NCBI GenBank assembly: GCA_913031035.1
Contig: CAJWGN010000001.1
Span: 66,923-110,627, forward strand
Length of the DNA stretch: 43,705 nucleotides
From: an uncultured Gammaproteobacteria bacterium
Lineage (GTDB): Bacteria; Pseudomonadota; Gammaproteobacteria; Pseudomonadales; Pseudohongiellaceae
Direction: 5' to 3'
Shown: positions 1 to 43,705 of the stretch, piece after piece
Numbering within the stretch: the first letter of the stretch is position 1
Layout of the letters: every line of letters starts with the position of its first letter
Position numbers and translations under genes: made by a program
The notes under the pieces: model-generated
The model's input: the letters and a program-made list of their open reading frames with translations, nothing else
Databases searched by the model: none
Told to the model about the DNA's origin: nothing

Positions 1-621
1 GCAGCTCTCGCTGAGCCAGAATCGGAGCAGCCATTGCTAAACCTAAAATCACCTGACTTTCACGTGGATGATGCGCAAAGGTCTCTTAGTCTCAAAAAAT
101 ACGCCTTGGATCTAGATAAACCGATAATTGCTATATGTCCGGGGGCTGAGTTTGGTGACGCAAAGCAGTGGCCGGCTGAGCATTTTGCTGAATTTTGCAA
201 TATGAAGCTGTCTTCAGGCGTGCAAATTTGGTTATTTGGTTCAAGCAATGATTCTGAAATAAGCGAAAAGATTGTTGCTGGGATCAATAAGGGCTATTCA
301 AGGAGTTTTAAAAATCTAGCTGGTCTGACTAATTTGGCTGAAGCTATAGACCTGCTCTCTTTTGCTGGGGCCTGCGTGAGCAATGATTCCGGGCTTATGC
401 ATGTTGCGGCGGCTCTGCAGGTCCCTATTATTGCAATATATGGGTCAACGTCGCCAGAGTTCACACCTCCGCTTACAGAAAAGGTAGAATTACTGACAAC
501 AGACATCGAGTGCCGCCCCTGTTTTCAGCGCAAGTGTCCATTAGGTCATCTGCGTTGCCTTAAGGATATTCAGCCGATGCGGGTATCACAATCAGTCAAT
601 CGACTATTGAATCTTACTTAG
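1..621 (+). CDS. waaF: ADP-heptose:LPS heptosyltransferase II, 5'-truncated by window edge
   Basis: The frame is open from base 1 to the TAG at 619-621, giving 206 residues. WaaF proteins have about 345, so roughly the first 140 residues (the N-terminal acceptor-binding Rossmann lobe) lie outside the window. What remains is the C-terminal GT9 ADP-heptose-binding lobe. The WaaF signature CPGAEFGDAKQWP is followed by SNDSGLMHVAAAL, the conserved sugar-nucleotide loop of heptosyltransferases, and by a Cys-rich tail CRPCFQRKCP found in WaaF. The enzyme adds the second L,D-heptose to the LPS inner core on the cytoplasmic face of the inner membrane. waaC follows 15 bases downstream, so the two are probably co-transcribed. 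The TTG at 34 is only an internal codon. Confidence 0.93.
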   Translation, partial: AALAEPESEQPLLNLKSPDFHVDDAQRSLSLKKYALDLDKPIIAICPGAEFGDAKQWPAEHFAEFCNMKLSSGVQIWLFGSSNDSEISEKIVAGINKGYSRSFKNLAGLTNLAEAIDLLSFAGACVSNDSGLMHVAAALQVPIIAIYGSTSPEFTPPLTEKVELLTTDIECRPCFQRKCPLGHLRCLKDIQPMRVSQSVNRLLNLT

Positions 622-636
622 AAAAGGATTTGCTAT

Positions 637-1698
637 TTGCGTGTTCTCATAGTCAAAGTGTCTTCCCTTGGAGATATTATTCATACTCTCCCCGCGGTGA
701 CAGATGCGCATAGAGCACGCAAAGATATTACTTTTGACTGGGTAGTCGAAGAAAACTTTGTCGAAGTTCCAAGCTGGCATCCAGCCGTGGACAAAGTGAT
801 ACCGGTGGCTATTCGGCGCTGGCGTAAGAATATATTTAAGACCTACTTTAATCATGAATTTAGAGAGTTCAAGAAGTCGCTTCAAGATACTCACTATGAT
901 CTTATTATTGATGCTCAAGGTTTGATTAAAAGCGGAATCATTAGCCGTCTTTCAAAAGGTCTAACTATCGGTTTAAGTGATAGGACAATCCGCGAGCCGA
1001 TGGCGACAATGTTCTACAACAAGGCATACTCGGTTCCTTGGACCGAGCATGCTGTTGATAGGGTACGGCAGCTTTTTTCGAGAGCTCTAAAATACAGCTA
1101 TGATCCTCAGCTAGTTGACTATGGCCTGGATGTTAATCGTATCGTCCCCTCTATGGCTTCAGACTCGGCTAAGCGAGTGGTATTTCTCCATGGCACTACC
1201 TGGAACACCAAACATTGGCCCGAGCATTATTGGCGCCATTTGGCCCACCTCGCAAAAGAGTCAGGTTTTGAGGTCTTATTACCTTGGGGTAGCGATAAAG
1301 AGAAGCAGCGGGCAGAATTTATCGCTAGAGATAATGCCAACGCAAAAGTTTTAGACAGACAGTCTCTATCTGAATTGGCCGCTCAAATAAATCGCTCGTC
1401 CGGTGTGATAGCTGTTGATACCGGCCTTGGACATTTGGCTGCTGCGTTGGCGAAACCTACCGTATCTCTATATGGTTCGACTAATCCGGGACTTTCAGGG
1501 ACTTTTGGACATAAGCAATTACATTTAAACTCGAATTTAAATTGTGCGCCCTGTGTTAAAAAAGTATGTACTTACAGCGGGCCCGGAGTTACAGATAAAT
1601 ACGAAGACCAACCATTTGCTGTTACACCAGCCTGTTTTTCTTCGCACAGGCCCGAATATGTTTGGCAGCAATTCGAAAAGTTATTGGCCGAAAAGTAA
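637..1698 (+). CDS. waaC: LPS heptosyltransferase I
   Basis: This 353-residue GT9 protein transfers the first heptose from ADP-heptose onto Kdo of Kdo2-lipid A. The start is TTG at 637, with an AAGGA Shine-Dalgarno about nine bases upstream. It gives the classic WaaC N-terminus MRVLIVKVSSLGDIIHTLP. The C-terminal donor lobe carries DTGLGHLAAALAKP and YGSTNP. The protein is longer than E. coli WaaC (319) and close to the Pseudomonas protein in length. It ends six bases before the waaG-like gene, which places it in the core operon. The family call is secure. The exact acceptor is inferred from the family. Confidence 0.94.
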   Translation: MRVLIVKVSSLGDIIHTLPAVTDAHRARKDITFDWVVEENFVEVPSWHPAVDKVIPVAIRRWRKNIFKTYFNHEFREFKKSLQDTHYDLIIDAQGLIKSGIISRLSKGLTIGLSDRTIREPMATMFYNKAYSVPWTEHAVDRVRQLFSRALKYSYDPQLVDYGLDVNRIVPSMASDSAKRVVFLHGTTWNTKHWPEHYWRHLAHLAKESGFEVLLPWGSDKEKQRAEFIARDNANAKVLDRQSLSELAAQINRSSGVIAVDTGLGHLAAALAKPTVSLYGSTNPGLSGTFGHKQLHLNSNLNCAPCVKKVCTYSGPGVTDKYEDQPFAVTPACFSSHRPEYVWQQFEKLLAEK

Positions 1699-1704
1699 GC
1701 AATA

Positions 1705-2850
1705 GTGAAATATAGTTTTCTTATATATACCTACTTTCCTTATGGTGGGCAACAAAGAGATTTCCTTCGAATAGCTAAGGAAATGCTCGATCGTGGAAAT
1801 GAAATAGATGTATATACATTAAGCTGGCAAGGGGACATTCCTGCCAATATGAATGTTATTTTGGTGCCGGTAAAAGCTTTTACTCGAGTTGGCCTTTATA
1901 AGCGGTTTACGAAATGGGTAGAAAATGCCTTAGGTCTAAAGCACCGAACTTGTGTTGTGGGCTTCACTAAAATGCCATTACTGGATATTTATTTTGCTGC
2001 TGATCCATGCTTTATGGAAAAAGCTGAGCATCAACGGGGCGGTTACTATAAATACACCAGACGATACCGGCACTTTAAAGAATATGAACGTGCGGTGTTT
2101 AATGGCAGCAGCAAAGTAGAAGTCTTGCTTCTGTCGCCTCAACAGCACACTGCATTTTGCCATTACTACCCAGGCTGTGATTCACGATTACACCAGCTGC
2201 CTCCCGGAATTTCTAAAGACAGAAAGGTAGAAAAGCGTGACCCGGGCATGGGTGATCAGATAAGAAGAGAGATTGGCGTTTCTGATGAGACCGTTCTCAT
2301 ACTTCAGATAGGATCTGGATTCCGAGTTAAAGGTGTGGACAGATCTTTAGAAGCTATCGCGTCCTTGCCTCCTTATCTAAAACAGAACATTCACTATTTG
2401 CTTATCGGACAGGATAAATCTAATCGCTTCGTAAAGCTCGCGGCAACGCTAGGTTTAACTAGCCAGGTTACGATATTACCGGGCAGAGACGATGTTCCAA
2501 ACTTGTTACAAGCAGCAGACCTTATGTTACATCCGGCGTATAGCGAAAGCGCTGGCTATGTATTGCTTGAAGCGACCATAGCGGGTCTGCCGATCTTAAC
2601 AACAGCGAGTTGTGGCTATGCGTTTCATATTGAAAAAGCTCGGTCTGGTGAGGTTTGCCCATTGCCTTTTCAGCAACAGAAGCTAAATGAAATGTTGTTT
2701 AACATGCTTGAAACGTTAGAGACCTCGAATTGGTCTTGCGCGGGCATTGAATACGGAAAGAACGAGAATTTGTACACAATGCCTGAAGCCGCAGCTGACA
2801 TGATCGAAGGAAATGCAAAAAAATTGAAGCGTATCAAGACGCGATGGTAA
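1705..2850 (+). CDS. waaG: LPS core glycosyltransferase, WaaG family (GT4)
   Basis: This is a 381-residue GT4 glycosyltransferase with a GTG start at 1705. The N-terminus MKYSFLIYTYFPYGGQQRDF matches the WaaG pattern, in which the Gly-Gly-x-Gln-Arg-Asp segment binds the nucleotide sugar. The donor lobe shows HPAYSESAGYVLLEA, the E-x7-E motif of retaining GT4 enzymes. WaaG adds the first outer-core hexose onto heptose II. In E. coli this is glucose, in Pseudomonas it is a GalNAc-type sugar, and the sequence does not tell which applies here. It lies between waaC and waaP, as in Pseudomonas. Confidence 0.9.
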   Translation: MKYSFLIYTYFPYGGQQRDFLRIAKEMLDRGNEIDVYTLSWQGDIPANMNVILVPVKAFTRVGLYKRFTKWVENALGLKHRTCVVGFTKMPLLDIYFAADPCFMEKAEHQRGGYYKYTRRYRHFKEYERAVFNGSSKVEVLLLSPQQHTAFCHYYPGCDSRLHQLPPGISKDRKVEKRDPGMGDQIRREIGVSDETVLILQIGSGFRVKGVDRSLEAIASLPPYLKQNIHYLLIGQDKSNRFVKLAATLGLTSQVTILPGRDDVPNLLQAADLMLHPAYSESAGYVLLEATIAGLPILTTASCGYAFHIEKARSGEVCPLPFQQQKLNEMLFNMLETLETSNWSCAGIEYGKNENLYTMPEAAADMIEGNAKKLKRIKTRW

Positions 2851-2857
2851 CCAGTTT

Positions 2858-3658
2858 ATGAATTATTTAGCCCCAGAGTTTGAAGCCGCTTGGTCAGGCA
2901 GGAACCCATTCACCGAAGTAAGAAAATTAGAGGGCACGGTATATAGAGAAGTCAAGTCTCGGCGTACGCTGCGCTTTCTATTTTTGGATAAGTATTATTT
3001 TGCCAAGATTCATTTTGGTATTGGTTGGCGAGAAATATTTAAAGACATCAGTCAGCTTAGGTTGCCAATCATAGGCGCACGAAATGAATGGGAGGCGATA
3101 AAAAAACTTAAAGAATTAAACATAGATACGATGACTGCCGTAGCGTTTGGCTCAGAGGGTTTTAATCCAGCTCAGTTAAAATCCTTTATCGTCACCGAGG
3201 AGCTAACAGACACCATACCATTAGAAGATTATTGTAGATCATGGGGTAATACGAAGCCGAATTTTAAAATAAAGATCGAACTAATTCGAAAATTAGCGCA
3301 TGTTAGCCAAGTAATGCATTCCTCAGGAATGTGCCACCGTGATTACTACTTATGTCATTTTCATCTGCATCCAAGCAGGTCTCAAGACGGCGAGCTTAAA
3401 GTATCTCTCATAGATTTACACAGGGCGCTGATCGCTAAACGGCTGGCAACACGCTGGATTGTAAAAGATATTGCAGGGTTGTATTTCTCAGCTATGAATA
3501 TTGGTCTTACTCAACGAGATAAATTACGATTTATTCGGCTCTACACTGGCCGGCCGTTGCGAGAGGCAGTTATTGAGAGAGATGGTTTTTGGGCTTCAGT
3601 TACGGTTCGTGCCACAAAGTTATACGCTAAAGAAAATAAAAATCAGGAAGTAACCTGA
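2858..3658 (+). CDS. waaP: LPS core heptose(I) kinase
   Basis: This 266-residue protein has the normal length and motifs of WaaP (RfaP). The kinase catalytic loop reads MHSSGMCHRDYYLCHFHLH, where HRDxYxCHF is diagnostic of WaaP, and the metal-binding motif is LIDLHRA. WaaP phosphorylates O-4 of heptose I with ATP, adding the anionic groups that divalent cations bridge in the outer leaflet. The start ATG lies 7 bases after the preceding stop. The stop overlaps the next start (TGATG), which implies translational coupling to the double-kinase protein. Confidence 0.93.
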   Translation: MNYLAPEFEAAWSGRNPFTEVRKLEGTVYREVKSRRTLRFLFLDKYYFAKIHFGIGWREIFKDISQLRLPIIGARNEWEAIKKLKELNIDTMTAVAFGSEGFNPAQLKSFIVTEELTDTIPLEDYCRSWGNTKPNFKIKIELIRKLAHVSQVMHSSGMCHRDYYLCHFHLHPSRSQDGELKVSLIDLHRALIAKRLATRWIVKDIAGLYFSAMNIGLTQRDKLRFIRLYTGRPLREAVIERDGFWASVTVRATKLYAKENKNQEVT

Positions 3659-5175
3659 TGGATTACGTAAGCAATGACATAGTTGAATTCGGACGAAATA
3701 TACCTATCCCCTGTAATGTGACTCTGCTGACCGATGGAGCAGAGAGTACGCTTGAAATATTAGAAATACTTAGAATCCTTCCGGGAAAGCGGCTTACGGC
3801 TGTTGCTAGATTGAATGGGAAAAAAACAGTAGCGAAGTTATTCTTTCACCCGACAGCTTGGAAGAGAAAGTTAAATAGAGAACTGTCGGGCATAGAAGAA
3901 TTTGAAAAACATAAACTTGCTACCCCAAAGATCCTTAGTCAGCACAGTATCAAGGGTGCCGGGGGAGTGATATTAATCGAGTACCTTGAGACAGGGATAA
4001 GTCTAGCGGAATACTTTGCCGATGAAAAATCGGTGAGTTCACCGGATGGTGAAAGGATTTGGTCTTTGATCTTTAGTATGGTTTGTAGTTGTCACAACAC
4101 TGGGCTTTGGCAAGGAGACATGCACCTCGGTAATTACATGTTGTTTAAGGAAAAGCTGTATCTGATTGATGGCGGAGATGTAAAGCGGCTGGCGAAACCT
4201 TTGGGGAAATCCCAGCGACTAAAAAATATCGCTGATTTCATATCTCAGTTTCCGGTTAGCTTCGACGTCCAAATAGAGCTTATGCTTGAGTCCTATCAAG
4301 TTAGCTATGGAGAATTTTCTTCTGCGGATTTGGCTAAGGTTCAGCCTATGGTTCAGAATTTGCGCATGCAGCGCCTTTCGCATTTTGAAAAAAAGGTATT
4401 TCGCTCGTCTTCTGCTACCTCAAAAGTGAAAACTGCAAAGTCTCTCCTCGTCCACGATCGACTGTTGGATAAAAATGATCTAGCACAATTTTTAAAAAAT
4501 CCAGATAGCTATATTAAGCAAGAGGGCATGCTGAAAGATGGCGAGACAACAACAGTTGCAGTAGTGAACATAAGCGGCATACCAATGATTCTGAAGCGCT
4601 ATAACATTGTTAGCCCGGGACAAGCATTAAGGCGTCTTCTCGATGAGTCCCGTGCGCATCGCTGTTGGAGAAATTCATCGATGTTAGATCTTTTAGGCAT
4701 TTACACCCCTCATGCTCACCTATTTTTAGAGGAGCGGCTGTATTGGTTTTTCCGAAGGCGGTCTTACTTGTTGACTGAAAAAATACCAGCCAATAATTTA
4801 AATCTTCAGTTAAAGGGCGCAGACGAAGCTGAAAACGATGGTCCTGTTAACAGCTCTCCTCATAGCACTGCAAACGGAGCAATAAACGAAACTAAGCTCG
4901 TGGCTGCGTTTGCAGATCTTTTCGAAATTATGCACCGGTATAAAATTAGCCATGGTGATATGAAAGCTACTAATTTCATTTTTCGTAATGACAGGCTTTA
5001 TGTTCTCGATCTAGATGGTATGCGTCGTCATCGCTTCAAATGGTGGTCCCATCGAAAATCGCTACAGGATATGAAGCGCTTCGAGAAGAATTGGACAGGA
5101 AGTCGGTATGAGCAGTTATTTGCACCGATGATAAATCAGTATTATGAAAACAGGCGAGCATCGAATCGTGACTAA
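3658..5175 (+). CDS. Tandem double LPS-kinase-like protein (PA5006-type)
   Basis: This 505-residue protein has two protein-kinase-like halves. Half 1 (about residues 20-260) has VAKLFF as the N-lobe lysine region, a catalytic loop WQGDMHLGNYM with Gln in place of the usual His before Gly-Asp, and a metal site LIDGGD. Half 2 (about 285-500) has MILKRY, a canonical SHGDMKATNFIF loop and VLDLDGM. It resembles the InaA/RfaP-like kinases that follow waaP in Pseudomonas LPS clusters, some of which phosphorylate core heptose. Its start overlaps the waaP stop by one base, and its end overlaps the carbamoyltransferase start. The substrate is unknown; a second inner-core phosphorylation site is the natural guess. 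Confidence 0.85.
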   Translation: MDYVSNDIVEFGRNIPIPCNVTLLTDGAESTLEILEILRILPGKRLTAVARLNGKKTVAKLFFHPTAWKRKLNRELSGIEEFEKHKLATPKILSQHSIKGAGGVILIEYLETGISLAEYFADEKSVSSPDGERIWSLIFSMVCSCHNTGLWQGDMHLGNYMLFKEKLYLIDGGDVKRLAKPLGKSQRLKNIADFISQFPVSFDVQIELMLESYQVSYGEFSSADLAKVQPMVQNLRMQRLSHFEKKVFRSSSATSKVKTAKSLLVHDRLLDKNDLAQFLKNPDSYIKQEGMLKDGETTTVAVVNISGIPMILKRYNIVSPGQALRRLLDESRAHRCWRNSSMLDLLGIYTPHAHLFLEERLYWFFRRRSYLLTEKIPANNLNLQLKGADEAENDGPVNSSPHSTANGAINETKLVAAFADLFEIMHRYKISHGDMKATNFIFRNDRLYVLDLDGMRRHRFKWWSHRKSLQDMKRFEKNWTGSRYEQLFAPMINQYYENRRASNRD

Positions 5176-6916
5176 AATTACTTTAGGGCTATCAGGCGCT
5201 GTTGGGCATGACCCTGCTGCAGCGATCTTTGTCGGTAACGAATTGATTGCTGCGGTTGAAGAAGAAAGGTTAATTCGTAAAAAACACGCAAAAGAAGAAT
5301 GGCCTTTTCTTGCGGCAAGGCAGGTGATGCAAATTGCAGGGGTGAGGTCCGTGGATATCGACCACGTTGCGATACCCTATGCCCCAATTTCACTGTTTAG
5401 CAAAGCACGCTGGCATTATGCTTACCGGCACTGGTACGCGCCAGACCGAAGCGTGGATAGCCTAATCAACGGAAATCGTAGATATAATCGTTACTATAAA
5501 GAACTAGGGGGACTTCTAGAGAAGCTCCATATTCCAAAGGCGGCAACTAAAGTCGTTCCTGTCCGACACCAGCTGGCTCATGCAAGTAGTGTATATCATC
5601 TCAATGAGACGGATCAAAAAACCGCTATTCTTTGTCTGGACTCAAAGGGTGAGTATTCCAATGTCTTTATTGGTTACGGTTTTCAAGGTGAGATAGTGAG
5701 GCTAAAGGAATTTTATAACCCAGACTCTCTGTGCGGAATGTATGCGGCTTTAACCGATTATCTTGGTTTTGAAATATTAGATGGGGAGTTTAAAGTTATG
5801 GGCATGGCCCCCTACGGAGACCCCAATAAATATGATCTCTCAAGTCTTGCTAGCTTTGACGGTAAGAAGTTCAAGGTCAACAATACACTTATCAGTACGA
5901 TTGGTCTTAGACGGTATAAAGCAAAATTAAAAGGACATTACTTCAGTAAAAAATTGGTTGATATGCTCGGACCAAGAAGAGAAGGTAATTTGACCGATGA
6001 TCCTTACGTCCATTATGCGGCAGCAATTCAACAACTTTATGAAGACATGACAATACAAATCATGGAAAGTTATTTATCAGATATTCTCAAACAAAGCGGT
6101 CGATTGGCTATTGCTGGTACTGGCGCCATGAACATCCGACTCAATAAGAGACTAGCCGAACACCCATTGGTAAAAGAGCTAATAGTTCATCCGGCCTGTG
6201 GCGACGCGGGTACAGCTATCGGCGCGGCTGCCTATGTTGCAAGAAAAAACAGTGGCAAACTAGCCCCGTTAAAAAACGTGTCGCTTGGGCCAACTTTCAA
6301 CAACAAGGTTTGTATTGAGGCGTGTCAGCGAAATAGAGAGAAGCCCAATTGGAGGGAGTTAGAGGACCCTTTTGCGGAAGCAGCAGAATTATTAGCCAAT
6401 GGAAAAGTGGTTGCTTGGATGAGGGGGCCCATGGAGTTCGGTCCACGCGCGCTTGGTAATCGCTGTATATTTGCGAATCCAACCGAGCCGGATATTGTCA
6501 AAAGTATCAATAAACGGGTTAAATTTAGGGAGCACTGGCGGCCTTTTTCTACAAGCGTATTAGACTCTATGGCAGCAGATTTTTTTGAGAAAAGTTATGA
6601 CGATAAATATATGTGTATTAGTCAGCAGGTAAAGGAGCCTTGGCGAAGTGAATATCCATTTATTACGTCCAATGACGGGACCGGCAGATCTCAATGCGTC
6701 AACGAGGAAAATAATCCGGAGCTTTATAAACTGCTGACGATGTTTCAGGAGAAAAGTGGCCACGGTGTATTGATGAATACGGCGTTAAGTCGACCTGGTG
6801 AGGCGTTAGTTTGTAGTCCAGACGACGCCCTCAATACGTTTATGGGTACAGACTTAGAGTATTTAATTATGCAGGATATTCTGATAACGAAAAGAGAGGA
6901 GACTAGTAATTGGTAG
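5168..6916 (+). CDS. wapO: LPS core carbamoyltransferase (WapO/NodU family)
   Basis: This is an ASKHA-fold O-carbamoyltransferase of about 582 residues. The GTG at 5168 gives the family N-terminus MTKITLGLSGAVGHDPAAA and overlaps the upstream gene by 8 bases. An ATG at 5144 would add 8 residues but overlaps more and has no Shine-Dalgarno. The N-terminal TsaD-like domain has HQLAHASS (metal-binding His pair), GTGAMNIRLNKRL and CGDAGTAIGAA. The C-terminal YrdC-like domain has GPMEFGPRALGNR, the carbamoyl-adenylate signature. In Pseudomonas the enzyme in this position carbamoylates heptose II of the core. It ends 7 bases from the convergent GT-C gene. Confidence 0.88.
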   Translation: MTKITLGLSGAVGHDPAAAIFVGNELIAAVEEERLIRKKHAKEEWPFLAARQVMQIAGVRSVDIDHVAIPYAPISLFSKARWHYAYRHWYAPDRSVDSLINGNRRYNRYYKELGGLLEKLHIPKAATKVVPVRHQLAHASSVYHLNETDQKTAILCLDSKGEYSNVFIGYGFQGEIVRLKEFYNPDSLCGMYAALTDYLGFEILDGEFKVMGMAPYGDPNKYDLSSLASFDGKKFKVNNTLISTIGLRRYKAKLKGHYFSKKLVDMLGPRREGNLTDDPYVHYAAAIQQLYEDMTIQIMESYLSDILKQSGRLAIAGTGAMNIRLNKRLAEHPLVKELIVHPACGDAGTAIGAAAYVARKNSGKLAPLKNVSLGPTFNNKVCIEACQRNREKPNWRELEDPFAEAAELLANGKVVAWMRGPMEFGPRALGNRCIFANPTEPDIVKSINKRVKFREHWRPFSTSVLDSMAADFFEKSYDDKYMCISQQVKEPWRSEYPFITSNDGTGRSQCVNEENNPELYKLLTMFQEKSGHGVLMNTALSRPGEALVCSPDDALNTFMGTDLEYLIMQDILITKREETSNW

Positions 6917-6923
6917 TCAATTA

Positions 6924-8423
6924 TTAGTCCTTCATGGTCCTGTAGATGGCCACTCGAGGCTGGGGGCCAGGCGGAAAACCTATTTCGAATTCAATAGTAC
7001 CTTCCTCAACAAGTTCTTTCATTAGTGTTGCCATGGTCAAGTTCATTTCGATTACAAGCAAGGCATCATTTCCAACATTAAGTATTTCTTCGGTGCTAAC
7101 GTTGGCCGACACTCCGTCATAATTCTCTATTTTTTTACTGGTATAAGCGATAGCGTGGTTGTTAGTCAGTAAACGTTGGCTGAGCGGGCTATTCTGTTTT
7201 AACCACTGATTAGAATTTGCAATAAATTCCTTTTTGTAACCGAAGCTGTAATACGAATCTGCTGTGCAGTAAACCAGTAATAAATAAAGTGAGTATTGCA
7301 TTAGTGGAGTTTTCATCTGCCTCGAGAAGTTTAGTAATTCCTTCGCTAGCAGTGAAAGGAAGACTAGAAACACAAGAGATAGAATCATGGTATGGCGACC
7401 CGGTAAATACCGAGTTATAAAAATAAAAATGAAGACAGTGATAAAGTTGACGAAAAAATAGCTATAGAGAGAGAGCAGGATAGATGAATCTATTTTAGCT
7501 CGCTGCTTGGCAGCTTGGGCGGCTAACAACAAGAATAGTGGTGCACCAATTCCATTGAGAATTTTGACAATCAGTAAACTAAACAATCCGCCTGCAATAA
7601 AGAGACCTAGATAGTCATCCGAGTAAATAGCGGCATATTCTCCAAATACGGCTACAGATACGGAGGCTATCGACTCTGGGTCCGAGCTAATTGAGCTTTC
7701 TATGAATGGCCTATAAACGGAGACGAATTCCGCCAGCTGCGTTGCGACATTGATTTGTAAGAGCAGCAGGAGAAGTGTCAAACACAAAAGAATTAGGCAG
7801 CTGCTGAAAAGCAACTTTAGGTAAGAATTGCGCAAGCTTTTCGATGAGGTGAAAATAATATTAAGCAACGGAACAACAAAAAGATAGGCTAGGGCTTCCG
7901 CTCGAAAAGCCGTCGCCACAATGAGGCATGCAGTAAAACCGATGCTATTAGTGAAAGACTGATGCTGAGTATAGAGAATCAGTTGCCAAAGTGATAAACA
8001 AACCAAAGACCAAAACGCGACGTCTCGGATGATGGTGCCTCGGTATTCATTTAATTCGGGATAGACAAGAATGCAAATTGCTGCCAAAACCAAGGTAGAC
8101 CTATCCGAATCAATTGCCTTAATAATACTGAGCAAGGCAAAGGTGAGTAAGGCAAAAAATAGGCTATTAATTAAGAAGGCAGAACTAAATAGAGTAAGGC
8201 CGAGTTTACTTACTAGAGCGATCAGTATAGAAAAAGCAGGCCAACTATAGTGATTAGCTGCAGCCTGTACGCCGTCCTCTAAAAAAATCTCGGCGGTTCT
8301 TACATAAGCATAAGAATCGTCATTTAGAGATACAGGAGAGATTCTTTCCAAAACCGAAATTAATAGACTAAGCGCTACGGCAAAATAGCGAATATCAAGT
8401 CGCCGCAGGTCTATTTTTTTCAC
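6924..8423 (-). CDS. Polytopic membrane glycosyltransferase, GT-C/PMT-like
   Basis: This 499-residue integral membrane protein has about ten to twelve hydrophobic segments and a short C-terminal soluble tail. After the first membrane segment comes LNDDSYAYVRTAEIF, with the acidic pair in the first periplasmic loop that polyprenyl-phosphate-sugar-dependent GT-C enzymes (GT39/GT83-like) use as catalytic base. It probably transfers a sugar from an undecaprenyl-phosphate carrier in the periplasm, perhaps to LPS core or lipid A; the substrate cannot be read from sequence. The GTG start overlaps the stop of the acyltransferase gene by four bases (GTGA), so the two are coupled. Confidence 0.72.
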   Translation of the reverse strand: MKKIDLRRLDIRYFAVALSLLISVLERISPVSLNDDSYAYVRTAEIFLEDGVQAAANHYSWPAFSILIALVSKLGLTLFSSAFLINSLFFALLTFALLSIIKAIDSDRSTLVLAAICILVYPELNEYRGTIIRDVAFWSLVCLSLWQLILYTQHQSFTNSIGFTACLIVATAFRAEALAYLFVVPLLNIIFTSSKSLRNSYLKLLFSSCLILLCLTLLLLLLQINVATQLAEFVSVYRPFIESSISSDPESIASVSVAVFGEYAAIYSDDYLGLFIAGGLFSLLIVKILNGIGAPLFLLLAAQAAKQRAKIDSSILLSLYSYFFVNFITVFIFIFITRYLPGRHTMILSLVFLVFLSLLAKELLNFSRQMKTPLMQYSLYLLLVYCTADSYYSFGYKKEFIANSNQWLKQNSPLSQRLLTNNHAIAYTSKKIENYDGVSANVSTEEILNVGNDALLVIEMNLTMATLMKELVEEGTIEFEIGFPPGPQPRVAIYRTMKD

Positions 8424-9373
8424 GATTTCGATTTCAATTTTTTGTCATTATAGGGTCGAGCGCTTTTGCCAGCCGCTTGTGTTTTGAATCGCTTATGAAG
8501 CCATAGGTATTGATCGGGCTGTCGCCTTATCGCGGTTTCCATATGGCTGTTTATGATTGTTGCGTCTTCGATGTCATCGCCAGTTGGGTATCCCTTTAAA
8601 GCCTCGCTGAAATGAATATGATAGCCAGAGTTATCAGCGTTTCGATAATGGCTGTAAAACACAATAGCTGAACCATTAAATTTCGCAAATCGACTGGTGG
8701 CGGTAATAGTCGCCGCGGGCACACCAAAAAAGGGAGCGTAAACTGAGTTTCTGGGCCCATAGTCTTGGTCTGGTGCATACCATAGCACTCGGCCTGCTTT
8801 CAAACTGCGCATAGCCTGGCGGATGTTCTTGCGATTAAAAACACCCTCTACATTGCGCATTCTCCCGTTGTACATTATGGCGTCAAACAATGGATTATCA
8901 TGGGCTCTATAGGTAGCGTCTATTTCCCCCTGAGGGTAAAGAAACCCGCCCATCTCCAAAGTGCTGAAGTGTGCTCCAACTAGGAGTACCCCTTTACCCG
9001 ATGACTTAGCTGCATTGAGGTTTTCGATACCAAAAACTTCTACCATACCCTTAAATCTATCTGGGTTAGTGAACCAAGCCATAGCTATCTCAACAAGACC
9101 AATTCCACTTGAGATAAAGGTTTTATTTACAAGTTCTGCCCTTTGTATTTCACTTAACTCAGGAAAGCAGAGTTTGATGTTCACTTCGCAGGCATCACGC
9201 CTATCACGGGCCAAAAGTAGGCTGAGTTTACCGAGCAGCTTACCCATTGCGATTTGGGCTTTAAAAGGCAATACAGCAATGGCCCTGAGAAAACCATAGA
9301 GGGCCCAAGTTGGCCAAAATCGTGGCGCGATATAGGAGCGAAGGGACTTAAAATGTGCGTCAGGTTTAGGCAA
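8420..9373 (-). CDS. Lipid A late acyltransferase (LpxL/HtrB family)
   Basis: This is an inner-membrane acyl-ACP-dependent acyltransferase of about 317 residues. The N-terminal part reads RSYIAPRFWPTWALYGFLRA, the normal LpxL beginning with its membrane anchor. The catalytic motif HFSTLE gives the H-x4-E dyad (about His135/Glu140), and the end QYLWLHKRFK is the family C-terminal motif. It adds a secondary acyl chain to Kdo2-lipid A. A longer frame starts at TTG 9451, but the extra 26 residues are unlike the family. The TTG at 9373 fits better, although neither start has a good Shine-Dalgarno. The gene is divergent from hldE and coupled to the GT-C gene. Confidence 0.87.
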   Translation of the reverse strand: MPKPDAHFKSLRSYIAPRFWPTWALYGFLRAIAVLPFKAQIAMGKLLGKLSLLLARDRRDACEVNIKLCFPELSEIQRAELVNKTFISSGIGLVEIAMAWFTNPDRFKGMVEVFGIENLNAAKSSGKGVLLVGAHFSTLEMGGFLYPQGEIDATYRAHDNPLFDAIMYNGRMRNVEGVFNRKNIRQAMRSLKAGRVLWYAPDQDYGPRNSVYAPFFGVPAATITATSRFAKFNGSAIVFYSHYRNADNSGYHIHFSEALKGYPTGDDIEDATIINSHMETAIRRQPDQYLWLHKRFKTQAAGKSARPYNDKKLKSKS

Positions 9374-9521
9374 TGTTAGTATTCTGGCTCGTGAATTTCT
9401 TGAGCGATTGTAGCAGATGTGTCTTAGAAACCTAGTGGTGGAGCAGATCAACTAATAGCAGGTGCTATGATATGATGCAGCGATAACCCATTAAATTAAG
9501 CGTAAGTTCGGGAATAATCTA

Positions 9522-10952
9522 ATGAAGTTGGAGATGCCTCTATTTCAAAACGCCAAGCTACTTGTTGTTGGCGACGTAATGCTCGATCGCTATTGGCATG
9601 GTGATGCGTCAAGGATCTCCGCCGAGGCACCGGTGCCAGTAGTAAAAGTTGGGAATCGTGAAGATCGACCAGGGGGTGCCGGCAACGTTGCCCTTAACGT
9701 CGCGGCCCTTGGGAGCGCGGCCACTTTAGTGGGCATCATTGGGCACGATGAAGCCGGCGCGGAGCTGAAGTCACGATTGGAAGCGGCAGGGGTTTATTGT
9801 GAATTCCTGCGCTCTGAGAACAAGCCAACGATTACTAAGCTAAGGGTTATTAGTCAGCATCAGCAGCTGATTAGGCTAGATTTTGAACAAAGATTTGACC
9901 TAGCTGATGTTCAAGATCTTAACTTCAGAGTCAATTTGGTTATCGACCAAGCAAAAGTGATGATACTGTCCGATTATGCCAAAGGCGCTTTGCATGACAT
10001 CCCTGCGCTTATCGAGCTCGCTAGAAAGCGGGGCATGCCGATCGTCGCAGACCCTAAAGGCTCGGATTTTTCAAAATACCAGGGAGCCACGCTTATTACA
10101 CCCAACCTGTCTGAATTTGAGGCAGTGGTTGGGCACTGTGCCCATGAAGAAGAGCTGGTTAATAAAGGTCTTAAGCTGTTACGAGATTTGGGCTTGCAGG
10201 CGATGTTGATTACTCGCGGCGAGCATGGCATGACACTTATCCGGCCTGATTCCCCAGAGCTTCATTTACCTGCGCGAGCACAAGAGGTTTTTGATGTGAC
10301 GGGAGCTGGCGATACAGTGATTTCAGTACTCGCGTCCGCTCTTGCCGCTGGCGACAACCTAGCTGATGCGACTGCTCTAGCAAATCTTGCCGCGGGTCTG
10401 GTTGTGGGCAAGTTGGGCACCGCTGCAATCAGTGGGCCGGAACTGCGGCGGGCCATACTCGCTGAACAAGGATCTGGCCGCGGCGTCATGACCTCCGAAC
10501 AGCTTGAAATAGCAGTTCATGACGCAAAAGAACACGGAGAAAAAATCGTTTTCACCAATGGATGCTTCGACATTATTCACGCAGGTCACGTAGGCTATTT
10601 ATCTGAAGCACGTAAGCTTGGTGACAGGTTAATTGTGGCAATCAATGATGATGATTCGGTTAAAAGGCTAAAAGGTTCAGGTAGGCCAATTAATCCTGTC
10701 GATAGACGAGCAGCTGTTCTAGCTGGCTTAGAGGCAGTTGACTGGGTGGTAAGTTACTCTGAAGACACTCCAGAAGAACTTCTGATGAACTTACAACCCC
10801 ACACACTTGTAAAGGGCGGTGACTACACTATTGATCAGGTGGTAGGCGGCAACTACGTAGAATCCTATGGAGGGGAAGTTAAGGTCTTAGAGTTTTTAGA
10901 CAACTGTTCAACATCAGCCATCGTGGGAAAAATGAGAGAGATTAGCGACTAA
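9522..10952 (+). CDS. hldE: Bifunctional heptose-7-phosphate kinase / heptose-1-phosphate adenylyltransferase
   Basis: At 476 residues this is almost exactly the length of E. coli HldE. Residues 1 to about 320 are a PfkB/ribokinase domain with GGAGNVALNVAALG near the substrate site and DVTGAGDTV as the ATP/anion-hole motif with its catalytic Asp. Residues from about 342 form a nucleotidyltransferase domain with FTNGCFDIIHAGHVGYL, containing the HxGH motif. The two activities supply ADP-heptose for the WaaC and WaaF enzymes encoded at the left end. It stands as a single plus-strand gene between two minus-strand pairs. Confidence 0.97.
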   Translation: MKLEMPLFQNAKLLVVGDVMLDRYWHGDASRISAEAPVPVVKVGNREDRPGGAGNVALNVAALGSAATLVGIIGHDEAGAELKSRLEAAGVYCEFLRSENKPTITKLRVISQHQQLIRLDFEQRFDLADVQDLNFRVNLVIDQAKVMILSDYAKGALHDIPALIELARKRGMPIVADPKGSDFSKYQGATLITPNLSEFEAVVGHCAHEEELVNKGLKLLRDLGLQAMLITRGEHGMTLIRPDSPELHLPARAQEVFDVTGAGDTVISVLASALAAGDNLADATALANLAAGLVVGKLGTAAISGPELRRAILAEQGSGRGVMTSEQLEIAVHDAKEHGEKIVFTNGCFDIIHAGHVGYLSEARKLGDRLIVAINDDDSVKRLKGSGRPINPVDRRAAVLAGLEAVDWVVSYSEDTPEELLMNLQPHTLVKGGDYTIDQVVGGNYVESYGGEVKVLEFLDNCSTSAIVGKMREISD

Positions 10953-10994
10953 ACCAACTAGAAAATATCTGGTTTTGAAAGCAGGAATAATAAG

Positions 10995-11777
10995 CTATCT
11001 CTGCTTAGCCGCCATTGCATTTTCTCGAAGATGGTCAGGGTTTATGGTTCCAACAATTACGCTGGAAACACCAGGTTTGCTTAATGCGAAATCAAGGTTG
11101 CTCTTGGTTGTAGTTACCGCTCCCGGACTACAGGCATGACCGCTGTCAAATGCCTTCTTAATAAGGACCCCTTTATTTTTTCGAAAGGCTTCATCTATCG
11201 CAATTTCGTCAGTAGTGGTTGACGGGTTATAAGTCACCATAATCAGATCACACAGCTCGGCCGCTTTAATCGCACCCGCCGGTGTTTTCGTTGACATTCC
11301 TATCGCTCTAATTTTGCCAGCACTTTTCATTTCAAGAAGTTTTTGCATGCAATCGGTAGAATCCAAAATTTCTTCATCACGACCATCAGAATGAATAAGC
11401 ACAATATCCAAATAATCTGTGTTCAAATACCTTAAGCTTTTTTCTATACTTTCAGTGGTTTTTTCGGCTGAAAAATCAAAAATTGATTTACCTGTTATGA
11501 ACTGCTCGCCTACCTTAGTAGATATCACCCACTGATCTCTGTCTTTAAGTAAGCGCCCAATTCTCTGTTCACTGCTACCGTATGCGGGGGCTGTGTCGAG
11601 TAAGTTAATACCTTCCTGTCTAGCAATATCCAAGAGGCGTTCGACCTGAATATCTGTAGGAAGCGAAAAGCTTTTAGGATATCTGACTTCTTCGTTGCGC
11701 CCGAATTTCACTGTGCCTAAACCTAGGCAGGAAATTTCGATGCCGGTACTGCCGAGGGCACGGCGTTCTAGGCTCAT
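10995..11777 (-). CDS. Aldo/keto reductase family oxidoreductase
   Basis: This 260-residue protein has the AKR TIM-barrel motifs: N-terminal LGSTGIEISCLGLGTVKFG, the catalytic Asp and Tyr in LLDTAPAYGSSEQRIG, Lys in ISTKVGE and His in VLIHSDG. It is somewhat shorter than most AKRs (about 300-330) and resembles the compact Tas/YghZ-like group. It would use NADPH to reduce a carbonyl; the substrate is unknown. It lies four bases downstream of the FAD-oxidoreductase gene, so the two are almost surely one transcript. Its location between hldE and waaA does not prove a role in LPS. Confidence 0.85.
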   Translation of the reverse strand: MSLERRALGSTGIEISCLGLGTVKFGRNEEVRYPKSFSLPTDIQVERLLDIARQEGINLLDTAPAYGSSEQRIGRLLKDRDQWVISTKVGEQFITGKSIFDFSAEKTTESIEKSLRYLNTDYLDIVLIHSDGRDEEILDSTDCMQKLLEMKSAGKIRAIGMSTKTPAGAIKAAELCDLIMVTYNPSTTTDEIAIDEAFRKNKGVLIKKAFDSGHACSPGAVTTTKSNLDFALSKPGVSSVIVGTINPDHLRENAMAAKQR

Positions 11778-11781
11778 AAAT

Positions 11782-12981
11782 TTAGTTCCATTGTGCAGCC
11801 GAGAAATCCGGATGGGCTAATATTTCAGTTAGGTCATTATTATCGGTAATTGGGCTGGGGACTATAGCTTTGTCTTCTAATTGCTGTAGAGCCATATCAC
11901 CAAGTGAAGGGGCTAATGTAAGCTTTGTAGGCCAAGCCACAATCACTCCATCTTCTTCTGTCAGGAAAGCATCATCTGGGCGGTATATGCTGTTGACGGC
12001 TGGCTCGGCTCTATCAATAGCAAAACATTCCCACTTTGTTTCTGATAAATCTAGCCATGGGAATAGTTTGGAGATCAGTTGACGTGCCGCTAGTAGTTGT
12101 TCATCACGAGATTTTCCAACACCTGATTCGGCGATCTCGCCACCTAGATACCAAACCGTTTGACCTATCGCATCTTTGTGAGATGTAACGGTTAGTTTTG
12201 GCGTCAGACTAAAACTATCGCCAATGCAATGAACATAAATTGCCGGCAGTTTTGCGCCTTTTACAAATATCATATTTAGGGGCCGCAGCTGAGTCTTAAC
12301 GGTTTTTAAATTCGCTTCTTCAATTAATTTCATATTGCCTTTGCCAGCGGCAAACACGAGCCTCTGACAATCGATGGAGAGCTGTCCGTTTTCGGTTTCT
12401 ACTACGACTGTGTTTACGTTGCCATTTTGATCCCGTTGGAAGCTAGCGCTGTCACTACTTAGTTTGTATATATTTTGCTCTTGTCCTTGGGATAGCGTTC
12501 TAACAAGAGATTCAGTCTCGATGACGAAATCAGGCAGTTTGTAGAGCACGCCGTTAACAGTAGCTTGGCCAAAAAAATCAGGGTAGCTCTCTTTAGCTAC
12601 GCGCTCTACTCGGCCGCGTAATGATTTACTGCCAAGAAATGTTTTTAATTTAGAGCGAACGCTAGATTGCGACCACATATAATATTCGTCGCTCAATAGG
12701 TGACAGCCTCTTAGATCTACGCTGCCGTTCCCTGCTAAGCATTCACGCCAACGGTTTGGCATGGTGGCAATAATATTGGAGGCTGAGTTAAGAGAACCGC
12801 TTAAGGCATACTTAAGACCGCCATGAATAATGCCCTGAGAAGCTAAAGTTTGACCACAGCCTAGCCCGTTTAGCTCAAACAGTATTGTACGGTAGCCTTC
12901 ATTATTCAGCCTGTTAAGCAACCAAAGGCCTGCAACGCCACCACCAAAGATGACGATGTCAGTTGAATAGCGTAGTGTCAT
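11782..12981 (-). CDS. FAD-dependent oxidoreductase (DAO / glycerol-3-phosphate dehydrogenase-like)
   Basis: This 399-residue protein starts with a Rossmann FAD-binding segment, IVIFGGGVAGLWLLNRL, with the GxGxxG pattern near residue 12. It is followed by an acidic strand end (LFELN) and GQTLASQGIIHGGLKY, a region shared by DAO-family enzymes such as GlpD and LhgO. The centre and C-terminus are less conserved. The likely role is flavin-dependent oxidation of a small hydroxy or amino acid; the substrate is unknown. It is the first gene of a two-gene minus-strand operon with the aldo/keto reductase and is divergent from waaA across about 110 bases. Confidence 0.83.
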   Translation of the reverse strand: MTLRYSTDIVIFGGGVAGLWLLNRLNNEGYRTILFELNGLGCGQTLASQGIIHGGLKYALSGSLNSASNIIATMPNRWRECLAGNGSVDLRGCHLLSDEYYMWSQSSVRSKLKTFLGSKSLRGRVERVAKESYPDFFGQATVNGVLYKLPDFVIETESLVRTLSQGQEQNIYKLSSDSASFQRDQNGNVNTVVVETENGQLSIDCQRLVFAAGKGNMKLIEEANLKTVKTQLRPLNMIFVKGAKLPAIYVHCIGDSFSLTPKLTVTSHKDAIGQTVWYLGGEIAESGVGKSRDEQLLAARQLISKLFPWLDLSETKWECFAIDRAEPAVNSIYRPDDAFLTEEDGVIVAWPTKLTLAPSLGDMALQQLEDKAIVPSPITDNNDLTEILAHPDFSAAQWN

Positions 12982-13093
12982 TAGGTACCTTTGAGTCGCT
13001 TGAGGAAGCGTTTGAATTTGATATTCAAATTATATCGAGTAAATAGGAATATTCCCATCATCCACGTAAACGAGCTGCCACTTTAAAAGACTC

Positions 13094-14377
13094 ATGCCAC
13101 GCTCTATCTATAGTTTTCTACTAAGACTCATTGTTCCTGCCATTTTGCTCAGGTTAATGGTGCGTTCGTTTGCTAATCCGGCTTACAGGCAACGAATTAG
13201 CGAAAGGTTCGCTCTGAAAAAAACCCGCATAATGGCCAATATAGCTGGTAATAATAAACAGCCACTTGTGATGATACATGCGGTATCAGTCGGCGAGGTC
13301 ATGGCAGTGGCACCATTAGTGAAAGAATTGTTGAGGCATCACCGGGTGTTGGTGACAACTATGACCCCTACCGGCTCTGATACAGTCAGATCGCAGTTTG
13401 GGGAGTCAGTTCTGCACTGTTATTTACCTTATGACCTGCCAGGCGCCATGGGGAGGTTTTTGAATTCCATTAATCCTAGTTTAGTCATAATAATGGAAAC
13501 GGAGCTTTGGCCTAATCTTATTCACACCAGCAATAAGCTTAATATTCCATTGGTTCTGGCGAATGCTAGAATGTCAGAAAGGTCTGCTAGAGGCTATGCC
13601 CGGTTACATAGTCTCACTGCCCCCATGTTAAGAAAAATTGATCATATTGCGGCACAGTCAGAACAAGATGCGCGGAGACTGATTGGTCTTGGTGCGGGCC
13701 AGCGCAATATTACTATCACCGGAAGTTTAAAGTTTAATCAACTAATTCCAGACTCGAAGAAACCCCGCGATTCATTTATGCAGTCGGTTTTGGATTCTGG
13801 AAGGCCGGTTATTATTGCGGCGAGCACCCGCGACGGCGAAGAGCGAAAAATATTGAGTGCTTTTAAGAGTGTTCTTTTAATATTCCCCGATGTTTTGCTG
13901 GTTCTGGTACCGAGGCATCTTGAGCGCTTTGATTCGGTAGCGGAATTAGCGAAGAAAAATCAGCTAAAACTCCTTAGGCGGACAGATATGAAACTACTTG
14001 AAAACTCTCACCAGGTATTTTTGGGAGATAGCATGGGGGAGATGATGACGTATTTTAGTTTAGCAAAAATTGCTTTTGTTGGTGGAAGCTTGGTTGATAC
14101 TGGCTGTCAGAATGTTTTGGAACCTGCAGCAATCGGTTTGCCTGTGATAGTCGGCCCCTCTCAATTTAACTTTGCATCAATTTGTGATCAGTTGGAAAAA
14201 GCCGGTGGGCTGCGGACAGTGAAAGATGAAGCGGAGTTGGCAAGGGCATGGCTTGAACTTCTTGCAGACCCGGACGCGGCCAGGGGCATGGGTAAAAGAG
14301 GCGCTCAATTGGTTAGTCAAAATCAACTGGCGCTTCCAAAACTGATGGAGATAATTACTAGATTTTCTCTCCATTAG
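13094..14377 (+). CDS. waaA: 3-deoxy-D-manno-octulosonic acid (Kdo) transferase
   Basis: This 427-residue protein matches WaaA/KdtA (E. coli 425). It has an N-terminal single-pass anchor (about residues 4-25), the acceptor-domain signature HAVSVGEVMAVAPLV containing the catalytic Glu, METELWPNL, and a CMP-Kdo-binding C-terminal lobe with ending FVGGSLVDTGCQNVLEPAA. It transfers Kdo from CMP-Kdo to lipid IVA, upstream of the heptosyltransferases in the pathway. The gene stops 11 bases before the convergent pepQ stop. Confidence 0.96.
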   Translation: MPRSIYSFLLRLIVPAILLRLMVRSFANPAYRQRISERFALKKTRIMANIAGNNKQPLVMIHAVSVGEVMAVAPLVKELLRHHRVLVTTMTPTGSDTVRSQFGESVLHCYLPYDLPGAMGRFLNSINPSLVIIMETELWPNLIHTSNKLNIPLVLANARMSERSARGYARLHSLTAPMLRKIDHIAAQSEQDARRLIGLGAGQRNITITGSLKFNQLIPDSKKPRDSFMQSVLDSGRPVIIAASTRDGEERKILSAFKSVLLIFPDVLLVLVPRHLERFDSVAELAKKNQLKLLRRTDMKLLENSHQVFLGDSMGEMMTYFSLAKIAFVGGSLVDTGCQNVLEPAAIGLPVIVGPSQFNFASICDQLEKAGGLRTVKDEAELARAWLELLADPDAARGMGKRGAQLVSQNQLALPKLMEIITRFSLH

Positions 14378-14388
14378 ATTAATAGCCT

Positions 14389-15708
14389 TTAAGGTTTTCG
14401 GGTTAAGTTTTCGATACCTGATTTGGTGACACTAATATTGTCTTCAATGCGGATGCCCCCGTATGGATAGAGTTCATCTATGAGATTCCAATTAAGCATT
14501 TTTCCAATAGCCGTATTACGCTGGGGCTCCAGAAGTAAGGGAATAAAATAACAACCTGGTTCGATAGTAAAAACCATGTTCTCTTCAACAGTTCGGGTAT
14601 TGCGTAACGCTGGTGAATGCTCAGGGGCAGCTTTCATAGTACCCGCTAAGTTTTGTTGAAAACCAGCTACATCATGTACCTGCAAGCCCAGCAGGTGGCC
14701 GACACCATGAGGCATGAATAGCTGCGGCAATTTCATTTCCAACATCACCTCATCATCTGCGTTAACGAGTTCGAGCTGGCGTAGAAGTGCGCCGACTCTG
14801 CGTAATGTCGATGCATGTATTTCTGTGTAGTTCTTTCCAATTTCAATTGAATCCACTAGCTCAGTTTCAAGGGATTCCATACCCTCTAATAAGGAACGAA
14901 AAACCGGGTGAGCTGAATCCTTGGCGTAAGTTCTAGTGATGTCAGAGCCATAGTTATTGAGACGATAACCCGCATCTATGAGTAGCACCTGACTATTCAT
15001 GGCGCTACCACGGCGTTTGTTTTGATAGTGAAGTATGGCGGAGCGATCATCTAAGGCGACAATATTTGTATATGGCGCTTCGTACTCCAATATTTCGCAG
15101 GCATCAAGATAAGCTTGGTGTATACCATACTCACTTAGACCTTCTTTAAACGCATCCTCAGCAGCTTTGTGGCCGATCAATGCTTTGGCGTTGGCCTCTC
15201 TAAGTTGGGATACCTCATAGTCTGACTTATATGCTCTTTGGTAATTAAGATAATGCAGCAAGGGCTGTGGATTTACCTCGAGCTGGCCTCCTAATAAAGC
15301 CTGTGCCATTTCTGGTTCTTGGCCCATATAGATAGTATGCGCGGAGTCAATATACTTGGCGATCTCCTCAACTCGGTCGAGATTGATAATGTTCAGTGAA
15401 TCGGTCCACCAATCAGCGTTATCGATGGTCTGGTCGTGCCAGTAGTCCGAAGGCGTTACCTGGAGATAACGAGCCCGCTGGCCCGGGGTGAACAATAAAA
15501 ATTGATCGGGTCTGTTTACCGGTACCCAGTGTAAAAAATGGCCATAGGCTTGAAAAGCTACGGCTCGGTCATCAGCATAGTAGAATTGCTCACTTCCACT
15601 GTGAACAAGAATTGAATTCTCTTCGGATATTCCACAGAACTGTAATGCACTCTGGTAATTATTTTCTAAGCTGGCAATATGTTCTGCAAATAATTGCTTT
15701 GAAGGCAT
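14389..15708 (-). CDS. pepQ: Xaa-Pro dipeptidase (prolidase)
   Basis: This is a 439-residue M24B metallopeptidase. The ATG at 15708 has an AAGGA Shine-Dalgarno about ten bases upstream; an upstream in-frame codon would add 19 residues of poor fit. The N-terminal creatinase-like domain has LVHSGSEQFYYADDRAVAF and WVPVNRPDQ, as in PepQ. The five metal ligands are visible: Asp in LLIDAGYRLNNYGSDITRTY (two), His in FMPHGVGHLLGLQVHD, Glu in FTIEPGCYF and Glu in GGIRIEDNI. It hydrolyses dipeptides with C-terminal proline, and the PepQ type can also hydrolyse organophosphates. It is monocistronic. Confidence 0.95.
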   Translation of the reverse strand: MPSKQLFAEHIASLENNYQSALQFCGISEENSILVHSGSEQFYYADDRAVAFQAYGHFLHWVPVNRPDQFLLFTPGQRARYLQVTPSDYWHDQTIDNADWWTDSLNIINLDRVEEIAKYIDSAHTIYMGQEPEMAQALLGGQLEVNPQPLLHYLNYQRAYKSDYEVSQLREANAKALIGHKAAEDAFKEGLSEYGIHQAYLDACEILEYEAPYTNIVALDDRSAILHYQNKRRGSAMNSQVLLIDAGYRLNNYGSDITRTYAKDSAHPVFRSLLEGMESLETELVDSIEIGKNYTEIHASTLRRVGALLRQLELVNADDEVMLEMKLPQLFMPHGVGHLLGLQVHDVAGFQQNLAGTMKAAPEHSPALRNTRTVEENMVFTIEPGCYFIPLLLEPQRNTAIGKMLNWNLIDELYPYGGIRIEDNISVTKSGIENLTRKP

Positions 15709-15887
15709 GTTGTCTATTTCCTTTTGATTCACGCACACTGGCCTTAATCTAGAGGGCAGTTGCACCCTAGATTTGGTGCGTTGTTCTACTTAACAAGCAG
15801 ACAATTGTACTTTGATTTTCGCCGAACCGAGTAATTATCTAAGGTTAAGGTGATTTCACCCCCAATTTGAGTACAACGGAGAGAGAA

Positions 15888-16292
15888 ATGCTAAGCCCTA
15901 TGTTCGCCCTAGTAATGTTGACGTTTTTAGTCATGGTTGTCACTTTTAGGTCTAGGATGGCAGCGGTGAGCTCAGAAAAATTACCGCTGGCCTACTTTCG
16001 CTTGATGCAGGGCCATGACATGCCAGATATGGTCGCGAAGTCGACTAGGAACTTCAATAACCTTTTTGAAGTGCCGGTGCTCTTTTATGTTGGTGCTTTG
16101 GCCTATATTGCGTTGGGTCTAACGGCACCGACCCCGATTCTATGTGCATGGCTATTTGTGGCCGCAAGAGCTCTACACTCACTTATCCACCTCACCTACA
16201 ATAACGTATTTCATCGCTTAATTATTTTTGGTCTGGGTAACATTTCTGTTCTAGTTATGTGGATAACATTAATGCAAGCTAGCAATGGCTGA
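15888..16292 (+). CDS. MAPEG family membrane protein
   Basis: This 134-residue protein has four hydrophobic segments (about residues 3-20, 58-78, 82-103 and 110-130) and the MAPEG motif RNFNNLFEVPVLFY, where Asn and Glu before Pro form the glutathione-binding signature. It belongs to the membrane-associated eicosanoid/glutathione protein family; the function in bacteria is mostly unknown. The ATG at 15888 is preceded by a GGAG Shine-Dalgarno at good spacing, so the earlier in-frame TTG at 15867 is unlikely. It is followed after 35 bases by the DUF1330 gene, probably in one transcript. Confidence 0.85.
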   Translation: MLSPMFALVMLTFLVMVVTFRSRMAAVSSEKLPLAYFRLMQGHDMPDMVAKSTRNFNNLFEVPVLFYVGALAYIALGLTAPTPILCAWLFVAARALHSLIHLTYNNVFHRLIIFGLGNISVLVMWITLMQASNG

Positions 16293-16327
16293 GTACAAAA
16301 TTTGAATAGTTTGAAAGGGAGTTAAAA

Positions 16328-16642
16328 ATGTCAGATGTAGAAGTGTATATTGTCGTTAACTTAGAAATTAAAGACGTTAATGAATACCGCAAGTATGAAA
16401 AAGGCTTTTTTCCAATTTTGAAACGGTTTGGAGGCGAGTTTGTAACTTTTGACGATAATCAAGAAACCTTCGAAGGAAGTGATCCGCTTGAAGGGCGTTC
16501 GATTATTTTTAAGTTCCCGTCTGAGCAGGCGGCAAGAGATTGGTACAGCGACAAAGAATATCAAGCTTTATCAGAGTTTCGCCGAGCAGGGACGGCATTA
16601 AAACATCTAACTATGGTTAGAGGGCTTCCGCCAAGGGCTTAG
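16328..16642 (+). CDS. DUF1330 domain protein
   Basis: This 104-residue protein has the DUF1330 (ferredoxin-like dimeric alpha-beta barrel) pattern: YIVVNLEIKDVNEYRKYEKG at the N-terminus, GGEF in the second strand, and FKFPSEQAARDWYSDKEYQ, the classic F-P-S-x-x-x-A-x-x-W-Y-x-S/D-x-x-Y segment. Members are small cytosolic proteins of unknown biochemical role. GGGAG sits about seven bases before the ATG. A strong hairpin follows 70 bases after the stop. Confidence 0.88.
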   Translation: MSDVEVYIVVNLEIKDVNEYRKYEKGFFPILKRFGGEFVTFDDNQETFEGSDPLEGRSIIFKFPSEQAARDWYSDKEYQALSEFRRAGTALKHLTMVRGLPPRA

Positions 16643-16714
16643 GCCAGTTTTTACTTACACCGCCGATTTAGACTATTCGCTTACACTGAATTGGAGAACT
16701 CCAGATAATTAGAC

Positions 16715-16756
16715 CCACCACTTCCTGATAGAGAGGCAAGTGGTGGTAGTTTATTT
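16715..16756 (+). terminator. Hairpin terminator after the MAPEG-DUF1330 pair
   Basis: The arms CCACCACTT (16715-16723) and AAGTGGTGG (16738-16746) are perfectly complementary. An inner CCT/AGG extends the stem, and TAGTTTATTT follows. The tail is T-rich but not a pure T run, so it may be a moderate terminator. It lies directly against the remnant of the YbjQ gene, replacing that gene's 5' end. Confidence 0.55.
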
Positions 16757-17017
16757 AGGGGTTGTGGTGCGTGAGGCAATTCGAGGCGCTAATATTTTCA
16801 AAGATATCTTTGGCGAGGTTAGAGATATTATTGGCGCAAGGCCAGGGGCCATGAGCAAGAGATGTGTAAAGCCCGAGATATTGCTTTTGAAGAGCTCAAA
16901 ACTGAGGCTCGTATGTTAGGGGCAACCGCTATTGTTGGAATCGATTTGGGCTATGAAGTTGTGGGTTCAAAGGGTGGGATGGTGAGTATCAGTGGTGCAG
17001 CGGTCGAAATTACGTAA
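16757..17017 (+). pseudogene. Remnant of a YbjQ/UPF0145 heavy-metal-binding-domain protein
   Basis: Conceptual translation in two frames gives YbjQ family sequence. First comes GVVVREAIRGANIFKDIFGE then [11 protein letters not shown] (16757 to about 16850). After a loss of one base near 16850 follows [19 protein letters not shown], then [12 protein letters not shown] and [11 protein letters not shown], ending at the TAA 17015-17017. Restoring one T in GGGGCC(T)ATGAGC would rejoin the frames. The normal N-terminus with its start codon is absent, and a terminator hairpin lies there instead. The gene is therefore both 5'-truncated and frameshifted. YbjQ proteins are small pentameric proteins of unclear function. 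Confidence 0.8.
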
Positions 17018-17170
17018 TGGGATTGAAGAATCCAGCAGTACTAACGGCTCGATATGCAGAGAAATAATCGAAAACTGAATATTAGTGGCGAAATCTCAAT
17101 TCCCCAACTAGACTAATTTACTACATTAGAACTCACTCAATTGCTGATATGTTAAGGATAACTCCCGGCG

Positions 17171-18154
17171 ATGAAAGAATTGATTTACTCTTTGCTCTCC
17201 CATTTAGGGGGTAGCTTCCATAATGTGCTTGCCTATTCTGTCACCTTGTTCTTTAGGGCGCGTTCCAGTGTTATCAACTTTCTGCCGCAAAAGGTCCCAA
17301 GCGCCGCTGCTCGCAAAACTGAAAGCTTAAAGCCGGAAAAGCTCAATAGCTCGCACGCTTGTGTCCATCCCGACGTGGTTAAAATTTCCTTCTTCCTGCG
17401 CGAGCCAATCCAAGCGGCAAGCAAATTACTTTGTGAAAACAGAGTTTTTCTAGCCAAGGTAGAAAACCTCAGGAATACCGTACAAGCCTCTAAAACCGCA
17501 TTCGAATATGTCCAAAGCATTCAAACTCCCCAACATTCGCATATTAGCAAACTTCTAATCGAGGACAACAGGTCAAGAATTGTGGCTAGTTTTCACTTCG
17601 GAAATTTTGTTTATGGCATAAATAAATACTTATGTTTTCAGGCAGATATTAGTAAAACATTGGTCCTGAGCCAAACTGAATTGGGTAATGCATGCATTGA
17701 AAATATGGCCAGTGCATTTGGTGATAAAGGCATACGTCTGGAGAACCAAGTATTGCTTGATCAAATCGATGTTTGTGGGCTCTCTCAATTCTTACGGCAA
17801 GCAGGTCGCAGTCTTGTCATGTTTGCTGATCTTCCAAGGGGGTTTGGAGAAACCGTCGCCGTGGAATTTCTGGGTAGACAGGCATCATTCTCAAAAAGTA
17901 TTGCACTATTGTCGCTGGCCAACAGCGTCCCTATTTTGCCCCTTGTATGCTTTGATCGAGGCGGTAGCTGCCAATTAGAAACTGGTAGGCAAATCGAACC
18001 TCGAATCGGAAAAGGGGAAAGCAGGGCTGACGCTATAGTCCGTATGACTCGATTACAGATTGATTTTTTTGAATATTTTTTCAATCGCCATAAAGAGCAG
18101 TGGCGCTATCTTTATCTTCTGCCTGAGTATTTTGCTGAGGGTTCTCTGAGATAA
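17171..18154 (+). CDS. LpxL-like acyltransferase homologue of an export cassette
   Basis: This 327-residue protein has the fold signature of the LpxL/HtrB lysophospholipid acyltransferases: IVASFHFGNFVYG (position of the H-x4-D/E motif), LVMFADLPRGFGETVAVEFLG, and SVPILPLVCFDRGG near the C-terminus. His142 is present, but the acid five residues later, normally Glu in HFGNWE, is Val147. Either the enzyme is inactive, it uses another acid, or it only binds acyl groups. A Shine-Dalgarno AAGGA lies about 12 bases before the ATG. The acyl carrier protein gene follows after 34 bases. Together they suggest acyl transfer from the dedicated ACP to an exported product; the substrate is unknown. Confidence 0.72.
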   Translation: MKELIYSLLSHLGGSFHNVLAYSVTLFFRARSSVINFLPQKVPSAAARKTESLKPEKLNSSHACVHPDVVKISFFLREPIQAASKLLCENRVFLAKVENLRNTVQASKTAFEYVQSIQTPQHSHISKLLIEDNRSRIVASFHFGNFVYGINKYLCFQADISKTLVLSQTELGNACIENMASAFGDKGIRLENQVLLDQIDVCGLSQFLRQAGRSLVMFADLPRGFGETVAVEFLGRQASFSKSIALLSLANSVPILPLVCFDRGGSCQLETGRQIEPRIGKGESRADAIVRMTRLQIDFFEYFFNRHKEQWRYLYLLPEYFAEGSLR

Positions 18155-18188
18155 AAAGCCACTTCGCTAATTTCAAAAGGAAAAGTTT

Positions 18189-18452
18189 ATGAACAAGGAT
18201 GTTCAAGCACCTGTACTTTCGAATGTGTTGTTAATCTTGGCAGATTATACAAGCCATAGTCTTAAAGATTCTGCCGAGCTCAAAGACCTAGTGCTGTCTG
18301 ACCTTGTGTCTGACTCACTTTCGGTATTAGAAATAATCTACGAACTAGAAGAAAAATATAAGGTCACTATTAGTGCAAATAACTTTAAGAATTTGCGTAC
18401 AATTTCTGATCTAGTATTCGCCCTTGACGAAGAACTCAAATCAGCCGCGTGA
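18189..18452 (+). CDS. Dedicated acyl carrier protein
   Basis: This small acidic protein of 87 residues has the helix pattern of ACPs. The phosphopantetheine site is in VSDSLSVLEIIYELEEKY, with the Asp-Ser-Leu motif placing the prosthetic-group serine at Ser43. It is not the housekeeping AcpP, whose site region is very conserved (DSLDTVELVMALEEEF). The AAAAGGAAAAG Shine-Dalgarno region before the ATG is good. Its stop overlaps the GTG start of the HlyD-like gene by four bases (GTGA), so expression is coupled to the exporter. It probably carries an acyl group for the neighbouring LpxL-like protein. Confidence 0.85.
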   Translation: MNKDVQAPVLSNVLLILADYTSHSLKDSAELKDLVLSDLVSDSLSVLEIIYELEEKYKVTISANNFKNLRTISDLVFALDEELKSAA

Positions 18453-19720
18453 TAGAAGCTGACAGTACTGAGCGAAGCGAGTTGTTTCGACCGGAAGTAC
18501 TTATTTATCGCCGCGAAAAAACAATAAGCAGTGCGGTAATAAGTCAGTCATCCGCGGTTAAGACTATGGTCTGGTGTAGCATCGGCTTAATGTGCTTAGC
18601 GCTATTGGTTTTGTGCCTAATCCGTTACAAAGAAACGGAATCCGCCCGTGGCATGTTGGAGCATAAATCTCCCTCGCAACAAATAAAGTCTCCAAACAGC
18701 GCTGTAGTTGCTTTAGTCACTGTCACTGAAGGTGAGCTTGTTGATAAAGGCCAGACGCTAATGACGCTGTCTACAGTGATTCTAAACGGTAGTGGTGAAA
18801 GCCAGCAATCATCAACTATTAGGAGGCTTAGACTTAAAGAAGAAAGCTTAGAGACACAGCTCGTCATGGACGAGCGTCTATACAAAGCTGAATCTGAGCG
18901 GCACAGCCTAAGCATTGCAGCATTAGCCCTCACTATTTCTGGGTTCGAGTTGGAAGCTGACTTATTGGCGAAGCAGGAAATGCTAAGTCGTAATAATATC
19001 CAGGCATTGGAACAGCTGCTTAACAGCTCCAACATATCACGGTCGCAATTTGATAGAGAGCTGCTCAAGCACTTGGGCATTGAGCGAGAAAGAAACTCTG
19101 TGGAGGGTAAAGCCCACGCTGCAAAATCAAAGCTTGAAGACGGCACGTTGCAACAAGAATTGCTTGTTCTCGACTATGAAGATAAGCAATTAAAAGTGTC
19201 AAATGAAGTTCAACAACTAGCAAATGAAATAGTCGACCTCTATCAGCAAACCTCTATATCGATACAGGCTTTAGAATCAGGTGTCGTGGCTAGTCTTGCA
19301 GTAGAGACTGGCGCTTCAGTCTCTGCCGGTCAGATGTTATTGACCATATTACCGAATCAGCAGTCGTTGCAAGCTACTATATTCGTTCCCTCTCGTCTGA
19401 TCGGGAAAATACATACAGAACAAGAATTACTGTTGGAGTTTGATGCATTTCCAATCTCAAAATTTGGTTATACGTCGGCTTCCGTAATTATGATAAGTAC
19501 AGGTTCATTGGATCCTCGGGAAACATTACTGCCCGTGCCTGGCTTAAATGAGCCGGTGTTCAAAGTTATCGCAGAGCTAGAAAAGCACTACGTGGAGGGA
19601 CCTGAGACATTCCCCCTTGTAAGTGGCATACAGTTTTCTGCAGATTTTGTGATGGAGGATCTCTCCCTGCTGGAATTCATTTTCAAGCCGGTGTTAAAGC
19701 TCAAAGGCAAAATATTATGA
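18449..19720 (+). CDS. HlyD/CvaA-type membrane fusion protein
   Basis: This is a 423-residue periplasmic adaptor. It has a short cytoplasmic start, a single transmembrane segment (about residues 44-62), a first half-lipoyl motif around VVALVTVTEGELVDKGQTLM, a long alpha-helical hairpin rich in Glu, Leu and Gln (about 115-275), a second half-lipoyl motif SGVVASLAVETGASVSAGQML, and a beta-barrel end with MEDLSLLEFIFKPVLKLKG, as in CvaA/MchE bacteriocin exporters. It would join the ABC protein to a TolC-like outer-membrane channel not encoded here. The start is GTG inside the ACP stop, and the stop overlaps the ABC start (ATGA). Confidence 0.88.
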   Translation: MIEADSTERSELFRPEVLIYRREKTISSAVISQSSAVKTMVWCSIGLMCLALLVLCLIRYKETESARGMLEHKSPSQQIKSPNSAVVALVTVTEGELVDKGQTLMTLSTVILNGSGESQQSSTIRRLRLKEESLETQLVMDERLYKAESERHSLSIAALALTISGFELEADLLAKQEMLSRNNIQALEQLLNSSNISRSQFDRELLKHLGIERERNSVEGKAHAAKSKLEDGTLQQELLVLDYEDKQLKVSNEVQQLANEIVDLYQQTSISIQALESGVVASLAVETGASVSAGQMLLTILPNQQSLQATIFVPSRLIGKIHTEQELLLEFDAFPISKFGYTSASVIMISTGSLDPRETLLPVPGLNEPVFKVIAELEKHYVEGPETFPLVSGIQFSADFVMEDLSLLEFIFKPVLKLKGKIL

Positions 19721-21810
19721 CTGGACTGTTTGCTCCACGACACTCTTTGCCGATGATTTTCCAGTCAGAAACTAGTGAGTGTGGGCTGGCGTGTATCGCA
19801 ATGATATCTTGCTACCTAGGCCGAAAAACACAGTTGGGAGAGCTGCGGGAGATTTTCAATGTATCAGCCGCTGGAGCATCAATAAAAGATCTTATGACGG
19901 CGGCTAAACGCATAGGTCTGCGGTGTCGGCCTCTAAAAATAGAGTTGAGTGAGCTAAAGCAGCTTGAATTACCCGTTGTTCTACATTGGGACTTAGACCA
20001 CTTTGTGATTTTGAAGAAAATAACCAATCGCGCTTTAGTATTGCATGACCCCGCTGCTGGGGTCAGAACCTATTCGATGAGGGAGGTCGGAGTACATTTT
20101 ACCGGGATTGCGATAGAGGTGAGAAAAGCAAAGGATTTTCACCAAAACAAGCAACAGAAAAAATTTACGTTAGGCCAGTTGTTTGAACCTGGCAAAGGTT
20201 TTTATAAGGTCATAGTGCAAGTTTTCATAATGTCCGTATTGATCCAATTACTATCAATCCTGGCACCGCTTTATCTGCAGTTAATCATAGATCAGGGACT
20301 TAGCTTAAGAGACGAAGACTTGGTTCTGTTATTGGCCGCATTGTTTTTATTAGTGATGTTTGCGAAAACTGTAGTGGCTTACTTTAGAAGCATTATTCTA
20401 CTCCAGTTTTCAAATCAATTTGGATTTCAACTTTCAGAATCCACTTTTCATCACCTAATTAGACTGCCGTTAAGGTTTTTCGAAAAAAGAGAAATGGGGG
20501 ATATTGTTTCTAGGTTTTCAGCGCTCGGAAGCATTAAGCAGCTGGTGACTCAAGAAATGATTACAGTTGTGGTAGATGGGATCTTCTCGCTAGTGACACT
20601 TGTTCTTCTCTATCTGTATAGCCCTTTTCTGTGTGGTCTAGCACTGGCGGCAATTCTGCTGTTTTGTATTCTTAGAGGTGTGTCTATAGGGAGAGAAAAA
20701 ACCCTTCGTGAAGAATCTCTCGTCGCTGGCGCGAAGCAGCAAACCTGCTTTATGGAGAATATTAGGAGTATTTCCACTACTAAAATTAATGGTATAGAAC
20801 AGGAGCGCGAGCACGAATGGCTATCATCTTATACTGGCTTTATTAATTCTGCCTATCATCTCGGCTCGTTTCAGTTATCTATTAGCACGGTACAAGGTTT
20901 GGTATTCGGAATTGAGCACGTTTTAACAATTTACTTCGGAGCGATGCTTGTATTTGATCAGTCCTTAACTATTGGGCAGCTAATAAGTTTCGTCTTTCTC
21001 AAGCAACATTTTATTGGCTCAGTCACAGCAATGGTCCCCAAACTGGCCGAGCTAAAGCTAATGAACTTGGAACTCGAGAGGCTTTCCGATATTACCCTTC
21101 ATAAAAAGGAATTAGTTAAAGAAAATGACTCTTTGTTCGAGCTATCCTCAACTGCCGACTTGTCAGTTAAGGGATTGGGTTTCAGTTATGCCGATAATCT
21201 ACCCAATGTTTTCAGTAATGTGAGCTGTGAATTAAGGGCTGGAGAAAGTCTTGGAGTATGGGGGAAGTCAGGTTGTGGGAAGACTACATTTTTGAAATTG
21301 CTTCTAAATTTTGAGAATGCTAAACCGGGCAGCATTCTTTTTGGCGGACGGCCACTTGCCACTTTTTCGATGCAAGAGAGGAGGGGTTATCTTGCCGCCA
21401 TTATGCATGGGGAAACTCTCCTGTCTGGGAGTCTGGCATACAATATTAATCTAAATCTTGAAACCTTTGACGATTTGAAATTAATGGAAATCTGCGACCT
21501 TGTTGGTATTTCAGACGTGGTCAGAGAGCTGCCAATGGGATTTAGCACTCAGATAGGCGAGTTAGGCCTTCTATTTTCTGCAGGGCAAGTTCAGCGAATA
21601 CTGTTGGCTAGAGCTTTATATTATAAACCAAAAATATTGATTTTAGACGAAGCGCTTTCGCACCTTGGTGAGAGTGTTGCCCTCGATCTACTGACAATGA
21701 TACATCGATCCAAAATCACTCTAATTTTAGTGAGCCACAGCTCGGCTCTTCTAAGAACAACCGACAAGCAATTAATACTCGATGAGGTGCCATTAGTGAT
21801 AGAAGCCTAG
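19717..21810 (+). CDS. Bacteriocin-type ABC exporter with C39 leader peptidase
   Basis: This 697-residue transporter has three parts. Residues 1 to about 135 form a C39 peptidase with the complete triad Cys22 (in SETSECGLAC, with Gln16 for the oxyanion hole), His95 (LDHFVIL) and Asp111 (HDPAAG). Residues of about 165-440 are a six-helix membrane domain. From about 480 comes the ATPase, with Walker A GKSGCGKTT, signature FSAGQVQR, Walker B ILILDEA and the H-loop SHS. The D-loop reads SHLG instead of SHLD, as in CvaB/MchF relatives but with Gly for Asp. Such proteins cleave double-glycine leaders and export peptides. No cognate precursor was found beside it. Confidence 0.92.
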   Translation: MTGLFAPRHSLPMIFQSETSECGLACIAMISCYLGRKTQLGELREIFNVSAAGASIKDLMTAAKRIGLRCRPLKIELSELKQLELPVVLHWDLDHFVILKKITNRALVLHDPAAGVRTYSMREVGVHFTGIAIEVRKAKDFHQNKQQKKFTLGQLFEPGKGFYKVIVQVFIMSVLIQLLSILAPLYLQLIIDQGLSLRDEDLVLLLAALFLLVMFAKTVVAYFRSIILLQFSNQFGFQLSESTFHHLIRLPLRFFEKREMGDIVSRFSALGSIKQLVTQEMITVVVDGIFSLVTLVLLYLYSPFLCGLALAAILLFCILRGVSIGREKTLREESLVAGAKQQTCFMENIRSISTTKINGIEQEREHEWLSSYTGFINSAYHLGSFQLSISTVQGLVFGIEHVLTIYFGAMLVFDQSLTIGQLISFVFLKQHFIGSVTAMVPKLAELKLMNLELERLSDITLHKKELVKENDSLFELSSTADLSVKGLGFSYADNLPNVFSNVSCELRAGESLGVWGKSGCGKTTFLKLLLNFENAKPGSILFGGRPLATFSMQERRGYLAAIMHGETLLSGSLAYNINLNLETFDDLKLMEICDLVGISDVVRELPMGFSTQIGELGLLFSAGQVQRILLARALYYKPKILILDEALSHLGESVALDLLTMIHRSKITLILVSHSSALLRTTDKQLILDEVPLVIEA

Positions 21811-21859
21811 CAAGAAAAAGCAGTGGTGCCGCAAGACCATTTTCCAAGGAGGGAATTTC

Positions 21860-22549
21860 ATGGTTCAAAATACTCAGAAAGTTACCGCGGGACAAACCTA
21901 TTGTGTATATCTGGAGGGGAATGCATGTGGGGGGGCCTTTCTAGATAAATATTGTCACCGGTTTTTTATCCTTAGATTGTTTAATGGTCTTAAGCCTTTT
22001 CAAGTGGAGCTGCATGCCTACGCGCTATTGGCTAATGAAGTGTATTTATTGGTGACCCCAAAGTCGTCTACAGGACTGGGGTCTTTAATTCGCTCAGTAA
22101 GTGACAATTATACGAAATACTACCAAGAGCGTTATGATCGAGAATCTAATCCATTAGTGAAGAATATGAAGGTTAGTCGAGTGGTTGGAAGCTTGCTTAC
22201 TCTTGATTGCCAGAAATATATCGAGCGCAGGGTGTTAGACACGGGTATTCGACAGCACCCTGGGGCCTATGAATGGTCAAGTTATTCGGCTAATTCTTTC
22301 GGCTGTAGGTCCGACTTTGTGTCCCCTCACGTTATGTTCGTTAACTATTTGAAAATACAAAAATCTCCCTACAAGAAATATCGAGAGTTCATATCTTCGC
22401 CTTTTATAAACAACTACTTGTTATTTATTGATGCTAAAATTCGATCTGGGCGAGACCTTTCTAGGAGACGGATCCCTCTTACAGGTCCAATTGTTAAGAA
22501 AAGAAAAATGGTGCAGTGTAAATATCGCGGACTCGGGTCTATACTTTAG
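21860..22549 (+). CDS. RAYT/Transposase_17-like protein with lost HUH motif
   Basis: This 229-residue protein follows the Y1-transposase/RAYT outline: VELHAYALLANEVYLLVTP aligns with the usual IHAYVLMPNHVHLLVTP, then SDNYTKYYQERYDRE with the helix carrying the nucleophilic Tyr, and CQKYIERRVLD and YEWSSYSAN for the C-terminal half. The two metal-binding histidines (HUH) are replaced by Glu60 and Tyr62, so nicking activity should be lost. An excellent AAGGAGGG Shine-Dalgarno precedes the ATG and the frame is intact, arguing that the protein is made. It may be a domesticated DNA- or RNA-binding protein. It follows the exporter by 49 bases on the same strand. Confidence 0.72.
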   Translation: MVQNTQKVTAGQTYCVYLEGNACGGAFLDKYCHRFFILRLFNGLKPFQVELHAYALLANEVYLLVTPKSSTGLGSLIRSVSDNYTKYYQERYDRESNPLVKNMKVSRVVGSLLTLDCQKYIERRVLDTGIRQHPGAYEWSSYSANSFGCRSDFVSPHVMFVNYLKIQKSPYKKYREFISSPFINNYLLFIDAKIRSGRDLSRRRIPLTGPIVKKRKMVQCKYRGLGSIL

Positions 22550-22606
22550 TTAATTGAGCATTAGAAACAGACAGTATTTAGGCCTCTCGCTGTAATTGCG
22601 GCACGC

Positions 22607-23620
22607 ATGACTTACAACAAACATACAGAACTTAGAAATTTTAAAATGACACTAAAAGCCACAGAGTTCTATCCGTTCTTTGATCCGAAAAGAGACAGCG
22701 GCAGCCTCAGCTATAACGCAAAATCGGCAATTTCCTTGGCTATCGGTGGGATCTACCTCATAGCTCAATATTTGGCTATGCCGGATAAGTTGGTGTTCTT
22801 TAGTCAATACTGTTGGGTTTTGGGTGCCATCATTAGCACCTCAACTATGGCTCTATACATTGCCACTGATGTATTCAGGGTAAGCTTAAAAACGGTCAAT
22901 AATCTGGAGTGCAGTAATCAAACCTCTAGTTATATTGTGCGCCACTGGTTAAGTGACCGTCACCTTGGCTTAGCAGGTTTATCTTTTGCTTCTGTTAGTA
23001 CGGGGATTGTTCACTTACTTGGTATTCCCAGTGAGTTTTACTCTACGCCGCTTTCATTATGTTTGATTTATCTTGGTACTTTTGTCGCAGGGTTCACCGC
23101 GGGCCTCGGTGTGCTAGCGGTTGTTGCTGTTATTGCACTTTATTTGAAATTGGCTCCCAGTCTACAACATACCCTTGATCTGAATGATCCAGATGGCAAC
23201 GGCGGCATAAAGAAGCTAGGAGATTCGCTCTGGTTTTTTGCCATGCTAATAGGCGCGGTTGGGTTATTGGTGTCTATTTATATGTTTGGTGTGGAGTGGC
23301 AATTTATGAATCTTGCCTACGTGCGATCAATTTTTCTGTTTTGGATTTCTTTACCGTATTTGGTGGCTATTTCAGTGGTCTTAATTCCGGGATTGATTGT
23401 TCGCAGGCATGTAGACCATTACAAAACTTCCCGCGAAGCTCAATTGAAACAGACCAAGGCTGAGTTGTATTCTTCGTTTAAAGTGTTCAAAAACACTGAT
23501 AACGAATCGATTATTACCAATAAGAGGGAACTCTCTGAAAAGCTGAGTAATGTCAACGATCAGATGGGGAAGCTACGTAAGATGCGCAACTCTCACATAG
23601 ACAGCAGGGACGGTTCTTAA
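22607..23620 (+). CDS. Unknown polytopic membrane protein with charged C-terminal tail
   Basis: This 337-residue protein is not recognised. It has about six or seven hydrophobic segments (roughly residues 40-60, 64-85, 115-135, 145-185, 205-225 and 240-265), then a polar, Lys/Glu-rich tail from about 270 with coiled-coil character (KQTKAELYSSFK, KRELSEKLSNVNDQMGKL). A loop between segments reads LDLNDPDGNGGIKKLGDSLW, resembling a calcium-binding D-x-D-x-N-G loop. The ATG at 22607 has no clear Shine-Dalgarno; Met14 is an alternative start. It is convergent with gcvP, 40 bases away, and may be the last gene of the accessory island. Confidence 0.65.
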   Translation: MTYNKHTELRNFKMTLKATEFYPFFDPKRDSGSLSYNAKSAISLAIGGIYLIAQYLAMPDKLVFFSQYCWVLGAIISTSTMALYIATDVFRVSLKTVNNLECSNQTSSYIVRHWLSDRHLGLAGLSFASVSTGIVHLLGIPSEFYSTPLSLCLIYLGTFVAGFTAGLGVLAVVAVIALYLKLAPSLQHTLDLNDPDGNGGIKKLGDSLWFFAMLIGAVGLLVSIYMFGVEWQFMNLAYVRSIFLFWISLPYLVAISVVLIPGLIVRRHVDHYKTSREAQLKQTKAELYSSFKVFKNTDNESIITNKRELSEKLSNVNDQMGKLRKMRNSHIDSRDGS

Positions 23621-23660
23621 TCAGTCGCTTTTGTCTATGTGAATAGTTGCTAGGTCAAAA

Positions 23661-26615
23661 CTATTCGTAATTTTCTATGCTGGGGCAGGAGCAGAATAAA
23701 TTTCTGTCTCCATAAACATTGTCTATGCGATTCACACTAGGCCAGAATTTACTTACGCCGTCTTCACCTAAAGGAAATGCAGCTTTACGCTTGCTGTAGG
23801 GCCTATCCCAGCTTTCGTCCAACATATCATCCATTGTATGCGGTGCATTTTTTAATGGATTATTGCTTGCATCAATGTTGCCTGATTCCACATCCGCTAT
23901 TTCCTTCCGAATTTGAATCATAGCATCAATAAATCTATCCAACTCGGGAAGCGATTCGCTCTCTGTCGGTTCAATCATCAATGTGCCGGCTACAGGAAAC
24001 GACATAGTCGGCGCATGAAAGCCAAAGTCCATTAGTCGTTTTGCAATGTCTTCTTCGGTCACGCCAGAGGCTTGCTTCAGTGGTCGCACATCAATAATGC
24101 ACTCATGAGCAACCATTCCACTGCGTCCGGTGTACAAGACAGGGTAGTGAGGTGAAAGTTTCATGGCAATATAGTTAGCACTTAAGATAGCCACTTGAGT
24201 TGCTTTCAATAAGCCCTCAGCTCCCATCATCGCAATATACATCCATGAGATAGGCAGGATTCCAGAACTGCCCCACGGGGCTGCAGAGACGGCTGTGTTT
24301 GATGTGTCCGGGCCGACCAATTTGATAAGCGAGTGATTGGCAACGAAAGGTTTGAGATGAGCTTTGATTCCAATCGGTCCCATGCCTGGCCCGCCACCGC
24401 CATGAGGAATACAAAATGTTTTATGTAAATTTACGTGGGAAACATCTGCGCCAATTTCTCCTGGCTTGGAGACCCCAACCTGAGCATTAAGGTTGGCGCC
24501 ATCCATATATACTTGCCCGCCGTGGTCATGAACAGTTTGGCAAATTTCTTTAACAGCTTCTTCAAAAACCCCATGGGTAGAAGGGTACGTAATCATAAGC
24601 GCCGCAAGATTTTCGCTGTGAGCCTCGGCTTTGGTGCGAAGATCTTCAACATCAATATTGCCATCGTCATCACAGGCGACTAATACAACTTTCATGCCGA
24701 TCATTTGTGCACTAGCAGGATTTGTACCGTGGGCAGAAGTCGGAATTAAGCAAATATTTCTGTTGTGTTGACCTAGACTTTCCAAATATTTCTTGATGGC
24801 CAAAAGACCAGCATATTCACCTTGAGCACCGGAATTCGGCTGCATACTTACTGCATCGAAACCTGTGATCTCAGCAAGCATGTCTTCCAATTCCTCGATC
24901 ATTTCCCGGTAGCCGGCCATTTGATCCACTGGGGTAAAAGGGTGAGGTTTTGCAAACTCAGGCCAGCTGATGGGAATCATCTCAGAAGCAGCATTAAGTT
25001 TCATTGTGCATGAACCAAGCGCAATCATCGAATGAGTGAGGGAAATATCCTTGTTTTCCAAACGCTTTATATAGCGCATCATTTCTGTTTCGCTATGGAA
25101 GCGATTGAAATTTGGATGCTGTAAGTAACTGCTTTGGCGGCGCAGGGCCTCAGGAATGACCGATACTTTTTCGCCTGACGTAATCTCTGTGTCAATACTT
25201 GCTACGACCAGATCTTTGGCTGCATCACCTGCTAATACTTGCCATAGACATTCAATGTCTTTTTCGGTGGCACATTCATCCAAACTAACTCCGATGGTTG
25301 AATTGTGGCTGAGCTGGTCAAGTCGAAGATTGATCCCTGCCTCACGAGCTCGGGTCTGAACCGAGTTAACGTCATTACCGTCGATTTTAATGGTTAAAGT
25401 ATCGTAGTAGTTCTCATTGACTAGGGTAATGCCTGCAGTCTCTAAACCTATGGCAAGTATCGAAGTTAGTCGATGAATTCGCTGCGAAATTTTCTTAATC
25501 CCTTCCGGGCCGTGATACATCGCATAAAGTGCAGCAATATTGGCAAGTAATGCCTGTGCTGTACAAATGTTGCTGTTAGCTTTTTCTCGGCGAATATGTT
25601 GCTCGCGAGTCTGCAATGCCATACGAAAAGCTTGCTTGTTACGGCTGTCAACGGAGACACCAATAATTCTACCGGGCACTGCACGCTTAAATTCTTCTTT
25701 GGTTGCGAAGTAAGCCGCATGGGGTCCGCCGTATCCCATCGGTACACCAAAGCGCTGGGTGCTGCCAATGACGACATCTGCTCCCATTTCTCCCGGTGGC
25801 TTAAGCACCGCTAAGCTCATGAGGTCGGCAGCAACAACAGCGATAGCCTTCTGCTCATGAAGCTTTTCTATGATGTCTGTTAAGTCAGTGGCATTGCCCT
25901 GTGCGCAGGGGTATTGGAACAATGCACCAAAAATGTCGGCATAAGGAATCGAATTACGGTCAGCAATAACTAGTTCAAACCCAAAGCGTTCGGCCCGGGT
26001 TTTAAGTACGTCAATAGTTTGGGGAAAGCATTGTTCATCTACAAAGAACTTGGATGCGTTACGGTTCTTGCTTACTCTTTTGGCCAGTGACATAGCTTCC
26101 GCAGCAGAGGTGGCTTCATCGAGTAAAGATGCGTTTGACAAATCCATCGCCGTTAAATCAAGAATCATTTGCTGGAAATTCAAAAGACATTCCAAACGAC
26201 CTTGCGCGATTTCTGGCTGATAGGGTGTATAGGAGGTGTACCAGCCAGGGTTTTCCAGAACGTTGCGAGCAATAACGTTTGGAGTAAAGGTATCGTAATA
26301 GCCTAATCCGATGTAGGAGCGATTAGTTTGATTTCTACTCGCCAACCCCTTCAATTTCGCAAGCGCATCGCTTTCAGTTTGTGGCTTAGGTAATGCTAAT
26401 GGCTTTTTTAGGGAAATACTCTCGGGAACGGTTTTTTCCACTAGAGCCTCTAAAGACTCTAAATCCAATGCTTTTAGCATGGTTTTAATTTGCGCTTCAC
26501 TGGGGCCTATATGGCGATCCACAAACTCATCGTGGTAATGAAGTGCTTCTAAAGTTGGGGCAGAATCATTGCCGGCAGCAGCTGGGGTGTTCGCGGGGGA
26601 TTTTTGCGTTTGCAT
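23661..26615 (-). CDS. gcvP: Glycine dehydrogenase (decarboxylating), P protein
   Basis: This is the roughly 984-residue P protein of the glycine cleavage system. The PLP lysine lies near residue 730 in [20 protein letters not shown], and NTGSGAQGEY-type residues appear as [13 protein letters not shown]. The N-terminal half carries [20 protein letters not shown] and [14 protein letters not shown]. The ATG at 26615 is chosen because an AAAGGA Shine-Dalgarno ends five bases before it and overlaps the earlier ATG at 26621. P protein decarboxylates glycine and passes aminomethyl to the lipoyl arm of GcvH. It is the last gene of a gcvT-gcvH-gcvP operon. Confidence 0.97.
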
Positions 26616-26765
26616 TGCCATCCTTTTAGATCTTTAGGAAAAAGAAGCTGATCAACCAGCGTAAAGTTGTCCAGCTTTTGTGAGTTATGAGCCCTGGTGG
26701 TCCTACCGGTAAGTAGAAGTGGGTTAGATGCGTGTTAAATTAAACGACTAACGAGAGGAATTGGA

Positions 26766-27155
26766 TTATTCCCCTTCGCAATGCTCTGAATAAGCTTCAG
26801 CATCCATAAGTTCGTCAAGTTCAGCTGGGTCACTCAATTTCACTTTGAAAAACCAGCCACTGTCGTAAGGGAGCGAATTGACCGCTTCTGGGGCTTCTAC
26901 AAGAGCCTCATTGATTTCGGTGACTTCACCGGACACCGGGCAGTAGATATCTGAAGCTGCCTTAACAGACTCCACAACGGCAACTTCCTCTTTGGCGTTA
27001 ACCAAAGCACCTACCTCAGGTAGTTCAACAAACACGATGTCTCCAAGCGCATCTTGGGCATGGAAGCTAATGCCAATGGTGGCGACTCCGTCCTCATCTA
27101 CACGTGCCCATTCATGGGAAGTAGCGTACTTCAAATCATCTGGGAAATTGCTCAC
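26766..27155 (-). CDS. gcvH: Glycine cleavage system H protein
   Basis: This 129-residue lipoyl carrier has the motif [12 protein letters not shown] with the lipoylated Lys65, N-terminal [12 protein letters not shown], and C-terminal [18 protein letters not shown]. The start is GTG at 27155, with GAGGA about eight bases upstream. It shuttles the aminomethyl group from GcvP to GcvT. It lies 55 bases after gcvT and about 150 bases before gcvP. The 150-base gap contains no gene and might hold a second promoter for gcvP. Confidence 0.97.
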
Positions 27156-27210
27156 TCAATGGTCCTCATTATTCAAGATTTAGATTCTGACGGTTTCTTA
27201 TTCTACTGCC

Positions 27211-28299
27211 TTAATCGAATATTTTCTTTCCAAAGCGAACAAAATTAGCGGACACAATCCTCACATCTGTGAGAGTCCCTCTAATATCTACTTTGCAAGC
27301 AGTGCTGGAGGTTGGGATTCTAGCTAAAGCGATGGAATGCTTCAATGTAGGTGAGTAACTGCCGCTGGTAATTACACCGCTGCCAGCGTCGGTTTCAACA
27401 ACTTGACCTTCTCTCAAAACGCCACGGCCTTCTAGTACTAACCCTATAAGTTTTGGGAGCTTTCCTTCGGCTTGCAGAACTTGATGCTCACTAACTGCTT
27501 GGCGACCAATAAAGTTCCTGTCTGTGGGTTCCCAGACGATGGTGTTAGCCATGTTGGCGGAAAGTGGTGATGTGTTGTCATCCATATCATGACCATACAA
27601 ATTCATTCCTGCCTCAAGTCGCAAGGTGTCTCTAGCGCCTAGACCAACGGGCTTTACTCCCGCTGCCAGCAGTTTATCCCAAAGCTCTGGGGCTTCACTT
27701 TCCGGGAAAATCAATTCAACACCTTTTTCCCCAGTGTAGCCAGTGCGTGCAATAAAGTAGTCGCCTAACTCAATTCCGCGAAAGTTCTTGAGCTCAAGGA
27801 CGGCCTGAGCTTGTTCTTCTGACAGGACTTTGCAGGTAGTCTCGATAGATTCTGGGCCATGAATAGCGAGAATGCTCAGCTTTGGCTTTTCTTCAATGGA
27901 TATCCGGAATCCGCTCGCGTTTTCAGCCATCCAAGCAAGGTCTTTCATTCGAGTGCCGCAGTTAACCACGACTCGGTACCCGAAGCTCATGCGATAGACA
28001 ATCAGGTCATCAACCACACCACCTTCATGATTAAGCATAGCGCTGTAAAGCGCTCGCCCTTGTTCATCTAATTTGACAACGTCGTTGGCCAGAAGGTGGC
28101 GCAGGTATTTTTCTGCATCTTTACCACTTATATCTACTACTGTCATATGAGAGACATCGAAGATGCCGGCGGCGGTTCGTACTTGATTGTGTTCTTCTAT
28201 TTGAGAGCCATAGTTGATGGGCATATCCCAGCCTGCGAAATCGACCATTTTGGCCCCCGCATCTAAATGCTTGCTGTAAAGAGAAGTGTGCTGACCCAT
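27211..28299 (-). CDS. gcvT: Glycine cleavage system aminomethyltransferase, T protein
   Basis: This is a 362-residue THF-dependent aminomethyltransferase. The ATG at 28299 gives MGQHTSLYSKHLDAGAKMVD, which matches the family start; the in-frame TTG at 28320 does not. It has MPINYGSQIEEHNQVR, FDVSHMTVVDI with the folate-site residues, and YTGEKGVELIF. It releases ammonia and forms methylene-THF from the GcvH-bound aminomethyl. It is first in the operon. The leader contains inverted octamers that could fold over the start region. The conserved glycine riboswitch core was not found upstream. Confidence 0.96.
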   Translation of the reverse strand: MGQHTSLYSKHLDAGAKMVDFAGWDMPINYGSQIEEHNQVRTAAGIFDVSHMTVVDISGKDAEKYLRHLLANDVVKLDEQGRALYSAMLNHEGGVVDDLIVYRMSFGYRVVVNCGTRMKDLAWMAENASGFRISIEEKPKLSILAIHGPESIETTCKVLSEEQAQAVLELKNFRGIELGDYFIARTGYTGEKGVELIFPESEAPELWDKLLAAGVKPVGLGARDTLRLEAGMNLYGHDMDDNTSPLSANMANTIVWEPTDRNFIGRQAVSEHQVLQAEGKLPKLIGLVLEGRGVLREGQVVETDAGSGVITSGSYSPTLKHSIALARIPTSSTACKVDIRGTLTDVRIVSANFVRFGKKIFD

Positions 28300-28302
28300 A
28301 AC

Positions 28303-28367
28303 TGCTGTCTCTATGTGCAATTAACGAAGGACGCAATTTTACAGACAGCAATCAACTAAAGACAGCA
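28303..28367 (-). promoter_or_regulatory. Octamer repeats in the gcvT leader
   Basis: Read on the minus strand, TGCTGTCT occurs at 28360-28367 and 28343-28350. Its reverse complement AGACAGCA occurs at 28303-28310, three bases before the gcvT ATG. Either upstream copy could pair with the downstream one, making two mutually exclusive 8-bp hairpins whose right arm includes the only purine-rich ribosome-binding stretch (GAGACAG). Alternatively they are operator half-sites. What is seen is the repeat arrangement; regulation is inference. Confidence 0.4.
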
Positions 28368-28407
28368 TAAAAGGAAAGCGATTCACGCAATAATGACAAC
28401 AGCTATT

Positions 28408-28445
28408 CACTGCGCACAAAGACCGCTCGGTCTTTGTGCGCAGTG
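28408..28445. repeat. Perfect 18-bp inverted repeat
   Basis: Arms CACTGCGCACAAAGACCG (28408-28425) and CGGTCTTTGTGCGCAGTG (28428-28445) are separated by CT, making a 38-bp near-perfect palindrome. No T run follows on either strand, so it is not a standard intrinsic terminator. It lies between the DUF5916 gene and gcvT, about 110 bases upstream of the gcvT start, and could be a processing hairpin, a protein-binding site or a single mobile palindrome. Confidence 0.75.
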
Positions 28446-28933
28446 TTGGTGAAAATCTCAATGAAGGTGCGCTCTTTGTCTGATTAGAGTTTTCGACTAA
28501 ATATGCCGCTTATCGCTGTCCGGATGAGTGAATTCGGCAAGCCCACAATAATGGGCTTAGATGGTTTGAGGACAGCTAAAAAACTCCCTCACTTAATGTT
28601 GGAGAATCTCCCTCGATGTTGTCTTAAATTGCTGCCGGGGGTAAGCATAAATAAGCCGGCGGGGGCCCCGATGTAGATAAACTTGTCGAGACTTGACGAT
28701 GACCAGACATTGTAGTGTTGGCAAGCGCCTTATCAGCCGAGCCCTCAAACCTTTGAGTCTAAATGTTTAAACCCTTTAAGATGACTGGGCTCGTTACGTG
28801 TATTGAAATGGAATGCCCCTGAGGTGGCTTCTTCGCAATGGCTTTTTTACCGCTAACAGGATGGGCCAATCTTAGTTTACGAAAGAGATATTTACTTGTC
28901 GGTTTTGAGAGCCCGAACTCCGTGGTGGCGCTG
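28446..28933. other. Gene-free stretch between gcvT leader and DUF5916 gene
   Basis: No gene is supported here. There is a 7-bp hairpin, AAGCCCA (28539-28545) with TGGGCTT (28552-28558), and several short GC-rich dyads. A 57-codon ATG frame on the plus strand (28503-28676) has no Shine-Dalgarno and no recognisable motif, so it is not called. The glycine riboswitch consensus is not visible. Confidence 0.5.
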
Positions 28934-31177
28934 TTAAGGCTGCCAAGCGTAGCTAAACTTGGCGAAAAGAGTACGATTAATCGGCTCTACGGAGTTTAGG
29001 CTATCATCTTGGAATGCGGCATCAGAATACCCAATGAAAAAACGGGTTGCAGCGGTAAAGCGAAAGCTATAAAGAAGCTGAGTGGTGAGGCTTTTGCTCC
29101 GACTTTGAACTTTATTGTTATATAAACCCTGATCGCGCTTGTTGTAGCTGTTCTGCAAGGTAAACCGCAGGAAGCTTTTGGCGTTAAATTGATAAGTTGT
29201 GCGCAGGTTGCTTAAATTGGCGGTGAAGAGCCGGCCTCCGGCGACATCAAATTTTTGCAGGGTGTGACTTAAACTGAATTCCACGTGCTGGCCAAGCTGG
29301 TAGTCTATGGAAGGCCTATAGCGCTTAGAATGACCGAGTCGGGTGTTGGCAAAATCGACCACGTCTTCATAGCGAATTTGAGTAGAAATTCGAAGGCTTG
29401 GGGTAGGTGCAAATCCTATCACGACCTGATTGAACTGCTCGTCGAAGTATTGGCCATTCCAATAGGTTTTACTTTTACCAAACAGACCATTAAAAAACGA
29501 TTGCAGTGGTCCATCAAGATTAATGAACATCTCGGTTTCTTCCTCAAGCTTTAAGCCCGACTGATCCTCGGTGACATCGTAGTCCAATGCCACTCGAATG
29601 CGAGTGAAGAAGCTGTCACCATCGGCACGCCAGGTATAACCTAGTGTGGATACAAAGAACTTATAGTCAGCACGGTTGATAAAACCTAGATCGGCCCGAA
29701 AGTCTTTGCCGACGTCGGTGTACCCAACCCTCCAGTCCCAACGTTCGTCATTGTGGCGGTACTCTAGACGTAGGCTGTCATCGCTTAAATTACTGCGCTG
29801 GTCAAAGTCTGTTTGAATTTGGTGAGGGTAATCTGACGTTGTGTGCGTGGCTTGCAGTGACAGAGTATCTTTCTCGGTGGGTCTTAACACCGAATCGATG
29901 CTCATCACTGTGTTGTCATAGCCGGCGCCACTGCGATTGGTGAAAACCGCCCCGATGGTAGAATTATCGAAGATATCCATTCGATACCTGCCGATCGCAA
30001 CATCACTTTCAAATTCACCAAGGGATGCAACACTGGAACTTAATGCTCGAGGTATAAGGAAACTCGTAGATTCATCATTTGCAGTTAAAAGCCCATAGGT
30101 GTGGCGGCCTGTTTTGCCGGTTAGCTTAATCCCATAGTCTGGGTTGGCAATGTTGCGGGTATAAACAAGGTCTTCAAAGGTGTCGAAATAGTCCGCACCA
30201 TCAAGAAAGAATGTGCGGCGCTCTGGAAAAAATAGACTGAAGGTATTGTTAATATCAAGCTGGGCTCGATCCGCTTCGACCTGAGAGAAGTCAGGGTTTA
30301 ACGTCGCATTAAGATAAATATCTTGGGTGATGCCCCAACGCACATCAACTCCGGCATCAGGGTCGACGGCTTGGCTGTTCCAATTCCCGGCGGCTGGATC
30401 ACGGGTCTGAATAGCGGTACTGGTGAGCGTAGGAATCACCTCCAGGTTTCGACTGGTCTTGAGGTTAGACATCCCTCGTAGCTTGCCAATCTGACAAAGA
30501 TAACAGGAGATATCTCTATCTTGTGGGTTGTTGGCTATGCGATTACTGCGGTCTCTAGGGTAGTTTCGAACCAAATCGATTCCCCATGTTTGCCGCTCTT
30601 GGTTGGGGGAGAACCGCAGCTGCTTAAACGGAATGGCCATTTCGACGATGTAGCCTTTATCATTTAATTTACCTGCGCTTTGCCAAATTGCGTTCCAAGA
30701 GTCGTCACGATTTCGATTGACGTCATCATAGATCCTGTCTGCTTGAACGCCAAAAGGGTTAACAAAAAACTCATAGGCTCGCCGCTCGTCATTAAATGTA
30801 TCAAGCACAACCCCGACACGATCATCTCGCCAAATACCATCGCGGTCCCGAAAAAAGGCCCTTACTTGGTCGATATCGTCATCTTCGGCGACGAAGGCTA
30901 CATATAGGACGTCCCCGTCTTCCATTAGGAATGCCTTGGTAGAAACCTCAGCGACAGTATTGTAACCAGGTTCAGTTTCAATGTTCACGTTAATGACAGT
31001 GGCATTGTCCCATTCACCGACACTTAGAATCCCATCAATCTTGGGGCTATGGTCTATTCGAGGGATGTCGTCGCCGATTGACTGGGCAAGGGCTGGAGTG
31101 TCTTGAAAGTAGCAAAATGAAACTGCGAAAAAAATGCCAGTCAACAGCTTCAAAGATCTTAATGGAAATGGCTTCAC
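28934..31177 (-). CDS. DUF5916 outer-membrane protein with CBM9-like domain
   Basis: This is a 747-residue secreted protein. The N-terminal signal peptide spans about residues 1-31 (LLTGIFFAVSFCYF, then PALAQ). Next comes a CBM9-like beta-sandwich (about 40-235) with the typical KIDGILSVGEWDNA, RDRDGIWRDDRVGVVLDTF and GYIVEMAIPFKQLRF. The C-terminal DUF5916 part contains TLNPDFSQVEADRAQLDINN and FFPERRTFFLDGADYF and then alternating amphipathic strands ending in KFSYAWQP, like an outer-membrane barrel with a terminal aromatic. The role is unknown; carbohydrate-related functions are often presumed. The start codon is GTG. It is monocistronic on present evidence. Confidence 0.88.
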   Translation of the reverse strand: MKPFPLRSLKLLTGIFFAVSFCYFQDTPALAQSIGDDIPRIDHSPKIDGILSVGEWDNATVINVNIETEPGYNTVAEVSTKAFLMEDGDVLYVAFVAEDDDIDQVRAFFRDRDGIWRDDRVGVVLDTFNDERRAYEFFVNPFGVQADRIYDDVNRNRDDSWNAIWQSAGKLNDKGYIVEMAIPFKQLRFSPNQERQTWGIDLVRNYPRDRSNRIANNPQDRDISCYLCQIGKLRGMSNLKTSRNLEVIPTLTSTAIQTRDPAAGNWNSQAVDPDAGVDVRWGITQDIYLNATLNPDFSQVEADRAQLDINNTFSLFFPERRTFFLDGADYFDTFEDLVYTRNIANPDYGIKLTGKTGRHTYGLLTANDESTSFLIPRALSSSVASLGEFESDVAIGRYRMDIFDNSTIGAVFTNRSGAGYDNTVMSIDSVLRPTEKDTLSLQATHTTSDYPHQIQTDFDQRSNLSDDSLRLEYRHNDERWDWRVGYTDVGKDFRADLGFINRADYKFFVSTLGYTWRADGDSFFTRIRVALDYDVTEDQSGLKLEEETEMFINLDGPLQSFFNGLFGKSKTYWNGQYFDEQFNQVVIGFAPTPSLRISTQIRYEDVVDFANTRLGHSKRYRPSIDYQLGQHVEFSLSHTLQKFDVAGGRLFTANLSNLRTTYQFNAKSFLRFTLQNSYNKRDQGLYNNKVQSRSKSLTTQLLYSFRFTAATRFFIGYSDAAFQDDSLNSVEPINRTLFAKFSYAWQP

Positions 31178-31610
31178 GGGGCTGCTCTTAGTATTACCGC
31201 TTTTATTTTAGAGAAATAAGCGAATATCAGTTATTTGCGGTTATTGAAGCATTAGATCGCGAAATATTAAACAGGTTAGCAGGTTTATTAGCGAAGAGAG
31301 ATCCATCGATGTCGGGTCCCGGGCCGGCAGTGCTAGGTAGGCAGGTTTTAAGTCGATGAGCGTTAGGTTAAGAAAGGAGGGGGTAAAGGCGCCGCCTTGA
31401 TAGAAAGTAAAAAGGGAGAGAGATAGGGAAATAAACAGACAAATAAAAAGGCAAGGAGCAACGCCACCTGCCCTTTTATAAGAAAAACCTGCTAATAAAT
31501 GTTTGCCAGGAAAGTCTTCCTAGAGCCCATTTCTGAGATAATTTTCTGTAGATTTAAGCCTCTAAGTGAACCTCCGATAATTCAAAGCCTAGAGAGGGCG
31601 CTCAGGTTTC
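31178..31610. other. Gene-free stretch upstream of the DUF5916 gene
   Basis: No gene is supported in these 433 bases. About 31365-31460 is strongly purine-rich on the plus strand, with a short GGCGCC dyad near 31387. The minus-strand promoter of the DUF5916 gene and the transcript end of the thioredoxin-fold gene should lie here, but no convincing -35/-10 pair or terminator could be picked. Confidence 0.4.
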
Positions 31611-32198
31611 TCACATATTTGCTGCTGCTTCCAAAATTCCTGAGAAGTCAGGACGGTCTTGATAGCGCTCTTCAGCAAACCTATGTTGGATGACACCGTT
31701 AGAATCTACCAAAAAGAGCCCCGGGTATGGGATGCCATAGAATCTATGGTCTGGCTCGTAATCTAAATTACGAATACCCAAGGCGTTAACATGTTTTACG
31801 TTTTCATCATGAAGCAAAGGAAAGCCAATCTTTTGATCTTCCTGAACTTCCTTCAGCATCTCTACCGAATCGTAAGAAAGAGCGGCAATACCAAACCCTA
31901 AGGCTTCAAACTGTTTTGTTACATCAGTCAGCTGCACGAGCTGAAATTTACAGAATGGTCACCAATCATAGGAGCGGCTCAGCATAAAGAGCATCCCCTT
32001 TTCACCTTTTAGGTCGTCAAATGTGCGTAGTTTGCCATCTTGATCTAGGGCAGATATCTCAGGTAACGATGCTCCGACTGGAAAGTCAGGAGCCCACACA
32101 AATTCTTGTGCAGTCGCAAGCTGTATAACACCTGTCAGGATTAGCGCGACGAGCGCTTTAGTCAGCAAACTTATACGCGAGTGGATAAAATAACGCAT
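31611..32198 (-). CDS. Candidate selenoprotein: secreted thioredoxin-fold/peroxiredoxin-like protein (UxxC)
   Basis: One frame runs from the ATG at 32198 (good GAGGA Shine-Dalgarno) to a stop at 31611, interrupted only by TGA at 31959-31961. Read through, it gives about 195 residues: signal peptide 1-30 (ending QLATA-Q), then a thioredoxin-fold AhpC/TSA domain. The TGA is codon 80 in LSRSYDW-U-PFCKFQLVQL, precisely where homologues carry the first Cys of a CxxC site. After the TGA the family continues undamaged (FGIAALSYDSVEML, YGIPYPGLFLVDSNG). Selenocysteine is thus plausible, and a hairpin with a GU loop follows the TGA. The alternative is a recent TGC/TGT-to-TGA nonsense mutation. SelA/B/C/D genes are not in this window. 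Confidence 0.62.
31928..31944 (-). promoter_or_regulatory. SECIS-like hairpin downstream of the in-frame TGA
   Basis: On the minus strand UCAGCU pairs with AGCUGA around the loop CGUGC, a 17-nt hairpin beginning 14 nt after the UGA. The E. coli fdhF SECIS upper stem-loop is also 17 nt, starts 11 nt after UGA and carries GU in its loop; here GU falls at nt 25-26 counted from the U of UGA, against 23-24 in fdhF. The similarity is judged by eye, and short hairpins arise by chance. Confidence 0.45.
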
Positions 32199-32344
32199 GG
32201 GTCTTCCTCGCAATAAGTTATGTGCATCAGTACACGATTAAGAAGAACGGGACAATTGCCTGTTTATTTCAAATAAATAGACACGTAGATTAAGGGAAGC
32301 GCTCTGTATTGTGCCACTGCTTGAGAGTTGGCACAGGCCAAGAC

Positions 32345-33100
32345 CTAGTCTAATGCCGAAAGAAAGCGCTCGCCTCTTGGCAGATAGCTATTATTACTGT
32401 CTAAAGAAAACACAACGGAATTTGAGCGGCCGATGATTTCTTCTCGCGGGACAAAACTGTAAACCCTACTGTCAGCACTGTTGTCACGGTTGTCGCCGAG
32501 GACAAAATACTGACCTTCTGGCACGCTTGCAGGGCCATAGCTGCGATTCGATCTGCTGATATAGTTAGTGCTGAGCTGTGCTTGATGGGACCTATTTGGT
32601 AGCTCTTCCAATATGATCACAGAATTTGGCTCTTGGGATATTATCTCGTAATTTGCTGCTTCGCCGTTTATGACCAAAGCGTTGTTCTGCATGTAAATAG
32701 TGTCACCAGGGATACCGACTATTCTTTTTACCAGGCGCTTGCCGGCTTTCTTGGAATCAATAATCACAATGTCGCCCCTGCTGGGGTCGCTAGTGGTGGC
32801 CAGGGATATTTCTGTGAAGGGTATTTTCACATCATAGGCGAGCTTATTGACCCAAACCTTGTCGCCATCCAAAAGAGTTGGTTGCATAGACGCTCCAGAA
32901 ATCGAGCTTAGGTCTGCGATAGCGCTTTTAAAAAAAATAATCGTTGCGAGCAGAAGGAAAAATTGTCGATTCTCTCGCCAGAAGCCGTGCCAGAAGCCGC
33001 CCCAATGTTTCTTAAATCGATGGCTCAGGGAAGGTGTATTGACAGCTTCCGCGGTTAAATCGTCTGTGTCTGCCGGCTTACTTTTTTCTTCGTTTTCCAT
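32345..33100 (-). CDS. lepB: Signal peptidase I
   Basis: This 251-residue S26A peptidase has a charged N-terminus, one clear membrane segment (about residues 47-63), then box B SISGASMQPTLLDGD with the catalytic Ser71, box D RLVKRIVGIPGD with the general-base Lys125, and box E VLGDNRDNSADSR. It cleaves signal peptides on the periplasmic face of the inner membrane. It is shorter than E. coli LepB (324, two membrane segments). The partners usually next to lepB (lepA, rnc, era) are absent, so this may be a second copy. The ATG at 33100 has only a weak Shine-Dalgarno. Confidence 0.92.
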   Translation of the reverse strand: MENEEKSKPADTDDLTAEAVNTPSLSHRFKKHWGGFWHGFWRENRQFFLLLATIIFFKSAIADLSSISGASMQPTLLDGDKVWVNKLAYDVKIPFTEISLATTSDPSRGDIVIIDSKKAGKRLVKRIVGIPGDTIYMQNNALVINGEAANYEIISQEPNSVIILEELPNRSHQAQLSTNYISRSNRSYGPASVPEGQYFVLGDNRDNSADSRVYSFVPREEIIGRSNSVVFSLDSNNSYLPRGERFLSALD

Positions 33101-33369
33101 GATTCATGATCAACCAGAGGGCCAGAGGATGTCAAATAAGACTTACCTTTTAGGATAGACGTCATTTGTGGTGGGTGTAGCGACTGCCCGTCAGATGCTT
33201 GGCTAGGATGACGCGCTCGGATTACTTACGAATACCACTAACTCTTGCAAATGTGGGCCGCGTCAAAATTTTTGTTTATTCATACAGTGTTAGGTCGCTT
33301 GTCAGATGACTCTATAATCATTCCATAGCGCAAGCAAAAACTGTTCCGAATCGGAATTCGGTGAGCCTA

Positions 33370-35571
33370 TGCTACTCAGGCTAAAGCATGGGAGGCCATT
33401 AAGGGGGGCAACCATAGGCTTATTTCAGCACCAACTGGCAGTGATAAGGCTCTTGCCGCTGGTGCCGCTATAAATGTTCTAGTTCAACAAGGGCTAAACC
33501 GAAGGCTATCTGATGGGGTGAAAATCCTCAACGTCTCTCCTTTGAAAGCCTTTAGCTATGACATTCAGAAGAATCTGGAACTGCCTTTGAATGGCATAGC
33601 CGGACATCTGCACTTGGTCGGCGAGCCCCCTGTTAATATTCAAACAGCCGTCGACAGTGGCGACACCCCAGCCGGTGAGCGTCAGAAAATAGTGAAAAAA
33701 CCTCTCCATATTTTGGCCACGATACCAGAGTCACTTTATCTGCTCTTAACCGGCGCCAGCGGCGCGCGATGTTGGCCAGCGTAACCACAATTATCGTTAA
33801 TGAAATTCACGCACTGTTAGGTGACAAATGAGGGCCTCATCTTTCTTTGTCTATCGAAAAGCTGCAGCGGCTAATTCTGAAAAGCTCAGGGCTGCATTTT
33901 CATCGAATCGGGCTATTAGCGACCCAAAAAGAGCTGCTGGTTAACCATCTGAAAGAAAATAACAACAGTAAAGACGCCGATGTTGACTGCGTTATTGTAG
34001 GTTCGGGATTCAGAAGCAAAATAGAGATGGGCTTGGTAGTGCCAAGCTAGCAACTTAACGCCTTAATGAGTAATGAGGTGTGGGAAGAACTTAACGAAAG
34101 GCTGGTGACTTTAGTAAAGAGGAATGACACCGTGGGGGTTTTTGTAAACCCAAGACGATTATCAGAGCGGATTGCGTTAGCACTTTCTGAAAGGCTTAGT
34201 GACGATGGTGTCTGCTTCCATCATGGCAGTAAGAGTAAGAACCGCCGGCATATCGCAGAGCAAAAGCTGAGGGACAGCAATTTGAAGGTATTGGTGGCAA
34301 CCGCCTCAGTGGAGTAAAGTATTAATATCGGCTCTTTGGATCTGGTGGCTCAGTTTTCATCTCCGAAAAGTCTCGTAACATCTTTACAGAGGGTCGGCAC
34401 TAGTGGTCGCTCAATCCATGGTATGCGAAAAAGCATTTTGTTTGCTCTAACCCGAGACGATTTGGTAGAGGCTTCGGCGTTGCACATTCACTTAAGGTGG
34501 ACGAACTAGATCGTATAATAATGCCCGAGAAACCTTTGGAGATACTGATACAGAAAATTGTGGCTGAACTTTCTTCACCACCCATTTTGAGTGAGCAAGC
34601 ATTTGAGGGTTGCGACTTAGGTGACCTCCACGCTCTTTTTGCAACCCCCTATCCTTATAGAGAATTGACTCGAAAATGCTTCGATATTCTAATGACCATA
34701 CTGGCAGACGGCTACACCACCAGGGAAGGGAGACATGGCACGCATGTTCGTTTGAATAGGCTAAATAATAAAGTGCGCGCACGCCGTGGGTCGAACCTAA
34801 TTGCCTTAACCAAAGGTGGCGCAATTTCTGATGGGTACAATTATCAGGTGGTGCTCGATCTAGAAGACACTGTAGTCGGAACTCCGAATGAAGATTTTGC
34901 GTTGGACGCCTGACCTGTCGATGTCTTTACTTTAGGCATCCACAGCGGGCAATTATTGTGGGTTGATGCTCTCAAAGTTCGCATTCGAGATACTTAAGGT
35001 ATAACACGAACCTTCCTTTTTGGTTTGGTGGATGGCAGGGTAGAAGTAGAGAGCTTTCCGAGTCGGTGTCTCGATTAAAAGAGAAAATTCCAGAGCTACT
35101 AATCCACGGTTCAGCAAATGCAGCAGTGCAGTGGTTGGTCGATGCCGGTGGATTACCACGATCAGCCGCTACGCAGCTCACCGAATATTTACAAACTGGG
35201 ATCATTACTCTTGGCGTTATGCCTACTCGAGACAGCACGGTCATGAAGCGGTTCTTCGACGAAGTCGGCGACATTCACATAGGCACTCACTCTCCTTTTG
35301 GCAGCCGACTGAATCGAGGTTGGGAATTAGCGCTATGTAAAGGTTTTATAAGTTATTTAACTTCGAATTGCAGGCAGCCGTCAACGAAGACAGTAGTGTA
35401 CTTTCATTAGGGGCGGTGCATAGCTTTCTATTAGGTGAGGTTTACCGATACTTCCAGTCGGCAACAGTTAAAGAGATATTAATCTGGGGAAGGTTGTGCT
35501 TCTTCATGATTTTTCAAAAGATCAAAATGGAGCCTTCAACAAATGCTTTTGAAGCGAAAATTTCCGGTTGA
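33370..35571 (+). pseudogene. lhr: Decayed Lhr-type ATP-dependent helicase gene
   Basis: Pieces in several frames follow the Lhr order: AWEAIKGGNHRLISAPTGSDK (motif I, GSGKT decayed), LKAFSYDIQKNL, GDTPAGERQKIVKKP, TIPESLYLLLTG, IIVNEIHALLG (DExH with Asp changed to Asn), RIGLLATQ, VGVFVNPRRLSERIA, HHGSKS, LVATASVE then a TAA near 34316, QRVGTSG, PYPYRELTRKCFDILMTILADG, NEDFALDA, RFFDEVGDIHIGTHSPFGSR, ELQAAVNEDSSVLSL. At least five frameshifts or stops separate them. Only the N-terminal half of a roughly 1400-1500-residue protein is represented; the C-terminal half is missing. Lhr helicases act in DNA repair. Confidence 0.88.
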
Positions 35572-35704
35572 GGTGAAAAGCTGCTTAGGAAAATAATCCG
35601 GATTTACTTGAACCAATGTTGTCAGTTTCAACAGCTATAGAGCATTGTAATGAAGTCATAGCTTGCAAAATAAATGACTGCGTTAAAAGAGCCAATTTGC
35701 AGGT
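35572..35704. other. Junction between lhr remnant and small-RNA unit
   Basis: No gene is visible. Lhr similarity ends near 35540-35571, after which no residue pattern continues. The A8 run at 35705 belongs to the minus-strand terminator. Confidence 0.4.
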
Positions 35705-35739
35705 AAAAAAAACCCCGCTACTACTTCCGTAATAGCGGG
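35705..35739 (-). terminator. Intrinsic terminator of the minus-strand small-RNA unit
   Basis: On the minus strand CCCGCTATTAC, loop GGAA, GTAGTAGCGGG form an 11-bp stem (one G-T pair), followed by G and eight T. The stem and T run are textbook. No gene upstream on that strand within 400 bases other than the candidate small RNA could use it. Confidence 0.88.
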
Positions 35740-35977
35740 ATCTCCTACTTTTATGGGAGCTCTGAATCTAAACTCTATACCCCTCAGATAAAATCCGAAG
35801 AATTAAGCTAGTTCACTCCAACTACTCTCGCAGCAAATACAAAACGTAAAAACTAGAGCGAGCAGTTGGAGGCTCCCTTAATAGATTGGCTATTGATGGG
35901 ATCACCTCCTTTTTTAAACTCAGGGTGACAAAGACTGCTAATGGGCTCCCCCTGTAAAGAACCGATAGCAAAGGACT
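35705..35977 (-). ncRNA. Candidate structured small RNA with perfect anti-SD complement
   Basis: On the minus strand a promoter and an intrinsic terminator bound about 270 nt with no ATG. Predicted pairing by eye: a 5' rod (CUCAG/CUGAG, UUGCUA/UAGCAG with a G-U pair, GGUUC/GAGCC) over about 35977-35918; a linker with AAAAAAGGAGGUGAUCCC (about 35914-35897), whose AAGGAGGUGAUCC is the exact complement of the 16S rRNA 3' end; a long imperfect hairpin 35872-35815 (CTCCAACTGCTCGC against GCGAGAGTAGTTGGAG); a small hairpin UCGGAU/AUCUGA; and the terminator. There are several GGA triplets, so a CsrA/RsmA-binding RNA is one option. It does not match 6S, tmRNA, SRP or RNase P RNA. Confidence 0.55.
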
Positions 35978-35983
35978 GAGGGT

Positions 35984-36012
35984 TTTATATAACACATGGT
36001 GCTAAGTGTAAA
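35984..36012 (-). promoter_or_regulatory. Sigma70-like promoter of the small-RNA unit
   Basis: On the minus strand TTTACA (36012-36007) and TATAAA (35989-35984) are separated by exactly 17 bases; each is one mismatch from consensus. The expected transcript start is near 35977, which with the terminator gives an RNA of about 273 nt. Confidence 0.6.
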
Positions 36013-36193
36013 GGGGCTAATACGATAATAATAATGCATTGTTCATCACATTAATTTTTACAAAGCTAAGTATCCCGAAACTCAAATTATGAGTGAGTTT
36101 ATTCAATGTGATCGAATCAGCTACTCAGAGCTTGAAGTTAGAATTATTAGGCTACACTTTGGTAAATAGCTGATTTTATCGTTGGTAGGAACG

Positions 36194-36562
36194 ATGATTG
36201 AGAGAAGACAACATAGACGGGTCGAAGTTGACTACTGGGCAAGCCTTAAGCATTCCTCATTAGGAACGGTGACGGCTGATATTCAGGAAATGTCATCAAG
36301 TGGATTTTCTTTAACCTTGGATAAAGAGATGAACTTCTTTGTGATGATGGAATTAGATGTCCAAATACACGGCGAAGGTTGGGACGGTTCTATGCCGCCT
36401 CTGCCTATGAAAGTTGTGCGTGTGCAGGGGAGAGAAATCGCACTAACATTTTTAGATAGCTGTGAAGATTTTTGGATGCCGCCTGTGGATGAAGAATATT
36501 CTCTTCTGTTTACCGATTTGATTCTCTACGATGATTCGGATGATTTTGACATTCGGCTATGA
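36194..36562 (+). CDS. PilZ domain protein (c-di-GMP binding)
   Basis: This 122-residue single-domain PilZ protein has the N-terminal RxxxR-type motif ERRQHRRVEV and the second motif DIQEMSSSGF (D/N-x-S-x-x-G type, here with an extra Ser), both c-di-GMP-binding elements. A six-stranded barrel region follows, and the tail is very acidic (YDDSDDFDI). The ATG at 36194 with AGGA just upstream is preferred over TTG at 36182. It probably acts as a cytosolic c-di-GMP receptor for motility or surface functions; the partner is unknown. It is monocistronic and convergent with the DUF6164 gene. Confidence 0.85.
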   Translation: MIERRQHRRVEVDYWASLKHSSLGTVTADIQEMSSSGFSLTLDKEMNFFVMMELDVQIHGEGWDGSMPPLPMKVVRVQGREIALTFLDSCEDFWMPPVDEEYSLLFTDLILYDDSDDFDIRL

Positions 36563-36635
36563 AGTTTCACCTTAGCCTTTTGACCTTAGACTATAAAAGC
36601 ACAACGGACGGGACACAAAAAAGCCTGCTGCCATA

Positions 36636-36986
36636 TTAGAGCGAAAAGAAATAATAAATCGAGATGAATAGAACGATAGCGATTAAGAGCCAGTAGGCGA
36701 TGAATTGGAAAGGCCTATCTTTAAAACTGTCAATTAAGGTTTTCACCTTAGCTTCTTGCTCAGTATCCAGATCGTTATTACTCAGCCGTTGATATTGATA
36801 CTCATCGATAAGCGTTCGTGCCCGGGTGAATTGAGCAGGATCTTTGACCCAGAGTGCGGGCATTGAAATTCCCCAATTGCCAGCAAAAGTCTCAAAGTAG
36901 TCAATACCTTGTGAGTCGAGTAAAGCGCGGACTTCATCCGCTTCCTCAATGGGTACGTCACGCATTCTGAAAAGTAGTTTGGACAT
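36636..36986 (-). CDS. DUF6164-type protein with C-terminal membrane anchor
   Basis: This 116-residue protein has an N-terminal DUF2007-like/ferredoxin-like part (KLLFRMRDVPIEEADEVRAL, then DSQGIDYFETFAGNWGIS and MPALWVKDPAQFTRARTLID), a short charged linker and one C-terminal transmembrane helix (about residues 97-114, FIAYWLLIAIVLFISIYYF). This architecture is the DUF6164 family of gammaproteobacteria; the function is unknown. The ATG at 36986 starts the family-typical MSKLLFRMRDVP. Its stop is 73 bases from the PilZ stop. Confidence 0.78.
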   Translation of the reverse strand: MSKLLFRMRDVPIEEADEVRALLDSQGIDYFETFAGNWGISMPALWVKDPAQFTRARTLIDEYQYQRLSNNDLDTEQEAKVKTLIDSFKDRPFQFIAYWLLIAIVLFISIYYFFSL

Positions 36987-37086
36987 AAATGTTCGATGTG
37001 GCTTGCGACTAGGAGGTCTATAAAGAGCATGCTACCTTTATCCTAAATCAGAGTAAATCAGTGTAATTAGAAGTATAGGAATTCCC

Positions 37087-37971
37087 ATGAAATCAAGAAT
37101 TAGGCGTAGTTGCTGGGTAAGGTTAGCGTGTCTTTTTTCCGCGTGCATATTGTCGAGTATCGCTAGCGCAGAAAGCTCGGTTTGGCTGGTTCAAGCCGAA
37201 GACCATACAATTTATCTCGGTGGCACTGTGCACTTGCTGAGAGCCGCTGATTATCCACTGCCAGATGAATATGGCGAAGCCTATGCTGCGTCGGCCAGTC
37301 TCGTATTTGAAACAGATCTGAGCTCAATGAGCGATCTCTCGGTTCAGGCCAAGCTATTGCAACAGCTTAGCTACGGTGACGGAGAGTCACTGAAAACGGT
37401 GCTAAATAAAGAGGCGTACTCTATATTGGAAGCTTACACAGGGTCCATTGGGCTGCCATTAGCTATGTTAGAAAAATTCAAACCCGGGATGATCGTCAGT
37501 ACATTACAGATTATGGAATTCCAGCGAATAGGCTTCACCCCGCAAGGTGTCGACGCGTACTTTAATGCCTTGGCAATAAGTGATGGTAAGTCCCTTGGTC
37601 AATTGGAAACTATCGATGCTCAAATAGGGTTTCTTGCTTCTATGGGCGAAGGTAACGAAAGCGAGTTTATTCTACTGTCGTTAAAAGATTTAAAAGATAC
37701 TGCGGAGGTCATGGATGACATGATTGCGGCATGGAGAATAGGAGATAATGATGCCTTATCAGAGCTTTTTGTCGCGGATATGCAAGAACAAGCGCCTGAA
37801 ATATATGACTCATTGCTGAAACAGAGAAATGTGAATTGGCTGCCTCAATTAGAGGAAATGCTAGAAAGCCCAGAAATTGAGTTTGTATTAGTTGGAGCCG
37901 CTCATCTAGTAGGCCCAGACGGTTTGCTCGCGATGTTGCAGGCAAAAGGCTACCAAATCTCGCAGCTCTAG
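37087..37971 (+). CDS. TraB/GumN family secreted protein
   Basis: This 294-residue protein has a signal peptide (about residues 1-28, LACLFSACILSSIASA). The TraB/GumN (Tiki-like) fold is marked by IYLGGTVHLLRAADYPLP near the N-terminus and by FVLVGAAHLVGPDGLLAMLQAKGY near the C-terminus; the paired G-x-x-H motifs are the putative metal sites of this family. Relatives of eukaryotic Tiki are metalloproteases, but bacterial members are mostly uncharacterised. It is presumably periplasmic. AGGA lies seven bases before the ATG. A hairpin with A and T tracts follows about 105 bases downstream. Confidence 0.88.
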   Translation: MKSRIRRSCWVRLACLFSACILSSIASAESSVWLVQAEDHTIYLGGTVHLLRAADYPLPDEYGEAYAASASLVFETDLSSMSDLSVQAKLLQQLSYGDGESLKTVLNKEAYSILEAYTGSIGLPLAMLEKFKPGMIVSTLQIMEFQRIGFTPQGVDAYFNALAISDGKSLGQLETIDAQIGFLASMGEGNESEFILLSLKDLKDTAEVMDDMIAAWRIGDNDALSELFVADMQEQAPEIYDSLLKQRNVNWLPQLEEMLESPEIEFVLVGAAHLVGPDGLLAMLQAKGYQISQL

Positions 37972-38076
37972 CGCCGCTGGCCTAGCGCCAATAGTTCTTG
38001 CATGGACGATCTGGAGAGGCCTAGCGGGCCATTAGCGTGCTTATTTAGGCTGCTAAATCCTACCTGGCGGGCAAAA

Positions 38077-38106
38077 AAAAAGAGGACTCAAAGAATCTCT
38101 CTTTTT
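38077..38106. terminator. Possible bidirectional terminator
   Basis: AAAAAGAG (38077-38084) pairs with CTCTTTTT (38099-38106), with an A9 tract on the left and T5 on the right. It lies between the convergent TraB/GumN gene and the 58-residue gene, where a two-way terminator is expected. The stem is AT-rich and the loop is long. Confidence 0.4.
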
Positions 38107-38129
38107 ATAATGCCCCAGCTCTAGAAAGA

Positions 38130-38306
38130 TTAAGAGCTGGTTTTGTGGCTTAATACAATTTGTCTTGGGCCACTTGTTGAGGTCTGGCCACTCACACCGG
38201 AGGGAATTTGTTGCACCTTCCCGCCAGTCTTCATAAATGCATCGATGTGCTCCGCTAAATCTTCACGGCTACTTACGACGGCTTCTTTTTTTGGTTTATT
38301 AGCCAT
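38130..38306 (-). CDS. Small 58-residue protein with SutA-like GGKVQ motif
   Basis: An ATG at 38306 opens a 58-codon frame ending in TAA at 38130. The product begins MANKPKKEAVVSSREDLAEH, continues with IDAFMKTGGKVQQIPSGVSG and ends in VLSHKTSS. The segment (F-x-x-x-GGKVQ-x-I-P) resembles the C-terminal part of SutA, the small RNA-polymerase-binding regulator of Pseudomonas, and recurs in short basic proteins of gammaproteobacteria. A Lys-rich start and Ser-rich tail suggest a largely disordered protein. The Shine-Dalgarno is weak (GAGAATGGG). The upstream XRE regulator gene is on the same strand 89 bases away, so co-transcription is possible. Function is inferred only from the motif. Confidence 0.68.
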   Translation of the reverse strand: MANKPKKEAVVSSREDLAEHIDAFMKTGGKVQQIPSGVSGQTSTSGPRQIVLSHKTSS

Positions 38307-38395
38307 AACAACCCATTCTCACTGCGTTAAAAGCCGCTTAGTGTACAGTAAATCCGCGCTTTCATCTAATCTGGCTTCTGCTCGGGAGTGAGACC

Positions 38396-38707
38396 TTAAT
38401 TTCTTGCCTTTGAACCGACTCTTTTTCGAGGCCGGGTATAGTAGTCAGAGTAATAGTCTACAGGCAATTCTCCAATCACATCGTCTAACGATGCTTTGTA
38501 GATTACCTTCATTTTCGCCAATAGCTCAAGATCCAGGTGGCAGCCGTAGTTGCGGATTGTTTCGATATCCTCAAGCTGCTTTCGTGATATCCCCAACAAG
38601 CGGGCACCTTCGTTCATCGAATATCCTGCATTTAAACGCAGTTGGCGGACGTTTTTTTTCACCGTAATGGTTATAGGTGAAAACTTTGAAAATTGAGCTT
38701 GATCCAT
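38396..38707 (-). CDS. XRE-family helix-turn-helix regulator
   Basis: This 103-residue protein has an HTH_3/Cro-like domain at about residues 14-70: VRQLRLNAGYSMNEGARLLG then ISRKQLEDIETIRNYGCHLD, followed by LELLAKMKVIYKASLDDVIG, the usual helix 4-5 region. The C-terminal tail is Tyr- and Arg/Lys-rich (DYYSDYYTRPRKRVGSKAR). It probably binds DNA as a dimer, and an inverted repeat 24 bases upstream of its start may be its own operator. No toxin partner is adjacent, so it is not called an antitoxin. Confidence 0.8.
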   Translation of the reverse strand: MDQAQFSKFSPITITVKKNVRQLRLNAGYSMNEGARLLGISRKQLEDIETIRNYGCHLDLELLAKMKVIYKASLDDVIGELPVDYYSDYYTRPRKRVGSKARN

Positions 38708-38730
38708 AGATTTATTGCTAGCCCTTCAAC

Positions 38731-38757
38731 TGGCGATTCCAAAAGAAAGATTCGCCA
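38731..38757. promoter_or_regulatory. Inverted repeat upstream of the XRE regulator
   Basis: TGGCGA (38731-38736) and TCGCCA (38752-38757) are perfect inverted 6-mers separated by 15 bases, 24 bases upstream of the regulator start. The spacing suits a dimeric HTH protein. This is inference from position only. Confidence 0.3.
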
Positions 38758-39054
38758 AATATGAAAGGTCATGCCTCCGGTCTTGTTTTTGATCGACAAT
38801 CGATGGCCAATGCTAAGATTGACACTATGGATTGCCATAAACTTAAGTTGTCAACGCTAGCACAGCCACTTTTTAATGGTAATATTTACTTCCAGTTTAG
38901 GCTGAATTTGGTTTTTTTTAGAGATTGTAGTCCACTGTAAGTTCAAATTTCAGTATAGAAACCCACTTAAAAGTCCATATGCCGATGTTTTGGGGTGTAC
39001 CTTAGGTTTAATTAAAATAATTATGGTCGAAAAGAATAAATGGAGCCCGGAGTA
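38758..39054. other. Intergenic region between XRE regulator and FKBP gene
   Basis: About 300 AT-rich bases with a T8 run near 38923. It should contain divergent promoters, but no confident -35/-10 pair could be assigned. No coding frame with a Shine-Dalgarno was seen. Confidence 0.4.
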
Positions 39055-39606
39055 ATGTCAGAGTCTAAATCAGCAAAAGATCAACAAAATGACGATTCAG
39101 TAAAGGTAGCCGCAAAAACGGTAGTGAGCTTTCATTACCGAATGAGCGAAGTGGATAACGAGGGCAAATTTGGTGATTGGGTGGAAGACTCTTTCGAGGC
39201 GGAGCCGCTTTTCTACCTTCATGGTTTCGGAAACATTATAAGTGGAGTAGAAAGCGCACTGGACGGTATGTTGGTGGGTGATACAGCTGCCGTAACTTTG
39301 GACCCAATTTCAGCCTACGGTCCGCGCAAAGACAACGCCACTCAGCGAGTTCCGGTAAAGCATTTGCAGTTTGCCAGGCCTACAAGAAAGATCCTTCCTG
39401 GTATGGTGGCTGGAGTCAAAACTGAAAAAGGCATGCGCAATGTTGTCGTAGTCAAGGCTGGGAAATTCAGCGCTGATGTTGACTTCAATCACCCTCTAGC
39501 TGGGAAGACCCTTCATTATGAGTTAGAGATCATCAGCGTCAGGCAGGCTAGCGCTGAAGAGGTGGCTCACCGACATGTGCATGGTAACGGTGGTCATAAC
39601 CATTAG
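39055..39606 (+). CDS. SlyD-type FKBP peptidyl-prolyl isomerase
   Basis: This 183-residue protein has the SlyD arrangement: an FKBP domain split by an insert-in-flap chaperone domain. FKBP motifs are VVSFHYRMSEVDNEGKF, FYLHGFGNIISGVESALDG and DPISAYGPRKD. The flap insert spans about residues 75-125, then FNHPLAGKTLHYELEIISVR closes the FKBP fold. The end is His-rich (HRHVHGNGGHNH), as in SlyD metal-binding tails. It should accelerate prolyl isomerisation and act as a chaperone, possibly with nickel binding. The ATG at 39055 has GGAG nine bases upstream; ATG 39040 would add five residues. Confidence 0.88.
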   Translation: MSESKSAKDQQNDDSVKVAAKTVVSFHYRMSEVDNEGKFGDWVEDSFEAEPLFYLHGFGNIISGVESALDGMLVGDTAAVTLDPISAYGPRKDNATQRVPVKHLQFARPTRKILPGMVAGVKTEKGMRNVVVVKAGKFSADVDFNHPLAGKTLHYELEIISVRQASAEEVAHRHVHGNGGHNH

Positions 39607-39909
39607 CCATCAACCGCCTAAGTTAGCCAGTCGGTTTGGGCGAAGTTTTAGCTGCCTCGAGAATAGTCGAGATAATTTTTTGGCTTACCACAATTTCGTA
39701 AAAATTCTCCCCCGGTATTGCGCTGGGGAAGTACTGTGTTATGTGCTCAAATACCGTCGTCTCCCTGTCGCATAATTAAGTCTTTTTCTGGCCGTTCATA
39801 CTCGGATATTTGCCGAAGAAAAAGGTATATTCCTCCCCGATGAGTTTTATTTTCGGTGGTGTGAGCGAGATTTTTGACTTTAGCTTTTCAAACGCTAAAT
39901 CATCGATAT
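39607..39909. other. Gene-free stretch after the FKBP gene
   Basis: No supported gene in about 300 bases. It contains short frames without Shine-Dalgarno sites. The degraded cyclase-like gene ends at 39910 on the other strand. Confidence 0.4.
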
Positions 39910-41679
39910 TTATCCATTCACATCATAGCTGGTGTAATGCTGATCTTTCACACCCTTACTGGATTCGCTATCCGCTATTTGAAGTACATTACCGACAAAT
40001 AGCTTCTTTTTAATAGCAGCCCGCAGGCTCCATGAGAAACCAGACATCCTATCGACCACGCCGGTAGCACCGGATATCATGATGGGGTGATCCTCGTCGA
40101 AAAGAAAGCGCAGGAAATAATTGGAATAACAAATACCGACGCCGAGTTCCACTTCAAACTGCCTTATTTGATTAAGATACCGGCTATTTGTCCAAGTGCT
40201 TACTAGCATGCCTTTTGCATAGCCCGTAGGTTCTAGCAACTGAAAACCACTGCTCTAAAACGACCTCATTTTCTAAAAGCTGAGAATTGTTGGTTCGCCT
40301 TCAATAAAAACATTATTCTCACCGCAGGTTTCGAGGATCTTATTGATTGGATTAAAGAAGCGCATGCTAAAATAAAAGGGAGTATTAAGACCCTTTTGAG
40401 CGGCTCATCAGTGACAGTGGTGGAGCCGCGAACGTCTGTTTTGAGGATTGTATGATCATATATCTTGGCATCTTCCTTTCCTACCCCAGGGTGTCTTGGT
40501 AGTTGATACAGAGTTTCGGCAGATCTAGAAAACTTAATATCATCTTCATCTTTAAAATTATTAATTCTATTAAAAGCCCTGCGGGGAAAACGAAAAAATT
40601 TTAGATCACGTCTGAACGTTCCGATATTGTGAAGGAGCTTTAGAGTTGGCTGTGCGCAGACTTTTTAACTTGATTAGCTATTTCATTTAAATATTTCTCA
40701 AATTATTTTATTTACTCTGCGTCAAGTTTTTAGCATTCCGCTAATGCTTTTCTGCAATCCAAAAAGGGCTATTCTTCGATTAAAGGGCGACAGGCAGCTT
40801 TTTCTTCTACGTGTCTTAATAAGGCAGAGTTCGATAATTTTTAAAGCTCGCCGGTAGCTCTTAGCGAAGAAATTAACTTGTCTTTTTTGCTCCTTACTAA
40901 ACCCTTTGGATAATTTATTGAAAGTGTTTATTTTTTAATTCTACTTCCACGGTACAAAAATTTCTTTTTCTTCCCGTTTAGTAGATAACCCGCTTACGTA
41001 AGTTTCTTTGTCGAATAAGATGTCAATATTGTCAGCCAGTTCAATCCAAAGAAATTTCTCTTCTATATTCTTCTTTGTATCTTCGGTCGAGCCGGTTTAT
41101 TTTTGTAGTCGAACCCCCTCCCTATCTCAGCATGAGTCTCGGCGTTAGCGGGCTTTGGTTTGTTCTCTTTAATCGAGTAGCATTTCCAGTGGGCTGACGC
41201 GGCGACTAATCATGTCTATTATTTTAAGATCAAGAATTAGTACGCTGGAGTCTTCGCTATTTGTATCCCATAGGCTGTATTCATAAAGTCACAGGGTCAT
41301 ATTGTTAAGCGTTGCGGTCCACAGCAGCGCGTTCAAGATTAGGTCTAGAAAAATCTTATAATCCGCTTCCCAAAATTGGTCTCGAATGGCGCTAAGCTCT
41401 CGATTTTCGGCCCGCTGAATTTGCGCAAAAAGGTTGATTAATGACGTTGTAAAATATCGCGTTATAGGTTCATTTTAAGCAAGATAACCTTTGATCTATC
41501 GCAAGTGCCTGTGCGGCGCCGCGGGCTTTAAGATCGGCCAATCGAGATCCAACATCCCTGATCTCTGCGTCTGAGCGTGAGCGAATGGCTTGAAGGAGGT
41601 GTTTGATTGCAGCGAGCTGAAAAGAGCTGGCATGATCGACTGTGAGGTCGGTTTTAACCCGATGGATTAAGGGGGTCAT
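39910..41679 (-). pseudogene. Degraded gene for a large protein with a nucleotide-cyclase-like C-terminal domain
   Basis: Reading the minus strand across frames gives ordered protein-like blocks. They are SSFQLAAIKHLLQAIRSRSD with LADLKARGAAQALAIDQRL (41679-41470); LINLFAQIQRAENRELSAIR, DQFWEADYKIFLDLILNALL, a TGA, then LYEYSLWDTNSEDSSVLILD; EEKFLWIELADNIDILFDKE; FRRDLKFFRFPRRAFNRI; YDHTILKTDVRGSTTVTDE; YFSMRFFNPINKILETCGEN with VFIEG; and VELGVGICYSNYFLRFLFDE with PIMISGATGVVDRMSGFSW. D-V-R-G-S-T-T is like the metal-binding D-I-x-G-F/S-T of class III adenylate/guanylate cyclases. Several stops and frameshifts separate the blocks. The cyclase assignment rests on this motif and fold logic, not on a search. 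Confidence 0.6.
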
Positions 41680-42113
41680 TATATCGTAATAGGTATAACG
41701 AATTTACTTAAACTGCTTTGGGTTATCCCAGGGTTTGGAGTGGCAGTTTGTGGTACCAATAATGTTGTTAGTTTTTTAACATCTCTACAATATTTGTAGC
41801 TACGGCTAACGCCAATTTGGCAGCTGTTAATGCCCCGCGACAAACCTTCGGTATTGAGTTTAATATTGGGCTCAGATTTCAATAATAACGGTGGGTTTTG
41901 TCCTGCGGGTGGGTTCGTCTCATCTTCAGCTAAAATTTGTCTCATATCTCAGTATTTCAAAAACGTTTGAAACCTGCAGCCTCAAAATTATGCACTGCTG
42001 TGCATTGTCGAAGATCATGACAAAAACGAGAATCTATATAATGTACCAATCGACAGCCATGTACAGTGGGGCGGACGCTATATGAGCATAAAACTAGGAA
42101 TTTCAGGGTGCGC
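41680..42113. other. Stretch with one doubtful 88-codon frame
   Basis: On the minus strand a frame from 41945 to 41679 (88 residues, Asn/Pro/Ser-rich, starting MRQILAEDETNPPAGQN) ends in TAA overlapping the ATG of the first block of the degraded gene (TAATG). That coupling is gene-like, but composition and lack of any motif make it doubtful; it may be an upstream remnant of the same decayed locus. Nothing else is seen up to the SRPBCC gene. Confidence 0.25.
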
Positions 42114-42584
42114 TTATAGCTGGTTTAGCAGCAAATCCAGCTTATTCATCATTTTTTTTTGCCGGCGATGTAAAAATAATCTGAAAACCGCAGAAAAGCT
42201 AAGTCTCCAACCGGTAAGCTCGTATTCCCCTTCCACCTCAACAACCGTATTGCCTTCAACATTGTGCAGTAGGATCGAAAATGCGAGGCGTAAATCATTC
42301 ATCTGAAGCATGAAAACCATCTCTACTTTTGGGTCCCAGCGCAAGATCTCGATTTGTCCGTTGCCGAACAAGCCGTTGACGTCAAATGTTGAGCCTCTTG
42401 AGATAGCGTTACGCTCACCCCTCAACACCTTATCAACGCCGATGATCCAATCTGACCAAGAGCTAATATCTACGAGGAATCCCCAAATACCCGTAACTTG
42501 CTCAGGGGCGGGACCAACCAGCATTGGGTCAAGGGTTGTGCGGTGGACCTTAATGTTTGCGGCCGTAAAATTGTAGGTGCCCAT
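42114..42584 (-). CDS. SRPBCC (START/polyketide-cyclase-like) family protein
   Basis: This 156-residue protein has the SRPBCC helix-grip pattern: IKVHRTTLD, then VTGIWGFLVDISSWSDWIIGVDKVL with the conserved Trp/Asp turn, RGSTFDVNGLFGNGQIEILRWDP, and a long C-terminal helix (SAVFRLFLHRRQKKMMNKLDLLLNQL). The segment between VHRTTLD and VTGIWGFL is longer than usual (PMLVGPAPEQ), so a small insertion is possible. These proteins bind hydrophobic ligands; the ligand is unknown. The frame is intact, but there is no good Shine-Dalgarno before the ATG at 42584, and the neighbours are decayed. Confidence 0.68.
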   Translation of the reverse strand: MGTYNFTAANIKVHRTTLDPMLVGPAPEQVTGIWGFLVDISSWSDWIIGVDKVLRGERNAISRGSTFDVNGLFGNGQIEILRWDPKVEMVFMLQMNDLRLAFSILLHNVEGNTVVEVEGEYELTGWRLSFSAVFRLFLHRRQKKMMNKLDLLLNQL

Positions 42585-42837
42585 AGGATAGCTTTACTGT
42601 AAATGTTGACTTTGATAGTTGATCTGACCTCAAGACAGAGGCTTAGGCAAGCTAAAATTTAGTCAAATGATCGGTTGGCTACGTGCGTAGGCGTCGATGA
42701 AGAAGAGGTTATTGCTGACACAGGTGGCATTACCTAAAAAAGAATCACTCGCGGCTCACCCAATTTCGTCTCGGGCTTGCGCCGCTTAAAGGGGAGGCTC
42801 ATAATTAAGCTTGGAAAAATATGAGAAAGGAATAAAA

Positions 42838-43086
42838 ATGAATGCTGGATTAGTGCCTGTATTAATAGTGGCTATTGTATTCTCATTTATAAGCTTCAGC
42901 GTGTATCTGAAATATAAGACCACGCAGATGAAACTAGGCTTTGATGAGGGTTCGACGGCGGCGAGAAGCGAAAATGAAAAGCTCAACGCGAAAGTTAAAG
43001 AGTTAGAGAAACGAGTTCAAATAGTTGAGTTAATTGTGACTGATGACAAGGCCCGGCTGCAAAATGAAATAAATGCATTGGCATAA
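42838..43086 (+). CDS. Small membrane protein with coiled coil, PspB-like
   Basis: This 82-residue protein has an N-terminal transmembrane helix (about residues 4-24, GLVPVLIVAIVFSFISFSVYL) and then a Glu/Lys-rich coiled coil ending in VKELEKRVQIVELIVTDDK. The last part is like the R-x-x-x-LE-x-I-x-x-D ending of phage-shock protein B. The layout (one N-terminal helix plus a cytoplasmic coiled coil) also fits PspB. The ATG at 42838 is preceded by AAAGGA six bases upstream; an earlier in-frame ATG at 42811 lacks this. No pspA or pspC is next to it, so the name is only a resemblance. Confidence 0.62.
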   Translation: MNAGLVPVLIVAIVFSFISFSVYLKYKTTQMKLGFDEGSTAARSENEKLNAKVKELEKRVQIVELIVTDDKARLQNEINALA

Positions 43087-43131
43087 ATCGCCATTAACCT
43101 ATTTTTCTTTGCTTGAAACTAGCTTAATTTA

Positions 43132-43583
43132 CTAGAAATCCATCATGCCACAGCACATAATGAAAATCGGTAAACTTTGGTGGCGAATTTGGCCGCCAAG
43201 CATGAATTTCTTACCGTTCTTCATCAACGGGCGGTGGTCATATTTCAGATCTTGGCCTTGTTTGGTGAACGTATAGAAATACAGATGCAAACCACCTGCA
43301 ACCGTTGACATTAAGATAAGATTACGCAGCAGCATTTCGCCGACCCATCCAAACGCAAGGGTCTTTGTTTGCTCAAGTGGGGGGGGGGACCAATAAAAAG
43401 AGATAACGGCAATGCCCACGATGATCAGCTTCTCGGTGATCAAGAACCACGAGTACCAGACCGATTTCAGCATCTCTAACGGGCGCAACGGCCACTTGAA
43501 AAAAGGGGATACTTCGGTTGGAACGTTTGGAACATAGTTCCAACCCTTAAGCGGGGCATTAGAAAGGGGGGGGCATTAGACAT
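43132..43583 (-). pseudogene. Sterol desaturase family gene broken by a 17-bp duplication
   Basis: From the ATG at 43583 the expected protein begins MSNAPLKGWNYVPNVPTEVS, but a 17-bp tandem duplication (GGGGCATTAGA at 43553-43563 and again at 43570-43580) shifts the frame after three codons. Skipping one copy restores WPLRPLEMLKSVWYSWFLIT, FGWVGEMLLRNLILM and LHLYFYTFTKQGQDLKYDHR with MLGGQIR, which matches the N-terminal membrane part of fatty-acid-hydroxylase/sterol-desaturase proteins. After GGQIR the sequence departs from the family and stops at 43132. The His-box catalytic domain is missing, so the gene is dead at both ends. Confidence 0.72.
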
Positions 43584-43705
43584 CTGTAAGACCTAGATTG
43601 AGTACGCTGCCAATCTTAATTTGACAGAAGTAGCTTCACGTATAAAATAGTTTAATTGTTGAATTTAGATCTGAATTTCAGAGGTAAGATGGCGATTTCC
43701 TTTAA

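Follow-up and report, generated by a model that had tools for sequence, protein, structure and literature searches.

A probable exported Prx-like selenoprotein with a UxxC site and a frozen SECIS-like hairpin in Pseudohongiellaceae

Does an in-frame TGA in an AhpC/TSA-family gene of an uncultured gammaproteobacterium encode selenocysteine (Sec), or does it mark a broken gene or a regulated stop? The question is raised by a locus within a window of 43,705 nt (the whole stretch of DNA analysed, from contig CAJWGN010000001.1 of assembly GCA_913031035.1, family Pseudohongiellaceae), where the first-pass annotation had proposed a candidate selenoprotein with UxxC in place of CxxC. The gene and its parts, in window coordinates, are the following.

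31611..32198, minus strand: predicted Prx-like (AhpC/TSA) selenoprotein gene, encoding 195 residues if the internal TGA is translated as Sec, its own stop being the TGA at 31611-31613; orthologues are of the same length class
32109..32198, minus strand: probable signal peptide of the Sec type, covering roughly residues 1-30, judged by eye; a long N-terminal helix in the structural model
31959..31961, minus strand: in-frame TGA at codon 80 (U80, predicted Sec), in the context SRSYDW-U-PFCKFQL
31950..31952, minus strand: Cys83, the second Cys of UxxC, invariant in a 50-sequence alignment

Translated on the minus strand from the ATG at 32198, with TGA as U, the 195-residue frame contains a single internal stop, the TGA at codon 80, which is thus the sole interruption of an intact frame, as had been stated. 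The AhpC/TSA-like family was also said to continue across the TGA, and it does: the Pfam AhpC-TSA domain (PF00578) spans residues 41-172, on both sides of the codon, with an E-value of 8.6e-24 and a score of 84.3 bits for the 195-residue protein against a gathering score of 26. Under translation table 11 the frame is split into ORFs of 84 and 108 aa, and the protein matched 14 NCBIfam models but reached the cut-off of none; thus, automatic annotation probably misses this gene.

Among homologues, the column of codon 80 is occupied by Cys or TGA alone in all rows read, the in-frame UGA taking the place of the first Cys in the CxxC of the Cys homologues. A scan of GTDB genomes yielded 30 loci, of which 25 have TGA at the column and five have Cys; Pseudohongiella strains were among the named matches and are labelled Pseudohongiellaceae in the tree. 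Within the family, 128 of 137 genomes were matched at E<=0.001, distant paralogues included. The TGA form of the orthologue was found in 67 genomes (65 of the window's own genus, plus G018 and G051) and the Cys form, a near-full orthologue without a stop, in 37, all of other genera; these counts leave out the partial-match genomes G035, G098 and G102 and genomes with only distant paralogues. TGA was read at the column in 67/67 family genomes listed with one internal TGA, and Cys in 37/37 of the Cys-form genomes. Further stops in close relatives had been named as evidence that would speak against a selenoprotein; each of the 67 TGA-form orthologues carries exactly one internal stop, the TGA at the column. 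Across all located orthologue rows, in which some species are present twice from two collections, TGA accounts for 92/117 and Cys (TGC/TGT) for 25/117. The motif search did not pick up L039, L118 and L132, which are Cys forms; L111 (no start) and L136 (short) are absent from some counts. Because the contig and whole-genome sets overlap in species, distinct rows were used for the hairpin and dN/dS counts below.

The genome of the window (3.96 Mb in 307 contigs, 92.5% complete) encodes all four components, selA, selB, selC and selD, for which a search had been suggested. Profile searches detected SelA at 523.6 bits, SelB at 399.7 bits and SelD at 278.5 bits, the cut-off of each being reached by 2 of 14 control genomes as well. 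The tRNA-Sec scored 62.3 bits, over the Rfam cut-off; as 5 of the 14 controls also reach this cut-off, it matters that ARAGORN reports a tRNA-SeC with anticodon tca in this genome. SelD is part of a 773-aa frame, which, going by the description in the available portion of PMC2398784, we read as a probable Ndh-SelD fusion. The window itself contains no tRNA gene. Across the family, SelB was found at E<=1e-80 in 90/137 genomes, and in 62/67 TGA-form as against 12/37 Cys-form genomes (Fisher p 1.6e-10, kinship ignored). The five TGA-form genomes without SelB at this threshold have reported completeness of 79-94%.

Selection on the coding sequence agrees with the earlier claim that nothing after the stop shows decay. 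Over 98 usable pairs from 65 distinct Sec rows (dS of 0.2-1.2 on both sides; hairpin codons left out), dN/dS had a median of 0.117 ahead of the TGA and 0.084 beyond it, where the maximum was 0.29; there is no second internal stop. A first run gave 0.108 before and 0.078 after over 307 pairs, having double-counted species of two collections and included L112; the later run relies on distinct rows. For the window gene against five relatives, dS was saturated or nearly so and only dN was usable, at 0.07-0.09 before the TGA and 0.20-0.23 after it; the part after the TGA thus evolves faster in the window protein. Compared with L021, this part shows 111 nucleotide differences, 67 of them at third and 12 at second codon positions.

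Downstream of the UGA lies a hairpin, for which the core is given here.

31929..31943, minus strand: SECIS-like hairpin core CAGCU-CGUGC-AGCUG, its GU-containing loop starting 20 nt after UGA; 59 of 63 distinct Sec rows agree over all 15 nt

The full structure of 17 nt, UCAGCU-CGUGC-AGCUGA, begins 14 nt after UGA, has a GU loop whose end bases C and C are unpaired, and was found as first described. The five codons for Q L V Q L, at +6 to +10 counted from the TGA, read CAGCTCGTGCAGCTG in 59/63 distinct Sec rows and differ from it by one or two bases in the remaining four; the string occurs in 0/23 distinct Cys rows, no two of which are alike there. Among the 63 distinct Sec rows, pairwise codon identity over these codons is 0.97 versus 0.44 at 51 other conserved columns, while in Cys rows it is 0.49 (three columns) versus 0.45. 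At other sites in the same Sec-form genes, the codons used for Leu, Val and Gln are far more variable. In L102 both sides of one stem pair are changed, both synonymously and with pairing kept; L090 is changed at a loop base only; and in L109 and L110 the outermost stem pair is broken.

As set out in the accessible text of PMC13188914, the bSECIS model specifies a stem of 4-16 bp, a loop of 3-9 nt with G in the first two loop positions and 16-37 nt from UGA to loop, and its search applies an energy filter of MFE <= -7.5 kcal/mol. The suggested folding check turned out in part: the window hairpin has the bSECIS geometry (a 6 bp stem and a CGUGC loop that starts 20 nt after UGA), but at -7.0 kcal/mol over 51 nt and -6.7 over 30 nt it misses the energy filter, and we therefore call it SECIS-like. 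The 51-nt energy corresponds to a z of 0.14, with 99 of 200 shuffles folding as well, so folding energy was dropped as evidence for the hairpin. Without the energy rule, the geometry is found in 46/48 distinct Sec stretches and 2/23 Cys stretches; L018 contains the 15-nt string, yet its 30-nt minimum-energy fold fails the geometry. Covariation was scored on 18 hand-chosen sequences, including all four 15-nt variants and 6 of 12 fusion-type sequences (see below), a choice that makes the counts lean towards variation. Double changes were seen at 1/5 pairs (three cells), two unpaired cells fell at the outermost pair, and three pairs were invariant; 4/500 shuffles reached the covariation score and 307/500 the number of double-changed pairs, so that covariation lends the hairpin weak support. 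What sets the predicted hairpin beyond chance is its conservation, in the form of frozen synonymous sites, and not its energy. An Rfam scan of the window at gathering scores gave no match.

The gene is flanked by the following neighbours.

32345..33100, minus strand: signal peptidase I (lepB), conserved upstream neighbour (Pfam Peptidase_S26, 2.3e-42)
28934..31177, minus strand: DUF5916/CBM9-like protein, downstream neighbour, given as context only

In the 30-locus GTDB set, LepB lies upstream in 25/25 TGA loci and 0/5 Cys loci, one of the latter (L043) having little upstream sequence. Pseudogenes had been noted in the neighbourhood and one is indeed apparent, an Lhr-type helicase in pieces at 33365-35410 on the plus strand, with DEAD, Helicase_C, WH_Lhr and weak DEAD_assoc matches in separate ORFs; it is likely a pseudogene.

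We are highly confident in predicting one full-length exported selenoprotein in which UGA-80 is read as Sec and Sec80 and Cys83 form a redox pair, and the proposal of a UxxC selenoprotein is strongly supported by the Sec machinery, the conserved TGA, the coding constraint and the hairpin. SelB with Sec-tRNA-Sec would decode UGA-80, judging by the machinery and signal in the sequence, and the GU-loop hairpin 14 nt downstream would direct this decoding. In the periplasm, Sec80 of the AhpC/TSA-fold domain would act as the attacking nucleophile and Cys83 as the resolving thiol, with a Sec-S-Cys bridge formed in each cycle. The protein would work either as a thiol/disulfide oxidoreductase or as a thiol-driven peroxidase and would be recharged, presumably, by a DsbD/TlpA-type periplasmic reductant. 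The redox partner and substrate named here are guesses.

The first-pass annotation had allowed for a fresh nonsense mutation, and the broken helicase gene about 1.2 kb away, together with the fairly long branch of the window protein (0.66), could be taken to suggest a pseudogene of a Cys-containing AhpC/TSA protein, or a sequencing error. The same TGA is nevertheless present in 67 family genomes, the codons after it are under purifying selection with no second internal stop, the hairpin codons are frozen and the genome has complete Sec machinery; a pseudogene or error is accordingly rejected as extremely improbable. Hairpins can promote read-through, and both table-11 fragments are open, so the UGA might instead be a regulated or programmed stop that yields two polypeptides or is read through with Trp or Cys, without selenium. 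We consider this very improbable, given that the column holds Cys or TGA alone in all rows read, that SelB accompanies the TGA in 62/67 genomes, that the hairpin has bSECIS geometry and that, in the structural model, the downstream piece would be without the strands preceding residue 80.

If the protein is a selenoprotein, it could still be a true peroxiredoxin with peroxide as its main substrate, rather than a thioredoxin-like oxidoreductase, a reading to which we give appreciable weight while judging it the less probable. The Pfam AhpC-TSA match favours it, as do the fold comparisons: the AF2 model of the 195-residue protein (pLDDT 89.8) has Bcp4 (Z 22.6) and AhpE (Z 22.2) as its closest folds. 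The top fold matches also include ResA structures, however, and in profile alignments residue 80, which lies directly before helix 81-99 in the model, aligns with the first Cys of the ResA WCxxC. Cys83 aligns with the active-site Cys of PrxQ/Bcp, which we take to be the peroxidatic one; together, these two correspondences would put Sec at the Thr position of peroxiredoxins. Indeed, in this register the PxxxTxxC/U motif is absent from 91/91 Sec rows, with Ser at the Pro place and Sec at the Thr place. By these alignments, the predicted Sec is at the place of the first Cys of ResA and thioredoxin and not at that of the peroxidatic Cys of a peroxiredoxin. We read the protein as probably a thiol/disulfide oxidoreductase of the periplasm, or else a peroxidase that works through a selenenylsulfide, the substrate and reductant being put forward from sequence.

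The earlier statement that Prx-like selenoproteins are known from marine bacteria agrees with the published descriptions. Prx-like selenoproteins with UxxC have been reported from the Sargasso Sea and GOS data sets (PMC1088965, PMC2398784), 225 'Prx-like 1' sequences among them (PMC2398784), and the available part of a 2026 review counts them among the selenoproteins predicted with high confidence (PMC13188914). Prx-like 1 (pfam00578; 'Prx-like thiol:disulfide oxidoreductase'; reference WP_010940744.1) shares with the window protein PF00578, UxxC in place of TxxU, marine bacterial hosts and Cys homologues, a likeness drawn from the published description as available (PMC1088965, PMC2398784, PMC9312934, PMC13188914). 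Here, by contrast, one gene group is defined along with its SECIS-like hairpin, host lineage and gene context. SelL, called a Prx-like selenoprotein in the accessible text of PMC2398784, is represented by the SelL-related model NF040769, the second-best NCBIfam match of the window protein at 41 bits, below the cut-off of 120. By sequence, the window protein belongs to a new orthologue group of the already known UxxC Prx-like kind. ResA is exported, and so probably is the window protein, judging by eye from its putative signal peptide; ResA/TlpA oxidoreductases also have W-C/U-xx-C at the same place, but the window protein scores only 34.7 bits against the NF002854 cut-off of 170, and its predicted fold is nearest Bcp/AhpE. 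A literature search over titles and abstract starts found no selenoprotein paper on this lineage among the matches listed; such papers may exist.

The same genome contains 23 AhpC-TSA matches, five of which, the window gene included, are interrupted just once, by a TGA at a redox-site position. An AhpC/TSA protein at L149:496-1035, plus strand (G000:C121), has its TGA in FTGGUTMQC and resembles Sec-peroxiredoxin (PxxxTxxU); the AhpC/TSA fold is common to both proteins, but the predicted Sec of the window protein lies three residues earlier, at the Thr place, with no Pro/Thr motif. Near-copies of 378 and 388 residues with RGFWUPPC, at L157:425-1558 (G000:C235) and L158:516-1679 (C175), both on the minus strand, are further UxxC candidates. 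A 382-residue protein with WASWUGC and an AhpC-TSA domain (L152:1087-2232, minus strand, G000:C37) is a candidate UGC-type Prx-like selenoprotein, and L162 (G000:C34) holds a SelW-like (PF10262) short frame with a CTSU motif. The four MsrA-family matches in this genome have no internal stop.

In congeners, UPYC proteins of about 400 aa are encoded by 12 genes in 10 loci (L137-L146, including L137, L142 and L146). These proteins continue into a DsbD_N-like region, which among three scanned scored 43.5 bits, over the Pfam cut-off of 25, and 23.6 and 24.9, just under it; a protein search of the window's own genome found no such fusion. The GU-loop hairpin type recurs in these genes with compensated stems, and the fusions suggest what the reductant of the Prx-like protein may be.

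In a phylogeny of 89 proteins, built after masking the Sec/Cys column, 66 of 67 TGA rows fall in one clade (97/98). The remaining row, L112 (G051), stands beside a Cys form (100/96) within a branch of Cys forms, and two Sec/Cys changes are the fewest that the tree allows. L112, from another genus, has its TGA at the same column (L112:669-671), where its relatives have Cys; of five g8 genomes, G051 is the one found among the 90 SelB-positive genomes. The hairpin loop of L112 has no early G and misses the bSECIS model, so this TGA may also be a mutation, and a second Sec origin here is possible but weaker. The window gene probably arose from a Cys form, such as sister genera retain, by a change of Cys80 to Sec. 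All 41 matched plasmid records were below 60% identity.

Tentatively, and with some doubt, the lineage may run a selenium-based periplasmic redox module that combines the stand-alone UPFC protein with UPYC-DsbD alpha-like fusions of about 400 aa, whose genes have a GU hairpin of the same type, its stems compensated; Cys may have been changed to Sec at this site at least twice in the family. The frozen 15-nt SECIS-like hairpin is open to direct test, and the Prx-like group is a well-bounded further set of orthologues in which Sec and Cys forms separate cleanly by genus.
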